From assembly GCA_027014115.1 (NCBI GenBank), contig JALWEJ010000042.1:1-64000 (forward strand): 64,000 nucleotides of DNA, read 5' to 3'. Positions 1-64,000 of this stretch are shown here, piece by piece (the stretch's first letter is position 1; every line of letters begins with the position of its first letter). The notes beneath the pieces are model-generated. The model worked only from the letters and a program-made list of their open reading frames with translations, had not been told where the DNA came from and made no database searches. This DNA is from Desulfurellales bacterium (lineage in GTDB: Bacteria; Campylobacterota_A; Desulfurellia; Desulfurellales; Hippeaceae). Both the position numbers and the translations under genes were made by a program.

Positions 1-120
1 TACATTCAAAATAGGGTTGAAACAGCATTGGCAAAAGAAATTTTATCGGGTAGAATTGTTGCGCAGGATAGCGTTGTAGCCGACATTGAAAATGGAGAGA
101 TTGTTTTTAGGAAACGGTAA
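1..120 (+). CDS. clpB: ClpB disaggregase, C-terminal end (partial)
   Basis: The window opens inside a gene; only its last 39 codons are present, read in frame 1 and ending TAA at 118-120. The segment (residues such as ALAKEILSGRIVAQDSVV, then an acidic stretch ending in IVFRKR) matches the C-terminal small domain of ClpB, where a helix of this type precedes a short beta pair. ClpB is a hexameric AAA+ ATPase that works with DnaK to dissolve protein aggregates in the cytoplasm. With so little sequence, another Clp/Hsp100 ATPase (ClpA or ClpC end) cannot be excluded. A strong terminator follows directly. Confidence 0.7.
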   Translation, partial: YIQNRVETALAKEILSGRIVAQDSVVADIENGEIVFRKR

Positions 121-155
121 TATTATTTATAAATTTGCTATTATAAAAACTCTTT

Positions 156-188
156 AGGCGAATCCTTTGCGGTTCGCCTTTTTTGTTT
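156..188 (+). terminator. Rho-independent terminator after clpB
   Basis: A 7-bp perfect stem, AGGCGAA (156-162) pairing with TTCGCCT (173-179), is followed by a T-rich tract to 188. It lies between the clpB stop and the mazG ribosome binding site. Confidence 0.85.
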
Positions 189-198
189 TGGAGGCATT

Positions 199-972
199 AT
201 GACAAACGAATTTGATAGACTGGTTGATATTATAAAACGGTTAAGGGCGCCGAATGGTTGTCCATGGGATAGAAAACAGACGCTTTATTCTCTAAAGCAA
301 AATGTTATAGAAGAGGTTTTTGAGTTTATAGATGCCCTAGATAGAAAAGATATTGAAAATATAAAAGAAGAACTTGGCGATATGCTTTTACATGTTGTAT
401 TTCATGCCGTTATCGCCCAAGAGGAAGGTCTTTTTAGCTTAAATGATGTTATATCCTGTATATCCGAAAAACTCATAAGAAGACATCCTCATGTATTCGG
501 AGATGCTGAGGTTGATAGTGTCGATGAGGTTTTAAAAAATTGGGATGAAATAAAGAAAACTGAGAAACACAACAAAAAAGAACATTACTTGGATGATGTG
601 CCAAAAGCTTTACCGCCCATTGAAAGGGCATATAAACTTCAAAAAAAAGCAAGTAAAGTGGGGTTTGATTTTAATGATGCAGATGAATGTTTTGTTAAGG
701 CTGAAGAAGAGTTTGATGAGCTCAAAGATGCTTTAAAAACACAAGACAAAAATAAAATTGAGCATGAAATGGGGGATTTGCTGTTTTCCATAATAAACCT
801 GTCACGCTTTGTTGATATAAATCCTTCAGAATCCTTAAGAAAAGCCTCTCTGAGATTTGAAAACAGGTTTAACTGTATGGAGGATAAGCTAAAATCAAGC
901 AGCGTTGAGCTTGAAGATGCCAATCTTAAAACAATGGATGAATTTTGGGATGAGTGCAAAAAAATAAAATAG
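199..972 (+). CDS. mazG: Nucleoside triphosphate pyrophosphohydrolase MazG
   Basis: Two tandem MazG helical domains, as in the classic 260-residue enzyme (here 257). MazG hydrolyses NTPs/dNTPs to NMP and pyrophosphate and is thought to clean aberrant nucleotides and influence (p)ppGpp in the cytoplasm. The first domain has the Mg-binding pattern IEEVFEFIDAL near residue 37 and EELGDML near 57; the second has EEEFDELKDAL near 168 and HEMGDLLFSI near 190. The signature NGCPWDRKQT sits near residue 19. A GGAGG ribosome binding site lies just upstream. The gene stands between a terminator and a promoter-bearing gap, so it may be monocistronic. Confidence 0.93.
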   Translation: MTNEFDRLVDIIKRLRAPNGCPWDRKQTLYSLKQNVIEEVFEFIDALDRKDIENIKEELGDMLLHVVFHAVIAQEEGLFSLNDVISCISEKLIRRHPHVFGDAEVDSVDEVLKNWDEIKKTEKHNKKEHYLDDVPKALPPIERAYKLQKKASKVGFDFNDADECFVKAEEEFDELKDALKTQDKNKIEHEMGDLLFSIINLSRFVDINPSESLRKASLRFENRFNCMEDKLKSSSVELEDANLKTMDEFWDECKKIK

Positions 973-1090
973 GTTTTAAAATATACAAAAACATCCGATA
1001 TCTTTATGAAAAAGAACAGCTTTTGCTAACAGCTGTTTGGTGCTACAGTTAATGATTTGCAGGTTTTTTTAATTTTGTTTAATTATTAAC

Positions 1091-1119
1091 TTGTAGATGT
1101 TGAATGTTTTTGTTATGCT
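1091..1119 (+). promoter_or_regulatory. Sigma70-type promoter for the FapA-like gene string
   Basis: TTGTAG (1091-1096), a 17-bp spacer and TATGCT (1114-1119), with a TG one base before the -10 (extended -10). It is in the 197-bp gap after mazG and about 50 bp upstream of the ATG at 1170, so it probably starts the long overlapping plus-strand string. Confidence 0.5.
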
Positions 1120-1169
1120 TCAATGAGAGTTTAATTTATCATGCAATTTTAAAGTGAGTAGAGGTTTTT

Positions 1170-2939
1170 ATGGATTTTATAGAAAAAGAAACCCCGAATA
1201 TAAGAGACACGATGATGGAAGTTGCCAAAAAGCTCGGTTTTCCTTTAAAATTTATAGATTTTGAGATAGATGATAAGAGTGTTCTTGAAGATGGCAAAGG
1301 AAACATTGTTATCATATATAGTGTTAAATACTTTATTAATGAACAAAAATCCTACCTTTACGATATAATGAGCATAGATGTGGATAATCCTGAAAATCCT
1401 CAAAGGGCATATGTTGTTGTGGATACATCAAAATTGGAAGACAGTTATAATGCTGACGAAAAAGAGATTTTAGATGTATTGGAAAAGGTGATTGCTCTTG
1501 AGGGTATTAAATACGGCATAAAAGAAAAAATGCTGCCGGCTGTAGCAAAAGAAATAGCAAAAAGGCTGTATCCTTCGCAAAAACCGTTTAGAGTTTTGAT
1601 TGCTGAGGGTAAAAAACCTGTTAGAGGAAAAAATAGTGAACTTAAGTATTTTTTCAATCGATATCATGCTGCAGGGAGTATAACAAAAGATGGAAAGATT
1701 GATTACAAGAAGAAAAACTTTCTTGTCCCTGTAAGTAAAGGAAAAATCCTTGTTGAGTTCAACAAGCCCACAAGAGGTGAAGAGGGGTATGATGTTTACG
1801 GAAGGGTTATTCCTCAGGATGTGGGTGTTGTAATTGATGATATCAATGATATCAAGTTCAATGAAAAAGCCATAGAAAAAGTCGAAGAAGATAGAATTAT
1901 AAAACTTGTTGCAAAGAGAGATGGTGCTATAATTTTTAGAGGTGGAATATACGATATTGACACATCTGTCAGTGTTGATAAGGTTGATATAAAAACAACA
2001 GGAAACCTTGATGCCGATAAGAACATAGATTTGGAAATCGGAAGAGCCGGCGGGGATTCTGTTGAAGATGCCATTGCTGCAGGTATGAAAGTTAAGGGAA
2101 AAAAGATTGTTGTTAACGGTGATGTAGGTCCAAAAGCCGTTATTGAAGCCGATGAGGTCGATATTAAGGGCAGTGTTCACGGTGATGCAAAGATTATTGC
2201 AAAAAAAGCCAAGATATCTATCTGTAGAGGCACTGTTGAGGCTGATGATGTTGAGATAGAGTTAGCTGAACATGCAAAGATTCTATCAAAAAATAGTGCT
2301 ACGATAAAAAAATCCATAGCTTCCAAGCTATACTGCCCAAAGATTGAAATTACGGAAATGATGATGTCTTCCAATATTACCACATCCTCACAGTCCGTTA
2401 TTATAAACAATGTTGAAGGTGATGATAATTTAATAGCAATACAGCCTCTGAATTTACCTTGGATAAAAGAACAGTACAATGAACTGGGTGTAAGGAGAGA
2501 GTATGCAAAGGTTTTGGTAAATACACTCAGCAAGAAATATAAAGATGCACTGTCGGTTTTTGAAAGAGAAAAGAAAAAGTATGACGATGTTGTTGGTGTT
2601 ATGCATGAGTTAAAAAACAGCAACAAAGAAATACCAAAGCCGTTGTTAATGGTTGTTAAGAAATATAAAGAGGCAATAGAAAATCTAAAAAAAGCTGAAG
2701 AAGAGTATGAAGCTGCAAAAAAAGAGTTTGAGTCCATAGAAAAAGAGATGAACAAAATTGAAAATGCCTACAAAGAAGGGCATATTATAGTAAAGGGAAA
2801 AATAAAAAGCGGAAACAGAGTTCTTTTTAACGGCAAACTCAAAAGAGTGCTTGTAAACGACCAAAATAATGTTAAGATTTATGTTAGAGAGGTTCAAGGC
2901 AAAGAGAGTATCGTTATAGAGCCCAACAATGCCACATAA
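1170..2939 (+). CDS. FapA-family (DUF342) polymer-forming protein
   Basis: A 589-residue cytoplasmic protein of the FapA/DUF342 family. The centre (about residues 170-420) has the family signature VPVSKGKILVEF followed by PTRGEEGYDVYGR, then short repeated strands such as VVNGDVGPKAVIEADEVDI and IKGSVHGDAKIIAK that predict a right-handed beta helix. The last third (about 430-545) is a Lys/Glu-rich coiled coil, closed by a small beta domain (GKIKSGNRVLFNG). In Vibrio, FapA regulates polar flagellar placement; no flagellar genes lie beside this one, so that role is not shown here. The ATG has an AGAGG upstream, and the end overlaps the next gene by 11 bases, suggesting coupled translation. Confidence 0.85.
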   Translation: MDFIEKETPNIRDTMMEVAKKLGFPLKFIDFEIDDKSVLEDGKGNIVIIYSVKYFINEQKSYLYDIMSIDVDNPENPQRAYVVVDTSKLEDSYNADEKEILDVLEKVIALEGIKYGIKEKMLPAVAKEIAKRLYPSQKPFRVLIAEGKKPVRGKNSELKYFFNRYHAAGSITKDGKIDYKKKNFLVPVSKGKILVEFNKPTRGEEGYDVYGRVIPQDVGVVIDDINDIKFNEKAIEKVEEDRIIKLVAKRDGAIIFRGGIYDIDTSVSVDKVDIKTTGNLDADKNIDLEIGRAGGDSVEDAIAAGMKVKGKKIVVNGDVGPKAVIEADEVDIKGSVHGDAKIIAKKAKISICRGTVEADDVEIELAEHAKILSKNSATIKKSIASKLYCPKIEITEMMMSSNITTSSQSVIINNVEGDDNLIAIQPLNLPWIKEQYNELGVRREYAKVLVNTLSKKYKDALSVFEREKKKYDDVVGVMHELKNSNKEIPKPLLMVVKKYKEAIENLKKAEEEYEAAKKEFESIEKEMNKIENAYKEGHIIVKGKIKSGNRVLFNGKLKRVLVNDQNNVKIYVREVQGKESIVIEPNNAT

Positions 2940-3702
2940 CTTTGAAAAAAGCCTGCATATTCTAAATAATCTGAAAAATGACAATGTTTCATCGTCTATT
3001 ACAATAGCTTCATCGATGATAAAAAGCTCAATAGAGCTTTTTTCTTATGAATATCTGAAAAAAACCATAGAAGATATTATACACTCTCAACCGTCCATGG
3101 CAGCTGTTATCAATATCGGTTGTGAGATTATAAAGGCTGTTGATTTGAATGATTTGGATTATTTGTTGGATGTAAAACGCAAATTTGAATATTCACTACA
3201 GAATGCTGCTGTAAGTGCATATAAACAATTGAAGGGCATAAGAAATATTGCTACAATTTCTTACTCAAAAAATGTTTTTGATGCTGTTGTTAAAATAAAA
3301 CCTAAAAAGGTATTTTTATCCGTATCGCATCCTGCGAAAGAGGGCGAGATGCTTGCTTTGCAGCTTAAAAGAAATGACATTGAGCCCGTATTGTTGGAGG
3401 ATTCTGCATATATGCATATATTTGGAGATGTTGAGGCGGTTTTGGTTGGAGCCGATGCTGTTTTTGAGAATGAATTTGTGAATAAAACAGGTACTTTTTG
3501 TTTGGCTTTATTGGCAGAAGAGTTTAATGTGCCTTTTTATGTTATAAGCTGTGAGTGTAAATATCTTGATAAAGATAAGGAGAAACTGTTTAGAATAAAT
3601 GATATGCCGGAGGATGAAGTATCGGGTATTGACTGTAAGAGAATAAACAGATATTTTGAAAAAGTGCCGCTTAAGTATGTGAATAAAATGTTTGTGAGGT
3701 GA
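2929..3702 (+). CDS. eIF2B/MtnA-superfamily protein
   Basis: A 257-residue protein with the eIF2B-alpha/5-methylthioribose-1-phosphate isomerase Rossmann-type domain: the VLVGADAVFENEFVNKTGT stretch near residue 170 (the conserved GAD and N-K-x-G segment), then EEFNVPFYVISCECK and a C-terminal FEKVPLKYV resembling the family's F-x-x-VP ending. Bacterial members include MtnA (methionine salvage) and ribose-1,5-bisphosphate isomerase-like sugar-phosphate enzymes. This protein is shorter than MtnA (about 340), so I do not assign a substrate. It overlaps the FapA-like gene upstream and abuts the radical SAM gene downstream. Confidence 0.75.
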   Translation: MPHNFEKSLHILNNLKNDNVSSSITIASSMIKSSIELFSYEYLKKTIEDIIHSQPSMAAVINIGCEIIKAVDLNDLDYLLDVKRKFEYSLQNAAVSAYKQLKGIRNIATISYSKNVFDAVVKIKPKKVFLSVSHPAKEGEMLALQLKRNDIEPVLLEDSAYMHIFGDVEAVLVGADAVFENEFVNKTGTFCLALLAEEFNVPFYVISCECKYLDKDKEKLFRINDMPEDEVSGIDCKRINRYFEKVPLKYVNKMFVR

Positions 3703-3707
3703 TGTAT

Positions 3708-4658
3708 ATGTCTATGGGGTTTATTTTTGGTCCTGTTCCGTCAAGGAGGCTTGGTTTGAGTTTGGGTATAAATGTTATACCCTTTAAAACATGCAGTTTC
3801 AACTGCGTCTACTGTGAGGTGGGTAAAACCACAGATTTGATTATCGAAAGAAAGAGCTTTTTTGATATTGGAGCCATTAAAGATGAGTTTGTAAAGACCG
3901 TAGAAAGGGTTGGGAAGATAGATTTTGTTACATTTTCAGGCAGCGGAGAGCCCACTTTAAATTCAGATTTGGGAAAACTGATAGAATTTGTAAAGTCGTT
4001 CAAAAAATACAAGGTAGCTATTTTGACAAACTCAAGTTTAATGTATAGAGATGATGTCAAAGACGAATTGATTATGTGTGATGTTGTTGTTCCGAGTCTT
4101 GACTCTGCCTTGGAGAGTTCTTTCAAAAAGATTAATATGCCTTATAAGGACTTAAAAATAGAAAAAATTATCGAAGGCTTAACCGATTTTTCGAATAGAT
4201 TTCAGGGTGAGATATGGCTTGAGATTCTTTTTGTAAAAGGCATAAACGACACAAAGGAAGATTTGGATGCACTGTGTAATGCTATCAAACTTATAAAACC
4301 GACAAGAGTACAAATAGGAACGGTTGATAGACCGCCAGCCTATACAACGGCAAAGAAAATAGACAATAAAGAAATGATGGATATTTACACATATATGAGT
4401 TCAAAAATAGGTGTTGTTGACATTATAGGTTCGTTTAATAAGGAAAATGATGCATTCTATGAAGATGTTGAACGCTCGATTATAAAAATGATCAATATAA
4501 GACCGTGTTCAAAAGATGAGTTAAAAGAGACATTTAATGTTGACGATAAAAAAATTGACGATATTTTGACAAAGCTTTTTGATGAATCCAAAGCATATAT
4601 TCAAAACTTTGAGGGTAAAACCTTTATAGTAGGAAACAGAGCAAGCGCAAGCAGATAA
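3708..4658 (+). CDS. Radical SAM protein of the COG0731 type
   Basis: The N-terminus carries FGPVPSRRLGLSLG, the hallmark of the COG0731 radical SAM group, then the 4Fe-4S motif C-SFN-C-VY-C (CX3CX2C) with SAM-binding GSGEPTLN about 60 residues on. The last about 70 residues look like a winged helix (IRPCSKDELKETFNVDDKKI). Function is not established for most of this group; some relatives modify tRNA. A GTG at 3699 and an ATG at 3702 are in frame, but the GAGG at 3696-3699 is correctly spaced for the ATG at 3708, which I chose; an ATG at 3714 is also possible. The upstream stop is at 3700-3702. Confidence 0.85.
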   Translation: MSMGFIFGPVPSRRLGLSLGINVIPFKTCSFNCVYCEVGKTTDLIIERKSFFDIGAIKDEFVKTVERVGKIDFVTFSGSGEPTLNSDLGKLIEFVKSFKKYKVAILTNSSLMYRDDVKDELIMCDVVVPSLDSALESSFKKINMPYKDLKIEKIIEGLTDFSNRFQGEIWLEILFVKGINDTKEDLDALCNAIKLIKPTRVQIGTVDRPPAYTTAKKIDNKEMMDIYTYMSSKIGVVDIIGSFNKENDAFYEDVERSIIKMINIRPCSKDELKETFNVDDKKIDDILTKLFDESKAYIQNFEGKTFIVGNRASASR

Positions 4659-4730
4659 AAATTTACGATAGAAAACAGACCGAATATTTGTTATAACTCT
4701 TTGTGAAAAAACTATTAAGAGGTGTGGTAA

Positions 4731-5165
4731 GTGATTTTTATAGGTTCTGACCACGGCGGGTTTGATATGAAAGAATCTGTTAAGCTGTTTTTAACAGAAA
4801 TGGGCGTTGAATTTGAAGATATGGGGGCATATTCAAACGATTCGTGTGATTATCCCGATATTGCAGAAAAGCTTGCTCAAAAAGTGGCAGGTAGCAGTCA
4901 AAAGGGTATTTTGATTTGCGGAAGCGGTATAGGTATGAGTATTGCAGCAAATAAAGTAGACGGTATAAGGTGTGCCCTATGTCATGATGCATATACCGCA
5001 GAATATGCAAGAAGGCACAATGATGCAAACATTATAGCCTTTGGCGGAAGAACAACCGGTGTAGAGATAGCGAAACAGATGGTTAATATATTTTTGAAAA
5101 CCGAATTTGAAGGCGGAAGACATAAAAGAAGGATAGATAAGATAAAAGATATGGAGGAGTTATGA
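4731..5165 (+). CDS. rpiB: Ribose-5-phosphate isomerase B
   Basis: A 144-residue RpiB/LacAB-family protein interconverting ribose 5-phosphate and ribulose 5-phosphate in the pentose phosphate pathway. SDHGGFDMK near residue 5 is the phosphate-binding N-terminus; [16 protein letters not shown] near 62 contains the catalytic Cys and the phosphate loop; [16 protein letters not shown] near 88 is the substrate-binding segment. The start is GTG, preceded by AAGAGGTG. It overlaps glyA by 4 bases, so RpiB and GlyA are made from one transcript. Confidence 0.93.
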
Positions 5166-6397
5166 GCGTTTTGAAGGATGTTGATTTTGAGGTTTATCAG
5201 GCTATTGAAAATGAAAAAAATAGAGAGACTTACGGTATAGAGCTTATAGCAAGCGAGAACTTTGTTTCAGAGGCTGTGCTTGAAGCGCAAGGTTCCATAA
5301 TGACAAACAAATATGCAGAAGGTTACCCTCATAAAAGATATTACGGCGGATGCGAATATGTTGATGTTGTTGAAGATTTGGCAATAGAGAGAGCAAAAGA
5401 GATATTTGGTGCAGAGCATGTAAATGTTCAGCCGCACTCCGGTTCTCAGGCAAATATGGCTGTTTATCTTGCAACGCTTCAGCCTCAGGATAGAATCTTG
5501 GGTATGAGCTTGACAAACGGCGGTCACTTAACTCACGGCTCCGGTGTGAATTTTTCGGGAAAATTGTTTTTGAGCTTTGGATATGGTGTAAACCCCGAAA
5601 CCGGTTTAATTGATTATGACGAGGTTGCAGAAATAGCACAGGAGTTTAAACCGAGATTGATAGTATGTGGTGCAAGCGCATATCCAAGGGAGATAGATTT
5701 TAAGAAATTTAGAGAGATAGCAGACAGTGTGGATGCTTATCTTATGGCAGACATTGCCCATATTGCAGGTCTTGTTGCTGCAGGAATACATCAAAGCCCC
5801 ATACCTTACTGTGAATTTGTTACAACAACAACACATAAGACGCTCAGAGGCCCAAGAGGCGGTATGGTAATGACAAAAGAGTTCTTTGCAAAGCCTTTGG
5901 ATAAAATGGTATTCCCAGGCATGCAGGGCGGCCCACTAATGCATGTTATAGCAGCAAAAGCCGTTGCCTTTAAGGAGGTTTTGAGTAGCGATTTCAAAGA
6001 GTATCAAAAACAGATTGTAAAAAATGCAAAAACTTTGGCAGGTGTTCTTATGGATAATGGTCTTAAGCTTGTAAGCGGTGGAACAGACAATCATCTTTTG
6101 CTTGTGGATTTGACCGGTAAAAACATAACGGGTAAGGATGCCGAAGAGGCTTTGGGAAGAGTAGGTATAACCGTAAATAAAAATACAGTTCCGGGTGAGA
6201 CAAGAAGCCCGTTTGTCACAAGCGGTGTTAGGATTGGAACGCCGGCTGTTACAACAAGAGGCATGAAAGAAAAAGAGATGGAAAAAATCGGTGAATTTAT
6301 TGTTGAAACCCTTAATAATATCGGCAATGAGAACAAATATGAACAGATAAAACAAGAGGTGAAAAAACTCTGCGAAGGATTTATTTTTTATCGCTAA
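5162..6397 (+). CDS. glyA: Serine hydroxymethyltransferase
   Basis: A full-length 411-residue SHMT that moves the serine hydroxymethyl carbon to tetrahydrofolate, making glycine and 5,10-methylene-THF. [19 protein letters not shown] near residue 27, the Tyr/Gly-rich [10 protein letters not shown] and the PLP-lysine segment [14 protein letters not shown] (Lys near 225) are canonical. A GGAGG sits 4-5 bases before the ATG. Its last codons are overlapped by the probable extended start of the next gene. Confidence 0.97.
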
Positions 6398-8580
6398 TAC
6401 TGTTTGTTTTTGCATTCAGTGCATACTCAATGGAGCTGTCATTTTTAAAAGATGGCGGCTCTTCATATTTTTTAATCAAAAATATACCCAAAGATACCTC
6501 TTTTTTCCTAAAAAATAGATACTTTATAGCTTTTTTTAAGATGCAGAAGGCAAAAAAGGTTGCCTTTAAAGATAACCTCGGTGATGATATGTTTGACGGA
6601 TTTTTTATTGAAAACCTAAAACAGGGCTCAAGAATCATAATTAAAACAAAAAAGGGTTATAAGGCATCTTACGAACAAAAAGGAAACAGGGTTTTTGTAA
6701 GGGCAGTTGAGCTGAAAGTGGAAAAAATCAAACCTCATATATACAAACAAGTCCCAAAAGAGCTTGTTTCTCTGCCGTTTTACATATCCGACAGCGTGTT
6801 TGTAAAAAAGAGAAGTCAAACGACGGAATCTTATGATGAGACACTGTTTTTTACGGGTGTTAAAATGTTTGCGCAGAGAAATTACACAATGGCAGTTGAA
6901 TTTTTTAAAGAGATTATAAAAAAATATCCAAACAGCAAATTTTATGTAAGTAGCCATTTCCTGCTCGGTGATTGTTATAAAAGCAGAAAGGATTATGCCA
7001 AAGCCATTGAAGTTTACAAACAGGCAATAAAACTGTCTCCAAAGAACGACACCGTTGCACAAACTCTGTTAAGTATGGCTGATATCTGGTTGTCAAAGCA
7101 GTATTACTCAAAGGCAAGGGATATATACAAATCTGTCATTAAAGATTATTCAACAAGCAGGTGGGGGAATGAGGCTAAATTTTTAATGGCAAAGAGTTAT
7201 TATGACCAAAAAAGATACAAAAAAGCTGTTTCTCTGTTTGTTGATATAGATAAGAAAAACGAATACTACCCTTTGAGTTTTTTGTTTGCTGCTGAATGTT
7301 TTATTAAAGACAAAGATGATGCAAGGGCTGTTTTGGCATACTACTCGATGTCAAAGTTTTTGAATAAAATAAATGCCGCAAACTACCACAAAGAGCTTAC
7401 GGATGTTGCCGGTGCGTTGTGCAGGTTTAATGATTATAAGGCTGCAGATACGATTTTTTCCTATGTAGAAAAGACAAAGATGCAGGATGCAATAGAAGAG
7501 TCCTATCTTGGAAGAATGAGATGTGACCTATTGAGTGGCAATCTTGATGATTTAAAAACAAAAGCGGAAATTATTATCCACAGCTCAAAAAACAAAGATA
7601 GAATCAAAAAAGCGCAAAAGCTGTTGGATAAAGCAAAACTGCAGGGCGGTGATGTTGATAAAAAGACAATTGAATCCATCATTAAAAAATACAAATCTCA
7701 ACCCGATATTGTTTCTTTGGCGCTGTATGTGTATGCAAAAAAGAGTTACAGGAACAAAAACTATAAAGAAGCCTTATCTTATCTTTTGAAGCTTAAAAAA
7801 ATGTTTCCTGCAAGCAGGTATATCAAAGATGCAAAACCGCTTGAACAGGACAGCATAAATAACTTGATAGATAATTTTTATAAACATCCGAATAAGGAAA
7901 AGCTTGATTTTATATATAATTCTATTGTTTCCTTAAATGCCTATACGGCAGATATGTGTAAAACTGCTGTAGGGCTTATTGTGTTTGGGGATATTGATAG
8001 ATTATCCAAAATACTGCCGTATGCAAAAGACCGGGAGTGCAAAAAGGCGCTTTATGCAAAATATTATATAGAAAAAGGTTTTGATAAAAATGCCCTTGAA
8101 TCTTTGGATGGTGTAGAAAAATCAAAGCCGTATATTTACTTTGTAAGTATGGTTATGGGTGATATAAACTATTTCAAAAATTCATACGATAACGCATATT
8201 CTTTCTATAAAAAAGCCTACAATATTAACAATGCTTTATTGAAAGACTACCTAAAAATGAAAATGGCTGACACATTAATGCTTGAGGGTAAATACTCAGA
8301 ATCCCTAAATTATACCGATTTAAAATTTAAAATCCATTCAGATAAAATTCAATTTATCAAAGGATTGGACTATTTTAACCTAAAAAGATACAAAAAAGCC
8401 GTAGCGGTTTTTAAGCAGTTTCAAGATAATTTAAAATATGAAGAAAAAGCATTGTTTTATACTGCAATTTCGTATATAAAATTAAAAGACAAAAAGAACG
8501 CAAAGGTGTATTTTGATATGTTGAGAAAGAAATATCCGTCAAGCAGATATTTAAAAACACTGAAGGTGCTGTTGCAATGA
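6370..8580 (+). CDS. Secreted TPR protein with probable CTG start
   Basis: A 716-residue ORF begins at the ATG at 6430, but its frame is open upstream and encodes a near-perfect signal peptide ([19 protein letters not shown]) directly before that ATG. The frame runs back to a stop at 6340-6342 and contains no ATG, GTG or TTG. A CTG at 6370 would give M-R-R-I-Y with GAGGTG (6356-6361) eight bases ahead, so I place the start there (736 residues, cleavage likely after AYS). The mature N-terminus (about 130 residues) is beta-rich, like AMIN/periplasmic modules. The rest is many tetratricopeptide repeats in two blocks, as in BamD/YbgF-type envelope scaffolds. A periplasmic role is likely; partners are unknown. 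It overlaps the kinase gene by 4 bases. Confidence 0.8.
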
Positions 8581-9674
8581 AAAATTCAGAACAACTTATG
8601 GAGATGTTTCAAGCTGTTTTAAAAACAAGCAAGGATTTGGAAAATTCCTACAACGAATTGAAAAAAAAGTTCAATTTGCTTGAGATAAAGCTTGAAAACA
8701 ACCGCAGGTATCTTGAAAATATTTTAAAAAGCATAAATACAGGCGTCTGCTCTGTTAATCTCGAATGTGAAATAACGACATTCAACAAAGAGGCATGCTC
8801 GATTTTTGAAATCGATGAAGCAAGCGTTAAAGGTGTAAAATTTAATAAGATTTTTCATATAGATATTGACAATGTTAATGATTTGATACGAGAATTCAGG
8901 CAGCAGAAAAAATTGAGTATTGAAGTTGAGGGGAGAATAAAAAAGGTCAGTATATCTGCATCACCCATAACGGATAACGGAGATATGGTTGGTGCTGTAA
9001 TAATATTTTCAGATATCACGAGGCTTGAAGAGCTCGAAGAAGAAAACAGAAAAAAAGAGAAGCTTGCCGTTATAGGACAAATGGCAGCATCTATTGCGCA
9101 TGACATTAAAAATCCCTTGGCGAGTATAGAGCTTCTTGTTTCTTTGCTTGGAGATGATTCAAAGAAAGACATTGCAGACAATATAATGATAAGCATAAAA
9201 AGGATAAACAACATAATAAACAATACACTGCTTTTTACAAAAACCGTAATATACAGACCTGAGCATTTCAAAACGGAAGAGTTTATGGAGGATGTAGAGC
9301 TTGAGATTTATGCTCATCTTAAAGCAACGAATGTGGTTTTTGAAAAGTATGTAGATGATTTTGAGCTTGTTAGTGATAAAAACCTTCTAAAAAGCGCAAT
9401 GGTTAATCTTATTGTTAATGCTCTTGAAGCTGCCAAAAAGAAAGTAATAGTCAAGGTTTATAAAGACGGAAAAAAAGCTGTCGTTGAGGTTTTAGATGAT
9501 GGCTGTGGAATAGATGATAAAACAAAGAAACATATTTTTGAACCGTTCTACACAAACAAAAAAAACGGCACAGGGCTTGGTCTTTCCATTGTTAACAAAG
9601 CTATTAATGTTGTTGATGGAAAAATAGAACTTGAAACCTCAAACAGTGGAACAATGTTTAGGATTGTATTGTGA
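8577..9674 (+). CDS. PAS-domain sensor histidine kinase (orphan)
   Basis: A 365-residue soluble kinase: coiled coil (about 15-50), one PAS domain (about 45-150, ending in VIIFSDITRLEELEEE), HisKA with phospho-acceptor His175 in SIAHDIKNPLAS, and HATPase_c with N box NLIVNALEAAK and G boxes DDGCGIDDK, GTGLGLSIV. No transmembrane segment or signal peptide is seen, so it senses an intracellular signal; architecture resembles NtrB/AtoS. No response regulator is adjacent. It sits between the TPR gene (ATGA overlap) and plsC (overlap at 9671-9674). Whether it talks to the GAF activator at 28169 cannot be told, and that activator lacks a receiver domain. Confidence 0.9.
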   Translation: MKNSEQLMEMFQAVLKTSKDLENSYNELKKKFNLLEIKLENNRRYLENILKSINTGVCSVNLECEITTFNKEACSIFEIDEASVKGVKFNKIFHIDIDNVNDLIREFRQQKKLSIEVEGRIKKVSISASPITDNGDMVGAVIIFSDITRLEELEEENRKKEKLAVIGQMAASIAHDIKNPLASIELLVSLLGDDSKKDIADNIMISIKRINNIINNTLLFTKTVIYRPEHFKTEEFMEDVELEIYAHLKATNVVFEKYVDDFELVSDKNLLKSAMVNLIVNALEAAKKKVIVKVYKDGKKAVVEVLDDGCGIDDKTKKHIFEPFYTNKKNGTGLGLSIVNKAINVVDGKIELETSNSGTMFRIVL

Positions 9675-10306
9675 AGAGTATTCTTTTGTGGATAGGTATT
9701 GCCTATAAAACGATTGTGCACGGGCGGAGATTTATAGCAAACGGTGATAGGGAGATTTTAAGAATTTGGGCATCCGATATCTTAAAGCTGTGCAGGGTTG
9801 AGGTTGAGTGTGTTGGAAAATTTTCAGATAAGCCGTTTATTATTATGGCAAACCACGAAAGCTATTTTGATATATTTGCTATGTTTTACTGCTGTGATTT
9901 TCCTCTTATCTGGTTTGCAAAAAAGGAGCTTTTTAAAATCCCTGTATTCGGCAGAGCTCTTGAAAAGAGTAATGCTATAGCCGTAGATAGGCAGAATACA
10001 AAAAAATCATCCATTGCCATCATAAAAGCCCTAAAGCAGAGAGGCGAAAAAGAGGTTATGCTTATTTTTCCTCAAGGTACAAGAAAAAACAACGAAGCCT
10101 TTAAAAAGGGAGGTCTTTTGATAGCCAAGAAAAAACATATTCCTATTGTTCCTGTTAAAATAATAAATTCAAAGAATATTTTACCGAGTAATTCATGGAA
10201 AATAAAATCGGGTAAAATTAAGGTTAGGATATTTGATAAAATAGATGTGGACAACTATTCTGAAGAAGAGATTGAGAAAATGATTAGGGAGAAGGTGTAT
10301 GAATAG
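9671..10306 (+). CDS. plsC: 1-acyl-sn-glycerol-3-phosphate acyltransferase family protein
   Basis: A 211-residue PlsC-family acyltransferase, which transfers an acyl chain to lysophosphatidic acid to make phosphatidic acid on the inner membrane. The catalytic motif NHESYFD (HX4D) lies near residue 59 and the glycerophosphate-binding FPQGTRK near 137, with PVKIINSK near 162. The start is GTG overlapping the kinase stop; the end overlaps rlpA by 8 bases. Some relatives acylate other lysolipids or lipid A-like substrates, so the substrate is inferred from the family. Confidence 0.88.
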
Positions 10307-11087
10307 AAGGGCTGTTTTTTTGGTTTTGCTGTTGATGTTTTTTGTTTCATCATGTTCTATTGAAAGAAGAGGAAATCTCGTCGAAAGAATTAGGGCTGGC
10401 TACTACCCCTACAAGGTTATGAAGCATGTAAGCCCCGGTTACAAGGAGTTTGGCAGTGCTTCTTGGTACGGCAGAGATTTTCACGGAAAACTTGCAGCAA
10501 GTGGTGAGATGTATAATATGTATGCAAAAACAGCAGCCCACAAAACACTGCCGTTTGGCACATATGTAAGAGTCATCAATCTCAATAATCATAGAGAAAC
10601 AGTTGTTAGAATTAACGATAGAGGACCTTTTGTAAAAAACAGAATAATTGATTTGTCTTATGCTGCAGCTAAGGATTTGGGGATGATAGAAACAGGGACT
10701 GCACCTGTTGAGATTGTTGTTGTAAACAGCAAAAACTACAAGCCCAAACCCTTCAAAAAATTTATAGATAAACCGGAGCATATAAAGATTGTGGATAATA
10801 ATCCTTCATATAAAGCCACATATGCAAACAGTTTAGACAACAATGTTGTTGTTTTGCCTAAATATGCCGTTCAGATTGCATCTTTCAGATCGCTGTCAAA
10901 TGCTCTAAAATTTAAAAATTCTGCATCAAGAAAAATAAAGGGTGTTTATATCAAAAAAGTTGTTTTTTCCGGTGTTGTATTTTATAGGGTTATGGTTGGT
11001 TCTTTTAATTCCAAAAAAGAAGCAAATGCTTTTGCCTATAAGAGTGTCGCTCCTGTATTTGGTAGTTTTTGTATTAATTTAAAATAA
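10299..11087 (+). CDS. rlpA: RlpA-like septal ring lytic transglycosylase lipoprotein
   Basis: A 262-residue lipoprotein: basic start, hydrophobic stretch and lipobox VSSC at about residues 16-19. A double-psi beta-barrel domain follows ([17 protein letters not shown] ... [12 protein letters not shown] ... [10 protein letters not shown] ... [11 protein letters not shown]), including the acidic active-site environment of RlpA, which cleaves peptidoglycan glycan strands lacking stem peptides. The C-terminal about 75 residues ([15 protein letters not shown] ... FYRVMVGSF) are a SPOR domain that binds denuded glycan at the division site. Overlaps plsC and mfd. Confidence 0.93.
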
Positions 11088-14000
11088 TGCTGCACAGTCT
11101 GTATGCTTATAGTCTACTAAAACACAAGACATCAAAGATTGTAATACTAAAAGATAATTCAGAAATAGACGAGATGTATTTTGCGTTGGATTTTTTTAGA
11201 CATTTTTTTGATGCCGAATTTGCTTTGGAGAGGTTTTACTCTTATGAAATACCGCCTGTTTCATCCATACCGCCGTCATCATTTATAACATCAAACAGAA
11301 TAAAAACGATATACTCCCTTTTAAACAAGCAGGATAAAGATGGCTTGATACTGTTAACCAGCATAAATGCCCTTTTTCAGCCGGTTATGTCGGAAGAATT
11401 GTTTTTTGACAGCTTTGAGAGTTTTAAAAAAGGCGATGTTGTGGATATTAAATGGCTCACAGAGAGACTTTTAAAACTTAATTACACAAAAAAGGACTTT
11501 GTTGAAGAGCCGGGTGATTTTGCAAAAAGAGGCTCTGTTTTTGATGTTTTTTCTCCTTTGTATGATAAACCGTTGAGATTTGAGTTTTTTTCAGATGAGA
11601 TTGAAAGCATAAAAAAATTTTATGTAGCAAATCAGAGAACAAGTGAATATGTGAATTTTTGTGATATACCTCCTGCAAGAGAATATGATTATAAAGATGA
11701 TGAGTTTGGATATATAAAACTTGCAAACAGCAGTCATACGGCTTTCTTGATAGATTATGCCCAAATAAACTCCTTTGGCGTATATAAGGATTTTGACGAA
11801 GGCTTTTTAAAGGATGTTGTATCGAGTGTGCAGTTCTATAAAAAATCATATGGAGAGAGTCTTTTTATCTCACAGAACAGACTTGATAGTTTTTTAAAAA
11901 AAGCTCATGATATGACCTCTTGTGATGATTGTTCCTTTCTGTTTGTTGAAAATGCATCACTTGATGAGAAAATATCGGCAATATCCAAGGAATCCAAAAA
12001 AAACAAGGTTGTTATAGCCTGTGCTTCAAAGACGAGAGCCGAGCGTGTTGAAAAATTTTTAAAAGATAAAGGATTGTACGCAAGCTTTGATATAAAAAGT
12101 TCAAAAAACGGCATATATCTATCGGATTACTTTCTTAAAAGAGGTTTTTTTGACAAAAAAAGCAGAACAGCTTTTGTCAGTTTTGAGGACTTATTTGGGA
12201 AAATTATACAAAATCGCTCAAAAAAGAAAACAGTTCGATTTAAAAGTTTCATTCAAGACAGCAAGGTTGTGCACAAAGACTACGGAATCGGTTTGTATAA
12301 AGGTATCAAAAAAATAAAAATAGACAGCGAATTTCAAGATTTTATAGAGATAGAGTATGCAAGAAACGATACTCTGTATGTGCCTGTTTACGGAGCTGAT
12401 AGTGTGTTTGAGTATCACGGCGATGCAAAAATTGATCAACTAGGCTCAAGCAGGTGGAAAACAAGTCAGGAGAATATAAAAAGGTCGATAAAAAAGATAT
12501 TGACAGAGCTTATCAACACCTATGCCAAAAGACAGCTTTCCCAAAGAAAACCCTTTGTTGTTGATATGTGTGAATATAGAGAATTTGAGGCTATGTTTGA
12601 GTATGAAGAAACAAAAGACCAAGCAAAGGCAGTGAATGATATTAAAGAAGATATGCAAAAACTAAAACCAATGGACAGGCTTATTTGTGGCGATGTGTCA
12701 TTTGGTAAGACAGAGGTCGCAATGAGGGCATCGGCAATAGCTGTGTTTAATGCAAAACAGGTTGTTTTTATGTCTCCCACAACGGTTTTGTCGCTGCAGC
12801 ACTACAAAACAATATGTAAGCGGTTTGAGCAGTTTCCCGTCAATGTTGCTTTGTTAAACAGATTCAGCACAAAAAAAGAAAGGGATACAATAATAGAAGG
12901 TTTAAAAAAAGGTGTCATTGATATTCTGGTTACAACACACTCTGTATATTCCGACAAGATAGAATTTGCCGATTTAGGCTTGGTTGTTATCGATGAGGAG
13001 CAGAGATTTGGTGTTAAAATCAAGGAGCATCTCAAAGCTAAATATCCAGATGTGGATATGCTTTATTTAAGCGCAACGCCCATACCGAGAACTCTTAATA
13101 TGGCATTGAACGGCATATTTGATATAAGCATCATAAAAACACCACCTCTTGAGAGAAAACCTATAGAGACATTTGTTCTAAAAAGGAAATCCTCGATAAT
13201 AAGGGATGCTGTTTTGAAGGAGCTTTCACGAAACGGAAGCGTTTATTTTGTTCACAACAACATTGAGAATATTGAAACAATTAAACACGAACTTGACAAT
13301 CTTGTTCCATTTGCAAAAAAAGCGATTGTACATGCAAAGATGAACAAAAAAGACATAAAAAGCACTCTAAATGATTTTAATAATGGGAAATTTGACATTT
13401 TAATAGCAACATCAATTATAGAAGCCGGACTTGATATAAAAAATGTTAATACGATTATTATTGACAATGCAGACAGGTTCGGTCTTGCAGATTTATATCA
13501 ATTGAGAGGTAGGGTCGGAAGGGGGGATAAGGTTGCTTATGCCTATCTTTTAAGACCAAAGGAAATAACTCAAGATGCCCAAAAAAGACTCTATTTTATG
13601 AAAGAATTTGTTGAAAGGGGTGTCGGCTTTAACCTTGCCTTGAAAGATATGGAGATTAGAGGCGGGGGAAACATCCTCGGAAAAGACCAGGCGGGAAAGG
13701 TTAAAGCAATAGGTTTTGAAACATATGCCTCTTTAATTGAGGAGGCTGCAAGAGAGATGAAGAATTTGCCAATTGAGCGCGATGTTGAGATTAAGTGTTC
13801 TTTTAGTGCCTATATTGATGATAATTTTGCATCTGAAGAGGATAAGTTTACAATATACAAAACAATATATGCTGCAAAGAGCTTGGAGGAGCTAGATGAT
13901 GTCAAAGAGGAGATTGAGGATACATTCGGCAAGCTAAAAGAAGAAATACAGAATCTGTTTTTTATAGCATATCTTAGGATTCTGTCAAAAAATGCATTTG

Positions 14001-14203
14001 TTAAGAAGTTGTCCGTATCACAAAAGGGTGTATTGATGGAGTTTTATGTAGATGCAAACATAGATACAGATAAACTGGTCTATGTTGTAAACAACTATAA
14101 AGCAAAATTTGTTTCGGAATTTTCCGTTTTTTTTGAAAATCTCGGTAAAGAGTTTGAAGAAATCTATTTAAACCTTAAAAACATCTTGCAGTCAATAGTA
14201 TAA
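11087..14203 (+). CDS. mfd: Transcription-repair coupling factor Mfd
   Basis: A 1038-residue Mfd, shorter than the E. coli protein (about 1150) but with the expected order: UvrB-like N-terminal region, RNA-polymerase-interaction domain (KVVHKDYGIGLYKGI near residue 390), SF2 translocase with Walker A GDVSFGKT, DEEQ box VVIDEEQRFG, LSATPIPRT, and RecG-like QLRGRVGRGD, then a C-terminal regulatory domain. It dislodges stalled RNA polymerase and recruits UvrA. The usual Walker A is GDVGFGKT; the Gly-to-Ser change keeps the GX4GKT pattern, so activity is expected. ATG overlaps the rlpA stop in TAATG. Confidence 0.96.
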   Translation: MLHSLYAYSLLKHKTSKIVILKDNSEIDEMYFALDFFRHFFDAEFALERFYSYEIPPVSSIPPSSFITSNRIKTIYSLLNKQDKDGLILLTSINALFQPVMSEELFFDSFESFKKGDVVDIKWLTERLLKLNYTKKDFVEEPGDFAKRGSVFDVFSPLYDKPLRFEFFSDEIESIKKFYVANQRTSEYVNFCDIPPAREYDYKDDEFGYIKLANSSHTAFLIDYAQINSFGVYKDFDEGFLKDVVSSVQFYKKSYGESLFISQNRLDSFLKKAHDMTSCDDCSFLFVENASLDEKISAISKESKKNKVVIACASKTRAERVEKFLKDKGLYASFDIKSSKNGIYLSDYFLKRGFFDKKSRTAFVSFEDLFGKIIQNRSKKKTVRFKSFIQDSKVVHKDYGIGLYKGIKKIKIDSEFQDFIEIEYARNDTLYVPVYGADSVFEYHGDAKIDQLGSSRWKTSQENIKRSIKKILTELINTYAKRQLSQRKPFVVDMCEYREFEAMFEYEETKDQAKAVNDIKEDMQKLKPMDRLICGDVSFGKTEVAMRASAIAVFNAKQVVFMSPTTVLSLQHYKTICKRFEQFPVNVALLNRFSTKKERDTIIEGLKKGVIDILVTTHSVYSDKIEFADLGLVVIDEEQRFGVKIKEHLKAKYPDVDMLYLSATPIPRTLNMALNGIFDISIIKTPPLERKPIETFVLKRKSSIIRDAVLKELSRNGSVYFVHNNIENIETIKHELDNLVPFAKKAIVHAKMNKKDIKSTLNDFNNGKFDILIATSIIEAGLDIKNVNTIIIDNADRFGLADLYQLRGRVGRGDKVAYAYLLRPKEITQDAQKRLYFMKEFVERGVGFNLALKDMEIRGGGNILGKDQAGKVKAIGFETYASLIEEAAREMKNLPIERDVEIKCSFSAYIDDNFASEEDKFTIYKTIYAAKSLEELDDVKEEIEDTFGKLKEEIQNLFFIAYLRILSKNAFVKKLSVSQKGVLMEFYVDANIDTDKLVYVVNNYKAKFVSEFSVFFENLGKEFEEIYLNLKNILQSIV

Positions 14204-14243
14204 TTTTAGTATAGTAAGTAAGGAATTTATTGGAGGATTAGCT

Positions 14244-15110
14244 ATGAAGAAAATTTACTCTTTTGTGTTTTTACTTTTTTTTGTTTTTAGTGTGAATGCC
14301 TTTGCTAATGCCGTTGTTGTTGATAAAATCGTTGCAACGGTTGAGGGTGTGCCTATAACCGCATATGAACTTACCAATATTGCCGGTTTTTACAACACAA
14401 AAGATGCAAACACATTGATAAATCTCGTTGTGGATGATTATGTTATTATGCACTATGCAAAAAATGTAGGTATAACAGTTGATGATGAGGATGTTGATAA
14501 TTTTGTTGAGGAGCTTGCAAAAAGGAACGGTCTTGATAAAGATGCATTTCTAAAAAAGGTGAAAGCAAGCGGTGTGGATATGAATTATTATTTTGAGGGT
14601 ATAAAGCTTCAAATATATAAACAAAAATTTGCCGGTAAGATGTTTGCCCGTTCAATAAAGATATCAAAAGCCGATATTCAGCGTTACTATGTTTTGCATA
14701 AAGATATGCTTAAACAGGACAATGTGCTTATTATGAGTATTATTGCAACAAAGGATAAAAAAATTGCCCAAGCCGTGTATAAAGAGTTATCGCAAGGCGG
14801 TGATTTTGAGAAGTTGAAAATGCGTTATTCAATGGATAAATCAAAACAAAAGGCAATTCCTGCTTCTGTGTTCAACAAACAGATAAGAGACAAGCTTCTT
14901 GGTTTAAAAAAAGGTGAATACAGCAGTATTATAGAATCAAACGGGGTTTTTTATATTGCAAAGTTAATCGGAAAGCAGAGTATGAAGGATTCAAAAGAGC
15001 TTATAGATAACCGTATTAAAAATATTCTATTTGCCAAGAAGGTTGAATCAAAGCTTTCGAGTTGGCTAAAAATGGTTAAGGTTAGAACCGATATAGAGAT
15101 TTTTGAATGA
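14244..15110 (+). CDS. SurA-like periplasmic chaperone
   Basis: A 288-residue protein with a Sec signal peptide (cleavage near AFA-NA at about 20-22), then a SurA N-terminal-type helical domain (VVDKIVATVEGVPITAYEL, characteristic of SurA/PrsA). It has a single parvulin-like PPIase-type segment (about 165-245: KKIAQAVYKELSQGGDFEKLKMRYS, LLGLKKGEYSSIIES) and a helical C-terminus. SurA chaperones outer-membrane proteins such as the LptD encoded in this window. It is shorter than E. coli SurA (428), which has two PPIase domains. Ribosome site TTGGAGG. Confidence 0.85.
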   Translation: MKKIYSFVFLLFFVFSVNAFANAVVVDKIVATVEGVPITAYELTNIAGFYNTKDANTLINLVVDDYVIMHYAKNVGITVDDEDVDNFVEELAKRNGLDKDAFLKKVKASGVDMNYYFEGIKLQIYKQKFAGKMFARSIKISKADIQRYYVLHKDMLKQDNVLIMSIIATKDKKIAQAVYKELSQGGDFEKLKMRYSMDKSKQKAIPASVFNKQIRDKLLGLKKGEYSSIIESNGVFYIAKLIGKQSMKDSKELIDNRIKNILFAKKVESKLSSWLKMVKVRTDIEIFE

Positions 15111-15370
15111 GATTGGACCAATATTTAAAAGAATCCAGGATTATCAAACGAAGAACACTTGCAAAGCAGATGTGTGATGAGGGGTATGTTTATATCTTTG
15201 GAAAAAAGGCGAAAGCGTCCTACGATGTGAAACAGAATGACGAAATAGAAATATACTTTAAACAAAAGAAAATTTTGTACAAGGTTCTGGATATTCCCAA
15301 AAAAGGCACACCAAAAAATGAAGCATTTAAGTTTTATGAGGTGGTAAATGAATGCTATTATGAAGAATAA
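15107..15370 (+). CDS. S4-domain RNA-binding protein (HslR/RqcP-like)
   Basis: 87 residues, nearly all an S4 RNA-binding fold: MRLDQYLKESRIIKRRTLAK, then a Gly/Lys turn (VYIFGKKAKASYDVKQNDEIEI) typical of Hsp15/HslR and RqcP. Such small proteins bind the 50S subunit carrying a stalled peptidyl-tRNA. Which of the two it is cannot be told from sequence alone. Start overlaps the surA-like stop (ATGA). Confidence 0.87.
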   Translation: MRLDQYLKESRIIKRRTLAKQMCDEGYVYIFGKKAKASYDVKQNDEIEIYFKQKKILYKVLDIPKKGTPKNEAFKFYEVVNECYYEE

Positions 15371-16373
15371 ACCTGTTATTGGAATTAGTATGGGAGACCC
15401 ATCAGGCATAGGTCCTGAAATTATTATTAAGCACTTGATTTACGAAAGTACAGCAAAGGATAGAATAGTAATATTCGGAGCAAAAGAGGTGTTTGAGTAT
15501 TATCTCGATATGTTCAACATAGCTGTGCCGATAAATGAGATAAGCAGTGTATATGCTATTGATGATGAATTTAGAGAAGGCGAGATGAATATAATAAAGA
15601 ACGATAAGTTCGATATAATAAAACTAAAAATGGGTGAAGTTGATAAATATTCAGGAAAATGGGCTTTTATGTGTGCATCGAATGCGTTTGATGCTGCCAT
15701 AGAGGAAAAAATAGATGCTGTTGTGACAGCCCCTTTCAACAAAGAAGCAATAAATCTTGCCGGTTTTAATTTTATAGGACATACAGAGATTGTGGCACAA
15801 AAGACAAATACCAAAAACTATGTTATGATGCTGGCAGCAAAGAGATTTAGGGTTGCTCTTGTAACGACCCATGTGCCGTTGGAAGATGTTCCGTCTCTTG
15901 TAACAACAGAAAGGGTTTTAAATACAATAAAAATAGTAGACAGTGACCTGAAGAAATGGTTTGGAATGGAAAAGCCTAAAATAGCAGTAAGCGCCCTTAA
16001 TCCGCACAATTCGGAAGGCGGTTTAATGGGAACTCAGGAAAAAGAAAAGATACTGCCTGCAGTGGAAGAGGCAAAGAGCTTGAGTATAGATGTTGAAGGA
16101 ACATTTGCTGCAGATACGCTGTTTATAAAGAACAAAAGAAGCAAATACGACTGTTTTATTGCAATGTATCATGACCAGGGACTTATACCCCTAAAGGCTC
16201 TCTATTTTGACAGCAGTGTAAATATTACGCTTGGCATACCCATAATAAGAACATCACCAGACCACGGAACAGCGTTTGATATTGTGGGCAAATTTAAAGC
16301 CGACCATAAAAGCTTGACAGAAGCTGTAAGGCAAGCCCACAGAATGGCAAGATGGAAGCGAAAAAATCATTAG
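15348..16373 (+). CDS. pdxA: 4-hydroxythreonine-4-phosphate dehydrogenase
   Basis: A 341-residue PdxA, the NAD-dependent step of the DXP-dependent pyridoxal phosphate pathway. GISMGDPSGIGPEI near residue 11, FNKEAINLAGFNFIGHTE near 130, ALNPHNSEGGLMG near 215, MYHDQGLIPLK near 265 and TSPDHGTAFDIVGK near 300 include the metal-binding histidines. The ATG at 15348 has GAGGTGG upstream and overlaps the S4 gene by 23 bases; an ATG at 15360 is a possible alternative. Confidence 0.95.
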   Translation: MNAIMKNKPVIGISMGDPSGIGPEIIIKHLIYESTAKDRIVIFGAKEVFEYYLDMFNIAVPINEISSVYAIDDEFREGEMNIIKNDKFDIIKLKMGEVDKYSGKWAFMCASNAFDAAIEEKIDAVVTAPFNKEAINLAGFNFIGHTEIVAQKTNTKNYVMMLAAKRFRVALVTTHVPLEDVPSLVTTERVLNTIKIVDSDLKKWFGMEKPKIAVSALNPHNSEGGLMGTQEKEKILPAVEEAKSLSIDVEGTFAADTLFIKNKRSKYDCFIAMYHDQGLIPLKALYFDSSVNITLGIPIIRTSPDHGTAFDIVGKFKADHKSLTEAVRQAHRMARWKRKNH

Positions 16374-17098
16374 GGCAGCATTTTCTTATTGATAATGGTG
16401 TTCTAAATAGAATAAAGGACGAGCTGAAAGGTTCTTACAGAATTGTTGAAATAGGAGGAGGCAGAGGGGCTCTAACACAAAAGCTTGCAGAACTTGGGGT
16501 GCCTTTGAGTGTTGTTGAACTTGATTCTATGCTGTACGATTTTTTAAATAGGCAGTTTGAAAACAACAGCAGTGTTACAATAATAAATCAAGATGCCTCC
16601 AATTATATCTTGAGCGAAAAAGCAGCTGTTGTTGGCAATTTACCCTATAATGTTTCGAAAAAAATAATAAAAAATATGGTTATGCAGAAAGACAAAATAG
16701 ATAAAATGGTTTTTATGGTTCAAAAAGAGGTTGCAGACAGCATTGTTGCTTTGCCAAACACAAAGGAGTACTCGAAATTTAGTGTTTTGGTGCAGTTTTT
16801 TTTTAAAACAAAGAAGCTGTTTAATGTCGGCAGAAATGCTTTTAATCCGCCGCCCAAGATTGAATCGAGTGTTGTAAGGTTTGAACCGTATGAAACCAAT
16901 CTTTTAGATATTGATATAGATTACGGTTTTTTTAGGTTTTTAAATGTGTTGTTTCAATTTCCGAGAAAAACCGTTAGAAACAATATAAAGCCTTCTTTGA
17001 AGGGTAATGAGAAAAAAATTGAACATTTCTTAACCAAAAGACCGAAGGAACTTTTGATTGAAGAAATGTATCATCTGTATAGGGAAGTGAAAGTATGA
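16352..17098 (+). CDS. rsmA: 16S rRNA dimethyladenosine transferase
   Basis: A 248-residue KsgA/RsmA that dimethylates two adjacent adenines near the 3' end of 16S rRNA during 30S maturation. The N-terminus KKSLGQHFLIDNGVL is diagnostic, with SAM motif EIGGGRGALTQKL near residue 32 and catalytic NLPYNVSKKI near 92, then NPPPKIESSVV. It overlaps pdxA by 22 bases and rnj by 4. Confidence 0.95.
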   Translation: MEAKKSLGQHFLIDNGVLNRIKDELKGSYRIVEIGGGRGALTQKLAELGVPLSVVELDSMLYDFLNRQFENNSSVTIINQDASNYILSEKAAVVGNLPYNVSKKIIKNMVMQKDKIDKMVFMVQKEVADSIVALPNTKEYSKFSVLVQFFFKTKKLFNVGRNAFNPPPKIESSVVRFEPYETNLLDIDIDYGFFRFLNVLFQFPRKTVRNNIKPSLKGNEKKIEHFLTKRPKELLIEEMYHLYREVKV

Positions 17099-18750
17099 AT
17101 GAGTATGTAAAGATTGTTGCACTCGGCGGATTGGGAGAGGTTGGCATTAACTCAACCGTATTTGAGACAGGGCAGGATATGGTTTTGTTGGATGCTGGAT
17201 TGATGTTTCCCGAAGAGGATATGCTGGGGGTAGATATAGTTATACCTGATTTTAGCTATATCTATGAAAATGAAGAGAAGTTTAGAGCTCTTGTTTTGAC
17301 TCATGCCCACGAAGACCATGTAGGAGCAATTCCTTATCTGCTTCAAAATGTTAGTGTGCCCATATACGGTACAAAGTTAACGCTTGGTCTTGTGAAAGAG
17401 AAATTGAGAGAATTTAAGCTTGATGATGTTGAGATGCATGAAATACACCCGCAAGAGAAATTTAAAATAGGGGATTTTGAGTTTGAACCCATTAGAACAA
17501 CTCATTCGATTGTAGATGGTGTGGGTTTTGCTATAAATACCGATGTGGGGACAATAATACATACCGGTGATTTTAAGATTGACCAAACGCCAGTTGATGG
17601 TAACCCGTTTGATTTGCTGAAATTTTCCGAGTATGGTTCAAAGGGTGTAAGGCTTCTTATGAGCGACAGCACAAATGCAAATGTTGCGGGTTTTACGGGT
17701 TCTGAGAAAAACATAAAAAAGGCTTTGTCGTCCATATTTTTATCTGCAAAAGGGAGGATTTTGCTTGTTACTTTTGCGTCAAATATACACAGAATCCAGC
17801 AGGTTATAAATACTGCCATTGAATCAAACAGAAAGGTGTGTATAACAGGAAAAAGCATGATTCAAAATGCTACTATATCAAGGCAGCTTGGTTTTTTGGA
17901 TGTAGATGATTCCATTTTGATAAATGAAAACGAAATAGGAAACTATCCCGATAATGAGATAGTCATTGTCACAACCGGTTCTCAAGGAGAGCCCATGAGC
18001 GGTTTGTCGAGAATTGCTTTGGGTGAACATAAAAAGATTAAGATAAAACCGACCGATACCGTTGTTATATCGGCAAAGGCAATACCGGGAAACGAAAGAG
18101 CCATATTAAAGGTTATAAATTCACTGACAAAAAAAGGGGCAAGCGTATTTTATGAGTCAAATTCCAATGTTCATGTATCAGGACATGCCTCGCAGGAAGA
18201 GCTTAAATTGATGATAAATATGGTAAGACCCGAGTTTTTTGTGCCTGTTCACGGAGAATATATGATGAGGCGTCAGCATGCAAAGATTGCAGAAAGCCTC
18301 GGCATAAATCCTAAGAAGATTTTCAATCTTGACAACGGTGAAATACTGGAATTGAGAAAAAAGGGTGTAAAGGTTGTAGGTTCTGTTAGAACAGGCAGGG
18401 TATTCGTTGATGGAAAAGGGGTAGGCGATATTGAGGATATGGTCTTGAGAGATAGAATGCGTCTATCCACAGACGGCTTTGTGGTTATTGTTGTGCTTTT
18501 AAACAATGCAACAGGAGAGCTTATAAGTGACCCAGAAATCATAACAAAAGGACTTTTGTACGAAGAAAAATCTCAAAAACTGCTTCATGAGGCAACAATG
18601 ATGATTAAAAACCTCATAAACCAAAGCGATATAAATTTGAAAACCGATTCCTATGAGATAAAGAAAAAGGTTAGAAAGGCTATGAATAAATTCCTTTATA
18701 AAAAATTAATGAGAAATCCGATGGTGCTGCCAATAATTATGGAAGTATGA
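17095..18750 (+). CDS. rnj: Ribonuclease J
   Basis: A 551-residue metallo-beta-lactamase/beta-CASP ribonuclease. Zinc motifs: LTHAHEDHVGA near residue 67 and HTGDFKID near 160; beta-CASP parts TFASNIHRIQQV near 222 and VSGHASQEEL near 361, then VPVHGEYMMRRQHA and the C-terminal domain. RNase J has 5'-exonuclease and endonuclease activity on mRNA and rRNA precursors. Length equals the family norm. Overlaps rsmA and ftsK by 4 bases each. Confidence 0.95.
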   Translation: MNEYVKIVALGGLGEVGINSTVFETGQDMVLLDAGLMFPEEDMLGVDIVIPDFSYIYENEEKFRALVLTHAHEDHVGAIPYLLQNVSVPIYGTKLTLGLVKEKLREFKLDDVEMHEIHPQEKFKIGDFEFEPIRTTHSIVDGVGFAINTDVGTIIHTGDFKIDQTPVDGNPFDLLKFSEYGSKGVRLLMSDSTNANVAGFTGSEKNIKKALSSIFLSAKGRILLVTFASNIHRIQQVINTAIESNRKVCITGKSMIQNATISRQLGFLDVDDSILINENEIGNYPDNEIVIVTTGSQGEPMSGLSRIALGEHKKIKIKPTDTVVISAKAIPGNERAILKVINSLTKKGASVFYESNSNVHVSGHASQEELKLMINMVRPEFFVPVHGEYMMRRQHAKIAESLGINPKKIFNLDNGEILELRKKGVKVVGSVRTGRVFVDGKGVGDIEDMVLRDRMRLSTDGFVVIVVLLNNATGELISDPEIITKGLLYEEKSQKLLHEATMMIKNLINQSDINLKTDSYEIKKKVRKAMNKFLYKKLMRNPMVLPIIMEV

Positions 18751-21128
18751 GAAAAATTAAACCATCCACAGCTTTTTTTATATTTTTGTCATTAATTGTT
18801 TTTTTGTCTTTAGTATCCTATGATTTTCGAGATGTTTTTTACCCCCACTACAAAATAAGAAACTTTATGGGTTTGCTTGGTGTTTACATATCCAATTTCA
18901 GTTTAAACAGATTTGGTCTTTTTGCCTATTATATACCTGTGTTTTTATTATTATCTTCATTTTCTTACAATAAATCAAAGGCAAAATTCGTAAGGAGTAT
19001 AATTTTCGGTGTTTTGGTAATGTTTTTTGGGGATATTCTTCTTGATGCTCTATATGGTGCAGATAGAGACCATCTTATTATGAACGGTTATTTTAATTGC
19101 GGGGTATTTGGATATATATTCGGCGATGAATTTAAATATTTTCTCGGTGACGTCGGTATATTTGTAGTCATTGTACCTATATGGATGCTTATGCTTTATT
19201 TTAGTTTTATGGAATTTTTCTCTCTTGTTGTTGAAAGGATTAACGATTACGAAAGAAAGATAAGTTCAACAGAAAAGAAACACAAAAGAGAGAGCAAAAT
19301 AAACATGATAAAGAGATTTGTGGAAAACAAGATAGAAGAAAAAACAAGTTTTGACGGTTTTGTAAAGGATAAAAATGTCCAGCAAAGCCAAAAAGAGCAA
19401 ACAGAAAGTAAAAAAGACAAATTTGATGAAAAAAATGAAGAAAACATTGAAGATGAAAGTAAAAAAAATATAGAATCTTTGGATGAAAATCAAAAAAATG
19501 ATAATAATATTGACAAGTTGGTAAACAGCAATAAAGATAAAGAAGTTCAAAACAGCAGCATAGAAACAGACAATAAAAACGAAACAGAAGACAAACCGGC
19601 CGCAGAACAAAGCAGAAAGGAAGATAATAAACAACCACCAAAAGATACTGTTTCTACAATTTCTATTGATACTGAATTTTTGGATAAAAAAGAAGAAAAA
19701 ATCAAGTTAGAGGAATCATCAAGTGACGGTTATCAATTTCCATCGGTTGATCTGTTAAAAGAACCTATAAATATATCAACAGGAATTGGCGAAGATGAGA
19801 TATATAAAAGTGCGAACATACTAAAAGAAAAATTAAAGCACTTTGGTGTTGATGGAGAGGTTGTCAATGTAAAACCGGGTCCTGTTATTACGATGTATGA
19901 ATTTAGACCCAAATCCGGTATAAAAATAAGCAAGATATCAAATTTATATAATGATTTGGCTATGGCTATGAAGGCGATGTCTGTGAGGATTATAGCACCA
20001 ATTCCGGGGAAAGCCGTTGTGGGTATAGAGATATCCAATCAGCACAGACAAACGGTTTATATGAAGGATATTCTCGAATCAAAAACCTATGCAATGTCAA
20101 ACTCAAAACTTACCTTAGCCTTAGGAAAAGATATAGTTGGAAATCCTTTTGTTGCCGATTTATCAACAATGCCACATATGCTTATTGCAGGAGCAACGGG
20201 TTCAGGGAAAAGTGTATCTGTCAACACAATGATATTGAGTATTCTCTATAAAGCCACACCGGATGAAGTAAAGTTTGTTATGATTGACCCGAAGATGCTT
20301 GAGCTGTCTATATATGAGGGTATACCCCATATGCTCATGCCTGTTGTTGTTGATCCTAAAGAGGCAAGCGGTTCCTTGGCTGCTTTAGTTAGTGAGATGG
20401 AGACAAGATACAGGATGATGAGTGAGGTTGGAGTCAGAAATATAGCAGGTTTTAACGAAAAGGCAAAAAATGGTTCTATAGAATACCCACCGTTGCCATA
20501 TATTGTTGTTGTTATTGATGAGCTTGCCGATTTAATGATGGTTGCAGGCAAAAAGGTAGAAACTCACATTGCACGACTTGCTCAAATGGCAAGAGCTGCA
20601 GGCATTCATATGATTGTGGCTACACAAAGACCGAGTGTGGATGTTTTAACGGGGCTGATAAAGGCAAATTTCCCTGCCAGGATATCATTCAAGGTTTCAT
20701 CGAAGATAGATTCAAGAACAATTTTGGATATGCAGGGGGCTGAAGCTTTGCTTGGTCGAGGTGATATGCTGTTTATGCAGCCGGGAAGTTCTGCTTTGGT
20801 TAGAATACATGGAGCCTTTGTGGGTGATGATGAAATAAAGAATGTTACGGATTTTGTTAAAGCGCAAGGTGAGCCGGAGTACAATGAGGAGCTTATAAAT
20901 GCTACAAAAGAGGCAAGCGGTATAAGTGAAGATATAGATTTCGAGACAGATGAAATGTTCGATGAGGCTTTAAGGATTATACAAGAAGGCGGAAATCCAA
21001 CAATCTCCTATATTCAAAGGCGGTTGAAAATAGGTTACAATAGGGCTGCAAGAATTATTGAACAAATGGAGAAAAAAGGTATACTATCAAAGCCTGACGA
21101 GAGAAACAGGAGAGAAATCCTAATTTAA
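18747..21128 (+). CDS. ftsK: DNA translocase FtsK
   Basis: A 793-residue divisome DNA pump. About four N-terminal membrane segments (residues about 7-165), then a Lys/Asp/Glu/Asn-rich linker of roughly 140 residues (170-310) with little sequence complexity. The motor follows: beta/alpha domain (GPVITMYEFRPKSGIKI), Walker A GATGSGKSVSVN near 480, Walker B VVVIDELADLMM near 590, VATQRPSVDV. The C-terminal gamma winged helix (SYIQRRLKIGYNRAARI) normally reads KOPS/SRS. FtsK translocates chromosomes and activates XerCD at dif. Confidence 0.96.
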   Translation: MRKIKPSTAFFIFLSLIVFLSLVSYDFRDVFYPHYKIRNFMGLLGVYISNFSLNRFGLFAYYIPVFLLLSSFSYNKSKAKFVRSIIFGVLVMFFGDILLDALYGADRDHLIMNGYFNCGVFGYIFGDEFKYFLGDVGIFVVIVPIWMLMLYFSFMEFFSLVVERINDYERKISSTEKKHKRESKINMIKRFVENKIEEKTSFDGFVKDKNVQQSQKEQTESKKDKFDEKNEENIEDESKKNIESLDENQKNDNNIDKLVNSNKDKEVQNSSIETDNKNETEDKPAAEQSRKEDNKQPPKDTVSTISIDTEFLDKKEEKIKLEESSSDGYQFPSVDLLKEPINISTGIGEDEIYKSANILKEKLKHFGVDGEVVNVKPGPVITMYEFRPKSGIKISKISNLYNDLAMAMKAMSVRIIAPIPGKAVVGIEISNQHRQTVYMKDILESKTYAMSNSKLTLALGKDIVGNPFVADLSTMPHMLIAGATGSGKSVSVNTMILSILYKATPDEVKFVMIDPKMLELSIYEGIPHMLMPVVVDPKEASGSLAALVSEMETRYRMMSEVGVRNIAGFNEKAKNGSIEYPPLPYIVVVIDELADLMMVAGKKVETHIARLAQMARAAGIHMIVATQRPSVDVLTGLIKANFPARISFKVSSKIDSRTILDMQGAEALLGRGDMLFMQPGSSALVRIHGAFVGDDEIKNVTDFVKAQGEPEYNEELINATKEASGISEDIDFETDEMFDEALRIIQEGGNPTISYIQRRLKIGYNRAARIIEQMEKKGILSKPDERNRREILI

Positions 21129-21144
21129 GTGTCGGAGGTAAGTT

Positions 21145-22368
21145 ATGGCTCTTATTGTTCAGAAGTACGGAGGAACTTCTGTAGGTAGTATTGAGCGCAT
21201 AGAGATTGTGGCTCAACATATCAAAGAAACGAAAGAAAAAGGAAATAAAATTGTAGCTATTGTCTCTGCAATGGCTGGTGAGACAGATAAACTGATAAAT
21301 TTGGCAAAAAAGTTGTCAAAACGCCCAACAGAAAGAGAGATGGATTTGCTTTTATCAAGCGGAGAAAGAATTTCCAGCGCTCTTGTTGCTATAAAATTGA
21401 ATGAACTTGGTGTAAAAGCTGTTGCAATGACCGGAAGACAATGCGGTATTGTTACAGATGATGTACATACAAAAGCAAGAATAAAAACAATAAATGCCAA
21501 AGATATAATGGAATATATTGAAGATGATTATGTAGTTATAGTTGCAGGTTTTCAAGGTATTGGAGAGAACTCAGGTGATGTAACTACTCTTGGAAGGGGA
21601 GGCTCAGATACAACAGCTGTTGCTATAGCTGCAGCTCTCAAAGCGGATGTTTGTGAAATTTATACGGATGTGGATGGCATATACACAGCAGACCCCAGAA
21701 TTGTAAAAAATGCAAGAAAATTGGATAAAATAAGCTATAGCGAAATGATGGAACTTGCGAGTCTCGGTGCAAAGGTATTACAGATAAGATCTGTTGAGTT
21801 TGGCATGAAATACAATGTACCCATAATGGTTTTGTCCAGTTTTACATTTAATAAAGGTACTTTGGTTGCTAAGGAGGATAAAGATATGGAGAAAATTTTA
21901 GTTTCTGGAGTTGCTCAGGATAAAAATCAAGCGAGATTAAAAATCAATAATGTAAAGGATGAGCCGGGTATTGCAGCAAAAATATTTAATACAATAGCAG
22001 AAAACAATATAAATGTAGATGTTATCGTTCAAAATGTAAGTGATGACGGCAGATTTACGGATATTTCTTTTACCGTCACAAAAGATGAGGCTGACAAGGC
22101 TTATGACTTATTGAATCGGCTTTCAAAAGAAATTGATGCTGGAGAGGTGTCAATAAATAGGGATGTTGCCAAGGTTTCTATAGTTGGTGTTGGCATGAGG
22201 TCACATCCTGGGGTTGCTGCCAAAATGTTTGATGCTTTGGCAAAAGAAGGTGTAAATATTAGGGCTATATCGACCTCAGAAATAAAGGTATCTTGTATTA
22301 TAGATGAGAAGTATACGGAGTTGGCAGTGAGGACGCTGCATGAAGCATTTGAATTAGATAAAGAGTAA
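21145..22368 (+). CDS. lysC: Aspartate kinase
   Basis: A 407-residue monofunctional aspartokinase that phosphorylates aspartate at the head of the lysine/threonine/methionine pathway. [14 protein letters not shown] near residue 6 (nucleotide binding), [13 protein letters not shown] near 151, and [13 protein letters not shown] near 173. Two ACT domains (about 265-400: [12 protein letters not shown] and [15 protein letters not shown]) imply feedback control by lysine and/or threonine. GGAGG ribosome site in the 16-base gap after ftsK. Confidence 0.96.
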
Positions 22369-22399
22369 TGACTCTATAGGCTTTTAAAAGGAGTTGAAC

Positions 22400-23350
22400 A
22401 TGTTGGTATTGGATTTTGAAAAGCCATTGTATGAGATTGAGGAAAAAATTAACAACTTAAAAGCAATGGCAAATGAAAAGGGCATTGATGTATTGCAAGA
22501 AATTGAGGCTTTAGAAGAAAAGAAAAACAATATTATCAAACAAGAATTTGAAAATCTCACCATAGACAAGATTGTAAAAATAGCAAGACATCCAAACAGA
22601 CCGTATACTCTCGATTATATAGAGCGCATAGTAACAGATTTTACGGAGATTCACGGCGATAGGGTGTTTTCTGATGACCATGCAATTATTACGGGATTTG
22701 GCTACATCAACAGTCAAAAGGTTGCTATTCTCGGTCACCAAAAAGGCAAGAATACAAAAGATAATCTCTATAGAAATTTTGGTATGTCAAATCCTGAAGG
22801 ATACAGAAAGACCCAGCGTGTAATGAAGTTGGCTCAAAAATTTAATATTCCCATTGTAACATTTGTTGATACCCCAGGTGCATACCCGGGAATTGGGGCT
22901 GAAGAGAGGGGTCAGTCTGAAGCCATTGCAAGGAATTTATATATGATGTTTGAAACCGAAGTGCCTGTTGTTGTTGTGGTTACAGGAGAAGGTGGAAGCG
23001 GCGGTGCATTGGCAATAGCTGGTGGCGATAAGGTGGGAATGCTTGAATTTTCCATATACGGTGTAATATCGCCTGAAGGATGCTCGTCTATACTCTGGCG
23101 CGATACTGAACATTCTGTTGATGCTGCAAGGGCTATGAGGGTTGGCGCTCAGGATTTATATGAATTAGGTGTTATTGATGAAATAATAAAAGAGCCTCTC
23201 GGCGGTGCACATAGGAATTATGATGAGATTGCAGGCAATGTTAAAGCATTTATCACAAAAAGCTTTGATGAACTGCTGCCGTTGAGCAAGAAAAAACTAC
23301 TTGATAAGAGATGGAAAAAATGGAGAGAAATGACAACCCAGTTTCTGTAG
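22400..23350 (+). CDS. accA: Acetyl-CoA carboxylase carboxyltransferase alpha subunit
   Basis: A 316-residue AccA; with AccD it transfers the carboxyl from biotin to acetyl-CoA to give malonyl-CoA. The family motifs include ARHPNRPYTLDYIE near residue 60, TFVDTPGAYPGIGAEERGQ near 153, and GEGGSGGALAI near 195. An in-frame TTG lies at 22394 but directly abuts the GGAG at 22390-22393; the ATG at 22400 has correct spacing, so I chose it. The gene's last 40 bases are overlapped by pheA. Confidence 0.95.
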   Translation: MLVLDFEKPLYEIEEKINNLKAMANEKGIDVLQEIEALEEKKNNIIKQEFENLTIDKIVKIARHPNRPYTLDYIERIVTDFTEIHGDRVFSDDHAIITGFGYINSQKVAILGHQKGKNTKDNLYRNFGMSNPEGYRKTQRVMKLAQKFNIPIVTFVDTPGAYPGIGAEERGQSEAIARNLYMMFETEVPVVVVVTGEGGSGGALAIAGGDKVGMLEFSIYGVISPEGCSSILWRDTEHSVDAARAMRVGAQDLYELGVIDEIIKEPLGGAHRNYDEIAGNVKAFITKSFDELLPLSKKKLLDKRWKKWREMTTQFL

Positions 23351-24420
23351 AAGAACTTGATAAGATAAGAAAAAAAATTAGCGACATAGATTTAAAAATT
23401 ATAGAAATGCTCGAAGATAGGGCTTTGCTTGTTAAAGATGTGGGAAAGATAAAACGAAATAAGAATATACCATTTTATTCACCCGATAGAGAGACAAAGA
23501 TTTATGAAATGATAGAAAAAAATGCGAAGGGTGAATTCCCCGTTAAGAGCCTGAAGACTATCTTCAGAGAAATTATGAGTGCATCAATTAGATTGGAAGA
23601 ACCTCTTGTTATAAGCTATCTTGGACCTGAGGCAACGTTTACACATCAGGCAGCCATAGAGCGTTTTGGGTTGTCGCTTCATTACACTCCAGAGGAGTCC
23701 ATAGAAGATGTTTTTATGGATGTTGAACAAGAAAGAGCCGATTTTGGCGTTGTTCCCATAGAGAACTCAATCGAGGGTGTAGTAAATTACACCCTTGATA
23801 TGTTTGTAAACTCTTCTGTAAAAATTGTTTCTGAAATTATCATAGATATAAAACACAATCTTCTTTCAAAATCAGAACGGCTTGAACAAATAAAAACCAT
23901 ATATTCACATCCGAATGCTTTGGGTCAGTGCAAGAGTTGGATTAAAAAACATCTACCCAATGTAGCACTGTTTGAGACAACATCTACAGCTAAAGCTGCA
24001 AAGATTGCAGAAAAGGATGCCACTGTAGCAGCTATTGCTTCACTTGCAGCAAGCGATATATATGCTTTAAATGTGCTTGCAAGGGGTATTGAGGATAAAA
24101 GCAACAACATAACAAGGTTTCTTGTTATAGGAAAAGAGATTCCTAAAAAAAGCGGTAACGACAAGACATCCTTTATGTTTACCATAAAGGATAAAGTAGG
24201 TGCTCTCTATCAAATACTCGAACCTTTCTATAAAAATTCAATAAACCTTACAAGAATAGAATCAAGGCCGTCAAAGCAGAAAAACTGGTCGTATATTTTC
24301 TATGTTGATATAGACGGTCACTTAGAGGATGAAAAGATTCAAACATCCCTTAAAGAAATAGAAAAATTTACCGTTTTATTAAAGATATTGGGTTCTTATC
24401 CAAAAAACTCAAGAAGTTAA
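23311..24420 (+). CDS. pheA: Bifunctional chorismate mutase/prephenate dehydratase
   Basis: A 369-residue P-protein converting chorismate to phenylpyruvate. AroQ mutase about 10-95 (KIRKKISDIDLKIIEMLEDR ... SPDRETKI), dehydratase about 100-280 (ISYLGPEATFTHQAAIERFG, VPIENSIEGVVNYTLDM, and the catalytic Thr-Arg-Phe segment NNITRFLVIGKE), and a C-terminal ACT domain (DKVGALYQILEPFYKNSINL, ESRPSK) for phenylalanine feedback. The ATG at 23311 overlaps accA; ATG 23320 is an alternative. Its stop overlaps the stop of the convergent gene by 4 bases. Confidence 0.94.
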   Translation: MEKMERNDNPVSVEELDKIRKKISDIDLKIIEMLEDRALLVKDVGKIKRNKNIPFYSPDRETKIYEMIEKNAKGEFPVKSLKTIFREIMSASIRLEEPLVISYLGPEATFTHQAAIERFGLSLHYTPEESIEDVFMDVEQERADFGVVPIENSIEGVVNYTLDMFVNSSVKIVSEIIIDIKHNLLSKSERLEQIKTIYSHPNALGQCKSWIKKHLPNVALFETTSTAKAAKIAEKDATVAAIASLAASDIYALNVLARGIEDKSNNITRFLVIGKEIPKKSGNDKTSFMFTIKDKVGALYQILEPFYKNSINLTRIESRPSKQKNWSYIFYVDIDGHLEDEKIQTSLKEIEKFTVLLKILGSYPKNSRS

Positions 24421-25499
24421 TCCTGACTTTTTGAGTAAAGTTCTATAATATTTTTAAACCAATCCATACCCTGTTTGTTTATATGTATTCTTTTTATTTC
24501 AAAAGGTGAATCTCCAAAAGAGTTTCTGCCCTGTTTGGTTGTAAAAAGATATTCAAAACCAATCTCTTTTGCAATTTTTAGGGATGTTTCGTTGTATGCT
24601 CCCCATGGCCAAGCAAAAGCCTTGCATATTTTTTTTGTTTCCCATCCGATTTCACCCTTTGAAACTTCAAGGTCTGTTTTTATTCTTTTGTATTGTTCTT
24701 CGTTTGTTTCCCATTGCCCTATTTTGTCTGTGTTTTTTTCTTTTTTGTAGTCATCGATTATGCTGTATAATTCATCTTTCCAATTGACTTTGTTAAAAAA
24801 CTGAATGTATCCGTTACCTTTTACATATTGAATAAGTCTGTCTCTCAAATCTTGATATGCAATAAATTCCCTTGCAGCAAATTCCGGTTTTCTTTCAAAA
24901 TTTGGTGTTCCGAGTCGTTCATCTCCTCTTACCATGCTATCTTGAACAACAGTATTGTGAGGACTGTTGAAACCCTTTATTTTATCCGAAGCATACACCT
25001 GTCTGTGAAATTTACTGTTTGGTTCTATGTCTATAATACCGCTTTCTTCCATTTCTCTAACTTCTCTCCAGCAGAGTCTTCTTTCGAGTTTCTTTTTTAT
25101 TCCGTTTTCCACAACAATATTTGCATTGCAGTTCGGCAGCATCTCTTTTTTTATTTTTCCTGAAAAATAATCATCAAGATTAAATCCCAAATATTCATCC
25201 TCTTCCACATTCCACGATATGACAAATGAAATTGCCTTAAATCCGTATTTTTTAAGAAGAGGATAGGCATATACCCATGTATCGAGATATCCGCCATCCA
25301 AAGTAATAACTACGGCTTTATCAAAATCTTTTTTGCCTGTTTTCATAAATTCGCCGAGCTCTTCTTTTGTTATAGGTGCATAACCCTCCTCTTTTAAGAA
25401 TTTAAGTTGTGCTTCAAACAGCTCTGGTGTTACGGAATTCTTGTCGTTATCGTAATTGATATGGTAGTAAAGCAAAACTGGAACACTGTCATTTTTCAT
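24417..25499 (-). CDS. Polysaccharide deacetylase-fold (NodB) protein, degenerate metal site
   Basis: A 360-residue protein with the carbohydrate esterase 4 fold: VLLYYHINYD at the start, AYPLLKKYGFKA near residue 80, LCWREVREMEESG near 140, and late AWPWGAYNETSLKIAKEIGF with LFTTKQG near 310. The usual TFDDGY motif reads TLDGGY, so the metal-binding second Asp is Gly, and the usual HTxxH reads N-SKF-H, so the first metal His is Asn. Two of three metal ligands are therefore missing, which argues for a pseudoenzyme or a changed role. A roughly 100-residue insertion separates the halves. No signal peptide. It is downstream of a heptosyltransferase, so a link to surface glycans is likely. Confidence 0.8.
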   Translation of the reverse strand: MKNDSVPVLLYYHINYDNDKNSVTPELFEAQLKFLKEEGYAPITKEELGEFMKTGKKDFDKAVVITLDGGYLDTWVYAYPLLKKYGFKAISFVISWNVEEDEYLGFNLDDYFSGKIKKEMLPNCNANIVVENGIKKKLERRLCWREVREMEESGIIDIEPNSKFHRQVYASDKIKGFNSPHNTVVQDSMVRGDERLGTPNFERKPEFAAREFIAYQDLRDRLIQYVKGNGYIQFFNKVNWKDELYSIIDDYKKEKNTDKIGQWETNEEQYKRIKTDLEVSKGEIGWETKKICKAFAWPWGAYNETSLKIAKEIGFEYLFTTKQGRNSFGDSPFEIKRIHINKQGMDWFKNIIELYSKSQD

Positions 25500-25501
25500 A
25501 T

Positions 25502-26530
25502 CTAAACTCCTCTATTTAAAATTTTATAGGCTTCGTTTAAAACCATATCCGGTTTTATTTCCATCATACACTTAAAATGCCCTTTTTTGCATGCAATGCT
25601 GCCGTTTTTGGCACAAGGTCTGCAGCTTAGGTTCTTTATTTCCATTATTTTATGTATATCGCTCAACGGATAAAATCCGAAGCTTGGTGATGTGGGTCCG
25701 TATATATCTATTGTGGGTATATTAAATGCACTTGCTATGTGTATCGGAGATGAATCGTTGCTTATCAGTAAGTCCAATTTTGATATAAGATAGAACAGGT
25801 CATTTAGTTTTGTATTGCCTGATAGATTGATAATTTTTTCGTTATTATCTTTTACAAATTCAGCTATTTCATTATCTTTTCCAATCCCTGTTATAATAAC
25901 AAAATATCCTTTTTTTACAAGATTTTTTGCTACCTTTTTATAATATTCTTTAGGCCATCTCTTGGTAGGCCAACCGGCTGAAGGATTTATGCCGATGACA
26001 GTATCTGTATCTTTTATGCTGTATGCTTCAAAAATGCCCTCGACAAATTTTCTATTTTCATCAGAATAACATAGATTTATCTTTTTTGTTATGTTGTTAA
26101 ATCCTAAAGCCTCAGCAAGACTCAAGTTTTTATCAAGTTCGTGAGCATTTTTATCTTTTTGTACCTTGTGTGTATAAACAAAATTAAGATTGGAGTCAGC
26201 AAAGCCCACTCGTTTGGGTATTTGTGAAAAAAAACTTATAAGAGAGGTTCTTATGCTTCCGTGTGCCGATATTAATACATCGAATTTGAATTTTTTTATT
26301 GTTTTTATGATGCTGAGAAGACCCAATATACCGCTGTCGTTTTCATGTTTATCGTATGTTATAATCAAATCAACATTAGGATTTTTTGAAAATATATCCT
26401 TTGTCTGCGGTATGACCATAACAGCCACAAATGAATCCTTGTCGTTTGTTTTAATTGTTTCTATGACAGGCTCTATAAATATTGTGCTGCACAAAAAAGC
26501 CGTTTGAATAACAAGATACCGTTTAGACAT
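25502..26530 (-). CDS. Glycosyltransferase family 9 (LPS heptosyltransferase type)
   Basis: A 342-residue GT9 enzyme. The C-terminal half has the ADP-heptose-binding pattern GINPSAGWPTKRWPKEYY near residue 185 and LISNDSSPIHIASAFNIPT with IDIYGPTSP near 260; the N-terminal half is a second Rossmann domain beginning KRYLVIQTAFL. A Cys-rich end (LSCRPCAKNGSIACKKGHFKC) is common in this family. It probably adds heptose to the LPS inner core on the cytoplasmic face. The longer TTG start at 26545 would add YYILM; the ATG at 26530 is preferred but has no clear Shine-Dalgarno. Confidence 0.87.
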   Translation of the reverse strand: MSKRYLVIQTAFLCSTIFIEPVIETIKTNDKDSFVAVMVIPQTKDIFSKNPNVDLIITYDKHENDSGILGLLSIIKTIKKFKFDVLISAHGSIRTSLISFFSQIPKRVGFADSNLNFVYTHKVQKDKNAHELDKNLSLAEALGFNNITKKINLCYSDENRKFVEGIFEAYSIKDTDTVIGINPSAGWPTKRWPKEYYKKVAKNLVKKGYFVIITGIGKDNEIAEFVKDNNEKIINLSGNTKLNDLFYLISKLDLLISNDSSPIHIASAFNIPTIDIYGPTSPSFGFYPLSDIHKIMEIKNLSCRPCAKNGSIACKKGHFKCMMEIKPDMVLNEAYKILNRGV

Positions 26531-26566
26531 CAGAATATAATACAAAAAATATCAATTTGTATCTAT

Positions 26567-26605
26567 TAAAAAAGTAAGGCAAACCCTAAATTTAGGATTT
26601 GCCTT
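26567..26605 (-). terminator. Rho-independent terminator of glnA
   Basis: Read on the minus strand, a stem of AAGGCAAA / TTTGCCTT (26598-26605 with 26576-26583), extended inside by CCTAAA / TTTAGG, is followed by a run of seven Ts. It lies 14 bases beyond the glnA stop and separates glnA from the heptosyltransferase gene. Confidence 0.88.
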
Positions 26606-26618
26606 ATAAAAGGTAGGC

Positions 26619-28031
26619 TTATATATCCCAGTAGAGTTGGAATTCGGCAGGATTGGGAATGGAGTTGATATATTTGACTTCGTTTTCTCTTTTGTAGTCA
26701 ATCCAAGCTTTTATTATATCTTCCGTAAAAACATCCCCTCTTAGTAAGAACTCGTAATCGTTTTCCAAAGCATCGAGTGCTTCTTCGAGATTTGCAGGAG
26801 CCTTTTCGACCTTTGCAAGTTCTTCAGGCGGCAAATCGTATATATTTTTATCCAACGGCTCACCCGGATCAATCTTGTTAATTATACCGTCAAGACCTGC
26901 CATCAGCATTGCCGAGAATGCAAGGTATGGATTTGCTGTAGGATCGGGGAATCTAACCTCAATTCTTTTTGCTTTTGGTGAAGGTGAATACATAGGTATT
27001 CTAACAGCTGCACTTCTGTTTCTTGATGAATATGCCAAGTTTATCGGAGCTTCGAAACCCGGAACAAGTCTTTTGTATGAGTTTACTGTTGGGTTTGTAA
27101 ATGCTGCAAGAGCTTTTCCGTGTTTTAGTATCCCGCCTATGTAGTATAAGCCTATTTCACTCATACCAGCATATCCGTTTCCTGCAAAAAGAGGTTTTCC
27201 ATCTTTCCATAAACTTTGGTGTGTATGCATACCTGTTCCGTTATCACCCGATAATGGTTTTGGCATGAATGTAACTGTTTTTCCAAACATTAGAGCGACA
27301 TTTTTTACTATATATTTATATTTTAAAACATTATCAGCCTGTAGAGAGAGTGGGGCAAACCTTACATCAATTTCTGCCTGCCCGGCTGTTGCTACCTCGT
27401 GATGATGGGCTTCAACCTCAATGCCCGCTTTTTCAAGTTCAAGAACCATCTCTGTTCTTAAGTCCTGAAGACTGTCTGTTGGCGGTACAGGAAAATAACC
27501 CTCTTTATGTCTAACCTTGTATCCGAGGTTTGGGTCTTCGTTGGCTGCTGAGTTCCAAATTCCTTCCATTGAGTCTACTTTATAGTATGCCGTATTTGAT
27601 TCTACCTCATATTTTACATCGTCAAAGATAAAGAATTCAAGTTCGGGTCCAAAATATGCAGTATCGGCTATCCCTGTTGATTTTAAATATTCTTCAGCCT
27701 TTTTTGCTACACTTCGTGGATGTCTTTGATAGCTTTCTTTTGTTATAGGGTCAACTATATCACAAATAATGTTGAGAGTTTTTTCTTCTGTAAATGGGTC
27801 TATAAATGATGTTGATGCATCAGGAATAACCAACATGTCACTTTCGTCTATTGATTTCCAACCTCTAATTGATGAACCGTCAAATCCCAACCCTTCTTCA
27901 AAAACATCTTCATCAAGTGCATGAGCAGGTATACTGAAATGCTGCCATGTTCCTATTAGGTCTATAAACCTAATATCTACGATTTTAATATCTTCTTCTT
28001 CGATTTTTTTAAGAACATCTGCGTTAGTCAT
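26619..28031 (-). CDS. glnA: Glutamine synthetase type I
   Basis: A 470-residue GSI that condenses ammonia and glutamate with ATP; a dodecamer in the cytoplasm. Canonical elements: [17 protein letters not shown] near residue 48, [11 protein letters not shown] near 125, [12 protein letters not shown] near 215, the flexible loop near 320 ([17 protein letters not shown]), and [27 protein letters not shown] near 350 precedes the region of the adenylylation tyrosine near the C-terminus (NIYDLPPEE), so adenylylation control is possible. An in-frame TTG at 28046 overlaps the GGAGG itself; the ATG at 28031 is properly spaced and gives the standard length. A sigma54-type promoter lies upstream. Confidence 0.96.
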
Positions 28032-28064
28032 ACTTTCTACCTCCAAAAATTTTTTATTATATTA

Positions 28065-28080
28065 AGCAATAGCTGTTCCG
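28065..28080 (-). promoter_or_regulatory. Sigma54 (-24/-12) promoter of glnA
   Basis: On the minus strand the sequence reads CGGAACAGCTATTGCT: GG, exactly 10 bases, then GC, with TTGCT at the -12 element, against the consensus TGGCACG-N4-TTGCW. The GC lies 35 bases upstream of the glnA ATG, leaving a leader of about 25 bases holding GGAGGT. A sigma54 activator gene is divergent from it. Confidence 0.7.
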
Positions 28081-28088
28081 TTACTGTT

Positions 28089-28120
28089 ACAATAGTAAAA
28101 ATAGTAAATGTGACTATTGT
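28089..28120. repeat. Inverted repeat, candidate enhancer/UAS in the glnA-activator spacer
   Basis: ACAATAGT (28089-28096) and ACTATTGT (28113-28120) are perfect 8-base arms with a 16-base spacer. The centre is roughly 50 bases upstream of the expected glnA transcript start, just beyond the -24 element, and also just upstream of the activator promoter. Placement suits binding of the neighbouring Fis-type HTH activator. Confidence 0.55.
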
Positions 28121-28132
28121 AGATGGTTGTAT

Positions 28133-28161
28133 TTGCAAAAATGTGTACATTTTTGTATACT
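28133..28161 (+). promoter_or_regulatory. Sigma70-type promoter of the activator with palindrome in its spacer
   Basis: TTGCAA (28133-28138), 17-base spacer, TATACT (28156-28161). The spacer carries a palindrome, CAAAAATG (28136-28143) / CATTTTTG (28148-28155) with a 4-base centre. Transcription would start at about 28168, on the ATG at 28169, and no ribosome binding site precedes that ATG. Confidence 0.6.
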
Positions 28162-28168
28162 TTCTAAC

Positions 28169-29716
28169 ATGTTAAAAGGGCAAATAAATATCAAAGAGGG
28201 TTATTTAAGTATTATACATGAAGCAAGCAAGCTTTTAAGTAAAAAAAATACACTAAAAGAATCTTTGAAAGAGATACTTAAAATACTCTATTCATATTGG
28301 GATACGCCTATTTCATTTGTTGCCCTGTATGATAAAGAGACATCACAAATTAAAATTGTTGAGAGTTTTGGCCTTACAAAAAAAGAAATGACAAAAGGCA
28401 TATTTAAAAGAGGTGAGGGTGTTGTGGGCAGTATCTTTAAAAATGAGATACCGGCTATCATTACAGATATAAAAACAAACCCGAGATACCTAAACAGGAT
28501 AAATCTTCTAAAAAGATTCAAAGAAGAGATGATTTTTGTTGGTGTGCCAATAAAGGTTGGAGGAGAACGATTTGGTGTTTTGGGAATCTATAAAGAAAAG
28601 AGCAAAAACTTTTCAAGCGATGATGCCATAAAAATGCTTTCTACGCTTGCAACATTGATAGGTTTAACAAAAAAGATGTATGAAAGAATGGAAGAGGAAC
28701 GAAAATTCTGGCAGGAAGAGAAACAAATTCTTCTAAACAGCATAAACAAAGATGTCTCTGCTCTCAATGATGTCATAGGTATATCCGAAGAGATAACAAA
28801 TGTGAAAAAAACTTTAATAAGAATGGCTACAACCGATTCAACGGTGTTAATAACAGGCGAAAGCGGAACAGGAAAAACCCTTATTGCAAAAGCTATTCAC
28901 AACTTGAGTCCGAGAAAAGATAAACCTTTCGCTACAATAAATTGTGCTGCAATTCCAGAAAATCTTTTGGAGAGTGAACTGTTCGGCTATGAAAAAGGAG
29001 CATTTACTGGTGCTTTATCCAGAAAAAGAGGAAAATTCGAGCTTGCTGATAAAGGAACACTTTTTCTTGATGAAATAGGTGATATGCCCTTAATGCTTCA
29101 GGCAAAACTGTTAAACGTAATTCAAGATAAAGAGATAACAAGGCTTGGAAGTGAAGATAGTATACCCATTGATGTAAGGATTGTTGCTGCAACAAATAAA
29201 AACATAGAAAAGCTGATAAGGCTCGGGCATTTTAGAGAGGATTTGTATTACAGGATAAATGTTTTGCCAATTCATATAAAGCCCTTAAGGCAAAGGAAAG
29301 ACGACATACCGATATTGATAGATTATTTTTTAAAGAAAATCAATAAAAGACATAATAAAAATATTCATATTAAGAATACGGCTTTAAAGTATTTAATAAA
29401 CTACGAATGGCCAGGCAATGTTAGAGAGCTTGAGAATACAATAGAGCGCCTTATTGTTCTAAATGATAGAGATATAGATGAAAAAAGTCTTCCGAACTAC
29501 ATGAGAGAGCAGGGTATGATTAATGATATAGACATAAAAGATATAGTGTATAATGATGTTCCTGTTGCGATAGAGGCGATAGAAAAAGAAAAAATTCAAA
29601 GCACACTTAAACAGACAGGATATGTAAAATCAAAAGCCGCAAGGCTGCTCGGTTACACCATAAGGCAGCTTGATTATAGAATCAAAAAATACGGAATACA
29701 TGTAAAAAAGATTTAA
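28169..29716 (+). CDS. Sigma54-dependent activator, NifA type (GAF-AAA-Fis)
   Basis: A 515-residue activator. GAF domain about residues 10-165 (starting [11 protein letters not shown]), then AAA+ about 190-420 with Walker [10 protein letters not shown], the sigma54-contact loop GAFTGA, Walker [11 protein letters not shown] and an arginine-finger region ([13 protein letters not shown]). A C-terminal Fis-type HTH ([19 protein letters not shown]) follows. No receiver domain, so control is through the GAF domain, as in NifA/FhlA. It is divergent from glnA, which has a sigma54 promoter, so it probably controls glnA in nitrogen response; no nif genes are in the window. A TTG at 28127 is in frame but lies upstream of the promoter, so ATG 28169 is chosen. 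Confidence 0.88.
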
Positions 29717-29739
29717 AGTTGCAAAATATAAATTATTTT

Positions 29740-29811
29740 CATACAAATAATTAAATAAATTTAAAAAAGCCGTTTCGAAAGTGCTTTAAATATTTGTTAT
29801 TTATTTGTATG
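29740..29811. terminator. AT-rich bidirectional hairpin between convergent genes
   Basis: CATACAAATAA (29740-29750) pairs with TTATTTGTATG (29801-29811), and within the loop TTTAAAAAAGC pairs imperfectly with GCTTTAAA (29783-29790). It lies between the activator stop and the end of the RND gene, overlapping the latter's last codons. Little G+C, so a weak terminator at best. Confidence 0.4.
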
Positions 29812-32800
29812 GGTTTTGTATGAAAAATACAGTATGGGTATAATAATTAGTGTTAAAAGAGTGGATATAAGGGTTCCGAATATTAGTGATATAGCAAGGC
29901 CGTTGAAGATCGGGTCTTGAAGCATTGTTGCCGAACCGAAAATAATTGCCAAAGCTGTTAGAAGGATAGGCCTAAACCTTACTGCTCCCGATTCCAATAC
30001 GGATAAATTGAGAGGTTTACCTTCTTTTTCGTAGTCCAAAATAAAATCAATGAGCAGAAGTGAGTTTCTGACAACAATACCGGCAAGGGCTATAACTCCT
30101 ATCATCGATGTTGCGGTAAACGGTTGGCTCAATATCCAGTGTCCGGGGAATATTCCTATGATGGTAAGAGGTATTGCTCCCATAACTATTATTGGTATAA
30201 CAAATGACTTGTAATATCCCACTAGTATGAAATATATAAAAACAATAGCAAATATAAATGCAATTCCTAAATCTCTAAATACATCAAGCGTCAGTCTCAT
30301 ATCACCTCCCCAGCGTATCTGATATTGTGCCGCATCTTTTGGGATAGAATGGGAAAACCCTAAGTTTGACGTATGAAAAACAATACCGTTTGACAACTTT
30401 TTGCCATCCAGTTTTTTATCAAGATAGAGAAGGCCGTAAACAGGTGTAAAATCAATCATATCCGCACTGACATAGACAACTCTATGCTGATCTCTGTTGT
30501 AAATGGGTTGATGTTGTATAACTTTTTGTATACGTGCAATATCTCTAAGAGGAATAAGTTTTCCGTTCTTATTTAGAATTCTTAAATTTAAAATATTTTC
30601 AAGGTTTGCCCTGTCTTTCTTTTTTAATCTCAATACAATATATACCGGTTCTGTAAAGTTTTTGTCGTATACCCATTTAACAATCATTCCTTGCATATAA
30701 GAGTAAAGAAAATTGCTTATATTTCTCGGTGTTAAATTGGCAATCATGGCTTTAGTGTAATTAATATGTATTTTGTATTCATGATACGGAGGATAGACAG
30801 AACTGTCTATGTTTGAGATATTGTAAATGGATTGAAAAGAGTTTTTTATAATTTGTGCACTTTGTTGAAGCTTGTCATAATCTGGACCATATAGTTGAGC
30901 AAGTATTTGTGCCCTTGTGGGTGGTCCTGGCGGTTCCTTTATTACCTTGAAGATAGTGTTTTTGAACTGGCTTCTCAAAACATTTAACCGTTTATTGATA
31001 GCCTTTATTATCTCGATTTCCTGAGGCCTGTCTTTTTTTGTTAGATTTATTCGAATTTGGGCGATGTTTGATGTGTTTGTCATAATATATGTTCTCATTA
31101 GAGCACCGAAGTCGAACGGTGCCGACATTCCGGCGTATATTTGATACTCTGTTACATACGGATTTTTACCTATAATTTTTCCGGCTTTTTGTGCTATGGC
31201 AAGAGTAGTTTCTACAGGTGTTCTATATGGCGCTTTAATTTCAACGAGAAATGTATTTACATTGCTTTCTGGTAGAAGTTTAAACTCCACACCAAATGGG
31301 CTTAGTTGTCCGTTTAATCCAGAAGGTCTGATGAACTGCCAAGCAGGCATAGAAAGAGATATAAAAAGTAGTATTAAAGAAGATGTATAAATTATGCCCC
31401 TAAGGGATTTTTTTCTTAATACAGGTATGAGTGTTTTTTTATAGAGTGTTTGAAGTAAATCTCTTTTTTTCTCTAAATGGTGTTTCTTGTTGTTTAAGAA
31501 GCGCTTGCTTGTATATGGTATAATTGTATAAGCTGCAAGCACTGAAACAATCATGGCTATAGGAACATTTATCGGAATAGGTCTCATAAACGGGCCCATC
31601 ATTCCGCCGACAAATGCCATAGGTATAAAAGCCAGTATAACTGCTATTGTTGCTATGTTTGTGGGATTTCCTACTTCGTTTGCCGATTGTATTATTATTT
31701 CCTTAAAGCTTTTTGTTTTTTTCATGGCTATATTGCGGTGTATATTTTCTATTACTACTATTCCGCTATCAACAAGAAGACCCAAAGATAGAATGAGGGC
31801 AAAAAGTGTTATTCTGTTTATGCTTTGACCCACAATAAAATCTACGAATAAAACACTTAGAAGTACAAGAGGTACACTTAGTGTAACTATTAAGGATTCT
31901 CTCCAACCTAAAAAGATTATTAGTATAACAGCAACAATAGAAATGGATATAGATAGATGCTCAATTAGTGTATTAACAGCCTTATTTGCTTTTTGTCCAT
32001 AGTTTCTCATTATTTTTATACCGACATTCTGCGGTATCATTACTTGTTTTAGTTCGTTTAATCTTTTTATAACCTTATCTGCGACAACAACGGCGTTACT
32101 ACCTGTTTTTTTGGCTATTGATATTGTGACAGCTTTTACTTGATTGTTTACTTTATGGTTTTTTGATGAGGCTTGACCGTATGCAAACATGGAGTAGGTG
32201 TTGTTTTCGTTGTTATTTGCTTCTATGTCGGCGATATCTTTTAAGAACACGACCTTTGAGTTGCTGACTTTAACTATGACATTCCCCAAGGATTGCTTTG
32301 TGCTTAAAAGATTTGATAAGACAACCCTGATTTTTTTGTTGTTGTTTGTTAGGTTGCCCACAGGTGTAAAAACGTTGCTTGATTTTAGCATATCTATTAC
32401 GCTGTTTAGACCTATTTTGTAGTAGTTTAGTTTTTGTGGATTCAGATGTATATAAAAAACCTTTTTTGCTCCGCCCATGACATAGTTTGAGCCAATGTTC
32501 GGTATGCCTCTTAAGTTATCAAGAACTTTGCATGCAAGGTTTCTTAGGCTGAAATAATCAAGTTTATCAGAAAACAGTGTTATAGTTACAATAGGTATAT
32601 CATCAACACCTATTGAATTTATAGTGGGTTGAAGTGTTCCGGGCGGCATTCTGTCCATGTTTCTCATTATCTGGTTGTAGAGTTTTATTAAACTTTTTTC
32701 CTGATCTTCTCCTACTTTGAATTGAACGGTTACAACTCCAAAATCATCTGTTGCAAAGCTGAAAGTATGGTCAACACCGGTTATGGAACCCACAAGAGAA

Positions 32801-33024
32801 TCAAGCGGTTTTATTAGCTGATTTTCCATTTCAACAGTTGGTGTATCAGGTCTTTGGACGATAATATTTGCTGCGGGAACTTTTATTTCGGGGTCATACA
32901 TTCTCGGTGTCATCACAACAGCCATGATTCCAACCGTTAAAATTATTAGAATTATTAGCAGCGTTATTTTTGAGTCTATAAAACTTTCTGCAAGTTTCCC
33001 TGCTATGTTTTTATTGTTTTTCAT
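29797..33024 (-). CDS. RND efflux transporter permease (AcrB superfamily)
   Basis: A 1075-residue inner-membrane RND pump with the usual duplicated layout: one N-terminal helix, periplasmic porter loop, six helices, then the same again. The fourth-helix motif reads LGLLVDSGIVVIEN, with a single Asp where drug pumps of the AcrB type carry two (VDDAIVVIEN in the other pump of this window). The proton relay is therefore altered, as in some metal or other substrate branches. Overlaps its adaptor gene by 14 bases. No outer-membrane channel gene is attached, so it may share a TolC such as the one at 44856. Substrate unknown. Confidence 0.9.
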   Translation of the reverse strand: MKNNKNIAGKLAESFIDSKITLLIILIILTVGIMAVVMTPRMYDPEIKVPAANIIVQRPDTPTVEMENQLIKPLDSLVGSITGVDHTFSFATDDFGVVTVQFKVGEDQEKSLIKLYNQIMRNMDRMPPGTLQPTINSIGVDDIPIVTITLFSDKLDYFSLRNLACKVLDNLRGIPNIGSNYVMGGAKKVFYIHLNPQKLNYYKIGLNSVIDMLKSSNVFTPVGNLTNNNKKIRVVLSNLLSTKQSLGNVIVKVSNSKVVFLKDIADIEANNNENNTYSMFAYGQASSKNHKVNNQVKAVTISIAKKTGSNAVVVADKVIKRLNELKQVMIPQNVGIKIMRNYGQKANKAVNTLIEHLSISISIVAVILIIFLGWRESLIVTLSVPLVLLSVLFVDFIVGQSINRITLFALILSLGLLVDSGIVVIENIHRNIAMKKTKSFKEIIIQSANEVGNPTNIATIAVILAFIPMAFVGGMMGPFMRPIPINVPIAMIVSVLAAYTIIPYTSKRFLNNKKHHLEKKRDLLQTLYKKTLIPVLRKKSLRGIIYTSSLILLFISLSMPAWQFIRPSGLNGQLSPFGVEFKLLPESNVNTFLVEIKAPYRTPVETTLAIAQKAGKIIGKNPYVTEYQIYAGMSAPFDFGALMRTYIMTNTSNIAQIRINLTKKDRPQEIEIIKAINKRLNVLRSQFKNTIFKVIKEPPGPPTRAQILAQLYGPDYDKLQQSAQIIKNSFQSIYNISNIDSSVYPPYHEYKIHINYTKAMIANLTPRNISNFLYSYMQGMIVKWVYDKNFTEPVYIVLRLKKKDRANLENILNLRILNKNGKLIPLRDIARIQKVIQHQPIYNRDQHRVVYVSADMIDFTPVYGLLYLDKKLDGKKLSNGIVFHTSNLGFSHSIPKDAAQYQIRWGGDMRLTLDVFRDLGIAFIFAIVFIYFILVGYYKSFVIPIIVMGAIPLTIIGIFPGHWILSQPFTATSMIGVIALAGIVVRNSLLLIDFILDYEKEGKPLNLSVLESGAVRFRPILLTALAIIFGSATMLQDPIFNGLAISLIFGTLISTLLTLIIIPILYFSYKTHTNK

Positions 33025-34048
33025 CTGAAATAACGGATTCGTTTTTCAAAGATAAAGGCGGATTTAAAACCACTTTCTCGTTTGGTAACAGACCTGAAAG
33101 AATCTCAGTATAGTTATTGTGTGAGTTTCCAACTCTAACCATCCTAAAATATGCTTTATTGTTTTGATCTACAACAAAAACACCCTTTATGCCTCCGTGG
33201 GTTGTTATGGCATCTTTGTGAACAACAATTACAGGTTTCGTTTTTTCTTTTACAATAACATATGCAAATTCACCGGGTTTGGCATGTATTGTGTTCGGTA
33301 AATCTGCCTTTATTGTTAATGTTCTTGCAGCAGAATCCAATGCCGGAGCAATGTGAGAAACTTTTATATTTACTGTTTTGTCTTTTATTTCGACCTTTAT
33401 GTATCCTAAGGAATTGATGGAGTTAAGTGTTTTTTCATCTATATTGGCTATTACTTGCAGTGCATTTGTTCGGCTTATTTTAATCAAGGGCTGAAACATA
33501 GAGGTTATATCTCCGTTGTTTACATATTTTTGCGAAACTATACCGTCAATGGGTGATTTTATAATAGAATACTTGAGTGCGGATTGGGATGTTTTTAGTC
33601 CTGCAACAGCCTGTTTATATGCACTGAGTGCTGTTTTGTAATCGGTTTTTATTTTAAGGAACTGTTGTTGTGATATGACCTTATTTTTATACAGTTTTGA
33701 GTATCTTTTATAGTTGAATTCTGCATTTTTGAGTTGAGCTTTGGCTTTTGAAACATTGGCGTAAGCTTCTTGTATATTTTGTTTTGAAGTGTTTTGATCT
33801 ATGGATAACAATATATCACCTTTTTTTACCTTATCACCTATATCAACTTTCAAATTCTCAACAAATCCGGGTATCTTTGATAATATGGTTGCATCCGTTC
33901 TGGAAGTAATTTCTGCAGGAATATAATTATATACTGGTTCCTGCTTAAGTTTTACCACACCTGTTTTTAATGTTGCAGCAATAGTTACAGAAGAAATGAA
34001 TAATACAAGAAAGGTTAAATTTAATAAATAAGTGCAATACTTTTTCAT
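33011..34048 (-). CDS. RND efflux periplasmic adaptor (membrane fusion protein)
   Basis: 345 residues: signal peptide about 1-24 (ending VTIAA), lipoyl/barrel-sandwich half (GFVENLKVDIGDKVKKGDIL near residue 60), alpha hairpin about 85-145 with repeated KAQL/YKRY heptads, second lipoyl half (SIIKSPIDGIVSQKYVNNGD), then beta barrel and membrane-proximal domains. It bridges the pump encoded just downstream to an outer-membrane channel. An inverted-repeat operator candidate lies upstream of the ATG. No strong Shine-Dalgarno is visible. Confidence 0.9.
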   Translation of the reverse strand: MKKYCTYLLNLTFLVLFISSVTIAATLKTGVVKLKQEPVYNYIPAEITSRTDATILSKIPGFVENLKVDIGDKVKKGDILLSIDQNTSKQNIQEAYANVSKAKAQLKNAEFNYKRYSKLYKNKVISQQQFLKIKTDYKTALSAYKQAVAGLKTSQSALKYSIIKSPIDGIVSQKYVNNGDITSMFQPLIKISRTNALQVIANIDEKTLNSINSLGYIKVEIKDKTVNIKVSHIAPALDSAARTLTIKADLPNTIHAKPGEFAYVIVKEKTKPVIVVHKDAITTHGGIKGVFVVDQNNKAYFRMVRVGNSHNNYTEILSGLLPNEKVVLNPPLSLKNESVISDEKQ

Positions 34049-34096
34049 GTCTAATTCATATAGCTATTTTTATAATTTTTCAAGCAAAAAATTGTT

Positions 34097-34122
34097 ATAG
34101 AAAATATTTTGTAATTTTCTAT
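34097..34122. promoter_or_regulatory. Palindromic operator upstream of the minus-strand RND operon
   Basis: ATAGAAAAT (34097-34105) and ATTTTCTAT (34114-34122) are perfect 9-base arms around 8 bases. On the minus strand a possible promoter TTGCTG (34124-34129), 17-base gap, TATTTT (34101-34106) overlaps it. Layout is typical of a TetR-family or similar dimeric repressor site, but no such gene is nearby. Confidence 0.5.
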
Positions 34123-34384
34123 ACAGCAATTATTTTTTTAAGCAAAACAGGTCAAAATAGCACAGTTAACAAATTGCTTAATTTCTCTAATTTCAACTCT
34201 TAACAAGTCGTGATGCGGGATAAGTCCCTTAATTCCAAAACAAAATCTTAAAAAACCCAAAAATTCTTAAAAAAGCGAATTTATTCTGCGCCCCGATAAG
34301 TATAATATTAAAAGAATTAAAAGTGTAATAAAAAAACAGGATACAAAGCTGATTGTTTATGATTGAAAGGATGGCGATATATTT
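34123..34384. other. Rest of the 336-base gap between divergent genes
   Basis: This completes the gap 34049-34384. A TATAAT at 34301-34306 is a candidate -10 for the plus-strand gene at 34385, but no good -35 stands 16-18 bases before it. A 4-base stem GGGA/TCCC at 34217-34228 is too small to call. A GAAAGGA lies at 34364-34370. I see no RNA gene or ORF. Confidence 0.35.
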
Positions 34385-35464
34385 ATGAAAATAGATAAGT
34401 ATCTGTTAGCCGATATTTTTGTGTTAGACCCTATAGAATCTGGCTTTTTTGTAAAAAACAAAACATTGGATACATTGTCGGATTATTACTGCAAATTCAG
34501 CAGTGAATCAAAAGACACAATAAGAGCAAGACTGCAGAAAGAGTATGAGAATGTCTGGAGGCTGCGCAGCTTGATTAAAACAATCAATAACAGAAGATTT
34601 TTCTTTTTTAGATATGCAAAAAAAGGATTTTTTGAAACCTATTTTATGGATTTGGAGCATAAGGATATGGGGAGTTTTTTGGATGTTTTGAATGTTTTTT
34701 GTGAAATTCTATCTACCATCTTGAATTTTATTTGGCAGGAGCTTGATGCATGCCGCAGTGTAAAAATATTTTTTCCTGATATAAACTATATACAATATTT
34801 TGATTTCATAGAAAAAAACATAAGAAAGATTTTAAAAAAACACCATAAGTCAGCTGTCTATACAGTTTCAAAAGATTTTTTAAATTGTGCCGTAATTTTA
34901 AAAGGCAGCTGTTTGAAAGAATTCTGCAGGAAGTTTTCAAGCTTTGTACACAAGGAGCATGTCTTTTTTGAATACAGGGGCTGTAGAATAGTCGATGAAA
35001 AACATTTACTGCATAGAAAGTGCAGCAAAACAAATCCCACAATAACAAAAGACAATTTCAAGAGTATATTTGTTGAAATTATTGAAAAAATTCTTGGAAA
35101 TCTTGGGTATTATGAATCAGCATCCAATTATATATTTTATTCAAAGTCTTATGAAGTGGGCATTCATTTTGAATTTAATTCTCAAAATGTTTTATTTAAA
35201 GTCCTATCTGTTTTTGAAATGCGTATAAAAACGCCAAATGTAAAAACAAAAAAGGATTATCTAAAATCATTTATACACAAGTCTCAGACAATCTCACATT
35301 CAACTGATGTTTTGGCATATATTTACACTTTGCTTGAAAGCGGTGATTTGAAAGATGTTAAACAAAAGGGGGAGTTTGCAGTCATAAAAAGGCAGGGCAT
35401 TGAATTTTATTTGGCAGAAGGCAAACTCTACGACATCAATGCAGAGGTTGTTGAGATTGATTAA
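34385..35464 (+). CDS. Hypothetical protein, 359 residues
   Basis: Not recognised. A soluble protein rich in Phe, Tyr, Lys and Cys, without a signal peptide or membrane segment. The first half is mostly helical (about 20-175) and the second half alternates strands and helices (FAVIKRQGIEFYLAEGKLYDI at the end looks like a beta sheet). Several Cys-containing pieces (VILKGSCLKEFCRK, FEYRGCRIV, LLHRKCSK) lack a clear metal-binding pattern. It is the first gene of the accessory block and opposes the RND operon. The ribosome site GAAAGGA is 14 bases from the ATG, rather far. Confidence 0.6.
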   Translation: MKIDKYLLADIFVLDPIESGFFVKNKTLDTLSDYYCKFSSESKDTIRARLQKEYENVWRLRSLIKTINNRRFFFFRYAKKGFFETYFMDLEHKDMGSFLDVLNVFCEILSTILNFIWQELDACRSVKIFFPDINYIQYFDFIEKNIRKILKKHHKSAVYTVSKDFLNCAVILKGSCLKEFCRKFSSFVHKEHVFFEYRGCRIVDEKHLLHRKCSKTNPTITKDNFKSIFVEIIEKILGNLGYYESASNYIFYSKSYEVGIHFEFNSQNVLFKVLSVFEMRIKTPNVKTKKDYLKSFIHKSQTISHSTDVLAYIYTLLESGDLKDVKQKGEFAVIKRQGIEFYLAEGKLYDINAEVVEID

Positions 35465-35611
35465 ATTTTAAACTGATTTTGTGCAAAACGAGTTTATTAT
35501 TCGCTTGTTTGAGTATAGTAAGGGTGTTTGGAAAAATTAGAGTGTTGTATTTTAAAAATCGGGCATATTGTTGTTTAAAATGAAATTTGTTCGATAGAAA
35601 GGAGATTGTGT

Positions 35612-36163
35612 ATGAAGATTGATAAGTTGATAAAAGAAAATTTGCAGGGTCAAGATAGAATAGAAATAGTTAAAAAAATGGGATATCAGTCGCCAAAAAG
35701 AGGGATTGAGTCTTTGAATTATTTTTTGTCGAAAGGGTCGTTGGATTTTTTAACACAAGAGATGTATGATTTTAAATACACAAAAGATCAGTTTTTTGAA
35801 AAGTTGTGTGAAGTTTTGGAAATAGACAAAGAGCTCATCGAAAGAACAAGACAAAAAATAAAAGAGATTACCGCAGAAAAAAGAGCCTATGAATATGCCT
35901 ATATCTATGTAAACACAAATTTCATAAGAACAACAGAGCCGATTTTTGTTTTGGCGTTTATGGAGAGCAAAAGACGCATAAGACTCAATGCGGATGATTT
36001 TTTATTCAAAAGCGACAAAGAGGTTTTGAATAAAATCTCAAAAATTGTAAAAAATCACTACAGAAAAACCGGTGGAGAGCTTTTTATGTGGGGAAAAATT
36101 AAAAATATGTCTACAGCCACAAAGACGGAAAAAGCTATGTATTTGACACAGACGGCAATTTGA
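35612..36163 (+). CDS. Hypothetical protein, probably frameshifted near its end
   Basis: Not recognised. As it stands 183 residues, helical in the first 110 (MKIDKLIKENLQGQDRI ... LCEVLEIDKELIERTRQKI), then a beta-like part (YAYIYVNTNFIRTTEPIF). A TTG at 35606 overlaps the AAAGGAG site, so ATG 35612 is chosen. After WGKIK the current frame ends in a Thr/Ala-rich tail at 36163. The -1 frame instead gives a natural-looking YVYSHKDGKSYVF continuing to a TGA at 36208-36210. One extra A in the A5 run at 36101-36105 would join them, so a one-base deletion or a read error is likely and the intact gene would end at 36210. Confidence 0.6.
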   Translation: MKIDKLIKENLQGQDRIEIVKKMGYQSPKRGIESLNYFLSKGSLDFLTQEMYDFKYTKDQFFEKLCEVLEIDKELIERTRQKIKEITAEKRAYEYAYIYVNTNFIRTTEPIFVLAFMESKRRIRLNADDFLFKSDKEVLNKISKIVKNHYRKTGGELFMWGKIKNMSTATKTEKAMYLTQTAI

Positions 36164-36240
36164 TAAATGAAACAGTCGAAGAAACAATGGCAGCATTGAG
36201 CATAAAGTGATATGTATTAAACTTGAAGGAGGATAAAAAA

Positions 36241-37020
36241 ATGGACAATAAACTCTGTCTATTAACGAAAAGTGAAGTTGAGAAAATTCAAAAATGGATT
36301 TCGGATAACGATTATTCGGTATATAAAGGATATTTTGATTTGAGATTTAGTTTTAATCCGCTTGGTGATACTGTTGACTTTGAGTATGTATCAGGCAATC
36401 AGACAAAACATCTTGTGGTTGATGATGATTTCAATAATAGAAGCAATATGAATTTAGATGCAGGCTTTTTGAAGATAGGGGATGTTTCTGTAAATCTGGA
36501 GCTTTCTGATGAGGCTTTAAAAAAATACTCCAATTATGCACAAAAAACAACCGAAGCGCATGTGAACGAGGAGTGTGAGCCGCCTGGTGCCTATATTGAT
36601 TTTAAGATTTTTAGTTTTGGGTATGAAATTTATGCCCAAGGGAATATAATTGATGCTGTTTATATTCCTTTTAGAAGGCTTCCTGTTAAAGACAACAAAA
36701 AGCTCATTGAGGATGTATCGATTATAAAGGTAAAAGAAGACCCAAATGTTCTTTATTTTGATGCTTCTGATACCGAAAAGATTGTAAACAGGGCATACGA
36801 TATGGGTTTTGAGGTTTACGGTATTGAGTGCTGGTCTTCTGTGGATATTGGGTATTTTAAAACCTATGTTGAAGAAGGCTATGCAGATGAGTTTAATGTG
36901 CCTGAAAAAGAGTGGGCAAAAGATGCCGTAAAAAGACTAATTAGAGAATATAAAGAACTTGTTTTGAAAAAAGAACCGAATAACCCTCCAATTTTTAATC
37001 TAACAATTGGCAAAAATTAA
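36241..37020 (+). CDS. Hypothetical protein, 259 residues
   Basis: Not recognised. Acidic, soluble, without signal peptide. The first half looks like a beta sandwich (YFDLRFSFNPLGDTVDFEYVSG, ISVNLELS-like strands) and the end is helical (EEGYADEFNVPEKEWAKDAVKRL). A TTG at 36223 is in frame, but AGGAGG at 36227-36232 fits the ATG at 36241. It follows the frameshifted hypothetical closely and its end lies just ahead of the small lipoprotein gene, so they may be co-transcribed. Confidence 0.6.
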   Translation: MDNKLCLLTKSEVEKIQKWISDNDYSVYKGYFDLRFSFNPLGDTVDFEYVSGNQTKHLVVDDDFNNRSNMNLDAGFLKIGDVSVNLELSDEALKKYSNYAQKTTEAHVNEECEPPGAYIDFKIFSFGYEIYAQGNIIDAVYIPFRRLPVKDNKKLIEDVSIIKVKEDPNVLYFDASDTEKIVNRAYDMGFEVYGIECWSSVDIGYFKTYVEEGYADEFNVPEKEWAKDAVKRLIREYKELVLKKEPNNPPIFNLTIGKN

Positions 37021-37039
37021 TTTTTTAAGGATGGTATTT

Positions 37040-37300
37040 ATGAAACAAAAATCATTTTTAGCTGGCTTTCTGATTTTGGGTATTATTTTAACTGGATGCA
37101 GGAAAGACGCAAACAAGAACGGTGCAGACAACTCTTCTGTGGAATCTGTATCAAAAACGCCGAATATTCCAAAAGGCTGCATATCTTGGTTTGACGGATG
37201 CAATATCTGCACAGTAAAAGACGGCAGGCTCGGTGCATGTACAAGAAAGTACTGCCCGCCTGAAGTTATGCAGGAACCTGAGTGTTTGAAGTATGAATAA
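37040..37300 (+). CDS. Small Cys-rich lipoprotein
   Basis: 86 residues: signal peptide with lipobox LTGC (Cys at about 19), a Ser/Asn linker, then a compact domain with six cysteines (GCISWFDGCNICTVKDG, GACTRKYCPPEV, PECLKY), suggesting three disulfides in the periplasm. Similar WFDGCN-C-x-V motifs occur in small exported proteins of proteobacteria, of unknown role. AAGGA at 37027-37031 supports the ATG at 37040 over the in-frame TTG at 37007 and ATG at 37031. Confidence 0.7.
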   Translation: MKQKSFLAGFLILGIILTGCRKDANKNGADNSSVESVSKTPNIPKGCISWFDGCNICTVKDGRLGACTRKYCPPEVMQEPECLKYE

Positions 37301-37331
37301 ATTAGAATTTGTAGAATTTACTGCTCTTTAC

Positions 37332-37360
37332 TTGGAAATTTTGTAAATATGTAGTATTAT
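37332..37360 (+). promoter_or_regulatory. Promoter of the toxin-antitoxin pair
   Basis: TTGGAA (37332-37337), 17-base spacer, TATTAT (37355-37360), about 30 bases before the antitoxin ATG. Confidence 0.6.
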
Positions 37361-37375
37361 GCATTACATAGCATA
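37349..37375. promoter_or_regulatory. Inverted repeats over the antitoxin promoter, likely autoregulatory operator
   Basis: Two overlapping dyads cover the -10 and the start point: ATGTA (37349-37353) / TACAT (37365-37369) and TATGC (37358-37362) / GCATA (37371-37375). Ribbon-helix-helix antitoxins usually repress their own promoter through such sites. Confidence 0.45.
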
Positions 37376-37388
37376 CAGTAGGTGAAAA

Positions 37389-37607
37389 ATGAGTACAACT
37401 TTATCTGTTGGACTGTCTAATAATTTGGCTCACAGTCTTGAAAATATTGCCAAAGAGACCAAAAGATCAAAGTCATTTCATATCCAAAGGGCGCTTGAGA
37501 CCTATATGGAAAACTTTGCAGATTTGCAGGTTGCACTTGACAGGCTTCATGACCAAACCGATCCGATAATATCAAGCGAAGAGATGAGAAAAAACCTTGA
37601 CATTTAA
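37389..37607 (+). CDS. Ribbon-helix-helix antitoxin (RelB/CopG type)
   Basis: 72 residues. The start TTLSVGLSNNLAHSLENIAKE is a short strand followed by helices, then TKRSKSFHIQRALETYMEN, the pattern of an RHH DNA-binding antitoxin. The C-terminal tail (acidic, ending KNLDI) would wrap the toxin. It directly precedes and overlaps a RelE-fold toxin gene by 11 bases, so translation is coupled. Confidence 0.87.
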   Translation: MSTTLSVGLSNNLAHSLENIAKETKRSKSFHIQRALETYMENFADLQVALDRLHDQTDPIISSEEMRKNLDI

Positions 37608-37848
37608 TATTGTATACAAAAAGTCTGTTTATCACGATTTAAAACGGCTGGATAAGATAGAAACAAAAACAATAATAGAAAAAATAGAAAAAGAGCTGTC
37701 TGAAAATGTTGATAAGAACCCTTATCTGAAAGGTGATTTTGCAGGTTTAAGAAAGTTTAGAATAGGCAATTACAGAGTTGTTTATGCTGTTGTAAAAAAC
37801 GATGTTATAATACTTAGAATAAGACACAGAAAGGATGTCTGTAGATGA
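37597..37848 (+). CDS. RelE/ParE-family toxin
   Basis: 83 residues with the RelE fold pattern: FNIVYKKSVYHDLKRLDK, a Lys/Glu helix, then the beta sheet GLRKFRIGNYRVVYAV and C-terminal ILRIRHRKDV with the conserved Arg/His residues. RelE toxins cut ribosome-bound mRNA; ParE toxins hit gyrase. The RHRKDV end and LRKFRIGNYRV favour RelE. The start is TTG inside the antitoxin's last codons. Confidence 0.87.
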   Translation: MTFNIVYKKSVYHDLKRLDKIETKTIIEKIEKELSENVDKNPYLKGDFAGLRKFRIGNYRVVYAVVKNDVIILRIRHRKDVCR

Positions 37849-37878
37849 ATGTCTATAGGCTAAAAAGCGAGGTTGTTC

Positions 37879-38457
37879 ATGGTGTATACAAGAAACAAGA
37901 TACTCTATTTCCACGGTCTTGGAAGGGGTGAGCATACAAGTTTTTACAGACTAAAAGATTTATACGCTCAGTATGATAAAAATGCCGAATGGCTGATGTA
38001 TGATTTTGATTATTTAGCAGAAAATCCCATTGAGATTATGCCAGATAACAAAATAAACACCTCCAATGTAGTAATCGGAAACAGTTTCGGGGGATTTTTT
38101 GCTCTGTATTATGCCTTGAAATACAGAATAAATCTTGTTTTGATAAATCCGTCCATAACACCGACAGCCGTTTTGAAAAGAGAGGATGTTGAAAGCGGTA
38201 TGTATCAAAAATATGAAAAAGAGCTGGACAGACTGCTTAATAAAGAAAACAATCTGGAAAATTCGGATATCATAAAGAGGGTTTTTATAGGAAAATATGA
38301 CGATGTTGTAGACAGCAGCATAATACAAAGTAGACTGAGATTAAAAGAAGATGAGCTTATTTTGACAGATTGGGGACACAGAATACCAGAGGGTGAGATT
38401 GAAAAAATTGTTGAAGTGGTGAAAGAGGTTTTTTATGAAACAAATTCTTTATGTTGA
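37879..38457 (+). CDS. YqiA-like alpha/beta hydrolase (esterase)
   Basis: A 192-residue UPF0227/YqiA-type hydrolase. ILYFHGLGRGEHT at the start gives the oxyanion region, VVIGNSFGGFFALYYA near residue 65 the nucleophile elbow with Ser, the acid lies in FIGKYDDVVDSS and the His in DWGHRIPEG. Natural substrate not known; YqiA has esterase activity on short esters. GCGAGG at 37867-37872 fits the ATG at 37879; an in-frame TTG at 37873 is less likely. Overlaps the nucleotidase gene by 23 bases. Confidence 0.82.
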   Translation: MVYTRNKILYFHGLGRGEHTSFYRLKDLYAQYDKNAEWLMYDFDYLAENPIEIMPDNKINTSNVVIGNSFGGFFALYYALKYRINLVLINPSITPTAVLKREDVESGMYQKYEKELDRLLNKENNLENSDIIKRVFIGKYDDVVDSSIIQSRLRLKEDELILTDWGHRIPEGEIEKIVEVVKEVFYETNSLC

Positions 38458-38896
38458 TATGGACAATGTGCTTGTGGATTTTCAATCGGCATTTCCAAAA
38501 CTCTCCAAAGATATATTTGACAAATATGACGGTCGCTTAGATGAAGTGCCAGGTATTTTTTCTCTTATGGAGTCTATGTCGTATGCTGTTGAGTCTTACA
38601 TTAAGCTTTCTGATATATTTGATACCTATATTTTATCAACTGCTCCGTGGGAAAATCCTACTGCCTGGTCTGATAAGTTAAACTGGGTTAAAAAATATCT
38701 TGGAAAATCAGCATACAAACGCTTGATACTTTCTCACAATAAACACCTAAATCACGGAGATTTTCTTGTTGATGACAATATTAAAAATGGTGTTGATAAA
38801 TTTAGAGGCGAGCATATACACTTTGGAACACCCAAGTTTCCAAACTGGAATGCTGTTGTTGATTATCTTATGAAAAAAGTCGGAGTGCAAGCATGA
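38435..38896 (+). CDS. 5'(3')-deoxyribonucleotidase-family HAD phosphatase
   Basis: A 153-residue HAD protein of the NT5C family. LYVDMDNVLVDF carries the nucleophile DxD, STAPWENPTAW supplies the motif II Thr/Ser region, and DFLVDDNIKNGV the motif IV DD. Such enzymes dephosphorylate (deoxy)ribonucleoside monophosphates. It overlaps the esterase gene before it and, by 4 bases, the small hypothetical gene after it, forming a compact three-gene unit behind the toxin-antitoxin pair. Confidence 0.85.
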   Translation: MKQILYVDMDNVLVDFQSAFPKLSKDIFDKYDGRLDEVPGIFSLMESMSYAVESYIKLSDIFDTYILSTAPWENPTAWSDKLNWVKKYLGKSAYKRLILSHNKHLNHGDFLVDDNIKNGVDKFRGEHIHFGTPKFPNWNAVVDYLMKKVGVQA

Positions 38897-39174
38897 AAAG
38901 CAAATTTAAAAATGTGCCGATTGATGAGGATACCGAAATCCTGTTTCAAAAAGAAGCAAAGCTTGATAATTATGATGTTTTGTATCAAAAGTGGCTTTGG
39001 GATGGAATAGCTGCTGAGAGTGTTGTATTTGTAGAAGAGGATGTCAAAAATCTCAAAGATGACGAAATTGAAGAGCTTGTAAAATCATCACCAATTATAA
39101 AAGAAGGCTCAAAAATCACACTTCAGCATTCCGATGATGGATTTGTTTTTGTGAATTTTAATTTTGATATTTAA
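38893..39174 (+). CDS. Hypothetical protein, 93 residues
   Basis: Not recognised. Small and strongly acidic, with a helical middle (EEDVKNLKDDEIEELVKSS) and a beta end (SKITLQHSDDGFVFVNFNF). No signal peptide or membrane segment. It overlaps the nucleotidase stop by 4 bases (ATGA), so it is probably translated with it; last gene of the accessory block. Confidence 0.6.
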   Translation: MKSKFKNVPIDEDTEILFQKEAKLDNYDVLYQKWLWDGIAAESVVFVEEDVKNLKDDEIEELVKSSPIIKEGSKITLQHSDDGFVFVNFNFDI

Positions 39175-39189
39175 ACAAAAACTATTAAA

Positions 39190-39221
39190 CCTAAAAAATA
39201 AAGCATAAGTAATTTATGCTT
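39190..39221 (-). terminator. Orphan minus-strand terminator
   Basis: AAGCATAA (39201-39208) / TTATGCTT (39214-39221), an 8-base stem with a 5-base loop. On the minus strand it is followed by TATTTTTTAGG, a U tract; on the plus strand no U tract follows. No minus-strand gene now lies on this side (34049-53152 is all plus), so it has no obvious client. Confidence 0.55.
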
Positions 39222-39347
39222 GAAAAGTATGCATTTGACGGATAAACTTACAGCAAGAGATGCAGATTCACCTAATTTTGCTTGATTTGTTGTTGAAGTG
39301 TTTGTGCAGCATCACTGCTTTTAAATGTCGATATTGAAGGGAGTAGA

Positions 39348-40439
39348 ATGAATACAGAAACGGAGTTATTGAAAAGTCCAAGCGAGCTTTCTTTGACAAA
39401 GGTTATACCTTTGAGTAAAAGCCCAACATTGAGAAATAATTTTATGGTTATAGACGGCGATATGAAAGCCAATATAAGATTTGGATTACTGCTTGAAATT
39501 ATGGATACACTCGCTGCAGATACCGCAAGAATGTATGTTCATCAGTTTTATGAAGATGCTGTTGTTGTAACGGCTGCAATAGACAATGTGGTTATGCGCA
39601 ATGCTGCAGACATACACAAAGATCTGTTTTTTGAGTCAAGATTGAATTATGTCGGAAAAACCTCTATGGAGGTTGGAATAAGGATTGAGCAGCAAAATCC
39701 AACAATCCATATTGCCACCTGTTATTTTACTCTGGTGGCAAGAAGGGGACCGATAGATAATAGGGTTAGTGTTGAGCTTGAACCTTTGGAGTATAAGGGT
39801 GAAACAGAAAAAAGAAGATATAAAAAAGCTGTAGAGAGAAAAGAGAATTACTTTAAAGAGAGAAATATGGACAATGAAATGCCATCCAAGGATGAATATG
39901 AGCACCTAAGAGAAATGCATCATGCCCAAGAATCTCCTGAATTTAACGGTGTTTTGGCATCCAATCTTGTGATGGAGTCGTGGGAGAGAATGTTTCCTGC
40001 ATATAAAAATCCGAACCACACAATTTTTGGCGGTTATCTGGCTCGTCGTTCGTATGAGCTTTCTGCAATGTGTGCTGAGCTTATTGCCACAAAAAGGCCT
40101 GTTATTGCCGCTGTAAACAGAATGAATTTTATAAATCCTGTTAGGATAGGTGATAAGCTGCTTTTTAAAAGCCATATCGTTTATACAAATTCGGCTTTTA
40201 TCTGCGTTGAGACCGTAATTAACAGGATAGGCAGGCATGAGAAAAAAATAAGCAATCTTAGTGATTCTTGTTTGTTTACATTCTTGAATGTTGATGATGA
40301 TATGCAGCCTCACGATGTGGAAAAGATATACCCTACAACCTATTTTGAAGATGAAAAATATCTCCAGGCTCAAAGGAGTCTTACGTCCATAATGCCTGCA
40401 ATAAAAAACGGCATTCTCAATAAAGATATTGCGGATTAA
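39348..40439 (+). CDS. Double-hotdog acyl-CoA thioesterase
   Basis: A 363-residue protein made of two hotdog domains (about 35-160 and 195-320), like ACOT9/BACH-type thioesterases. First domain: FGLLLEIMDTLAADTARMY, VVVTAAIDNVVMRNAADI; second: TIFGGYLARRSYELSAMCAE, IAAVNRMNFINPVRIGDKL. Such enzymes hydrolyse fatty acyl-CoA in the cytoplasm. The GGYL motif in the second domain and LLEIMD in the first hold the Asp/Asn active-site pair. GAAGGGAG upstream supports the ATG. Confidence 0.85.
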   Translation: MNTETELLKSPSELSLTKVIPLSKSPTLRNNFMVIDGDMKANIRFGLLLEIMDTLAADTARMYVHQFYEDAVVVTAAIDNVVMRNAADIHKDLFFESRLNYVGKTSMEVGIRIEQQNPTIHIATCYFTLVARRGPIDNRVSVELEPLEYKGETEKRRYKKAVERKENYFKERNMDNEMPSKDEYEHLREMHHAQESPEFNGVLASNLVMESWERMFPAYKNPNHTIFGGYLARRSYELSAMCAELIATKRPVIAAVNRMNFINPVRIGDKLLFKSHIVYTNSAFICVETVINRIGRHEKKISNLSDSCLFTFLNVDDDMQPHDVEKIYPTTYFEDEKYLQAQRSLTSIMPAIKNGILNKDIAD

Positions 40440-40473
40440 CCAAACTATAACTTTTCCGTTTTTATACAGAAAC

Positions 40474-40508
40474 ATTTAGTTGCATTTGAAACTAAATTCT
40501 TATATATT
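40474..40508 (+). promoter_or_regulatory. Promoter and palindromic operator of the tripartite efflux operon
   Basis: ATTTAGTT (40474-40481) and AACTAAAT (40490-40497) are perfect arms around 8 bases. They overlap a promoter TTGCAT (40480-40485), 17 bases, TATATT (40503-40508). A repressor bound here would cover the -35. No regulator gene is adjacent. Confidence 0.6.
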
Positions 40509-40586
40509 GGAAAATAAAGCATTTGAGTGTTGTGTATAAATTTTAGAAAATTTTTTGTTTTTTTGTTTTGCAATCGGAGGTAAAGA

Positions 40587-41744
40587 ATGAAAATATCCGT
40601 CAAACATTTGAGAGCTGCTGCTGTATTGACTTTTATGTTCATATTAGTTTTATCTGTTCAATCCATATCGAAAACCAATACACACAAGACGGCAGGTTTG
40701 CATGCGCTTCCTGTTGATGTGTATAGGGTTGAAAAACCAAAAGATTTACCTGTGGATTTGGAATACCCAGCAAGGCTAAAGAGTGTTCAAAGGGTTACTG
40801 TCTATGCAAGGGTGTCGGGTGTTTTGATGAAAAAGTTTTACAAAGACGGTCAGTTTGTAAAAAAAGGTGATTTGTTGTATGAAATAGAGCCCGACACATA
40901 CAAAGCCCTTGTTGATTCTGCAAAAGCCGAGGTAAAAAGCGCAAAGGCTGCCCTCAACAAAGCCAAACGAGATTGGAGAAGAGTTAAGGCTCTTTATGAT
41001 GCAAAAACAGTGAGCCAAAAAACGAGAGATGCTGCGTTATCTGCATACGAAATTGCCAAAGCCGACCTTGAAAAAGCCAAAGCAAATCTAACAAATGCCA
41101 AGATAAACTTCAATTACACATCTGTACGTGCAGCCTCAGACGGTGTTGTAGGTTTGCCGTTTGTTGATGTTGGAAATTTTGTAAAAAGCGGAACTGCTTT
41201 GACTGTTATTACAAAACTTAATCCCATATATGCAGACTTTTCCATACCCGATATCGGTGTTGTAAAACAAAAGTATTATATAAAAAACTCAAAGTGGAAA
41301 CAGTTTGGAGATAACCTCAAGGCAGTTTTAAAGATAAATAACGCTAAGTATCCGAAAGAGGGTGTTGTTGAATTTATTGATTCAAATATTGATGAAAAAA
41401 CATCTACGGTCAAGGCTCGTGCTGTTTTTGACAATATGGATAACTACTTAATGCCTGGTGAATTTGAAAGAATTATACTGAAAGGGCTTTTTGTGAAAAA
41501 TACCATACTTGTTCCTCAAAAGGCAGTTTTACAAAACCCTCTCGGTGTTGTTGTTTTTGTGGTAGATAAGAAAAAAGCCCAGATAAGACCCATAAAACTT
41601 GGAGAAACATCAGGCAAGTATTACATTGTTAATTGGGGCCTAAAAAGAGGAGATATGGTTATTGTTAACAATTTTTTCAGACTTAGACCCGGCATGCCTG
41701 TGAAAATTGACAAGATAGTTAATGTCGATTTAAAGGATAAGTAG
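40587..41744 (+). CDS. RND efflux adaptor, AcrA/MexA type
   Basis: 385 residues: N-terminal membrane/signal segment (about 10-30), lipoyl half VSGVLMKKFYKDGQFVKKGD near residue 74, long alpha hairpin about 100-175 (repeats of AK-A, KAKANLTNAKINF), second lipoyl half RAASDGVVGLPFVDVGNF, beta barrel and membrane-proximal domain ending VNNFFRLRPGMPVKID. It links the AcrB-type pump (2 bases downstream) to the TolC-type channel that follows. Strong GGAGG ribosome site. Confidence 0.94.
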   Translation: MKISVKHLRAAAVLTFMFILVLSVQSISKTNTHKTAGLHALPVDVYRVEKPKDLPVDLEYPARLKSVQRVTVYARVSGVLMKKFYKDGQFVKKGDLLYEIEPDTYKALVDSAKAEVKSAKAALNKAKRDWRRVKALYDAKTVSQKTRDAALSAYEIAKADLEKAKANLTNAKINFNYTSVRAASDGVVGLPFVDVGNFVKSGTALTVITKLNPIYADFSIPDIGVVKQKYYIKNSKWKQFGDNLKAVLKINNAKYPKEGVVEFIDSNIDEKTSTVKARAVFDNMDNYLMPGEFERIILKGLFVKNTILVPQKAVLQNPLGVVVFVVDKKKAQIRPIKLGETSGKYYIVNWGLKRGDMVIVNNFFRLRPGMPVKIDKIVNVDLKDK

Positions 41745-41746
41745 AT

Positions 41747-44700
41747 ATGTTTTCCAAATTTTTTATAGATAGGCCTATTTTTGCTGTTGTTATATCAACA
41801 ATAATTACTCTGCTTGGTCTTATTGCCATAAAAGAGCTTCCTATACAGGAATATCCAAGCATTGTTCCACCGCAAATTAGTGTGACAGCTGTTTATCCCG
41901 GAGCGGATTCAGAAACCCTATCAAAAGCAGTTGCTGCTCCGCTTGAGGAGTCCATAAACGGTGTTAAAAATATGATATATATGACATCAACAGCATCGCC
42001 AAGCGGTATTTTAACACTTAATGTTTCGTTTAAGATAGGCACAAATCCCGACTCTGCAAAGGTTGATGTAAACAACCGAGTTCAGACGGCTTTAGCAAAA
42101 CTGCCCGAAATTGTACGTGCTCAAGGTATAAGTATAAGAGAAAAATCACCCGATATTTTAAGAGTTTTCACATTCACCTCCAAAGGTGAAAAGCACAGCA
42201 CACTCTATATGGCAAACTATGTTCTTGTTAATGTTTTGGATGATTTAAAGAGGATTTCAGGTGTGGGTGAGGCTGTGATTTTCGGAAGCCAGGATTATTC
42301 AATAAGGGTATGGATTAAACCCGATAAGCTTGCAGCATTTGGTTTGACAACAACGGATTTGATGAATGCCATAAAAAGCCAAAACAATCAGTTTGCAGCA
42401 GGCACAATAGGTCAAGAGCCGTTAAAAAACAAGCCTGTTTTTACATATACGGTTACAACAAAAGGAAGGCTCAAAAATGTAAAGGAATTTGAGAATATTA
42501 TCATAAAATCCAATCCTGACGGTTCGGCATTAAAACTAAAAGATGTTGCAAGGATTGAGCTTGGTTCTGAGCGGTACTTTCTAAAAGGAAACTACAATAA
42601 CGAACCTGCCGTTTTTGTCGGCATATTTTTATCACCCGGTGCAAATGCGCTCAATGTATCAAAAGCTGTTGATGCAGCAATGAGCAGACTCTCAAAGAGG
42701 TTTCCTTCTGATTTTGAATACCACAATGTTTATGATACAACCCAGTTTGTTCAAGCCTCAATAGAAGAGGTGTTGTATACCCTTGCTTTTGCCATTATAC
42801 TTGTTGTCGTTGTTATCTATATTTTCTTGGGAACACTGAGAGCAACAATCATACCTGTTCTGGCGATACCTGTATCTGTTGTGGGCACTTTCGGAGGTTT
42901 TTATGCAGCCGGATTTTCAATAAATCTTCTGACGCTGTTCGGGCTCATTCTTTCAATAGGACTTGTTGTTGATGATGCAATTGTTGTTATAGAGAATGTG
43001 GATAGAATTCTAAAATCAAGCCCAAAAAGTCTCAGTGTAAAAGATGCAGTTGCAGAGGCAATGAGCGAAATAACAGGACCTATTGTGGCAATTGTTTTGG
43101 TTTTGTCGGCTGTATTTATCCCTGCATCTTTTGTGGGCGGGTTTAGCGGAAAGATGTATCAGCAGTTTGCTTTAACCATAGCAACATCTGTAATCATTTC
43201 AGGAATAGTGGCTTTAACCCTTACCCCTGCTTTGTGTGCCATTTTTTTAAAGAAAGAAAGCAAAAAACAGTTTTGGCTTACAAGACAGTTTAATCTGTTT
43301 TTTCATAAAACAACAAAGGGGTTTGCAAAGGGTGTGAAAGGTATCATAAGACATTCGATTTTTGCAAGTTTTATGTTTTTGGTTATGCTTTTTGCCGCTG
43401 TATTTATTATGCATAGACTGCCTACAGGGCTTGTTCCCAGCGAGGATAAAGGCGATATAATGCTTATTGAATACTTAATGCCTGGTGCATCACTCGATAG
43501 AACCGTTAAAGTTCAAAAAGATGTGACATTCATGCTTTTGGCTAATCCAAACATTACAAGTGTGGGTTCTATGGCCGGTATTGATTTAATTACATTTGCA
43601 TTTGAGACAGATGACGGTATCGGTTTTGCTCATTTGAAGGATTGGTCTAAAAGAAAGCTGTCTTCGCAGCAGATAGTAAACAGACTTATGAGACAGCTGT
43701 TTGGGTATAAAGAGGCTTTTGTAATGGCTGTAAACCCTCCGCCCATTATGGGCATGAGCACGACAGGCGGTTTTGAACTCTACATACAGGATAGAACAGG
43801 CAGAAATATTCAACTGCTCAACCGATATGTAAAAGCGATTGTAGAAAAGGCCAACCAAACACCGCAGCTGACTATGGTCAGGTCAATGCTTAACACAAAT
43901 GTGCCTCAGTATCGTATTGTTGTTGACAGGCAAAAGGCGAAAGCATTGGGTGTAAGTATAGGCGATATTTTCATGACACTTCAGGCAACATTCGGAACGG
44001 CGTATGTAAACGATTTTAATCTATACGGTAGAACATACCATGTAAATATACAGGCAGAAGGGAATTTTAGAGAATCAACAAGGGATTACGGCAGTGTGTT
44101 TGTAAGAGCCGAAAACGGCAGTCTTATACCGATTGGCTCTCTTGTCAGTATAAAAAGAATTGTGGGACCGAGTGTTATACAGAGATTTAATTCATTTCAG
44201 TCGGCAAAAATAATAGGTCAGCCCAAATTCGGATATTCATCGGGCGAGGCAATGGCTGCTGTAGAAAAAGTTGCAAAAAGCATACTACCAAACGGATACA
44301 CAGTTGCATGGTCTGGAACTTCATATCAGGAGAAAAAACTATCAAAATCAGGCAACAAATCGTTTATATATGCTTTGGTGTTTGTATTTTTGATTTTGGC
44401 GGCTTTGTATGAAAGCTGGAGCATACCATTTTCAATTATACTCTCTGTGCCCTTTGCTCTTTTTGGAGCTGCACTTGCCGTATGGCTTAGAGGTTTTGAG
44501 AGCGATATATATTTTCAAGTTGGAATAATTACACTTGTCGGTTTATCAGCCAAAAATGCCATACTGATGGTTCAGTTTGCACTTCAGAAGCTCAATGAGG
44601 GGTATTCTCTGTTTGATGCAACCGTTGAGGGTGCAAAAATAAGATTTAGACCGATTGTTATGACATCGCTTGCCTTTGTTGTTGCTGCAATACCTTTGGC

Positions 44701-44866
44701 GTTCAGCAGCGGAGCGGGTGCAAACAGCAGACGCATAATAGGAACAACGGTTGTTGGCGGTGATTTGTTTGTTACTTTGGTTGGTATATTTTTCATACCG
44801 CTGTTTTTCTATCTCATTATGAAATTAAAGCTTATGTTTTTAAAGGATAAAACAAATGAAGTATAG
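41747..44866 (+). CDS. Multidrug RND transporter, AcrB/HAE1 family
   Basis: A 1039-residue proton-driven pump, the standard length. FFIDRPIFAVVISTIITLLG starts the first helix; PEYPSI-like QEYPSIVPPQISVTAVYPGA; the fourth-helix relay LSIGLVVDDAIVVIENVDR with both Asp; FGLILSIG and, in the second half, LVGLSAKNAILMVQFA and FRPIVMTSLAFVVAAIPLAF. Twelve transmembrane helices and two periplasmic loops are evident. It expels hydrophobic compounds across both membranes with its neighbours; the last codons overlap the channel gene. Confidence 0.96.
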   Translation: MFSKFFIDRPIFAVVISTIITLLGLIAIKELPIQEYPSIVPPQISVTAVYPGADSETLSKAVAAPLEESINGVKNMIYMTSTASPSGILTLNVSFKIGTNPDSAKVDVNNRVQTALAKLPEIVRAQGISIREKSPDILRVFTFTSKGEKHSTLYMANYVLVNVLDDLKRISGVGEAVIFGSQDYSIRVWIKPDKLAAFGLTTTDLMNAIKSQNNQFAAGTIGQEPLKNKPVFTYTVTTKGRLKNVKEFENIIIKSNPDGSALKLKDVARIELGSERYFLKGNYNNEPAVFVGIFLSPGANALNVSKAVDAAMSRLSKRFPSDFEYHNVYDTTQFVQASIEEVLYTLAFAIILVVVVIYIFLGTLRATIIPVLAIPVSVVGTFGGFYAAGFSINLLTLFGLILSIGLVVDDAIVVIENVDRILKSSPKSLSVKDAVAEAMSEITGPIVAIVLVLSAVFIPASFVGGFSGKMYQQFALTIATSVIISGIVALTLTPALCAIFLKKESKKQFWLTRQFNLFFHKTTKGFAKGVKGIIRHSIFASFMFLVMLFAAVFIMHRLPTGLVPSEDKGDIMLIEYLMPGASLDRTVKVQKDVTFMLLANPNITSVGSMAGIDLITFAFETDDGIGFAHLKDWSKRKLSSQQIVNRLMRQLFGYKEAFVMAVNPPPIMGMSTTGGFELYIQDRTGRNIQLLNRYVKAIVEKANQTPQLTMVRSMLNTNVPQYRIVVDRQKAKALGVSIGDIFMTLQATFGTAYVNDFNLYGRTYHVNIQAEGNFRESTRDYGSVFVRAENGSLIPIGSLVSIKRIVGPSVIQRFNSFQSAKIIGQPKFGYSSGEAMAAVEKVAKSILPNGYTVAWSGTSYQEKKLSKSGNKSFIYALVFVFLILAALYESWSIPFSIILSVPFALFGAALAVWLRGFESDIYFQVGIITLVGLSAKNAILMVQFALQKLNEGYSLFDATVEGAKIRFRPIVMTSLAFVVAAIPLAFSSGAGANSRRIIGTTVVGGDLFVTLVGIFFIPLFFYLIMKLKLMFLKDKTNEV

Positions 44867-46250
44867 AATATTTTTTATAATAAGTCTTTTTCTGCTGATT
44901 GAGGGGTGTTCTTTTGCACCCAAATTCAGCAAACCCAAGATGGAACTGCCCAAAAAGTTTGACAGTAATGCATTTATTGATGCGCAGTATTCTAATGTCA
45001 GATGGTGGATGCAGTTTAAGGATAAGACGCTTGATGGTTTGGTTTCTCAGGCTCTGCAGAATAACGACGATTTAAAACTTGCACTTGCAAGGATAGAAGA
45101 GGCAAAAGCCTATTTAGGTTTGCAGAAAGCCAATCTTTTTCCCAATGTATCTTTGAGTTTTTCAGCTCAAAGACAAAAGATAAATAGTCAGATATCTCCA
45201 AAGGGACAGGCAGAAACTGCAAATAGTTATATTTTTTCATCCTCTGCTGCCTATGAGATTGATTTGTGGGGAAAATTGAGAAACAAAAAAAAGGCTTCTT
45301 TGGCATCGCTTTTATCCCAAGAGGCCGCAAAGAATACCGTAAAGATTACACTGATATCAAATGTTATATCCACCTATTTCAAGCTTATATCGATAAACAA
45401 ACAACTTGAGATTGCAGAAGGCGTTGAAAAAGCTTATAGAGCATCTTATAAGTACAGACAAAAACAGTATAAATTCGGTCAGATTGATAGGCTGATTCTT
45501 TTGAGGTCAAAATCACAATATGAGAATGCAAGAATTCTTGTTGAGTCGCTGAAAAATATGAAAACTATAACGAAAAGCGCTCTTTTTGTGATGATTGGAC
45601 AAAGCCCGAAAAACATATTTTCTCATAACATTTCAATAAAAGACAGTTTGCCAAAACCTATCAAAATTCCTAAAGCTCTGCCGTCTTCTTTGTTGAAAAA
45701 CAGACCCGATATAATTTATGCTCTAAATCAAATAAAGGCGAAGAATGCAGTGATAGGTGCTGCCAAAGCTGACTATTTTCCCTCAATTTCGTTGACAGGT
45801 TTGCTTGGTTTTCAAAGCCGTGAACTATCAAACCTGATAAAACATTCAGCAGGTTATTTTGGTGTTTCGGGTGCATCCGGTATGGACATATTGGATTTTG
45901 GAAGGGTTGGCTCAAATGTGGATATAGCAGAAGCTCAAAAGCGCAAAGCCGTTATTCAATACAAAAAAACAGTAAGGGCTGCATTTAAAGAGGTTTATGA
46001 TGCTTTGAATAATTTGAAGTGTGATTATAAAAAATTAAAATTTAAAAAGAATCAGGTAAAAACATTAAAAGAGTCGCTTAAAGTTTCCAAAAAACTGTTT
46101 ACAGGCGGTGTTGTTGACTATCTCAATGTTCTTGATGCTCAAATGGAATACTTAAATGCACAGCTTGAACTTGAAAATTATAAAGCAGCCATCTTGAATG
46201 ATGAGGTCTATTTGTATAAAGCTTTGGGTATTGGTTGGCAGGAAAAATAA
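44856..46250 (+). CDS. Outer-membrane efflux channel lipoprotein (NodT/OprM family)
   Basis: 464 residues: lipobox IEGC at about residues 15-18, then WWMQFKDKTLDGLVSQALQNN, the typical OprM/NodT opening, two repeats of coiled helices each followed by beta strands (LSFSAQRQKINSQIS; FPSISLTGLLGFQSRELS), and a C-terminal VVDYLNVLDAQMEYLNAQ. It forms the trimeric outer-membrane tunnel for the RND pump encoded upstream (11-base overlap). Confidence 0.94.
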   Translation: MKYRIFFIISLFLLIEGCSFAPKFSKPKMELPKKFDSNAFIDAQYSNVRWWMQFKDKTLDGLVSQALQNNDDLKLALARIEEAKAYLGLQKANLFPNVSLSFSAQRQKINSQISPKGQAETANSYIFSSSAAYEIDLWGKLRNKKKASLASLLSQEAAKNTVKITLISNVISTYFKLISINKQLEIAEGVEKAYRASYKYRQKQYKFGQIDRLILLRSKSQYENARILVESLKNMKTITKSALFVMIGQSPKNIFSHNISIKDSLPKPIKIPKALPSSLLKNRPDIIYALNQIKAKNAVIGAAKADYFPSISLTGLLGFQSRELSNLIKHSAGYFGVSGASGMDILDFGRVGSNVDIAEAQKRKAVIQYKKTVRAAFKEVYDALNNLKCDYKKLKFKKNQVKTLKESLKVSKKLFTGGVVDYLNVLDAQMEYLNAQLELENYKAAILNDEVYLYKALGIGWQEK

Positions 46251-46262
46251 GATAGCTTAAAA

Positions 46263-46865
46263 ATGGATTCAAGCAGAGAACTTGTCGAGTATCTGATTAA
46301 GCAAAGAGGCATATTGAAAACAGATTGCATAATAGATGCTTTTTTGCATGTTGATAGAGCCGATTTTGTTGTTGAAAAATTCAAAAAAGAATCATACGGA
46401 GATTACCCCTTACCGACATTTGCAAACCAAACAATTTCTCAACCGTACACTGTTGCTTTTATGCTTGAGCTTTTGTCACCATTAAGCGATAGTTTGATTT
46501 TGGATGTTGGCTGCGGAAGCTGCTACACAACAGCACTGTTGGCGTCTATTGCAAAAAAGGGCAGGGTTGTTGGTGTTGAGATTGTTGAAAAGTTGGTTGA
46601 GTTCTGCAAACGGACTCTTTCAAAATACGGTTTTGATAATATTGAGATTTACAATGCAGACAAAATCCCCGATAAAAATGCGAAATATGACAGGATTTTG
46701 GTGTCAGCATCTGCAAAGAGCATACCCGATGAACTAATAAATGCTATGAAAGATAATGCAAAAATGGTGATTCCTGTGCAGTCCTCCATACTTTTGATTG
46801 AAAAAAGAGGCGGCAAGCTGTTTGAAAAAGAGTTTTACGGATTTGCATTTGTTGAGCTGAGATAG
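46263..46865 (+). CDS. Protein-L-isoaspartate O-methyltransferase family
   Basis: A 200-residue PCMT-like SAM methyltransferase. ANQTISQPYTVAFMLELL near residue 57 is the family signature, LDVGCGSCYTTALLASIA near 80 the SAM site, and FDNIEIYNADKI and YDRILVSASAKSIPDEL follow. It should methylate isoaspartyl residues in damaged proteins. In the DRILVSASAKSIP motif Ser replaces the more common Thr/Gly, so activity is likely but not certain. It starts 12 bases after the channel gene and may belong to that operon. Confidence 0.88.
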   Translation: MDSSRELVEYLIKQRGILKTDCIIDAFLHVDRADFVVEKFKKESYGDYPLPTFANQTISQPYTVAFMLELLSPLSDSLILDVGCGSCYTTALLASIAKKGRVVGVEIVEKLVEFCKRTLSKYGFDNIEIYNADKIPDKNAKYDRILVSASAKSIPDELINAMKDNAKMVIPVQSSILLIEKRGGKLFEKEFYGFAFVELR

Positions 46866-46971
46866 TTTTTGAGTTGTTACTCTTTTCATTAGTGTAATTT
46901 TGTACTACCAAAAATATGGACGATTTTTTGACTAAAATATAAAAAAATGATAGAAATATAAATAATTGTGT

Positions 46972-46999
46972 TTGCGCTGCTAAATCAAAAGGGTATAAA
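46972..46999 (+). promoter_or_regulatory. Candidate promoter of the restriction-modification cassette
   Basis: TTGCGC (46972-46977), 16 bases, TATAAA (46994-46999), in the 229-base gap before res. The gap is very AT-rich, so chance matches are frequent. Confidence 0.3.
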
Positions 47000-47094
47000 T
47001 AAAATGGTTTATGTAACTATTATATTCAAGCTAAAAAAGAGAAAAAGCAGATGATAATAGAATTTAAAACCAATATTATAAAGAAGGACTAATT

Positions 47095-49758
47095 ATGAAA
47101 TTTTCAGATCCTTTTAAAATAATGCAACCCGATGAAAGATGGGCACCGACACAAGAGCAAATGGATTTATTTCAGAATGCTTATGAAAAATTATTGCCAC
47201 CACTTGTTTATAAAATAAGATTAGCAGTAACAGAATGGAGAGACAATAATTATGACGGTGCATCTGAAACTTCTAAAGCATTAATGAATTTTTGGTTTAA
47301 TCAAGAACATTTTATAGGCCAAAATAAGTTTACTTTTTTCTTTTCACAAAGAGAAGCTATAGAGTCGATTATTTATCTTTACGAAGTAGCCAAAGCTATA
47401 GATAAGTACGAATTAATGCGTTTTGACTCATCAAAGCGTGTAAGTACAGGAGTGTTTGATGAAAATTGGACAAGATATGTTATTAAAATGGCAACAGGTG
47501 CAGGAAAGACAAAAGTTATGGCTTTAACGCTTGTTTGGAGTTACTTTCACAAACTCTATGAACCCGAAAGCAATTTATCAAAAAACTTTTTGGTTATTGC
47601 ACCCAACATAATTGTTCTTAATCGTTTAAGAAAAGATTTTGACGGGCTTAAAATGTTTTTTGAAGAACCTTTTATTCCCGACAATGGTTTTGATGATAAA
47701 GATTGGAAAAATGATTTTCAGCTGACTTTGCATATTCAAGACGAATTAAAGCCAATTACAGAATCGGGTAATATTTTTCTTACAAACATTCACAGAGTTT
47801 TTTTGAACGAAACTCCAGAACAAACATTTGAAGATATTTTTCTTGGAGTCAAACCAAAACCCGATGCTGATACTTCAAAAGGTTTAGATCTTGGAAAGAT
47901 ATTAAGAAGCGACAAAATTAAAGATTTGGTTGTTCTAAATGACGAAGCACATCATATTCACGATAGCTCTTTGGCTTGGTTTAAAAGTATTGAAGATATT
48001 AGCAATAAATTGAAATTAAAAAACGGAACAGGTGTATCTTTACAAACTGATTTTTCAGCAACGCCTAAACATAACAATGGGGCTATTTTTGTTCAAACAA
48101 TATGTGATTATCCGTTGGTTGAAGCCATTAAGCAAAATGTGGTAAAATCGCCGGTTTTACCGGATGAAGTTTCAAGACAAAAAATTCAAGAAAAAGAATC
48201 AAACGATTTTATTGAAAGATACAGAGATTATATTCATTTAGGATATTTAGAATGGGAAAAACAATATGAAGAGCTAAAAAATCATAAGGTACCGATTTTG
48301 TTTATTATGACTATGAGCACAAAAGAGGCAGACCAAGCCGCTGAATTTTTAGAAAATACATATCCCAAACTAAAAAATGCCGTTTTAACAATTCATACCA
48401 ACAAATCCGGTGAAATAAAAGAAAATACATCAAGTAAAAAAGATAAAGAAGAGTTGGAAAAACTACGTAAAGCCGCCGATTTGGTTGATAAAGATTATTC
48501 GCCTTACAAAGCTGTTGTTTCGGTTTTAATGCTTCGTGAGGGATGGGATGTGCGCAATGTTACAACTATTGTTGGGCTTCGTCCTTTCAAAGCAGACTCT
48601 AAAATTTTACCCGAACAAGCTATAGGAAGAGGTTTGCGAAAAATGTTTGGCTTTGATACTCCTGAAAAACTTGTTGTTGTTGGAACACCTGCATTTTTAG
48701 AATTTGTAGAAAGCCTTAAAACCGAAGGAGTTGAATTTCAATACAGCCCGATGGGTAAAGGTTCAAAAGGGAAAGCACCTGTTATTATTGAGGTTGATAA
48801 AGATAATCCAAATAAAAATCTTGACGAATTAGATATTCCTATTCCACAATTCAGCCCGAGAATTTATCGAGAATTTAAAAATCTTGAATTGATTGATGTA
48901 AATAAATTGCAACATAAAACGGCTGCATTCAAAACATTTAAAGAAAAAGAACTGAAAGAAATTATTTTTACAAATATTGAAGGTGATTTTTCGCATAAAA
49001 CCGTATTTAAAGACACAATTCCGGATTACAGAAATGTGATAGGATTTTTTACTTCTGCTATTCTTAAAGAAAGCCGTTTGATAAGTGGATTCAACATACT
49101 TTACCCCAAAGTGGAAAGTTTTATAAAATATAAACTTTTCGGCAAGGAGGTGGAACTGTCCGATCCACAAACATTAAGAAATTTATCTGAAATTGAAACA
49201 AAAGAAATTCTGAAATCTACTTTTAAAAAAGCAATTGACAAACTTACAGTAAGCGACAAAGGAACAGTAGAAATAAAAAATTATATTTCACTGAAAACAA
49301 CAAAACCCAAAGTTGCGCCCAATCAAGCTTTTCTTCTGCCGAGAAAATCGGTATTTAATAAAATTATAGGCGATAATCCATTTGAATTGGAATTTGCATC
49401 TTTTTTAGAGAATCGTTTTAATGATGTTATTGCTTTTGCTAAAAACACAATGGGTGAAGGCGGTATTAACTTTAAAATTGAATACCAGGCCGAAGATGGA
49501 AATATACGTGAATATTTTCCTGATTTTTTTGTTAAAACAGATGAAAACACTTTTTATATTGTAGAAACAAAGGGGCGTGAAGATTTAGACGATTTGCGAA
49601 AAATTGAAAGACTTGCAATATGGTGTAACGATGTAAACAAAGCACAAGACAAATATTCCTATACACCTGTATATGTAAAACAAGAAAAGTGGGACGATAT
49701 AAAAGATGAATTAAAGTCATTTGATGATGTAATTAAAATTTTTAAGGTCAAAGCATGA
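47095..49758 (+). CDS. Type III restriction endonuclease, Res subunit
   Basis: 887 residues. SF2 translocase: Walker A KMATGAGKTKVMAL near residue 133, LVIAPNIIVLNRL, DEAH-type box LNDEAHHIHD near 285, FSATP, and motif VI EQAIGRGLRKMFG near 505. A C-terminal PD-(D/E)xK nuclease reads YFPDFFV then FYIVETKGRED near 815-840. With Mod (50816) it would form a type III enzyme that cuts about 25 bases from an unmethylated site after translocation. Res comes first here, with a DUF1016 gene between, instead of the usual mod-res order. AAGGAC ribosome site. Confidence 0.92.
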   Translation: MKFSDPFKIMQPDERWAPTQEQMDLFQNAYEKLLPPLVYKIRLAVTEWRDNNYDGASETSKALMNFWFNQEHFIGQNKFTFFFSQREAIESIIYLYEVAKAIDKYELMRFDSSKRVSTGVFDENWTRYVIKMATGAGKTKVMALTLVWSYFHKLYEPESNLSKNFLVIAPNIIVLNRLRKDFDGLKMFFEEPFIPDNGFDDKDWKNDFQLTLHIQDELKPITESGNIFLTNIHRVFLNETPEQTFEDIFLGVKPKPDADTSKGLDLGKILRSDKIKDLVVLNDEAHHIHDSSLAWFKSIEDISNKLKLKNGTGVSLQTDFSATPKHNNGAIFVQTICDYPLVEAIKQNVVKSPVLPDEVSRQKIQEKESNDFIERYRDYIHLGYLEWEKQYEELKNHKVPILFIMTMSTKEADQAAEFLENTYPKLKNAVLTIHTNKSGEIKENTSSKKDKEELEKLRKAADLVDKDYSPYKAVVSVLMLREGWDVRNVTTIVGLRPFKADSKILPEQAIGRGLRKMFGFDTPEKLVVVGTPAFLEFVESLKTEGVEFQYSPMGKGSKGKAPVIIEVDKDNPNKNLDELDIPIPQFSPRIYREFKNLELIDVNKLQHKTAAFKTFKEKELKEIIFTNIEGDFSHKTVFKDTIPDYRNVIGFFTSAILKESRLISGFNILYPKVESFIKYKLFGKEVELSDPQTLRNLSEIETKEILKSTFKKAIDKLTVSDKGTVEIKNYISLKTTKPKVAPNQAFLLPRKSVFNKIIGDNPFELEFASFLENRFNDVIAFAKNTMGEGGINFKIEYQAEDGNIREYFPDFFVKTDENTFYIVETKGREDLDDLRKIERLAIWCNDVNKAQDKYSYTPVYVKQEKWDDIKDELKSFDDVIKIFKVKA

Positions 49759-50762
49759 ATGAATTAACGAAAGACAACGAGTATAAAAAACTTGTCAATA
49801 ATATTGGTTCTCTTTACAAAAAAGCTAAAAACAATATTATTTCCGCTATAAATATTGAAATGTTAAATACCTATTGGGAAATAGGTAAGTATATTGTTGA
49901 GTTTGAGCAAAACGGAAAATTAAAAGCCGAATATGGTAAACAACTGCTTGTAAATTTATCTAAAGATTTATCCGTAAAATATGGCAAAGGATTCAGCAGA
50001 AGCAATTTACAATATATGCGTCTTTTTTATTTGTATTATCCAATTCGCCAAACACTGTCTGGCAAATTGAGTTGGTCTCATTACATAGAGTTGCTGTCAA
50101 TAAGTGATGAGTTAGAAAGGCAGTTTTATCATAAACAAGCTGAACTCGAAAATTGGTCGGTTAGAGAACTAAAAAGGCAAAAGAAAACGGGACTTTTTCA
50201 TAGAATTGCATTGAGTAAAAACAAAGATGAAATTCTTGAACTTGCAAAAAAAGGACAAATTATTCAATCGGAACAAGATTTGGTAAAAAATCCTTATGTT
50301 TTTGAATTTTTAGGTTTGCCGGAAAAAAATTTGTACAATGAAAGCGATTTGGAAAATGCCATAATAACAAATCTTCAAAGCTTTTTATTAGAATTAGGCA
50401 AAGGCTTTGCTTTTATCGGGAGACAGCATCGTATTACGCTCAACAACAGGCACTATTTTGTTGATTTGGTTTTTTATCATACAAAATTGAAATGTTATGT
50501 ATTAATTGATCTTAAGATAGGAAAAGTTGAATACGAACATATCGGTCAGATGAAATTATATCTTGGCTATTACGAAAAAGAGGTAAACGATGAAATGGAT
50601 AATCAGCCTATAGGAATAATTCTTTCGGAAGAAAAAGACGATATAATGGTTGAATATGCGATGCTTAATGATTCTTCCAAACTGCTCGTCTCGAAATATC
50701 AACTTTTTTTACCGGACAAAGAGGAACTAATAAAAAGAGTTAAAGAAATATTAGATAAATAA
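49755..50762 (+). CDS. DUF1016/YhcG PD-(D/E)xK nuclease-domain protein
   Basis: A 335-residue YhcG-family protein. The N-terminal DUF1016 winged-helix region (MLNTYWEIGKYIVEFEQNG, GFSRSNLQYMRLFYLYYP, LSWSHYIELLSI, WSVRELKRQ) is followed by a nuclease-like domain with F-IGRQHRITL, YFVDLVFYHTKLKCYVLIDL and K-IGKVEYEH, the D-x-K arrangement. Members often sit in restriction-modification loci, and their exact role (accessory nuclease or DNA recognition) is not settled. Overlaps res by 4 bases. Confidence 0.9.
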   Translation: MNELTKDNEYKKLVNNIGSLYKKAKNNIISAINIEMLNTYWEIGKYIVEFEQNGKLKAEYGKQLLVNLSKDLSVKYGKGFSRSNLQYMRLFYLYYPIRQTLSGKLSWSHYIELLSISDELERQFYHKQAELENWSVRELKRQKKTGLFHRIALSKNKDEILELAKKGQIIQSEQDLVKNPYVFEFLGLPEKNLYNESDLENAIITNLQSFLLELGKGFAFIGRQHRITLNNRHYFVDLVFYHTKLKCYVLIDLKIGKVEYEHIGQMKLYLGYYEKEVNDEMDNQPIGIILSEEKDDIMVEYAMLNDSSKLLVSKYQLFLPDKEELIKRVKEILDK

Positions 50763-50815
50763 TGAAACAAAAACTTTTAGGAAACAATTTTAAACAAAAG
50801 AAAAAAGGATGAATA

Positions 50816-53044
50816 ATGAACCTAACTGAAAAAGACAAAAACCGCATAATAGAGCTTATAAAAAGTGGTGAAAAATTGCCCAAAGAGGATATTTACAAAC
50901 TCTTTTCCGACGAAGAAGATGTTTTTCTCTTTTGGAACGGACGAAAAGAAGAGGTTACTAATATTGCTCTGCCTTTTCACAGCATAGAACAGATTGACGA
51001 ACCGCGTAAAGATACTAAAACAAGGCCAACGCTGTTTGATACAAGAGGCAGACAGCTTAAAGGGTGGACAAACAAACTGATATGGGGAGATAATAAACTT
51101 ATTCTTTCCTCTTTGGCAAACGGACCAATCCGCGAAGAAATTGAAAAACAAGGCGGCATAAAACTTATTTACATTGACCCGCCTTTTGCCGTTGGTGCAG
51201 ATTTTGGTTTTACCATTGAAATTAACGGTGAAACTGCGGAAAAGAAACAAAGCATAATTGAAGAAATTGCATACCGAGATACTTGGGGTAAAGGAATTTC
51301 CAGCTACCTGACTATGATGTATGAACGCCTAAAATTGATGCATAGTCTTTTGGCGGATGACGGGAGTATTTATGTGCATTGTGATTGGAGAGTTAATTTT
51401 TTGTTAAGATTTCTACTGGAAGATATTTTTGGACATAATAATTTTGGTACTGATATTATTTGGAAAAGAACTGGTGGACATCATCTTGCTTATAAAGGTT
51501 TTGATGTAATGACTGATACTATTCTATGGTTTTATAAATCAAAAAATTATATTTTTAATCAACCATACCAACAACTTTCTGAAAAAGAGCTAAATGAAAA
51601 ATTTCCATACATTGAAAAAGAAACTGGAAGAAGATTTAATCATCAAAAATTAGAAAAATCTTCAAATTCTTATAGTAAAGGTGAAACGCGTATTATTCAA
51701 GGGAGAAAAATTGTTTCAAATATCGGTTGGATTTGGACTCAGGCAACCTTTGATGAGCGATTGCAAAAGAACCCTTACTTAATTTATTGGACAACTAATA
51801 ATAAACCAAGATATAAATTATATGCAGATGAATATATTGGTAGAAAAATTGGTAATATATGGGACAACATCGAAGCATTAGCGTCTGGTTCAAATGAACG
51901 TATCGATTACCCAACTCAAAAACCCGAAGCTCTATTAGAACGCATCATGAAAGCCAGTAGCAACGAATGCGATTTGGTTGCGGATTTCTTTTGCGGCAGC
52001 GGCACAACGGCAGCAGTTGCCGAAAAGCTCGGTAGAAAATGGATAGCAGCAGATTTAGGCAGATTTGCCATACACACTACAAGAAAAAGAATGATAGGCG
52101 TGCAAAGGCAGTTGCAAAAAGAGGGCAAAGATTACCGTGCTTTTGAAGTGCTTAATCTCGGTAAATACGAACGGCAGTTTTTTATGGACGACCTTACAAA
52201 CGGTCAATTGAAACAAAAAGAAGAACTGTATATAAATTTAATCTTGGAAGCCTACAAAGCCAAACGCATAGAAGGACACAAAACTTTGCACGGCAGTAAA
52301 GCCGGCAGATTTGTTCACGTAGGTCCTTTGGATGTTCCGGTAACACAAAATCGTTTGATTAAAATTTTTGAAGAGTGTAAACAAAAACTTTACACACAAG
52401 TTGATGTATTGGGCTTTGAATTTGAAATGGGGTTAACACCGCAATTTATTCAGGAACTCAAAGAAAAGGGTGTAGCCATAACACTTAAATATATTCCAGG
52501 AGATGTATTTGATAAAAGAGCAGTAAAAAAAGGGCAAGCAAAATTTTATGATGTGGCTTACTTAAACGCTAAAGTGCATAAAGTAAAAGAAAAAACAATA
52601 AAAATAGAACTCACCGATTTTGTTACACACTACACACAAGATGATATTGAAGATATTCAGCAATCAATGCGAAAAGGAAGTAAAGTTGTAATTGAAGATG
52701 GGCAAATCATAAAAATTACCAAAGACAAAAACGGTATCTTAAACAGAGAAGTATTAACTGAAAACTGGTATGACTGGATTGATTACTGGGCAATAGATTT
52801 TAATTACGAAGATAAAAAAGAGATTATTCGTATTCATAATGAAAAGGGCGAAATAGAAGAAAAATGGACTGGAAATTATCTATTTGAAAACGAGTGGCAG
52901 AGTTTCCGCACAAAGAAAAATCAGGAATTGGAATTTACGAGTGCCACACACGAATACGACAAGAAAGGGAAATATAAAGTTATGGTAAAAGTCGTTGATA
53001 TTCTGGGAGTTGACACCAGTAAAATAATAGAGATTGAAATATAA
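50816..53044 (+). CDS. Type III DNA methyltransferase, Mod subunit
   Basis: A 742-residue beta-class methyltransferase. Motif IV IYIDPPFAVGADFGF (DPPF, N6-adenine type) precedes the SAM motif DFFCGSGTTAAVAEKLGRK near residue 384, so the order IV-target recognition-I is that of type III Mod proteins. The stretch between (about 205-345) is the likely target-recognition domain. A long C-terminus ends in a beta-sandwich, PKD-like tail (EYDKKGKYKVMVKVVDILG). It would methylate the site that Res cuts. AAAAAAGGA site upstream; followed by a convergent gene. Confidence 0.93.
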   Translation: MNLTEKDKNRIIELIKSGEKLPKEDIYKLFSDEEDVFLFWNGRKEEVTNIALPFHSIEQIDEPRKDTKTRPTLFDTRGRQLKGWTNKLIWGDNKLILSSLANGPIREEIEKQGGIKLIYIDPPFAVGADFGFTIEINGETAEKKQSIIEEIAYRDTWGKGISSYLTMMYERLKLMHSLLADDGSIYVHCDWRVNFLLRFLLEDIFGHNNFGTDIIWKRTGGHHLAYKGFDVMTDTILWFYKSKNYIFNQPYQQLSEKELNEKFPYIEKETGRRFNHQKLEKSSNSYSKGETRIIQGRKIVSNIGWIWTQATFDERLQKNPYLIYWTTNNKPRYKLYADEYIGRKIGNIWDNIEALASGSNERIDYPTQKPEALLERIMKASSNECDLVADFFCGSGTTAAVAEKLGRKWIAADLGRFAIHTTRKRMIGVQRQLQKEGKDYRAFEVLNLGKYERQFFMDDLTNGQLKQKEELYINLILEAYKAKRIEGHKTLHGSKAGRFVHVGPLDVPVTQNRLIKIFEECKQKLYTQVDVLGFEFEMGLTPQFIQELKEKGVAITLKYIPGDVFDKRAVKKGQAKFYDVAYLNAKVHKVKEKTIKIELTDFVTHYTQDDIEDIQQSMRKGSKVVIEDGQIIKITKDKNGILNREVLTENWYDWIDYWAIDFNYEDKKEIIRIHNEKGEIEEKWTGNYLFENEWQSFRTKKNQELEFTSATHEYDKKGKYKVMVKVVDILGVDTSKIIEIEI

Positions 53045-53152
53045 GCCGAGGTAAGATAGTGTAAAATAAATTGTGTCATTCCTAATACAAATTAAAATTT
53101 CAATCTCATTATCTTGTTACTTAAAATTCTATTTTAGCCTGTAAGATATCAA
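53045..53152. other. Gap between convergent mod and the FlhB-like gene
   Basis: 108 AT-rich bases. GTAAGATA near the mod stop and TATCTTGTTAC further on are roughly complementary, but this is too imperfect to call a terminator. Nothing else seen. Confidence 0.3.
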
Positions 53153-53413
53153 TCATTCGTGTTTTAAATTGTAGATATAGATGAGTATTTTTGCAACAGC
53201 TTCATACAGCTCTTCGGGGATTTCTTCGTTTATGTTTAGTTTGTAAAGCTCATTTGCCAAATTTGCGTTTTTTTTAATATAGATGTCGTTTTCTTTGGCT
53301 ATTTTTCCAATTTTTTCTGCAATGAGATTTTTGCCTTTTGCTACAACCTTTGGTGCATCATCCTCTTCTTTGTTGTACTTTATGGCGACTGCTTTTTTTA
53401 TTGGCTCATCCAT
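53153..53413 (-). CDS. Free-standing FlhB C-terminal-like protein
   Basis: 86 residues matching the cytoplasmic C-terminal part of FlhB/YscU: KKAVAIKYNKEEDDAPKVVA, KGKNLIAEKIGKIAKEN, and ELYKLNINEEIPEELYEAVA. The autocleavage motif NPTH and the membrane half are absent. Such stand-alone proteins (FhlX/FlhB2 type) occur beside flagellar genes in other bacteria and can substitute for the FlhB C-terminal piece in the export switch. Here it follows lptD with a 16-base overlap. Confidence 0.88.
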   Translation of the reverse strand: MDEPIKKAVAIKYNKEEDDAPKVVAKGKNLIAEKIGKIAKENDIYIKKNANLANELYKLNINEEIPEELYEAVAKILIYIYNLKHE

Positions 53414-55539
53414 TGTTTGTTTTGGGTTCTTATTTTGCCCAATCCTTTAAATGTTAATGTTATCCAGAACCCTGAATCCTTTTTTCTTTCATATACGCCG
53501 CTGTTTGTCTCTTTTGGCGTTTGATTTTCGTATAGGTCAATGCCAATACCCCAACAATCCTCTTTATACATAAAGCCGGCTTTTTTTTGCGGGAAATAGT
53601 GATTGTGCATATTTTTTTCAATATATGCATACAGATAAAGTTTTTTTGTAGGGTATGCATTTATTGTTAATTTTATGTTTTCGTCGGTTTTTTTGTATGA
53701 ACCGTCTTTTTGTAAAAGGTGGCTTAATGTAATATTTATGGGTTTTATGTCAAATTCTATAGAGTTATCCATATCTTTAAATTCTAATTTTTTTACCGAG
53801 AAATGGGATTTGGACGAAAATTTTAAAAATTCAAACGGGGATATTCTTGTTTCTGAATAAAGTGCAGGAAAATGCGTGTTTTCTTCTTCGTTTTTATTAA
53901 AATCATACTGCTGCATCAGCTTGTTGTAGAGCAGTTCTCTGTATTTCACGATGTTGTTTTTTGTATATTTTATGACAACCCTGTTTTCCAGTGTTGCCAT
54001 AATCGAGTTGCTTTTGTCGTATTTGGATATGAAATCGGGAAATTTGCTCCAGTTTCTTTTTGCGACATATCTGTATTCCAAAGAAGGGGTTATGGAGTGT
54101 TTTATGCCGAGGAGATTTGAGTTATTTTTAAAGAAATATCCGTTCAGCATTGTGCTTGCTTTGAGGGAATAGATGGGTGTTAATATGTTTTTTGAATATT
54201 TTTTGGCTTCGTATGTGTTTTTCCACCAAAGATGTGCATTGTATATACCGACCTTTGGAATGATGCTGATATAATCAAGTTTTATAGGGTATGACAGTGA
54301 TGCATAAACATAATCTGAATATCCCTTTATTCCTTCTTGAGCATAATTGTTTGTTGCTGTGTTTTCAAAATCAAGTGTTAAATTATTCCACAGTTTTTTA
54401 TTGGTAATATTGAGATTAATCTCAGGCAGTTTTTGTATGGTTTTTCTATTGTTTGAATTAAACAAATCCTGATAAAAATAACCGTTTACCCCGAGTGAAT
54501 ACTCATTTTTTTCTAAAAAATAGGAAACTGTAGATTTTGTGTATTTTTTTGATGTTAAATCCATATTGTCTTTGTTGATGACTCTGAAGTTGTTTTTATC
54601 GCTGACTATATCCAAATCATATTTTAATGTGCCGTATTTTTTTGTTTCAAAAAACTGCCTTGCTTCAAGGGTTATTCTATCTTTTTTTTCTTTTGAGCTT
54701 CCGTATGGTGTTTTTTCTTTAAAGAAAATAATATACCATTTCCCTTTGGAGTTTTTTGTGAGATAAAACCGAGCATTTATTGAAAATCCGTATCCGGCTT
54801 TGTCGTATATGAAGGGTGAAAATGTGATATCTTTTGATTTGTCTATTGCCCAAAAAATAGGCTGTTTATACTTGAAACCGTCCTTTGTTGAAACCCCGAC
54901 AGACGGAAACAAAAGCCCGCTTTTTCTTTTTTTGGACAGCCCCTTATAAATAACAGGCGTGAAAAATACAGGTATTTGGCGGATTTTGAATGTTGCCGGA
55001 TATGCTAAAAGATATTTGTCTTTTACTATGTAGATGTGTTTTGTTTTTATAGACCATTTTGGATGGTATTTTTTTGAGCCAAGAAGATATTTATCGCATT
55101 TGCATCCGGTTGCCATGGCATTTTTGATATAGTATCTGTCTTTTGAGTCTATAATAATTTTTTTTGCTTTTATGTATAGGTGTTCACTTTTTATATACAT
55201 AACGGCATTATCTACAAAGCCTTTATATGTTGATGTGTTGAATATGGCTTTTGTGCCTCTAATCCAATCACCCTTTTTGTTTTCAAACAAAATGTTTCCA
55301 TGCAGTTCAACTATTGATGTATCTTTGCTGAAATATGCTTTGTCTCCTCTTAGACTGTATTGTTGTGAGCTGACTATACAATGACCATCGGCATAATAGG
55401 ATTTGGAATCTTTTTGATATATAACTTTATCGGCTTTTATGTGAACAACATCTATGTTGCCGATTTTTGGTTTTGCTGTAGAAATATTAGGAATCAATAA
55501 AGCCGATGCTATAATGGCAGAGGTTAGTTTTTTATTCAT
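53398..55539 (-). CDS. lptD: LPS-assembly protein LptD
   Basis: A 713-residue outer-membrane protein with a signal peptide (about 1-22, cleavage STA-KP). An LptA/OstA-like jellyroll (VVHIKADKVIYQKDSKSYYADG, SLRGDKAYFSKD, ELHGNILFENK) is followed by a large beta barrel with alternating aromatic strands to a C-terminus ending KTQNKQWMSQ-like residues. It inserts lipopolysaccharide into the outer leaflet. The middle segment GLLFPSVGVSTKDGFKYKQPIFW is the typical LptD barrel start. Consistent with heptosyltransferase elsewhere in the window. Confidence 0.9.
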   Translation of the reverse strand: MNKKLTSAIIASALLIPNISTAKPKIGNIDVVHIKADKVIYQKDSKSYYADGHCIVSSQQYSLRGDKAYFSKDTSIVELHGNILFENKKGDWIRGTKAIFNTSTYKGFVDNAVMYIKSEHLYIKAKKIIIDSKDRYYIKNAMATGCKCDKYLLGSKKYHPKWSIKTKHIYIVKDKYLLAYPATFKIRQIPVFFTPVIYKGLSKKRKSGLLFPSVGVSTKDGFKYKQPIFWAIDKSKDITFSPFIYDKAGYGFSINARFYLTKNSKGKWYIIFFKEKTPYGSSKEKKDRITLEARQFFETKKYGTLKYDLDIVSDKNNFRVINKDNMDLTSKKYTKSTVSYFLEKNEYSLGVNGYFYQDLFNSNNRKTIQKLPEINLNITNKKLWNNLTLDFENTATNNYAQEGIKGYSDYVYASLSYPIKLDYISIIPKVGIYNAHLWWKNTYEAKKYSKNILTPIYSLKASTMLNGYFFKNNSNLLGIKHSITPSLEYRYVAKRNWSKFPDFISKYDKSNSIMATLENRVVIKYTKNNIVKYRELLYNKLMQQYDFNKNEEENTHFPALYSETRISPFEFLKFSSKSHFSVKKLEFKDMDNSIEFDIKPINITLSHLLQKDGSYKKTDENIKLTINAYPTKKLYLYAYIEKNMHNHYFPQKKAGFMYKEDCWGIGIDLYENQTPKETNSGVYERKKDSGFWITLTFKGLGKIRTQNKQWMSQ

Positions 55540-55548
55540 TTTGCTGTG

Positions 55549-56290
<742 letters not shown>

Positions 56291-56294
<4 letters not shown>

Positions 56295-56854
56295 AGGTTA
56301 AAGCCTTTCTCTTTTAATATTTTTCTTTCACAAAAAAGCATGTAGTGTATAATAAGTTCCAAATCTATACCCTTTATCTCTTTAAACAAAGCCTCATAGC
56401 AGAGTTTATCGTTTTTTTGTTCTTTTTTTGTTATTTTCGAGATGGTTTTTATTTCGTAATGGTTTGCTATTGGCAGTATAAATTTTAAAAATACCGTATC
56501 GTTTTGGTTATATGTTTCATGACAGGAAAAAGACAAACCCTCTTTAAATATCTCACAGCTGTAGGCTTTTGTAAATTGGTCAAGTTTTTTTTGATACTCT
56601 TTATCCCTTAAAATATCGATTATGTAGTTTAGTTTTGCATCCACTTCTTTCATCATTAAAACAAATGCTTTATTGAGGTCTCCAAAAGATGAATCGAGTT
56701 TTTCCAAAGACATAAAAAAACTGAATGAATCGGATGGGTCTATTGTGTTGATTGCTTCTTCTTTATATTCCCCATATTGATATTCTTCGATTTTTTTTAC
56801 ATAAACTATAAACCTGTTTGATATCTTAAGCGATGTTTCTTTAGAGTTGTCCAT
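56291..56854 (-). CDS. PilZ-like protein, degenerate
   Basis: 187 residues, not firmly recognised. The first 90 are helical; the second half has the strand order of a PilZ domain (CEIFKEGLSFSCHETYNQND, VFLKFILPIANHYEIKTI, LIIHYMLFCERKIL), resembling atypical PilZ proteins. The c-di-GMP motifs RxxxR and D/NxSxxG are not present (EIFKEG in place of the second), so it may not bind c-di-GMP. It overlaps the UbiA gene by 14 bases and the coiled-coil protein gene by 4. Confidence 0.55.
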
Positions 56855-57698
56855 AATATTTACCTACCAAGAAAGTAAAAAAAAGTACAACGCTAATATA
56901 ACTGTTGATGTTGAAAAAAGCAAGATTTATTTTCTTTTCATCATCAGGCTCAATAAGAATATGCTCAACAAACAGCAGTACTGCAACAACAAATGTACCT
57001 ATGTATCCTGCAATATTCAGTTTGAATATGTGTATGCTTAAAATCAAGAAAACAAAACCTGTCAGATGAAACAGTTTTGCTATATGTAAAGACGCATTGA
57101 TGCCAAAGTTGGAGGGTATTGAGTAGAGTTTGTGGTTTTTATCAAACTGAGCATCCTGAATCGAATAGAGTATATCAAATCCTGCTATCCAGAATGTTAC
57201 AAACAGTGCTAAAAACCATATCGGTTGACTCAATGCATTTGCACTTGCAAGATAGCCTCCAAGCGGGGCTATTGCATCTGTTGCACCAAGGTAGAGATGA
57301 CAAAGCCAACTGAACCGTTTTGTGTATGAGTATGTCAAGATAAAAAACAGGGCTATTGGTGATAATTTGAAAGCCAATCCATTAATAAAATAGGTGGTTA
57401 TTTCAAATATAACAATAGATATTGCGGTAAACAGATATGCATCTTTGAGTTTTATTTTTCCTGTTATGAGTTCTCTGTTTGCTGTTCTTGCATTTAGTGC
57501 ATCGAATTTTCTATCAACTATTCTATTTAGTGCCATTGCTGATGCTCTTGCGCTTGCCATTGCTATTGTAACAAGAATAATTGTTTTTATTGATGGAATT
57601 GTTTGTGCACCCATTATCATTCCTACATATGCAAAGGGTAAGGCAAATATGGTATGTTCAAACTTTATCATCGAGAGGAATTTTTTTAAAGAGTTCAT
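56841..57698 (-). CDS. UbiA-family prenyltransferase (UbiA/MqnP type)
   Basis: A 285-residue polytopic membrane protein with eight or nine helices. The first Asp-rich motif is NRIVDRKFDALNARTANRE near residue 60 and the second YSIQDAQFDKNHKLYSIP near 185. UbiA enzymes attach a polyprenyl tail to an aromatic acid. In bacteria of this apparent type the likely product is menaquinone by the futalosine route (MqnP), but 4-hydroxybenzoate prenylation is equally consistent with the sequence. Confidence 0.85.
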   Translation of the reverse strand: MNSLKKFLSMIKFEHTIFALPFAYVGMIMGAQTIPSIKTIILVTIAMASARASAMALNRIVDRKFDALNARTANRELITGKIKLKDAYLFTAISIVIFEITTYFINGLAFKLSPIALFFILTYSYTKRFSWLCHLYLGATDAIAPLGGYLASANALSQPIWFLALFVTFWIAGFDILYSIQDAQFDKNHKLYSIPSNFGINASLHIAKLFHLTGFVFLILSIHIFKLNIAGYIGTFVVAVLLFVEHILIEPDDEKKINLAFFNINSYISVVLFFTFLVGKYYGQL

Positions 57699-58204
57699 TT
57701 AGCAACCTTGAAATAGTTATAAAAATAGGTATACCCCGATATAACGGTGAAAATAATAGAAGCTAAAAGCAGATAGACACCTATTGTATAATAATTTAAC
57801 ATCAAAACCGATACCGCAATAAATTGTGAGGTTGTTTTTATTTTGCCCCACACATTTGCAGAAATGATAACATTTTCGCTTGATGCAATCACTCTTAAAC
57901 CTGTTACGGCAAACTCCCTTGCTACAATAACAATAACCATCCAGTAGGGTATTTGAATAGTTTTTATCATTGCTATAAGTATTCCGATAACAAGGACTTT
58001 ATCTGCCAGCGGGTCAATTATTTTACCAATGGTTGTTACTGTGTTTGTTCTTCTTGCAATTTGTCCGTCCAAGAAGTCGCTCAAAACCCCGAGTATGAAA
58101 AAGAGAAGTGCGTATATGTTTAGGTTGTATTCAAGAAACAGTATGACAATCACCAAGTCGATGACTCTAAATATGGAAAGTATGTTTGGTATGTGTTTTA
58201 CCAT
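57695..58204 (-). CDS. pgsA: CDP-diacylglycerol-glycerol-3-phosphate phosphatidyltransferase
   Basis: A 169-residue CDP-alcohol phosphatidyltransferase with four or five helices. The signature SDFLDGQIARRTNTVTTIG and KIIDPLADKVL fits D-G-x2-A-R-x8-G-x3-D-x3-D. It makes phosphatidylglycerophosphate, the precursor of phosphatidylglycerol. Overlaps the prenyltransferase and lytic transglycosylase genes. Confidence 0.93.
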   Translation of the reverse strand: MVKHIPNILSIFRVIDLVIVILFLEYNLNIYALLFFILGVLSDFLDGQIARRTNTVTTIGKIIDPLADKVLVIGILIAMIKTIQIPYWMVIVIVAREFAVTGLRVIASSENVIISANVWGKIKTTSQFIAVSVLMLNYYTIGVYLLLASIIFTVISGYTYFYNYFKVAK

Positions 58205-58854
58205 ATACCACCCACATTGCTGTAAATGTTTCCTATTTTTTTCAGAGGTTTTTTTGTTATGTGTGATTGTTGTTTTTTGCTTTTTGCCGCCGTGTATTCA
58301 AGATTGTATATTTGTCTGCCCGTGTAAGCATTCATGAATTTTTTTACATATCTTTGTGTTTCGGCGATAGGTGGTATGCCTTTATATTTATCAACTGCTG
58401 TTTCCCCTGCATTGTATGCTGCTGCAACAAGTTTTATGTCTTTATATTTTGTTGTTAGATGTTTTAAAAACCTTATACCGCCCTCTATGTTTTGATTCAA
58501 GTCATTAATGTCGTTTACGCCGTAATATTTAGCTGTTTTTTCTTTGAGTTGCATAACCCCAACAGCACCGCTTTTTGATATTGAATTGTGGTTGAGGCTT
58601 GATTCAATTTTGGCAATTGCTATAGCTATTTTCGGGTCTAAATCAAATTTATAGGCTATTTTTTTGATAAGTTTAATGATTTTTTGTTTGCTGTAATTGC
58701 TCAATTTTCCTATCTTAAACGCATTTGCAAAAAAGCTTTGCCTGCTTATGTTCGTATAGACTAAACCCTTATTTGTCTTTTTTAGATGCAGACTGTTTGC
58801 ATATACATTAATACCCATAAAGAAACATACAAACAAACTCAAAACCTGTTTCAT
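58198..58854 (-). CDS. Lytic transglycosylase, SLT domain
   Basis: A 218-residue secreted protein: signal peptide about 1-19 (ending NVYA), a lead-in of about 50 residues, and a Slt/MltC-like domain with catalytic Glu in IAKIESSLNHNSISKSG, then GVMQLKEKTAKYYG and LVAAAYNAGETAVDKYKG. It cleaves peptidoglycan to 1,6-anhydromuramyl products in the periplasm. Its start overlaps the TPR gene stop. Confidence 0.92.
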   Translation of the reverse strand: MKQVLSLFVCFFMGINVYANSLHLKKTNKGLVYTNISRQSFFANAFKIGKLSNYSKQKIIKLIKKIAYKFDLDPKIAIAIAKIESSLNHNSISKSGAVGVMQLKEKTAKYYGVNDINDLNQNIEGGIRFLKHLTTKYKDIKLVAAAYNAGETAVDKYKGIPPIAETQRYVKKFMNAYTGRQIYNLEYTAAKSKKQQSHITKKPLKKIGNIYSNVGGIW

Positions 58855-60542
58855 TTTATACTGTTAAGAAGTTTTTCTGCCTTTTTGTTTTTCGGGGATT
58901 TTTTTAGTATACCTTCAAGTATTTTTTTTGCCTGTTTTGTTTGTTTTAGTTTTAGATAGGTTTTAACAAGATGGAATTCTATTGTGAATTCGTCATCTAT
59001 ATATTCATATTTTCCATTTTCTTGTTCTTTTGCTTTTTTTAGATATTTCAAGGCTTCTTTATAGTTTTTCTTTTTATAATAGCCCCAACCGAGACTATCA
59101 AGATAGTATGGGTTTTTGGGTTTTAGTTTCAAGGCCTGTTCAACAAGCTTTATTCCTTGGTCTATGTCAATATTTTCATCTATATATAAATATCCAAGAT
59201 AGTTTAGACAGGATGCGTTTTTCGGGTTTTCTTTAAGGGATTTTTTTAGATATTTTACAGCCTTTTTCTTGTTTTTCAGCTTTGTGTAGTATATATCGGC
59301 AATATACAGATATGCCTTTGATTTGTTTTTTATCCGGTTTATGTTTTTTTCTATGTTTTCTGCGGCTTTTTTGTACTCTTTATACTGTATGTATAAATCG
59401 GATATTGTGTAATATGTTGTCGGGTGTTTTTCTGCAGCTTTTTTTAACAGTTTAAATGCCTCTTCTTTTTTGTTGAGCTTTTTGTAGCACATTGCTTGGT
59501 TGTATACTGCTTCGTCATAAAATTCACTTGATTGTTTAATCGTTGAAAATGCTTTTGCTGCCTTTTTGCACAACCCCCTTTCTTTTAATGCCAATCCGTA
59601 AAGCAGTTTGAATCTGTCCTTTTGCAGAAGTTTTTCTTTGTTATTTTCTATGAACTTTACGGCTTTGTCGTAGTTATTCGATTTGCTGTATATGTATAGG
59701 ATTCTATCTGCATATTTGTTTTTTTTGCTTGATTCGTATGCTTTTTTAAAGTATTTAAGGGCTTTTTTGGTTTGACCCATAAGATAGTAGTCGTTTCCTA
59801 TGGCTGCATAAACGGAAGATGTTTTGACTTTCATATGTTTATATATCTTGATTGCCTTATCATACTGTTTTTGCTGTTCATATAAGTCGGACAAAAGCAG
59901 AGCGTATGATATATCAGTTTTGTCCAATTTGTAGGATTTCTCTGCATAATAGGTTGCTTTTTTTATGTTGTTTTTTTCTAAGTAACATTTTGATAAATAG
60001 TTATAGACTTCGGGATTTTTCCTGTCTTTTTTTAAAATTCTTTTTAAATACTCAATGGCTTTGTCGTAATTTTTTGTTTTAATGTAGAGTACGGCAAGTT
60101 TTTTATCAAACGAACCGTCTCTGCCGAAGTGTTTTTGATAGTTTTTTATCTGGCTTAGTGCTTTTGAAAAATTACCCTCAACAATAAGTATATCTATTAA
60201 CTTGTCGTAAAATTCCTTTTGTTTTGGGAATATATTTACTGCTTTTTTGAGAATTTTTTCAGCCTCACCGTATTTTCTTAAAAAAAGGAGCATATCTGTA
60301 TATTCTTCGTAAAATCTTGGTTTTTTTAGGTAGGGAAGTATCTTTTTATAGCTTTTTTGTGCTGCCTCTATGTTGCCGTTATATAAATTCACAAAGGCAA
60401 GCGTATAATGGTAGTCAATAAAAACCTGCTTGTCGTCAATATTTATTCTTGATTTTGCATATATGTTAAACATAAAAACAGGTGTTGCCAAGAGTATGAG
60501 AGCAATAACTGCAAATTTAATATTCTTTTTTAACAAATTCAT
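58851..60542 (-). CDS. Membrane-anchored TPR protein
   Basis: 563 residues: an N-terminal membrane anchor (about 8-30), then about a dozen tetratricopeptide repeats of 34 residues (for example YDKAIEYLKRILKKDRKNPE and ALKYFKKAYESSKKN) rich in Lys and Tyr. It is probably a periplasmic assembly scaffold. An ATG at 60563 would add seven residues, but the ATG at 60542 has AGAGG six bases before it, so it is preferred. Overlaps ispG, so it is translated with the isoprenoid genes. Confidence 0.82.
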   Translation of the reverse strand: MNLLKKNIKFAVIALILLATPVFMFNIYAKSRINIDDKQVFIDYHYTLAFVNLYNGNIEAAQKSYKKILPYLKKPRFYEEYTDMLLFLRKYGEAEKILKKAVNIFPKQKEFYDKLIDILIVEGNFSKALSQIKNYQKHFGRDGSFDKKLAVLYIKTKNYDKAIEYLKRILKKDRKNPEVYNYLSKCYLEKNNIKKATYYAEKSYKLDKTDISYALLLSDLYEQQKQYDKAIKIYKHMKVKTSSVYAAIGNDYYLMGQTKKALKYFKKAYESSKKNKYADRILYIYSKSNNYDKAVKFIENNKEKLLQKDRFKLLYGLALKERGLCKKAAKAFSTIKQSSEFYDEAVYNQAMCYKKLNKKEEAFKLLKKAAEKHPTTYYTISDLYIQYKEYKKAAENIEKNINRIKNKSKAYLYIADIYYTKLKNKKKAVKYLKKSLKENPKNASCLNYLGYLYIDENIDIDQGIKLVEQALKLKPKNPYYLDSLGWGYYKKKNYKEALKYLKKAKEQENGKYEYIDDEFTIEFHLVKTYLKLKQTKQAKKILEGILKKSPKNKKAEKLLNSIK

Positions 60543-61593
60543 GAACAACCTCTGTAAACTCATCTATTAACTTGTCTTCTTTCACCTTTTTAATAATCTT
60601 ACCCTTTTTTATAATAAGCCCGAATTTTCTTCCACCGGCTATCGCCACATCTGCTTCCTTTGATTCCCCCAAAGCATTAACAACACAGCCCATAACTGCT
60701 ACCTTTACGGGTTTGTCAATGTCGGATAAACGTTTTTTTAGCTCATTAACAAGCGAAATCAAATCGATTTCTATTCTACCACAAGTAGGACATGAAACAA
60801 AGTCTATTGAACGCTTTTTTCTTAAATGAAGAGAGTTGAGAAGTTCATAACATGCGTCTATCTCGTTTTCCGGCGGTTCACTTAAAGAAATTCTTATTGT
60901 GTCGCCGATACCCTGTCTCAAAAGAACACTTAGTGCAGATGCGGATTTAATCAAGCCTTCCATTGATGAGCCGGCTTCTGTGACACCAAGATGCAGCGGG
61001 TAGTCTGTAAGCTTTGATATTTGTTCGTAACAGAGGATTGTAGTTTTTGGGTCTGAGGATTTAATTGACAGCTTCATGTTGGTAAAACCGTAGTCCTCTA
61101 TTCTTTTTATCCAATTATAAGCACTCTCAACAAGTGCATCAGCTGTTGGTCCGTTATACTTTTCTATCAGACTTTTCTCCAAAGAACCGCTGTTGACGCC
61201 GACTCTTATGGGTATGTTGTGTTCTGCTGCGGCTTTTAATATCTCTTTTGTTTTATCAAAAGAGCCGATGTTTCCGGGGTTTATTCTTATGCAGTCTGCA
61301 TTTGATTCTACTGCTGCTACTGCAAGTTTGTAATCAAAATGTATATCGGCTATTACAGGTATGGGGCTTTTTTCTTTTATGGTTTTTAAAGCACTTGCTG
61401 CATCTTTATCAATAACAGCACAGCGCACTATTTCGCAGCCTTTTTTGTGTAGACGCTCTATCTGTTTTAGTGTGGCATCAATGTCTCTTGTGTCTGTATT
61501 TGTCATAGACTGGACTACTATATCTGCCCCACCACCTATTTTCACACTACCTACTGTTATCTGTTTTGTTTTTTTGCGCTCAATCCAGCTCAT
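60517..61593 (-). CDS. ispG: 4-hydroxy-3-methylbut-2-enyl-diphosphate synthase (IspG)
   Basis: A 358-residue MEP-pathway enzyme making HMBPP from methylerythritol cyclodiphosphate. TIM-barrel part: VQSMTNTDTRDIDATL near residue 27, VIADIHFDYKLA near 80, RINPGNIGS near 100; C-terminal Fe-S part with CPTCGRIE near 258 and VAVMGCVVNALGE near 295, giving three Cys cluster ligands. The next gene upstream in the string is rseP (4-base overlap). Confidence 0.95.
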   Translation of the reverse strand: MSWIERKKTKQITVGSVKIGGGADIVVQSMTNTDTRDIDATLKQIERLHKKGCEIVRCAVIDKDAASALKTIKEKSPIPVIADIHFDYKLAVAAVESNADCIRINPGNIGSFDKTKEILKAAAEHNIPIRVGVNSGSLEKSLIEKYNGPTADALVESAYNWIKRIEDYGFTNMKLSIKSSDPKTTILCYEQISKLTDYPLHLGVTEAGSSMEGLIKSASALSVLLRQGIGDTIRISLSEPPENEIDACYELLNSLHLRKKRSIDFVSCPTCGRIEIDLISLVNELKKRLSDIDKPVKVAVMGCVVNALGESKEADVAIAGGRKFGLIIKKGKIIKKVKEDKLIDEFTEVVHEFVKKEY

Positions 61594-62681
61594 TTTTTTA
61601 TCTGTTCTACGTGGTGTTGTATATATTTTGTGACACCGTATCTCTTAAAATCATTTGCAAAAGCAAAAATCATCAAAGCAAGCAGTAAAGCCATGCCGAA
61701 TTTTTGAAAATTCTCCTGAACCTTTTCGCTGACAGGTTTTCTTCTGATTGCCTCAATTGTAAAAAACATTAAATGTCCTCCGTCCAAAATAGGTATGGGA
61801 AGGAGATTTAAAATACCCAAATTTATACTGATAATTGCGGCAAACATCAGGAATGCAGCCAATCCACTTTGAGCTGCTTTGGATGCTATATCAACAATCA
61901 TTATTGGCCCACCGACACTGTTTGAGGGTATTGCTCTTTCTATCAACCTCATAATACCTACAAAGGTAATTTTTGTTATATAGATAGTTTTTTGAATACC
62001 GAGGGCGAGTCCTTTTACGGGGTTGTATTTTAGTTGAACTGTTGCACCGCTTGGTATTATGCCCAATATACCCACCTCTTTTTTATATCCAAGCAAATCT
62101 GTTCTATTTTCCTTTTTGGGGACTGCTTTTAAGGTTATAATTTTTCCGTTTCTGTCTATTTTGAGTGTTAATGTTTTTTGTGGATTCTTTTTGATTATGT
62201 TTGACATTTCTTCCCATGTTTTTATGCTTTTTGAATTGATTTCAACTATTTTGTCATTTGGTTGAATGCCTGCTGTGTATGCTGCTGAGTTTGGCTGTAT
62301 TTTGCCTATTTGAGGGGCAAGTGTCGGAACACCTATTGAGTATGCTGTTGCAAAAAATATAATTGCGCTTGCTATATTAAAAAATGGCCCTGCAAATACG
62401 ATAATCATTCTTTTCCATACAGGCTGAGCAAAAAATGCACCTTCCGTATCCTCTTCGCTTCGTTCGTCAATCTCTTCACCCTTCATTTTTACATAACCGC
62501 CAAGCGGTACGAGAGAGAGGACATATTCTGTAACCTTTGGTTTGTATTTTAATAAAACAGGACCAAAACCTATGGAGAATCGTATAACCTCAACCCCAAG
62601 CAGTCTTGCTGCTATAAAGTGTCCGAATTCATGTATAATAATCATGGCAACAAGGCCTAATATACCGTAAAGTAAGCCCAT
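61590..62681 (-). CDS. rseP: Site-2 protease RseP
   Basis: A 363-residue intramembrane metalloprotease with zinc motif HEFGHFIAARLLG in the first helix, one PDZ domain (about 110-180: PNSAAYTAGIQPNDKIVEI), and the second motif LPIPILDGGHL near the end. It cleaves membrane anti-sigma factors and remnant signal peptides. The E. coli protein has two PDZ domains; this is the one-PDZ form. It directly follows dxr. Confidence 0.95.
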   Translation of the reverse strand: MGLLYGILGLVAMIIIHEFGHFIAARLLGVEVIRFSIGFGPVLLKYKPKVTEYVLSLVPLGGYVKMKGEEIDERSEEDTEGAFFAQPVWKRMIIVFAGPFFNIASAIIFFATAYSIGVPTLAPQIGKIQPNSAAYTAGIQPNDKIVEINSKSIKTWEEMSNIIKKNPQKTLTLKIDRNGKIITLKAVPKKENRTDLLGYKKEVGILGIIPSGATVQLKYNPVKGLALGIQKTIYITKITFVGIMRLIERAIPSNSVGGPIMIVDIASKAAQSGLAAFLMFAAIISINLGILNLLPIPILDGGHLMFFTIEAIRRKPVSEKVQENFQKFGMALLLALMIFAFANDFKRYGVTKYIQHHVEQIKK

Positions 62682-62683
62682 CT

Positions 62684-63835
62684 TTATCCTCCAGTAAACT
62701 CTTTTTCAATCATTTTTTTTATTTCAGCTTTTATATATATTGTTTCTTTCTCTATTGCAAATATATCTTTAGGTAAACTGTCTTCAAATAAATCAACAGC
62801 CTTTTTTAGTATATCAAATATGTGTATAAATTGTATTTTTCTTTTAAGGAAAGTCTCAATCAAAACTTCGTCGGCAGCGTTGAGTATAAGTCCTATGTTG
62901 TTATCTTCTTTCTCTAAAGCATAGTATGCCAAAGATAGTGTTGGAAATTTGTCAAAATCGGGTTTTTGAAAATTCAGGCTTCCGATGTCTGCAAGACTTA
63001 TTTTACATTCCAATTCCATTCTTTTTGGTTTTGTCAGTGCGTAGGCTATAGGTATTCTCATATCATGAGCACTAAGCTGTGCTATTATTGAACCGTCTTT
63101 AAATTCGACAGCCGAATGCATGATGCTTTCTTTATGGATAAGTATTTTGATTTTTCTGTAATCTATATCAAACAGCCACTTTGCCTCTATCGTTTCAAAT
63201 CCCTTATTCATCATTGTTGCAGAATCAATTGTTATTTTGTTTCCCATAGACCATGTTGGGTGTTTAAGGGCATCCTCAACTGTTATATTGTTTAAATCCT
63301 GCCTGTTCAAAAACGGACCTCCGGATGCTGTAAGTATTATGTTTTCAATATCCTCTTTATTTCTACCCTCTATACATTGATATATTGCAGAATGTTCTGA
63401 ATCGATAGGTGTTATTTCTATGCCAGCCTCTTTTGCCATTTTTGTGAATATATTTCCGGCAATAACAAGACTTTCTTTGTTTGCAAGTGCTATCTTTTTT
63501 TTGCTCTTTAGAATATTATATGTGGGTATAAGACCACTTGTTCCCACAAGAGCATTAACATAAATATCTGAATCGCCAAGAGACGATATTTGCATTATAC
63601 CGTCTTTACCATATACGACAGTTAAATCCTTGAATGTTTCTTTTATTTGATCGGCTATCTGTTTTGTTCCGCAGCATACATATTGTGGTTTAAATGCTTC
63701 TATCTGCTTTTTTGCAACCTTTATGTTTGTGTTAAAGCTTATTGCCGTTAGCTTGAATTTGTCTGTTCTTGATATGATATCGAGTGTGTTTTGTCCTATT
63801 GAGCCTGTGGAACCAAGTACTACAATATTTTCCAT
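62684..63835 (-). CDS. dxr: 1-deoxy-D-xylulose-5-phosphate reductoisomerase
   Basis: A 383-residue MEP-pathway enzyme. NADPH site GSTGSIGQNTLDII near residue 7, metal-binding ITPIDSEHSAIYQC near 142, HPTWSMGNKITIDSATMMN near 200, and IHKESIMHSAVEF near 240. With IspG two genes on, this gives two MEP enzymes in one string. Its start overlaps the cdsA stop by 16 bases. Confidence 0.96.
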   Translation of the reverse strand: MENIVVLGSTGSIGQNTLDIISRTDKFKLTAISFNTNIKVAKKQIEAFKPQYVCCGTKQIADQIKETFKDLTVVYGKDGIMQISSLGDSDIYVNALVGTSGLIPTYNILKSKKKIALANKESLVIAGNIFTKMAKEAGIEITPIDSEHSAIYQCIEGRNKEDIENIILTASGGPFLNRQDLNNITVEDALKHPTWSMGNKITIDSATMMNKGFETIEAKWLFDIDYRKIKILIHKESIMHSAVEFKDGSIIAQLSAHDMRIPIAYALTKPKRMELECKISLADIGSLNFQKPDFDKFPTLSLAYYALEKEDNNIGLILNAADEVLIETFLKRKIQFIHIFDILKKAVDLFEDSLPKDIFAIEKETIYIKAEIKKMIEKEFTGG

Positions 63836-64000
63836 AACACCATCATATAAACAAAGAAACCTGAAAATGCCAAGCTGTCCAGTCTATCCAAAACTCCACC
63901 GTGTCCAGGGATTATGTTTGATGAGTCTTTTTTGTTGAATGCACGTTTTATTACAGATTCGGACAAATCTCCGAAAATACCCGATATATTTGCAGCAATA
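63820..64000 (-). CDS. cdsA: Phosphatidate cytidylyltransferase, C-terminal part (partial)
   Basis: The window ends inside this gene. The last 59 codons encode the diagnostic CdsA signature: GDLSESVIKRAFNKKDSSN, then IIPGHGGVLDRLDSLAFSG and a final hydrophobic helix ending LWKIL. The enzyme makes CDP-diacylglycerol, substrate of PgsA in this same string. The stop at 63820-63822 is inside dxr's first codons. Confidence 0.9.
   Translation of the reverse strand, partial: IAANISGIFGDLSESVIKRAFNKKDSSNIIPGHGGVLDRLDSLAFSGFFVYMMVLWKIL

Follow-up and report, generated by a model that had tools for sequence, protein, structure and literature searches.

NifA is the switch for nitrogen fixation, and a NifA-like protein of Aquifex aeolicus, AQ_218, was reportedly found by Studholme et al. 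in 2000 to bind about 100 bp upstream of the glnBA operon. This circuit is the nearest precedent for the locus described here, the spacer between glnA and a divergent activator gene in a 64,000 bp stretch of DNA from a Desulfurellales bacterium (GCA_027014115.1, contig JALWEJ010000042.1, positions 1 to 64,000; hereafter the window). In both systems the activator is a NifA-like GAF-AAA+-Fis protein, the organism has no recognisable nitrogenase, and a site, a candidate one here and a reported one in Aquifex, precedes a glutamine synthetase operon by about 100 bp. Unlike in the Aquifex circuit, the activator gene here is divergent from glnA, its promoter shares the candidate site, and separate promoters of glnK and amtB belong to the candidate regulon. 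What is new beyond Aquifex would thus be the candidate regulon, a precise predicted operator and an apparently autoregulatory layout. We did not find a paper on a NifA-like/glnA circuit in the relatives of this bacterium. A 2025 survey of sigma54 regulons placed glutamine synthetase under sigma54 primarily in Pseudomonadota (PMC12316311).

The locus also resembles the NtrB-NtrC system of the Escherichia coli type in its candidate targets (glnA, glnK-amtB and the regulator's own gene), in its predicted dependence on sigma54 and in the presence of PII, but the activator has no receiver domain, no protein of the genome scores above the NtrC cut-off and the sites are of the NifA type. The likeness to NifA of nitrogen fixers, at the level of sequence, extends to the domain order, the GAFTGA loop, the T-x-RQ core of the recognition helix and TGT-N10-ACA, which is the published NifA upstream activator sequence (UAS) (PMC10590331). 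Unlike those of NifA, the targets here are ammonium-assimilation genes, as candidates, and no nifH scored over the cut-off in any of the 25 genomes of the class. We consider it highly probable that this spacer acts as the control region of a nitrogen-assimilation regulon of the NifA-like kind, working by the whole scheme proposed below. The parts, their conservation, their spacing and the candidate regulon are read directly from the DNA.

The glnA gene (26,619-28,031, minus strand) encodes a type I glutamine synthetase of 470 aa (TIGR00653, 689.5 bits against a cut-off of 429) and has orthologues in relatives. A GlnA search covered 60 relatives and gave a match in all 18 other genomes of the order among them (families f1 and f2). 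The glnA Shine-Dalgarno sequence, GGAGG (28,040-28,044, minus strand), is kept in the spacer alignment. The initial annotation had described a GG-N10-GC sigma54 promoter facing glnA and proposed looking for conservation of its -24/-12 elements by aligning glnA spacers. The promoter (GGAACAGCTATTGC) is found at 28,066-28,079 on the minus strand and is kept in 17/17 genomes of the order, with GGAA-N6-TTGC common to all 17 spacers. Its position predicts a glnA transcript start at about 28,054, and RpoN is encoded in the genome. In the alignment of the 17 spacers one conserved block is the sigma54 promoter and another adjoins the activator start; the sequence between them is unconserved.

Domain, family-model and GAF-structure matches identify the divergent gene (28,169-29,716, plus strand, 515 aa) as a NifA-like sigma54 activator, which agrees with the GAF-AAA-Fis protein with an intact GAFTGA loop read there previously. 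The GAF domain spans residues 28-166, the sigma54 AAA+ domain 203-369 and the Fis helix-turn-helix 468-508, and the translation contains EKGAFTGAL. The top NCBIfam model is the NifA equivalog TIGR01817, with a score of 486.4 bits that falls under the cut-off of 528.85. Against the NtrC model the protein reaches 321.8 bits, under the cut-off of 558.6, and it has a GAF domain in place of a receiver. Its closest solved GAF domains are those of Aquifex Nlh2 and Nlh1 (Nlh1/Nlh2 GAF structures 4g3k and 4g3v), and it is 47% identical to a protein of an Aquifex-type MAG. In a tree, 11 activators of the order form one clade (100/99), which is not placed inside nif NifA and whose branching relative to NifA or Aquifex is unsettled. 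This placement, the single cysteine of the protein and the equivalog score set it apart from NifA of nitrogen fixers.

In 17/17 genomes of the order with a fully read glnA locus, this one included, the activator gene and glnA are divergent. None of the three enhancer-binding proteins of the genome scores over the NtrC cut-off, and a NifA-type UAS lies at a fixed distance from the glnA promoter (see below). These observations favour the initial proposal that glnA is regulated by a receiver-less, NifA-like activator and not by NtrC, and such an activator is the best candidate to be drawn from the sequence. Classical NtrC control would instead hand glnA to a receiver-AAA-Fis protein encoded on contig C48 together with a membrane kinase, and would make the NifA-like gene a mere neighbour. 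The C48 protein is a full NtrC-family response regulator adjoining a histidine kinase, but it scores 396 bits against the NtrC cut-off of 558.6, its kinase looks membrane-bound, unlike NtrB, and its recognition helix lacks the NifA-type T-x-RQ, whereas the sites are NifA-type. The gene kept beside glnA throughout the order is, moreover, the NifA-like one and not the C48 regulator. Classical NtrC control of glnA is improbable. The genome also encodes a FlgR-like receiver-AAA+ protein without a Fis helix-turn-helix (G000:C17, L002 1096-2241), likewise under the NtrC cut-off.

The candidate UAS for the NifA-like activator is TGT-N10-ACA-N4-TGT, read on the minus strand at 28,147-28,169 (TGT at 28,167-28,169, ACA at 28,154-28,156 and TGT at 28,147-28,149) and not mentioned in the initial annotation. 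The center of its TGT-N10-ACA lies at about -108 from the predicted glnA start. The full motif occurs in 32 of the 37 glnA, glnK and amtB promoters of the order versus 0.3% of shuffles, and in 33 if the extra -N4-TGT is not required. These counts describe rather than prove, because refinement of the motif used the very promoters that were then counted, and because the genomes come from relatives that are not phylogenetically independent. The exact motif is missing from glnA of one genome (G004) and from four glnK/amtB promoters. From the center of the UAS to the -24 GG the distance is 73-74 bp in every glnK/amtB promoter that has the motif; for glnA it is 82-86 bp in 15/16 promoters and 94 bp in one. 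These distances differ by steps of about one helical turn, glnA being one turn further than glnK and amtB. A composite pattern of palindrome and sigma54 promoter, run with a reversed control, is a better control than the motif count. It matches 22 of the 25 class genomes (reversed control, 0), including glnA in 19/19 genomes of the order by coordinate, and has no match in three class genomes without rpoN. About a dozen further matches fall elsewhere, of which we looked at only some.

A gapped-pattern search of the 25 class genomes found nine exact 20-bp tandem repeats of the palindrome ACA-N4-TGT. Eight of the nine are upstream of a PII gene (glnK) or amtB, and they include this genome's own glnK (contig C68) and amtB (contig C48). 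ACA-N4-TGT repeated at 20 bp contains TGT-N10-ACA, and with this period present at glnK and amtB we no longer took the conserved block for a simple TACA-N4-TGTA palindrome. In the Aquifex-type MAG the extended element is nearly complete ahead of glnBA (11/12 match), at 85 bp from the -24 GG. In one genome outside the class a NifA-like gene adjoins glnA, with similar palindromes that lack the exact N10 spacing. The genome's own glnK promoter (G000:C68, L006 1440-1500) has GG-N10-GT (GGAACGATATTTGT) rather than GG-N10-GC, and its UAS is a 12/12 match. In one relative (G017:C23, L159) a second amtB is broken up or interrupted by masked bases, and a perfect tandem UAS is retained.

The activator has a sigma70-type promoter of its own in the spacer, TTGCAA-N17-TATACT, with the -35 at 28,133-28,138 and the -10 at 28,156-28,161 (both plus strand). 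The -10 ends 7 nt before the ATG and no Shine-Dalgarno sequence is visible. In the 17 genomes the distance from the end of a -10-like hexamer to the start codon is 7 to 13 nt, and in 13 of them it is 7 or 8 nt. This layout, which holds in most of the order, suggests that the activator mRNA is leaderless or nearly so. The -10 lies inside the UAS, which also takes in the first base of the ATG. Occupancy of the UAS should therefore repress the activator gene; the layout suggests autorepression. Part of the conservation of the block at glnA has another cause, because the block coincides with the activator's own promoter. One could go further and take the block for that sigma70 promoter only, with glnA driven through sigma54 by another activator acting from elsewhere or from solution. 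Both hexamers do coincide with the conserved block, and two further NtrC-family proteins are found in the genome. Against this, the same TGT-N10-ACA-N4-TGT is found at glnK and amtB, 73 bp upstream of the GG, and the loci read there showed no divergent activator. At glnA, moreover, the stretch between the two hexamers is conserved, and so is the TGT at the start codon. A purely sigma70 role for the block is quite unlikely, and we favor its reading as an enhancer shared with the activator promoter.

The initial annotation had placed the activator's site elsewhere, at an 8+8 inverted repeat. The repeat is present and is in fact 9+9 (28,088-28,121, with TACAATAGT at 28,088-28,096 and ACTATTGTA at 28,113-28,121), but the special status given to it did not hold. 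Among dinucleotide shuffles of the glnA spacer, about 4% contain arms of at least 9 with a loop no longer than 24 (about 15% for arms of at least 8), and both arms together occur in none of the 16 relatives, including the same genus, with one mismatch allowed per arm. Conservation in orthologous spacers, the check named for this site, thus failed, and the repeat was rejected as an operator. Its center at about -50 had also been thought unusually close for DNA looping; the conserved site is centered at about -108, an ordinary enhancer distance. That the activator uses the repeat all the same, at unusually short range, is extremely improbable. The repeat does exist, but the relatives that lack it have conserved both the sigma54 promoter and the activator, arms as long are a matter of a few shuffles in a hundred, and the arm on the promoter side is inside a separate element.

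This element, also absent from the initial annotation, is a proximal box (CTATTGTAACAGTAAC; 28,080-28,095, minus strand) directly upstream of the -24. It is a semi-conserved palindrome, approximately TGTTATAACAATAAYGG, and is found in the glnK and amtB promoters of relatives as well as at glnA. An A stands six bases before the GG in 37/37 of the glnA, glnK and amtB promoters. Those sigma54 candidates of this genome that look flagellar and were read do not have the box, and its reading as a feature common to the sigma54 promoters here was rejected. For the same reason it looks regulon-specific, though degenerate.

From these elements we infer binding, looping, activation, autorepression, transcript start and signal as follows. 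The activator would be made from its own sigma70 promoter, probably on a leaderless mRNA, and its dimers would bind the TGT-N10-ACA-N4-TGT element at 28,147-28,169 through their Fis-type domains. By DNA looping the bound activator would reach sigma54-RNA polymerase at the glnA promoter, some 108 bp distant, and its AAA+ ring would open that promoter. The same binding would cover the activator's -10 and the first base of its start codon and give negative autoregulation. In trans, glnK(-amtB) and amtB would be driven via the fuller ACA-N4-TGT-N10-ACA-N4-TGT.

Sensing through the GAF domain is plausible, and this domain would most likely read nitrogen status either by itself or via PII. Oxygen sensing by NifA of alpha- and beta-proteobacteria is cysteine-based, and such sensing is unlikely in this activator because of its single cysteine. 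PII control of NifA has been described for alpha- and beta-proteobacteria (PMC9866876), which makes PII or 2-oxoglutarate the most likely signal input here as well. As noted initially, PII is encoded elsewhere in the window: a protein of 112 aa (55,549-55,887, minus strand; PF00543, 119.7 bits) is the candidate input, and a second PII gene of the same genome is on contig C68.

An order without nifH over the cut-off thus appears to use a NifA-type protein and a NifA enhancer for everyday ammonium assimilation, with a target set that NtrC controls elsewhere. The Aquifex case would be extended to a second lineage, with a searchable operator, and a possible origin of NifA as a general nitrogen regulator becomes testable. 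More tentatively, the NifA-type activator and its TGT-N10-ACA enhancer might be an old general nitrogen-assimilation system that was later recruited as the nif-specific NifA. In this class it would have been kept, would replace NtrC entirely and would repress itself via the glnA enhancer; Aquifex-type bacteria, and perhaps one more phylum, would have kept it too. We hold this broader history to be possible but rather doubtful.

In family f4 of the class (G020, G022, G024; L105, L172-L174) amtB, glnB and glnA are consecutive, and a NifA-like gene lies downstream of them. A palindrome is kept there 60-63 bp from the GG, but TGT-N10-ACA is not; another half-site stands about 31 bp beyond the palindrome. 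In family f3 of the class (G019, G021, G023), with genomes of 1.1-1.2 Mb, neither rpoN nor amtB passed the thresholds used, and GlnA has no match in two of these three genomes. Elsewhere in the window, translations read by eye point to two RND-type efflux clusters (29,797-34,048 and 40,587-46,250) and to a type III restriction-modification-like locus (47,095-53,044) that contains a helicase-type restriction subunit, a DUF1016-like protein and an adenine methyltransferase.
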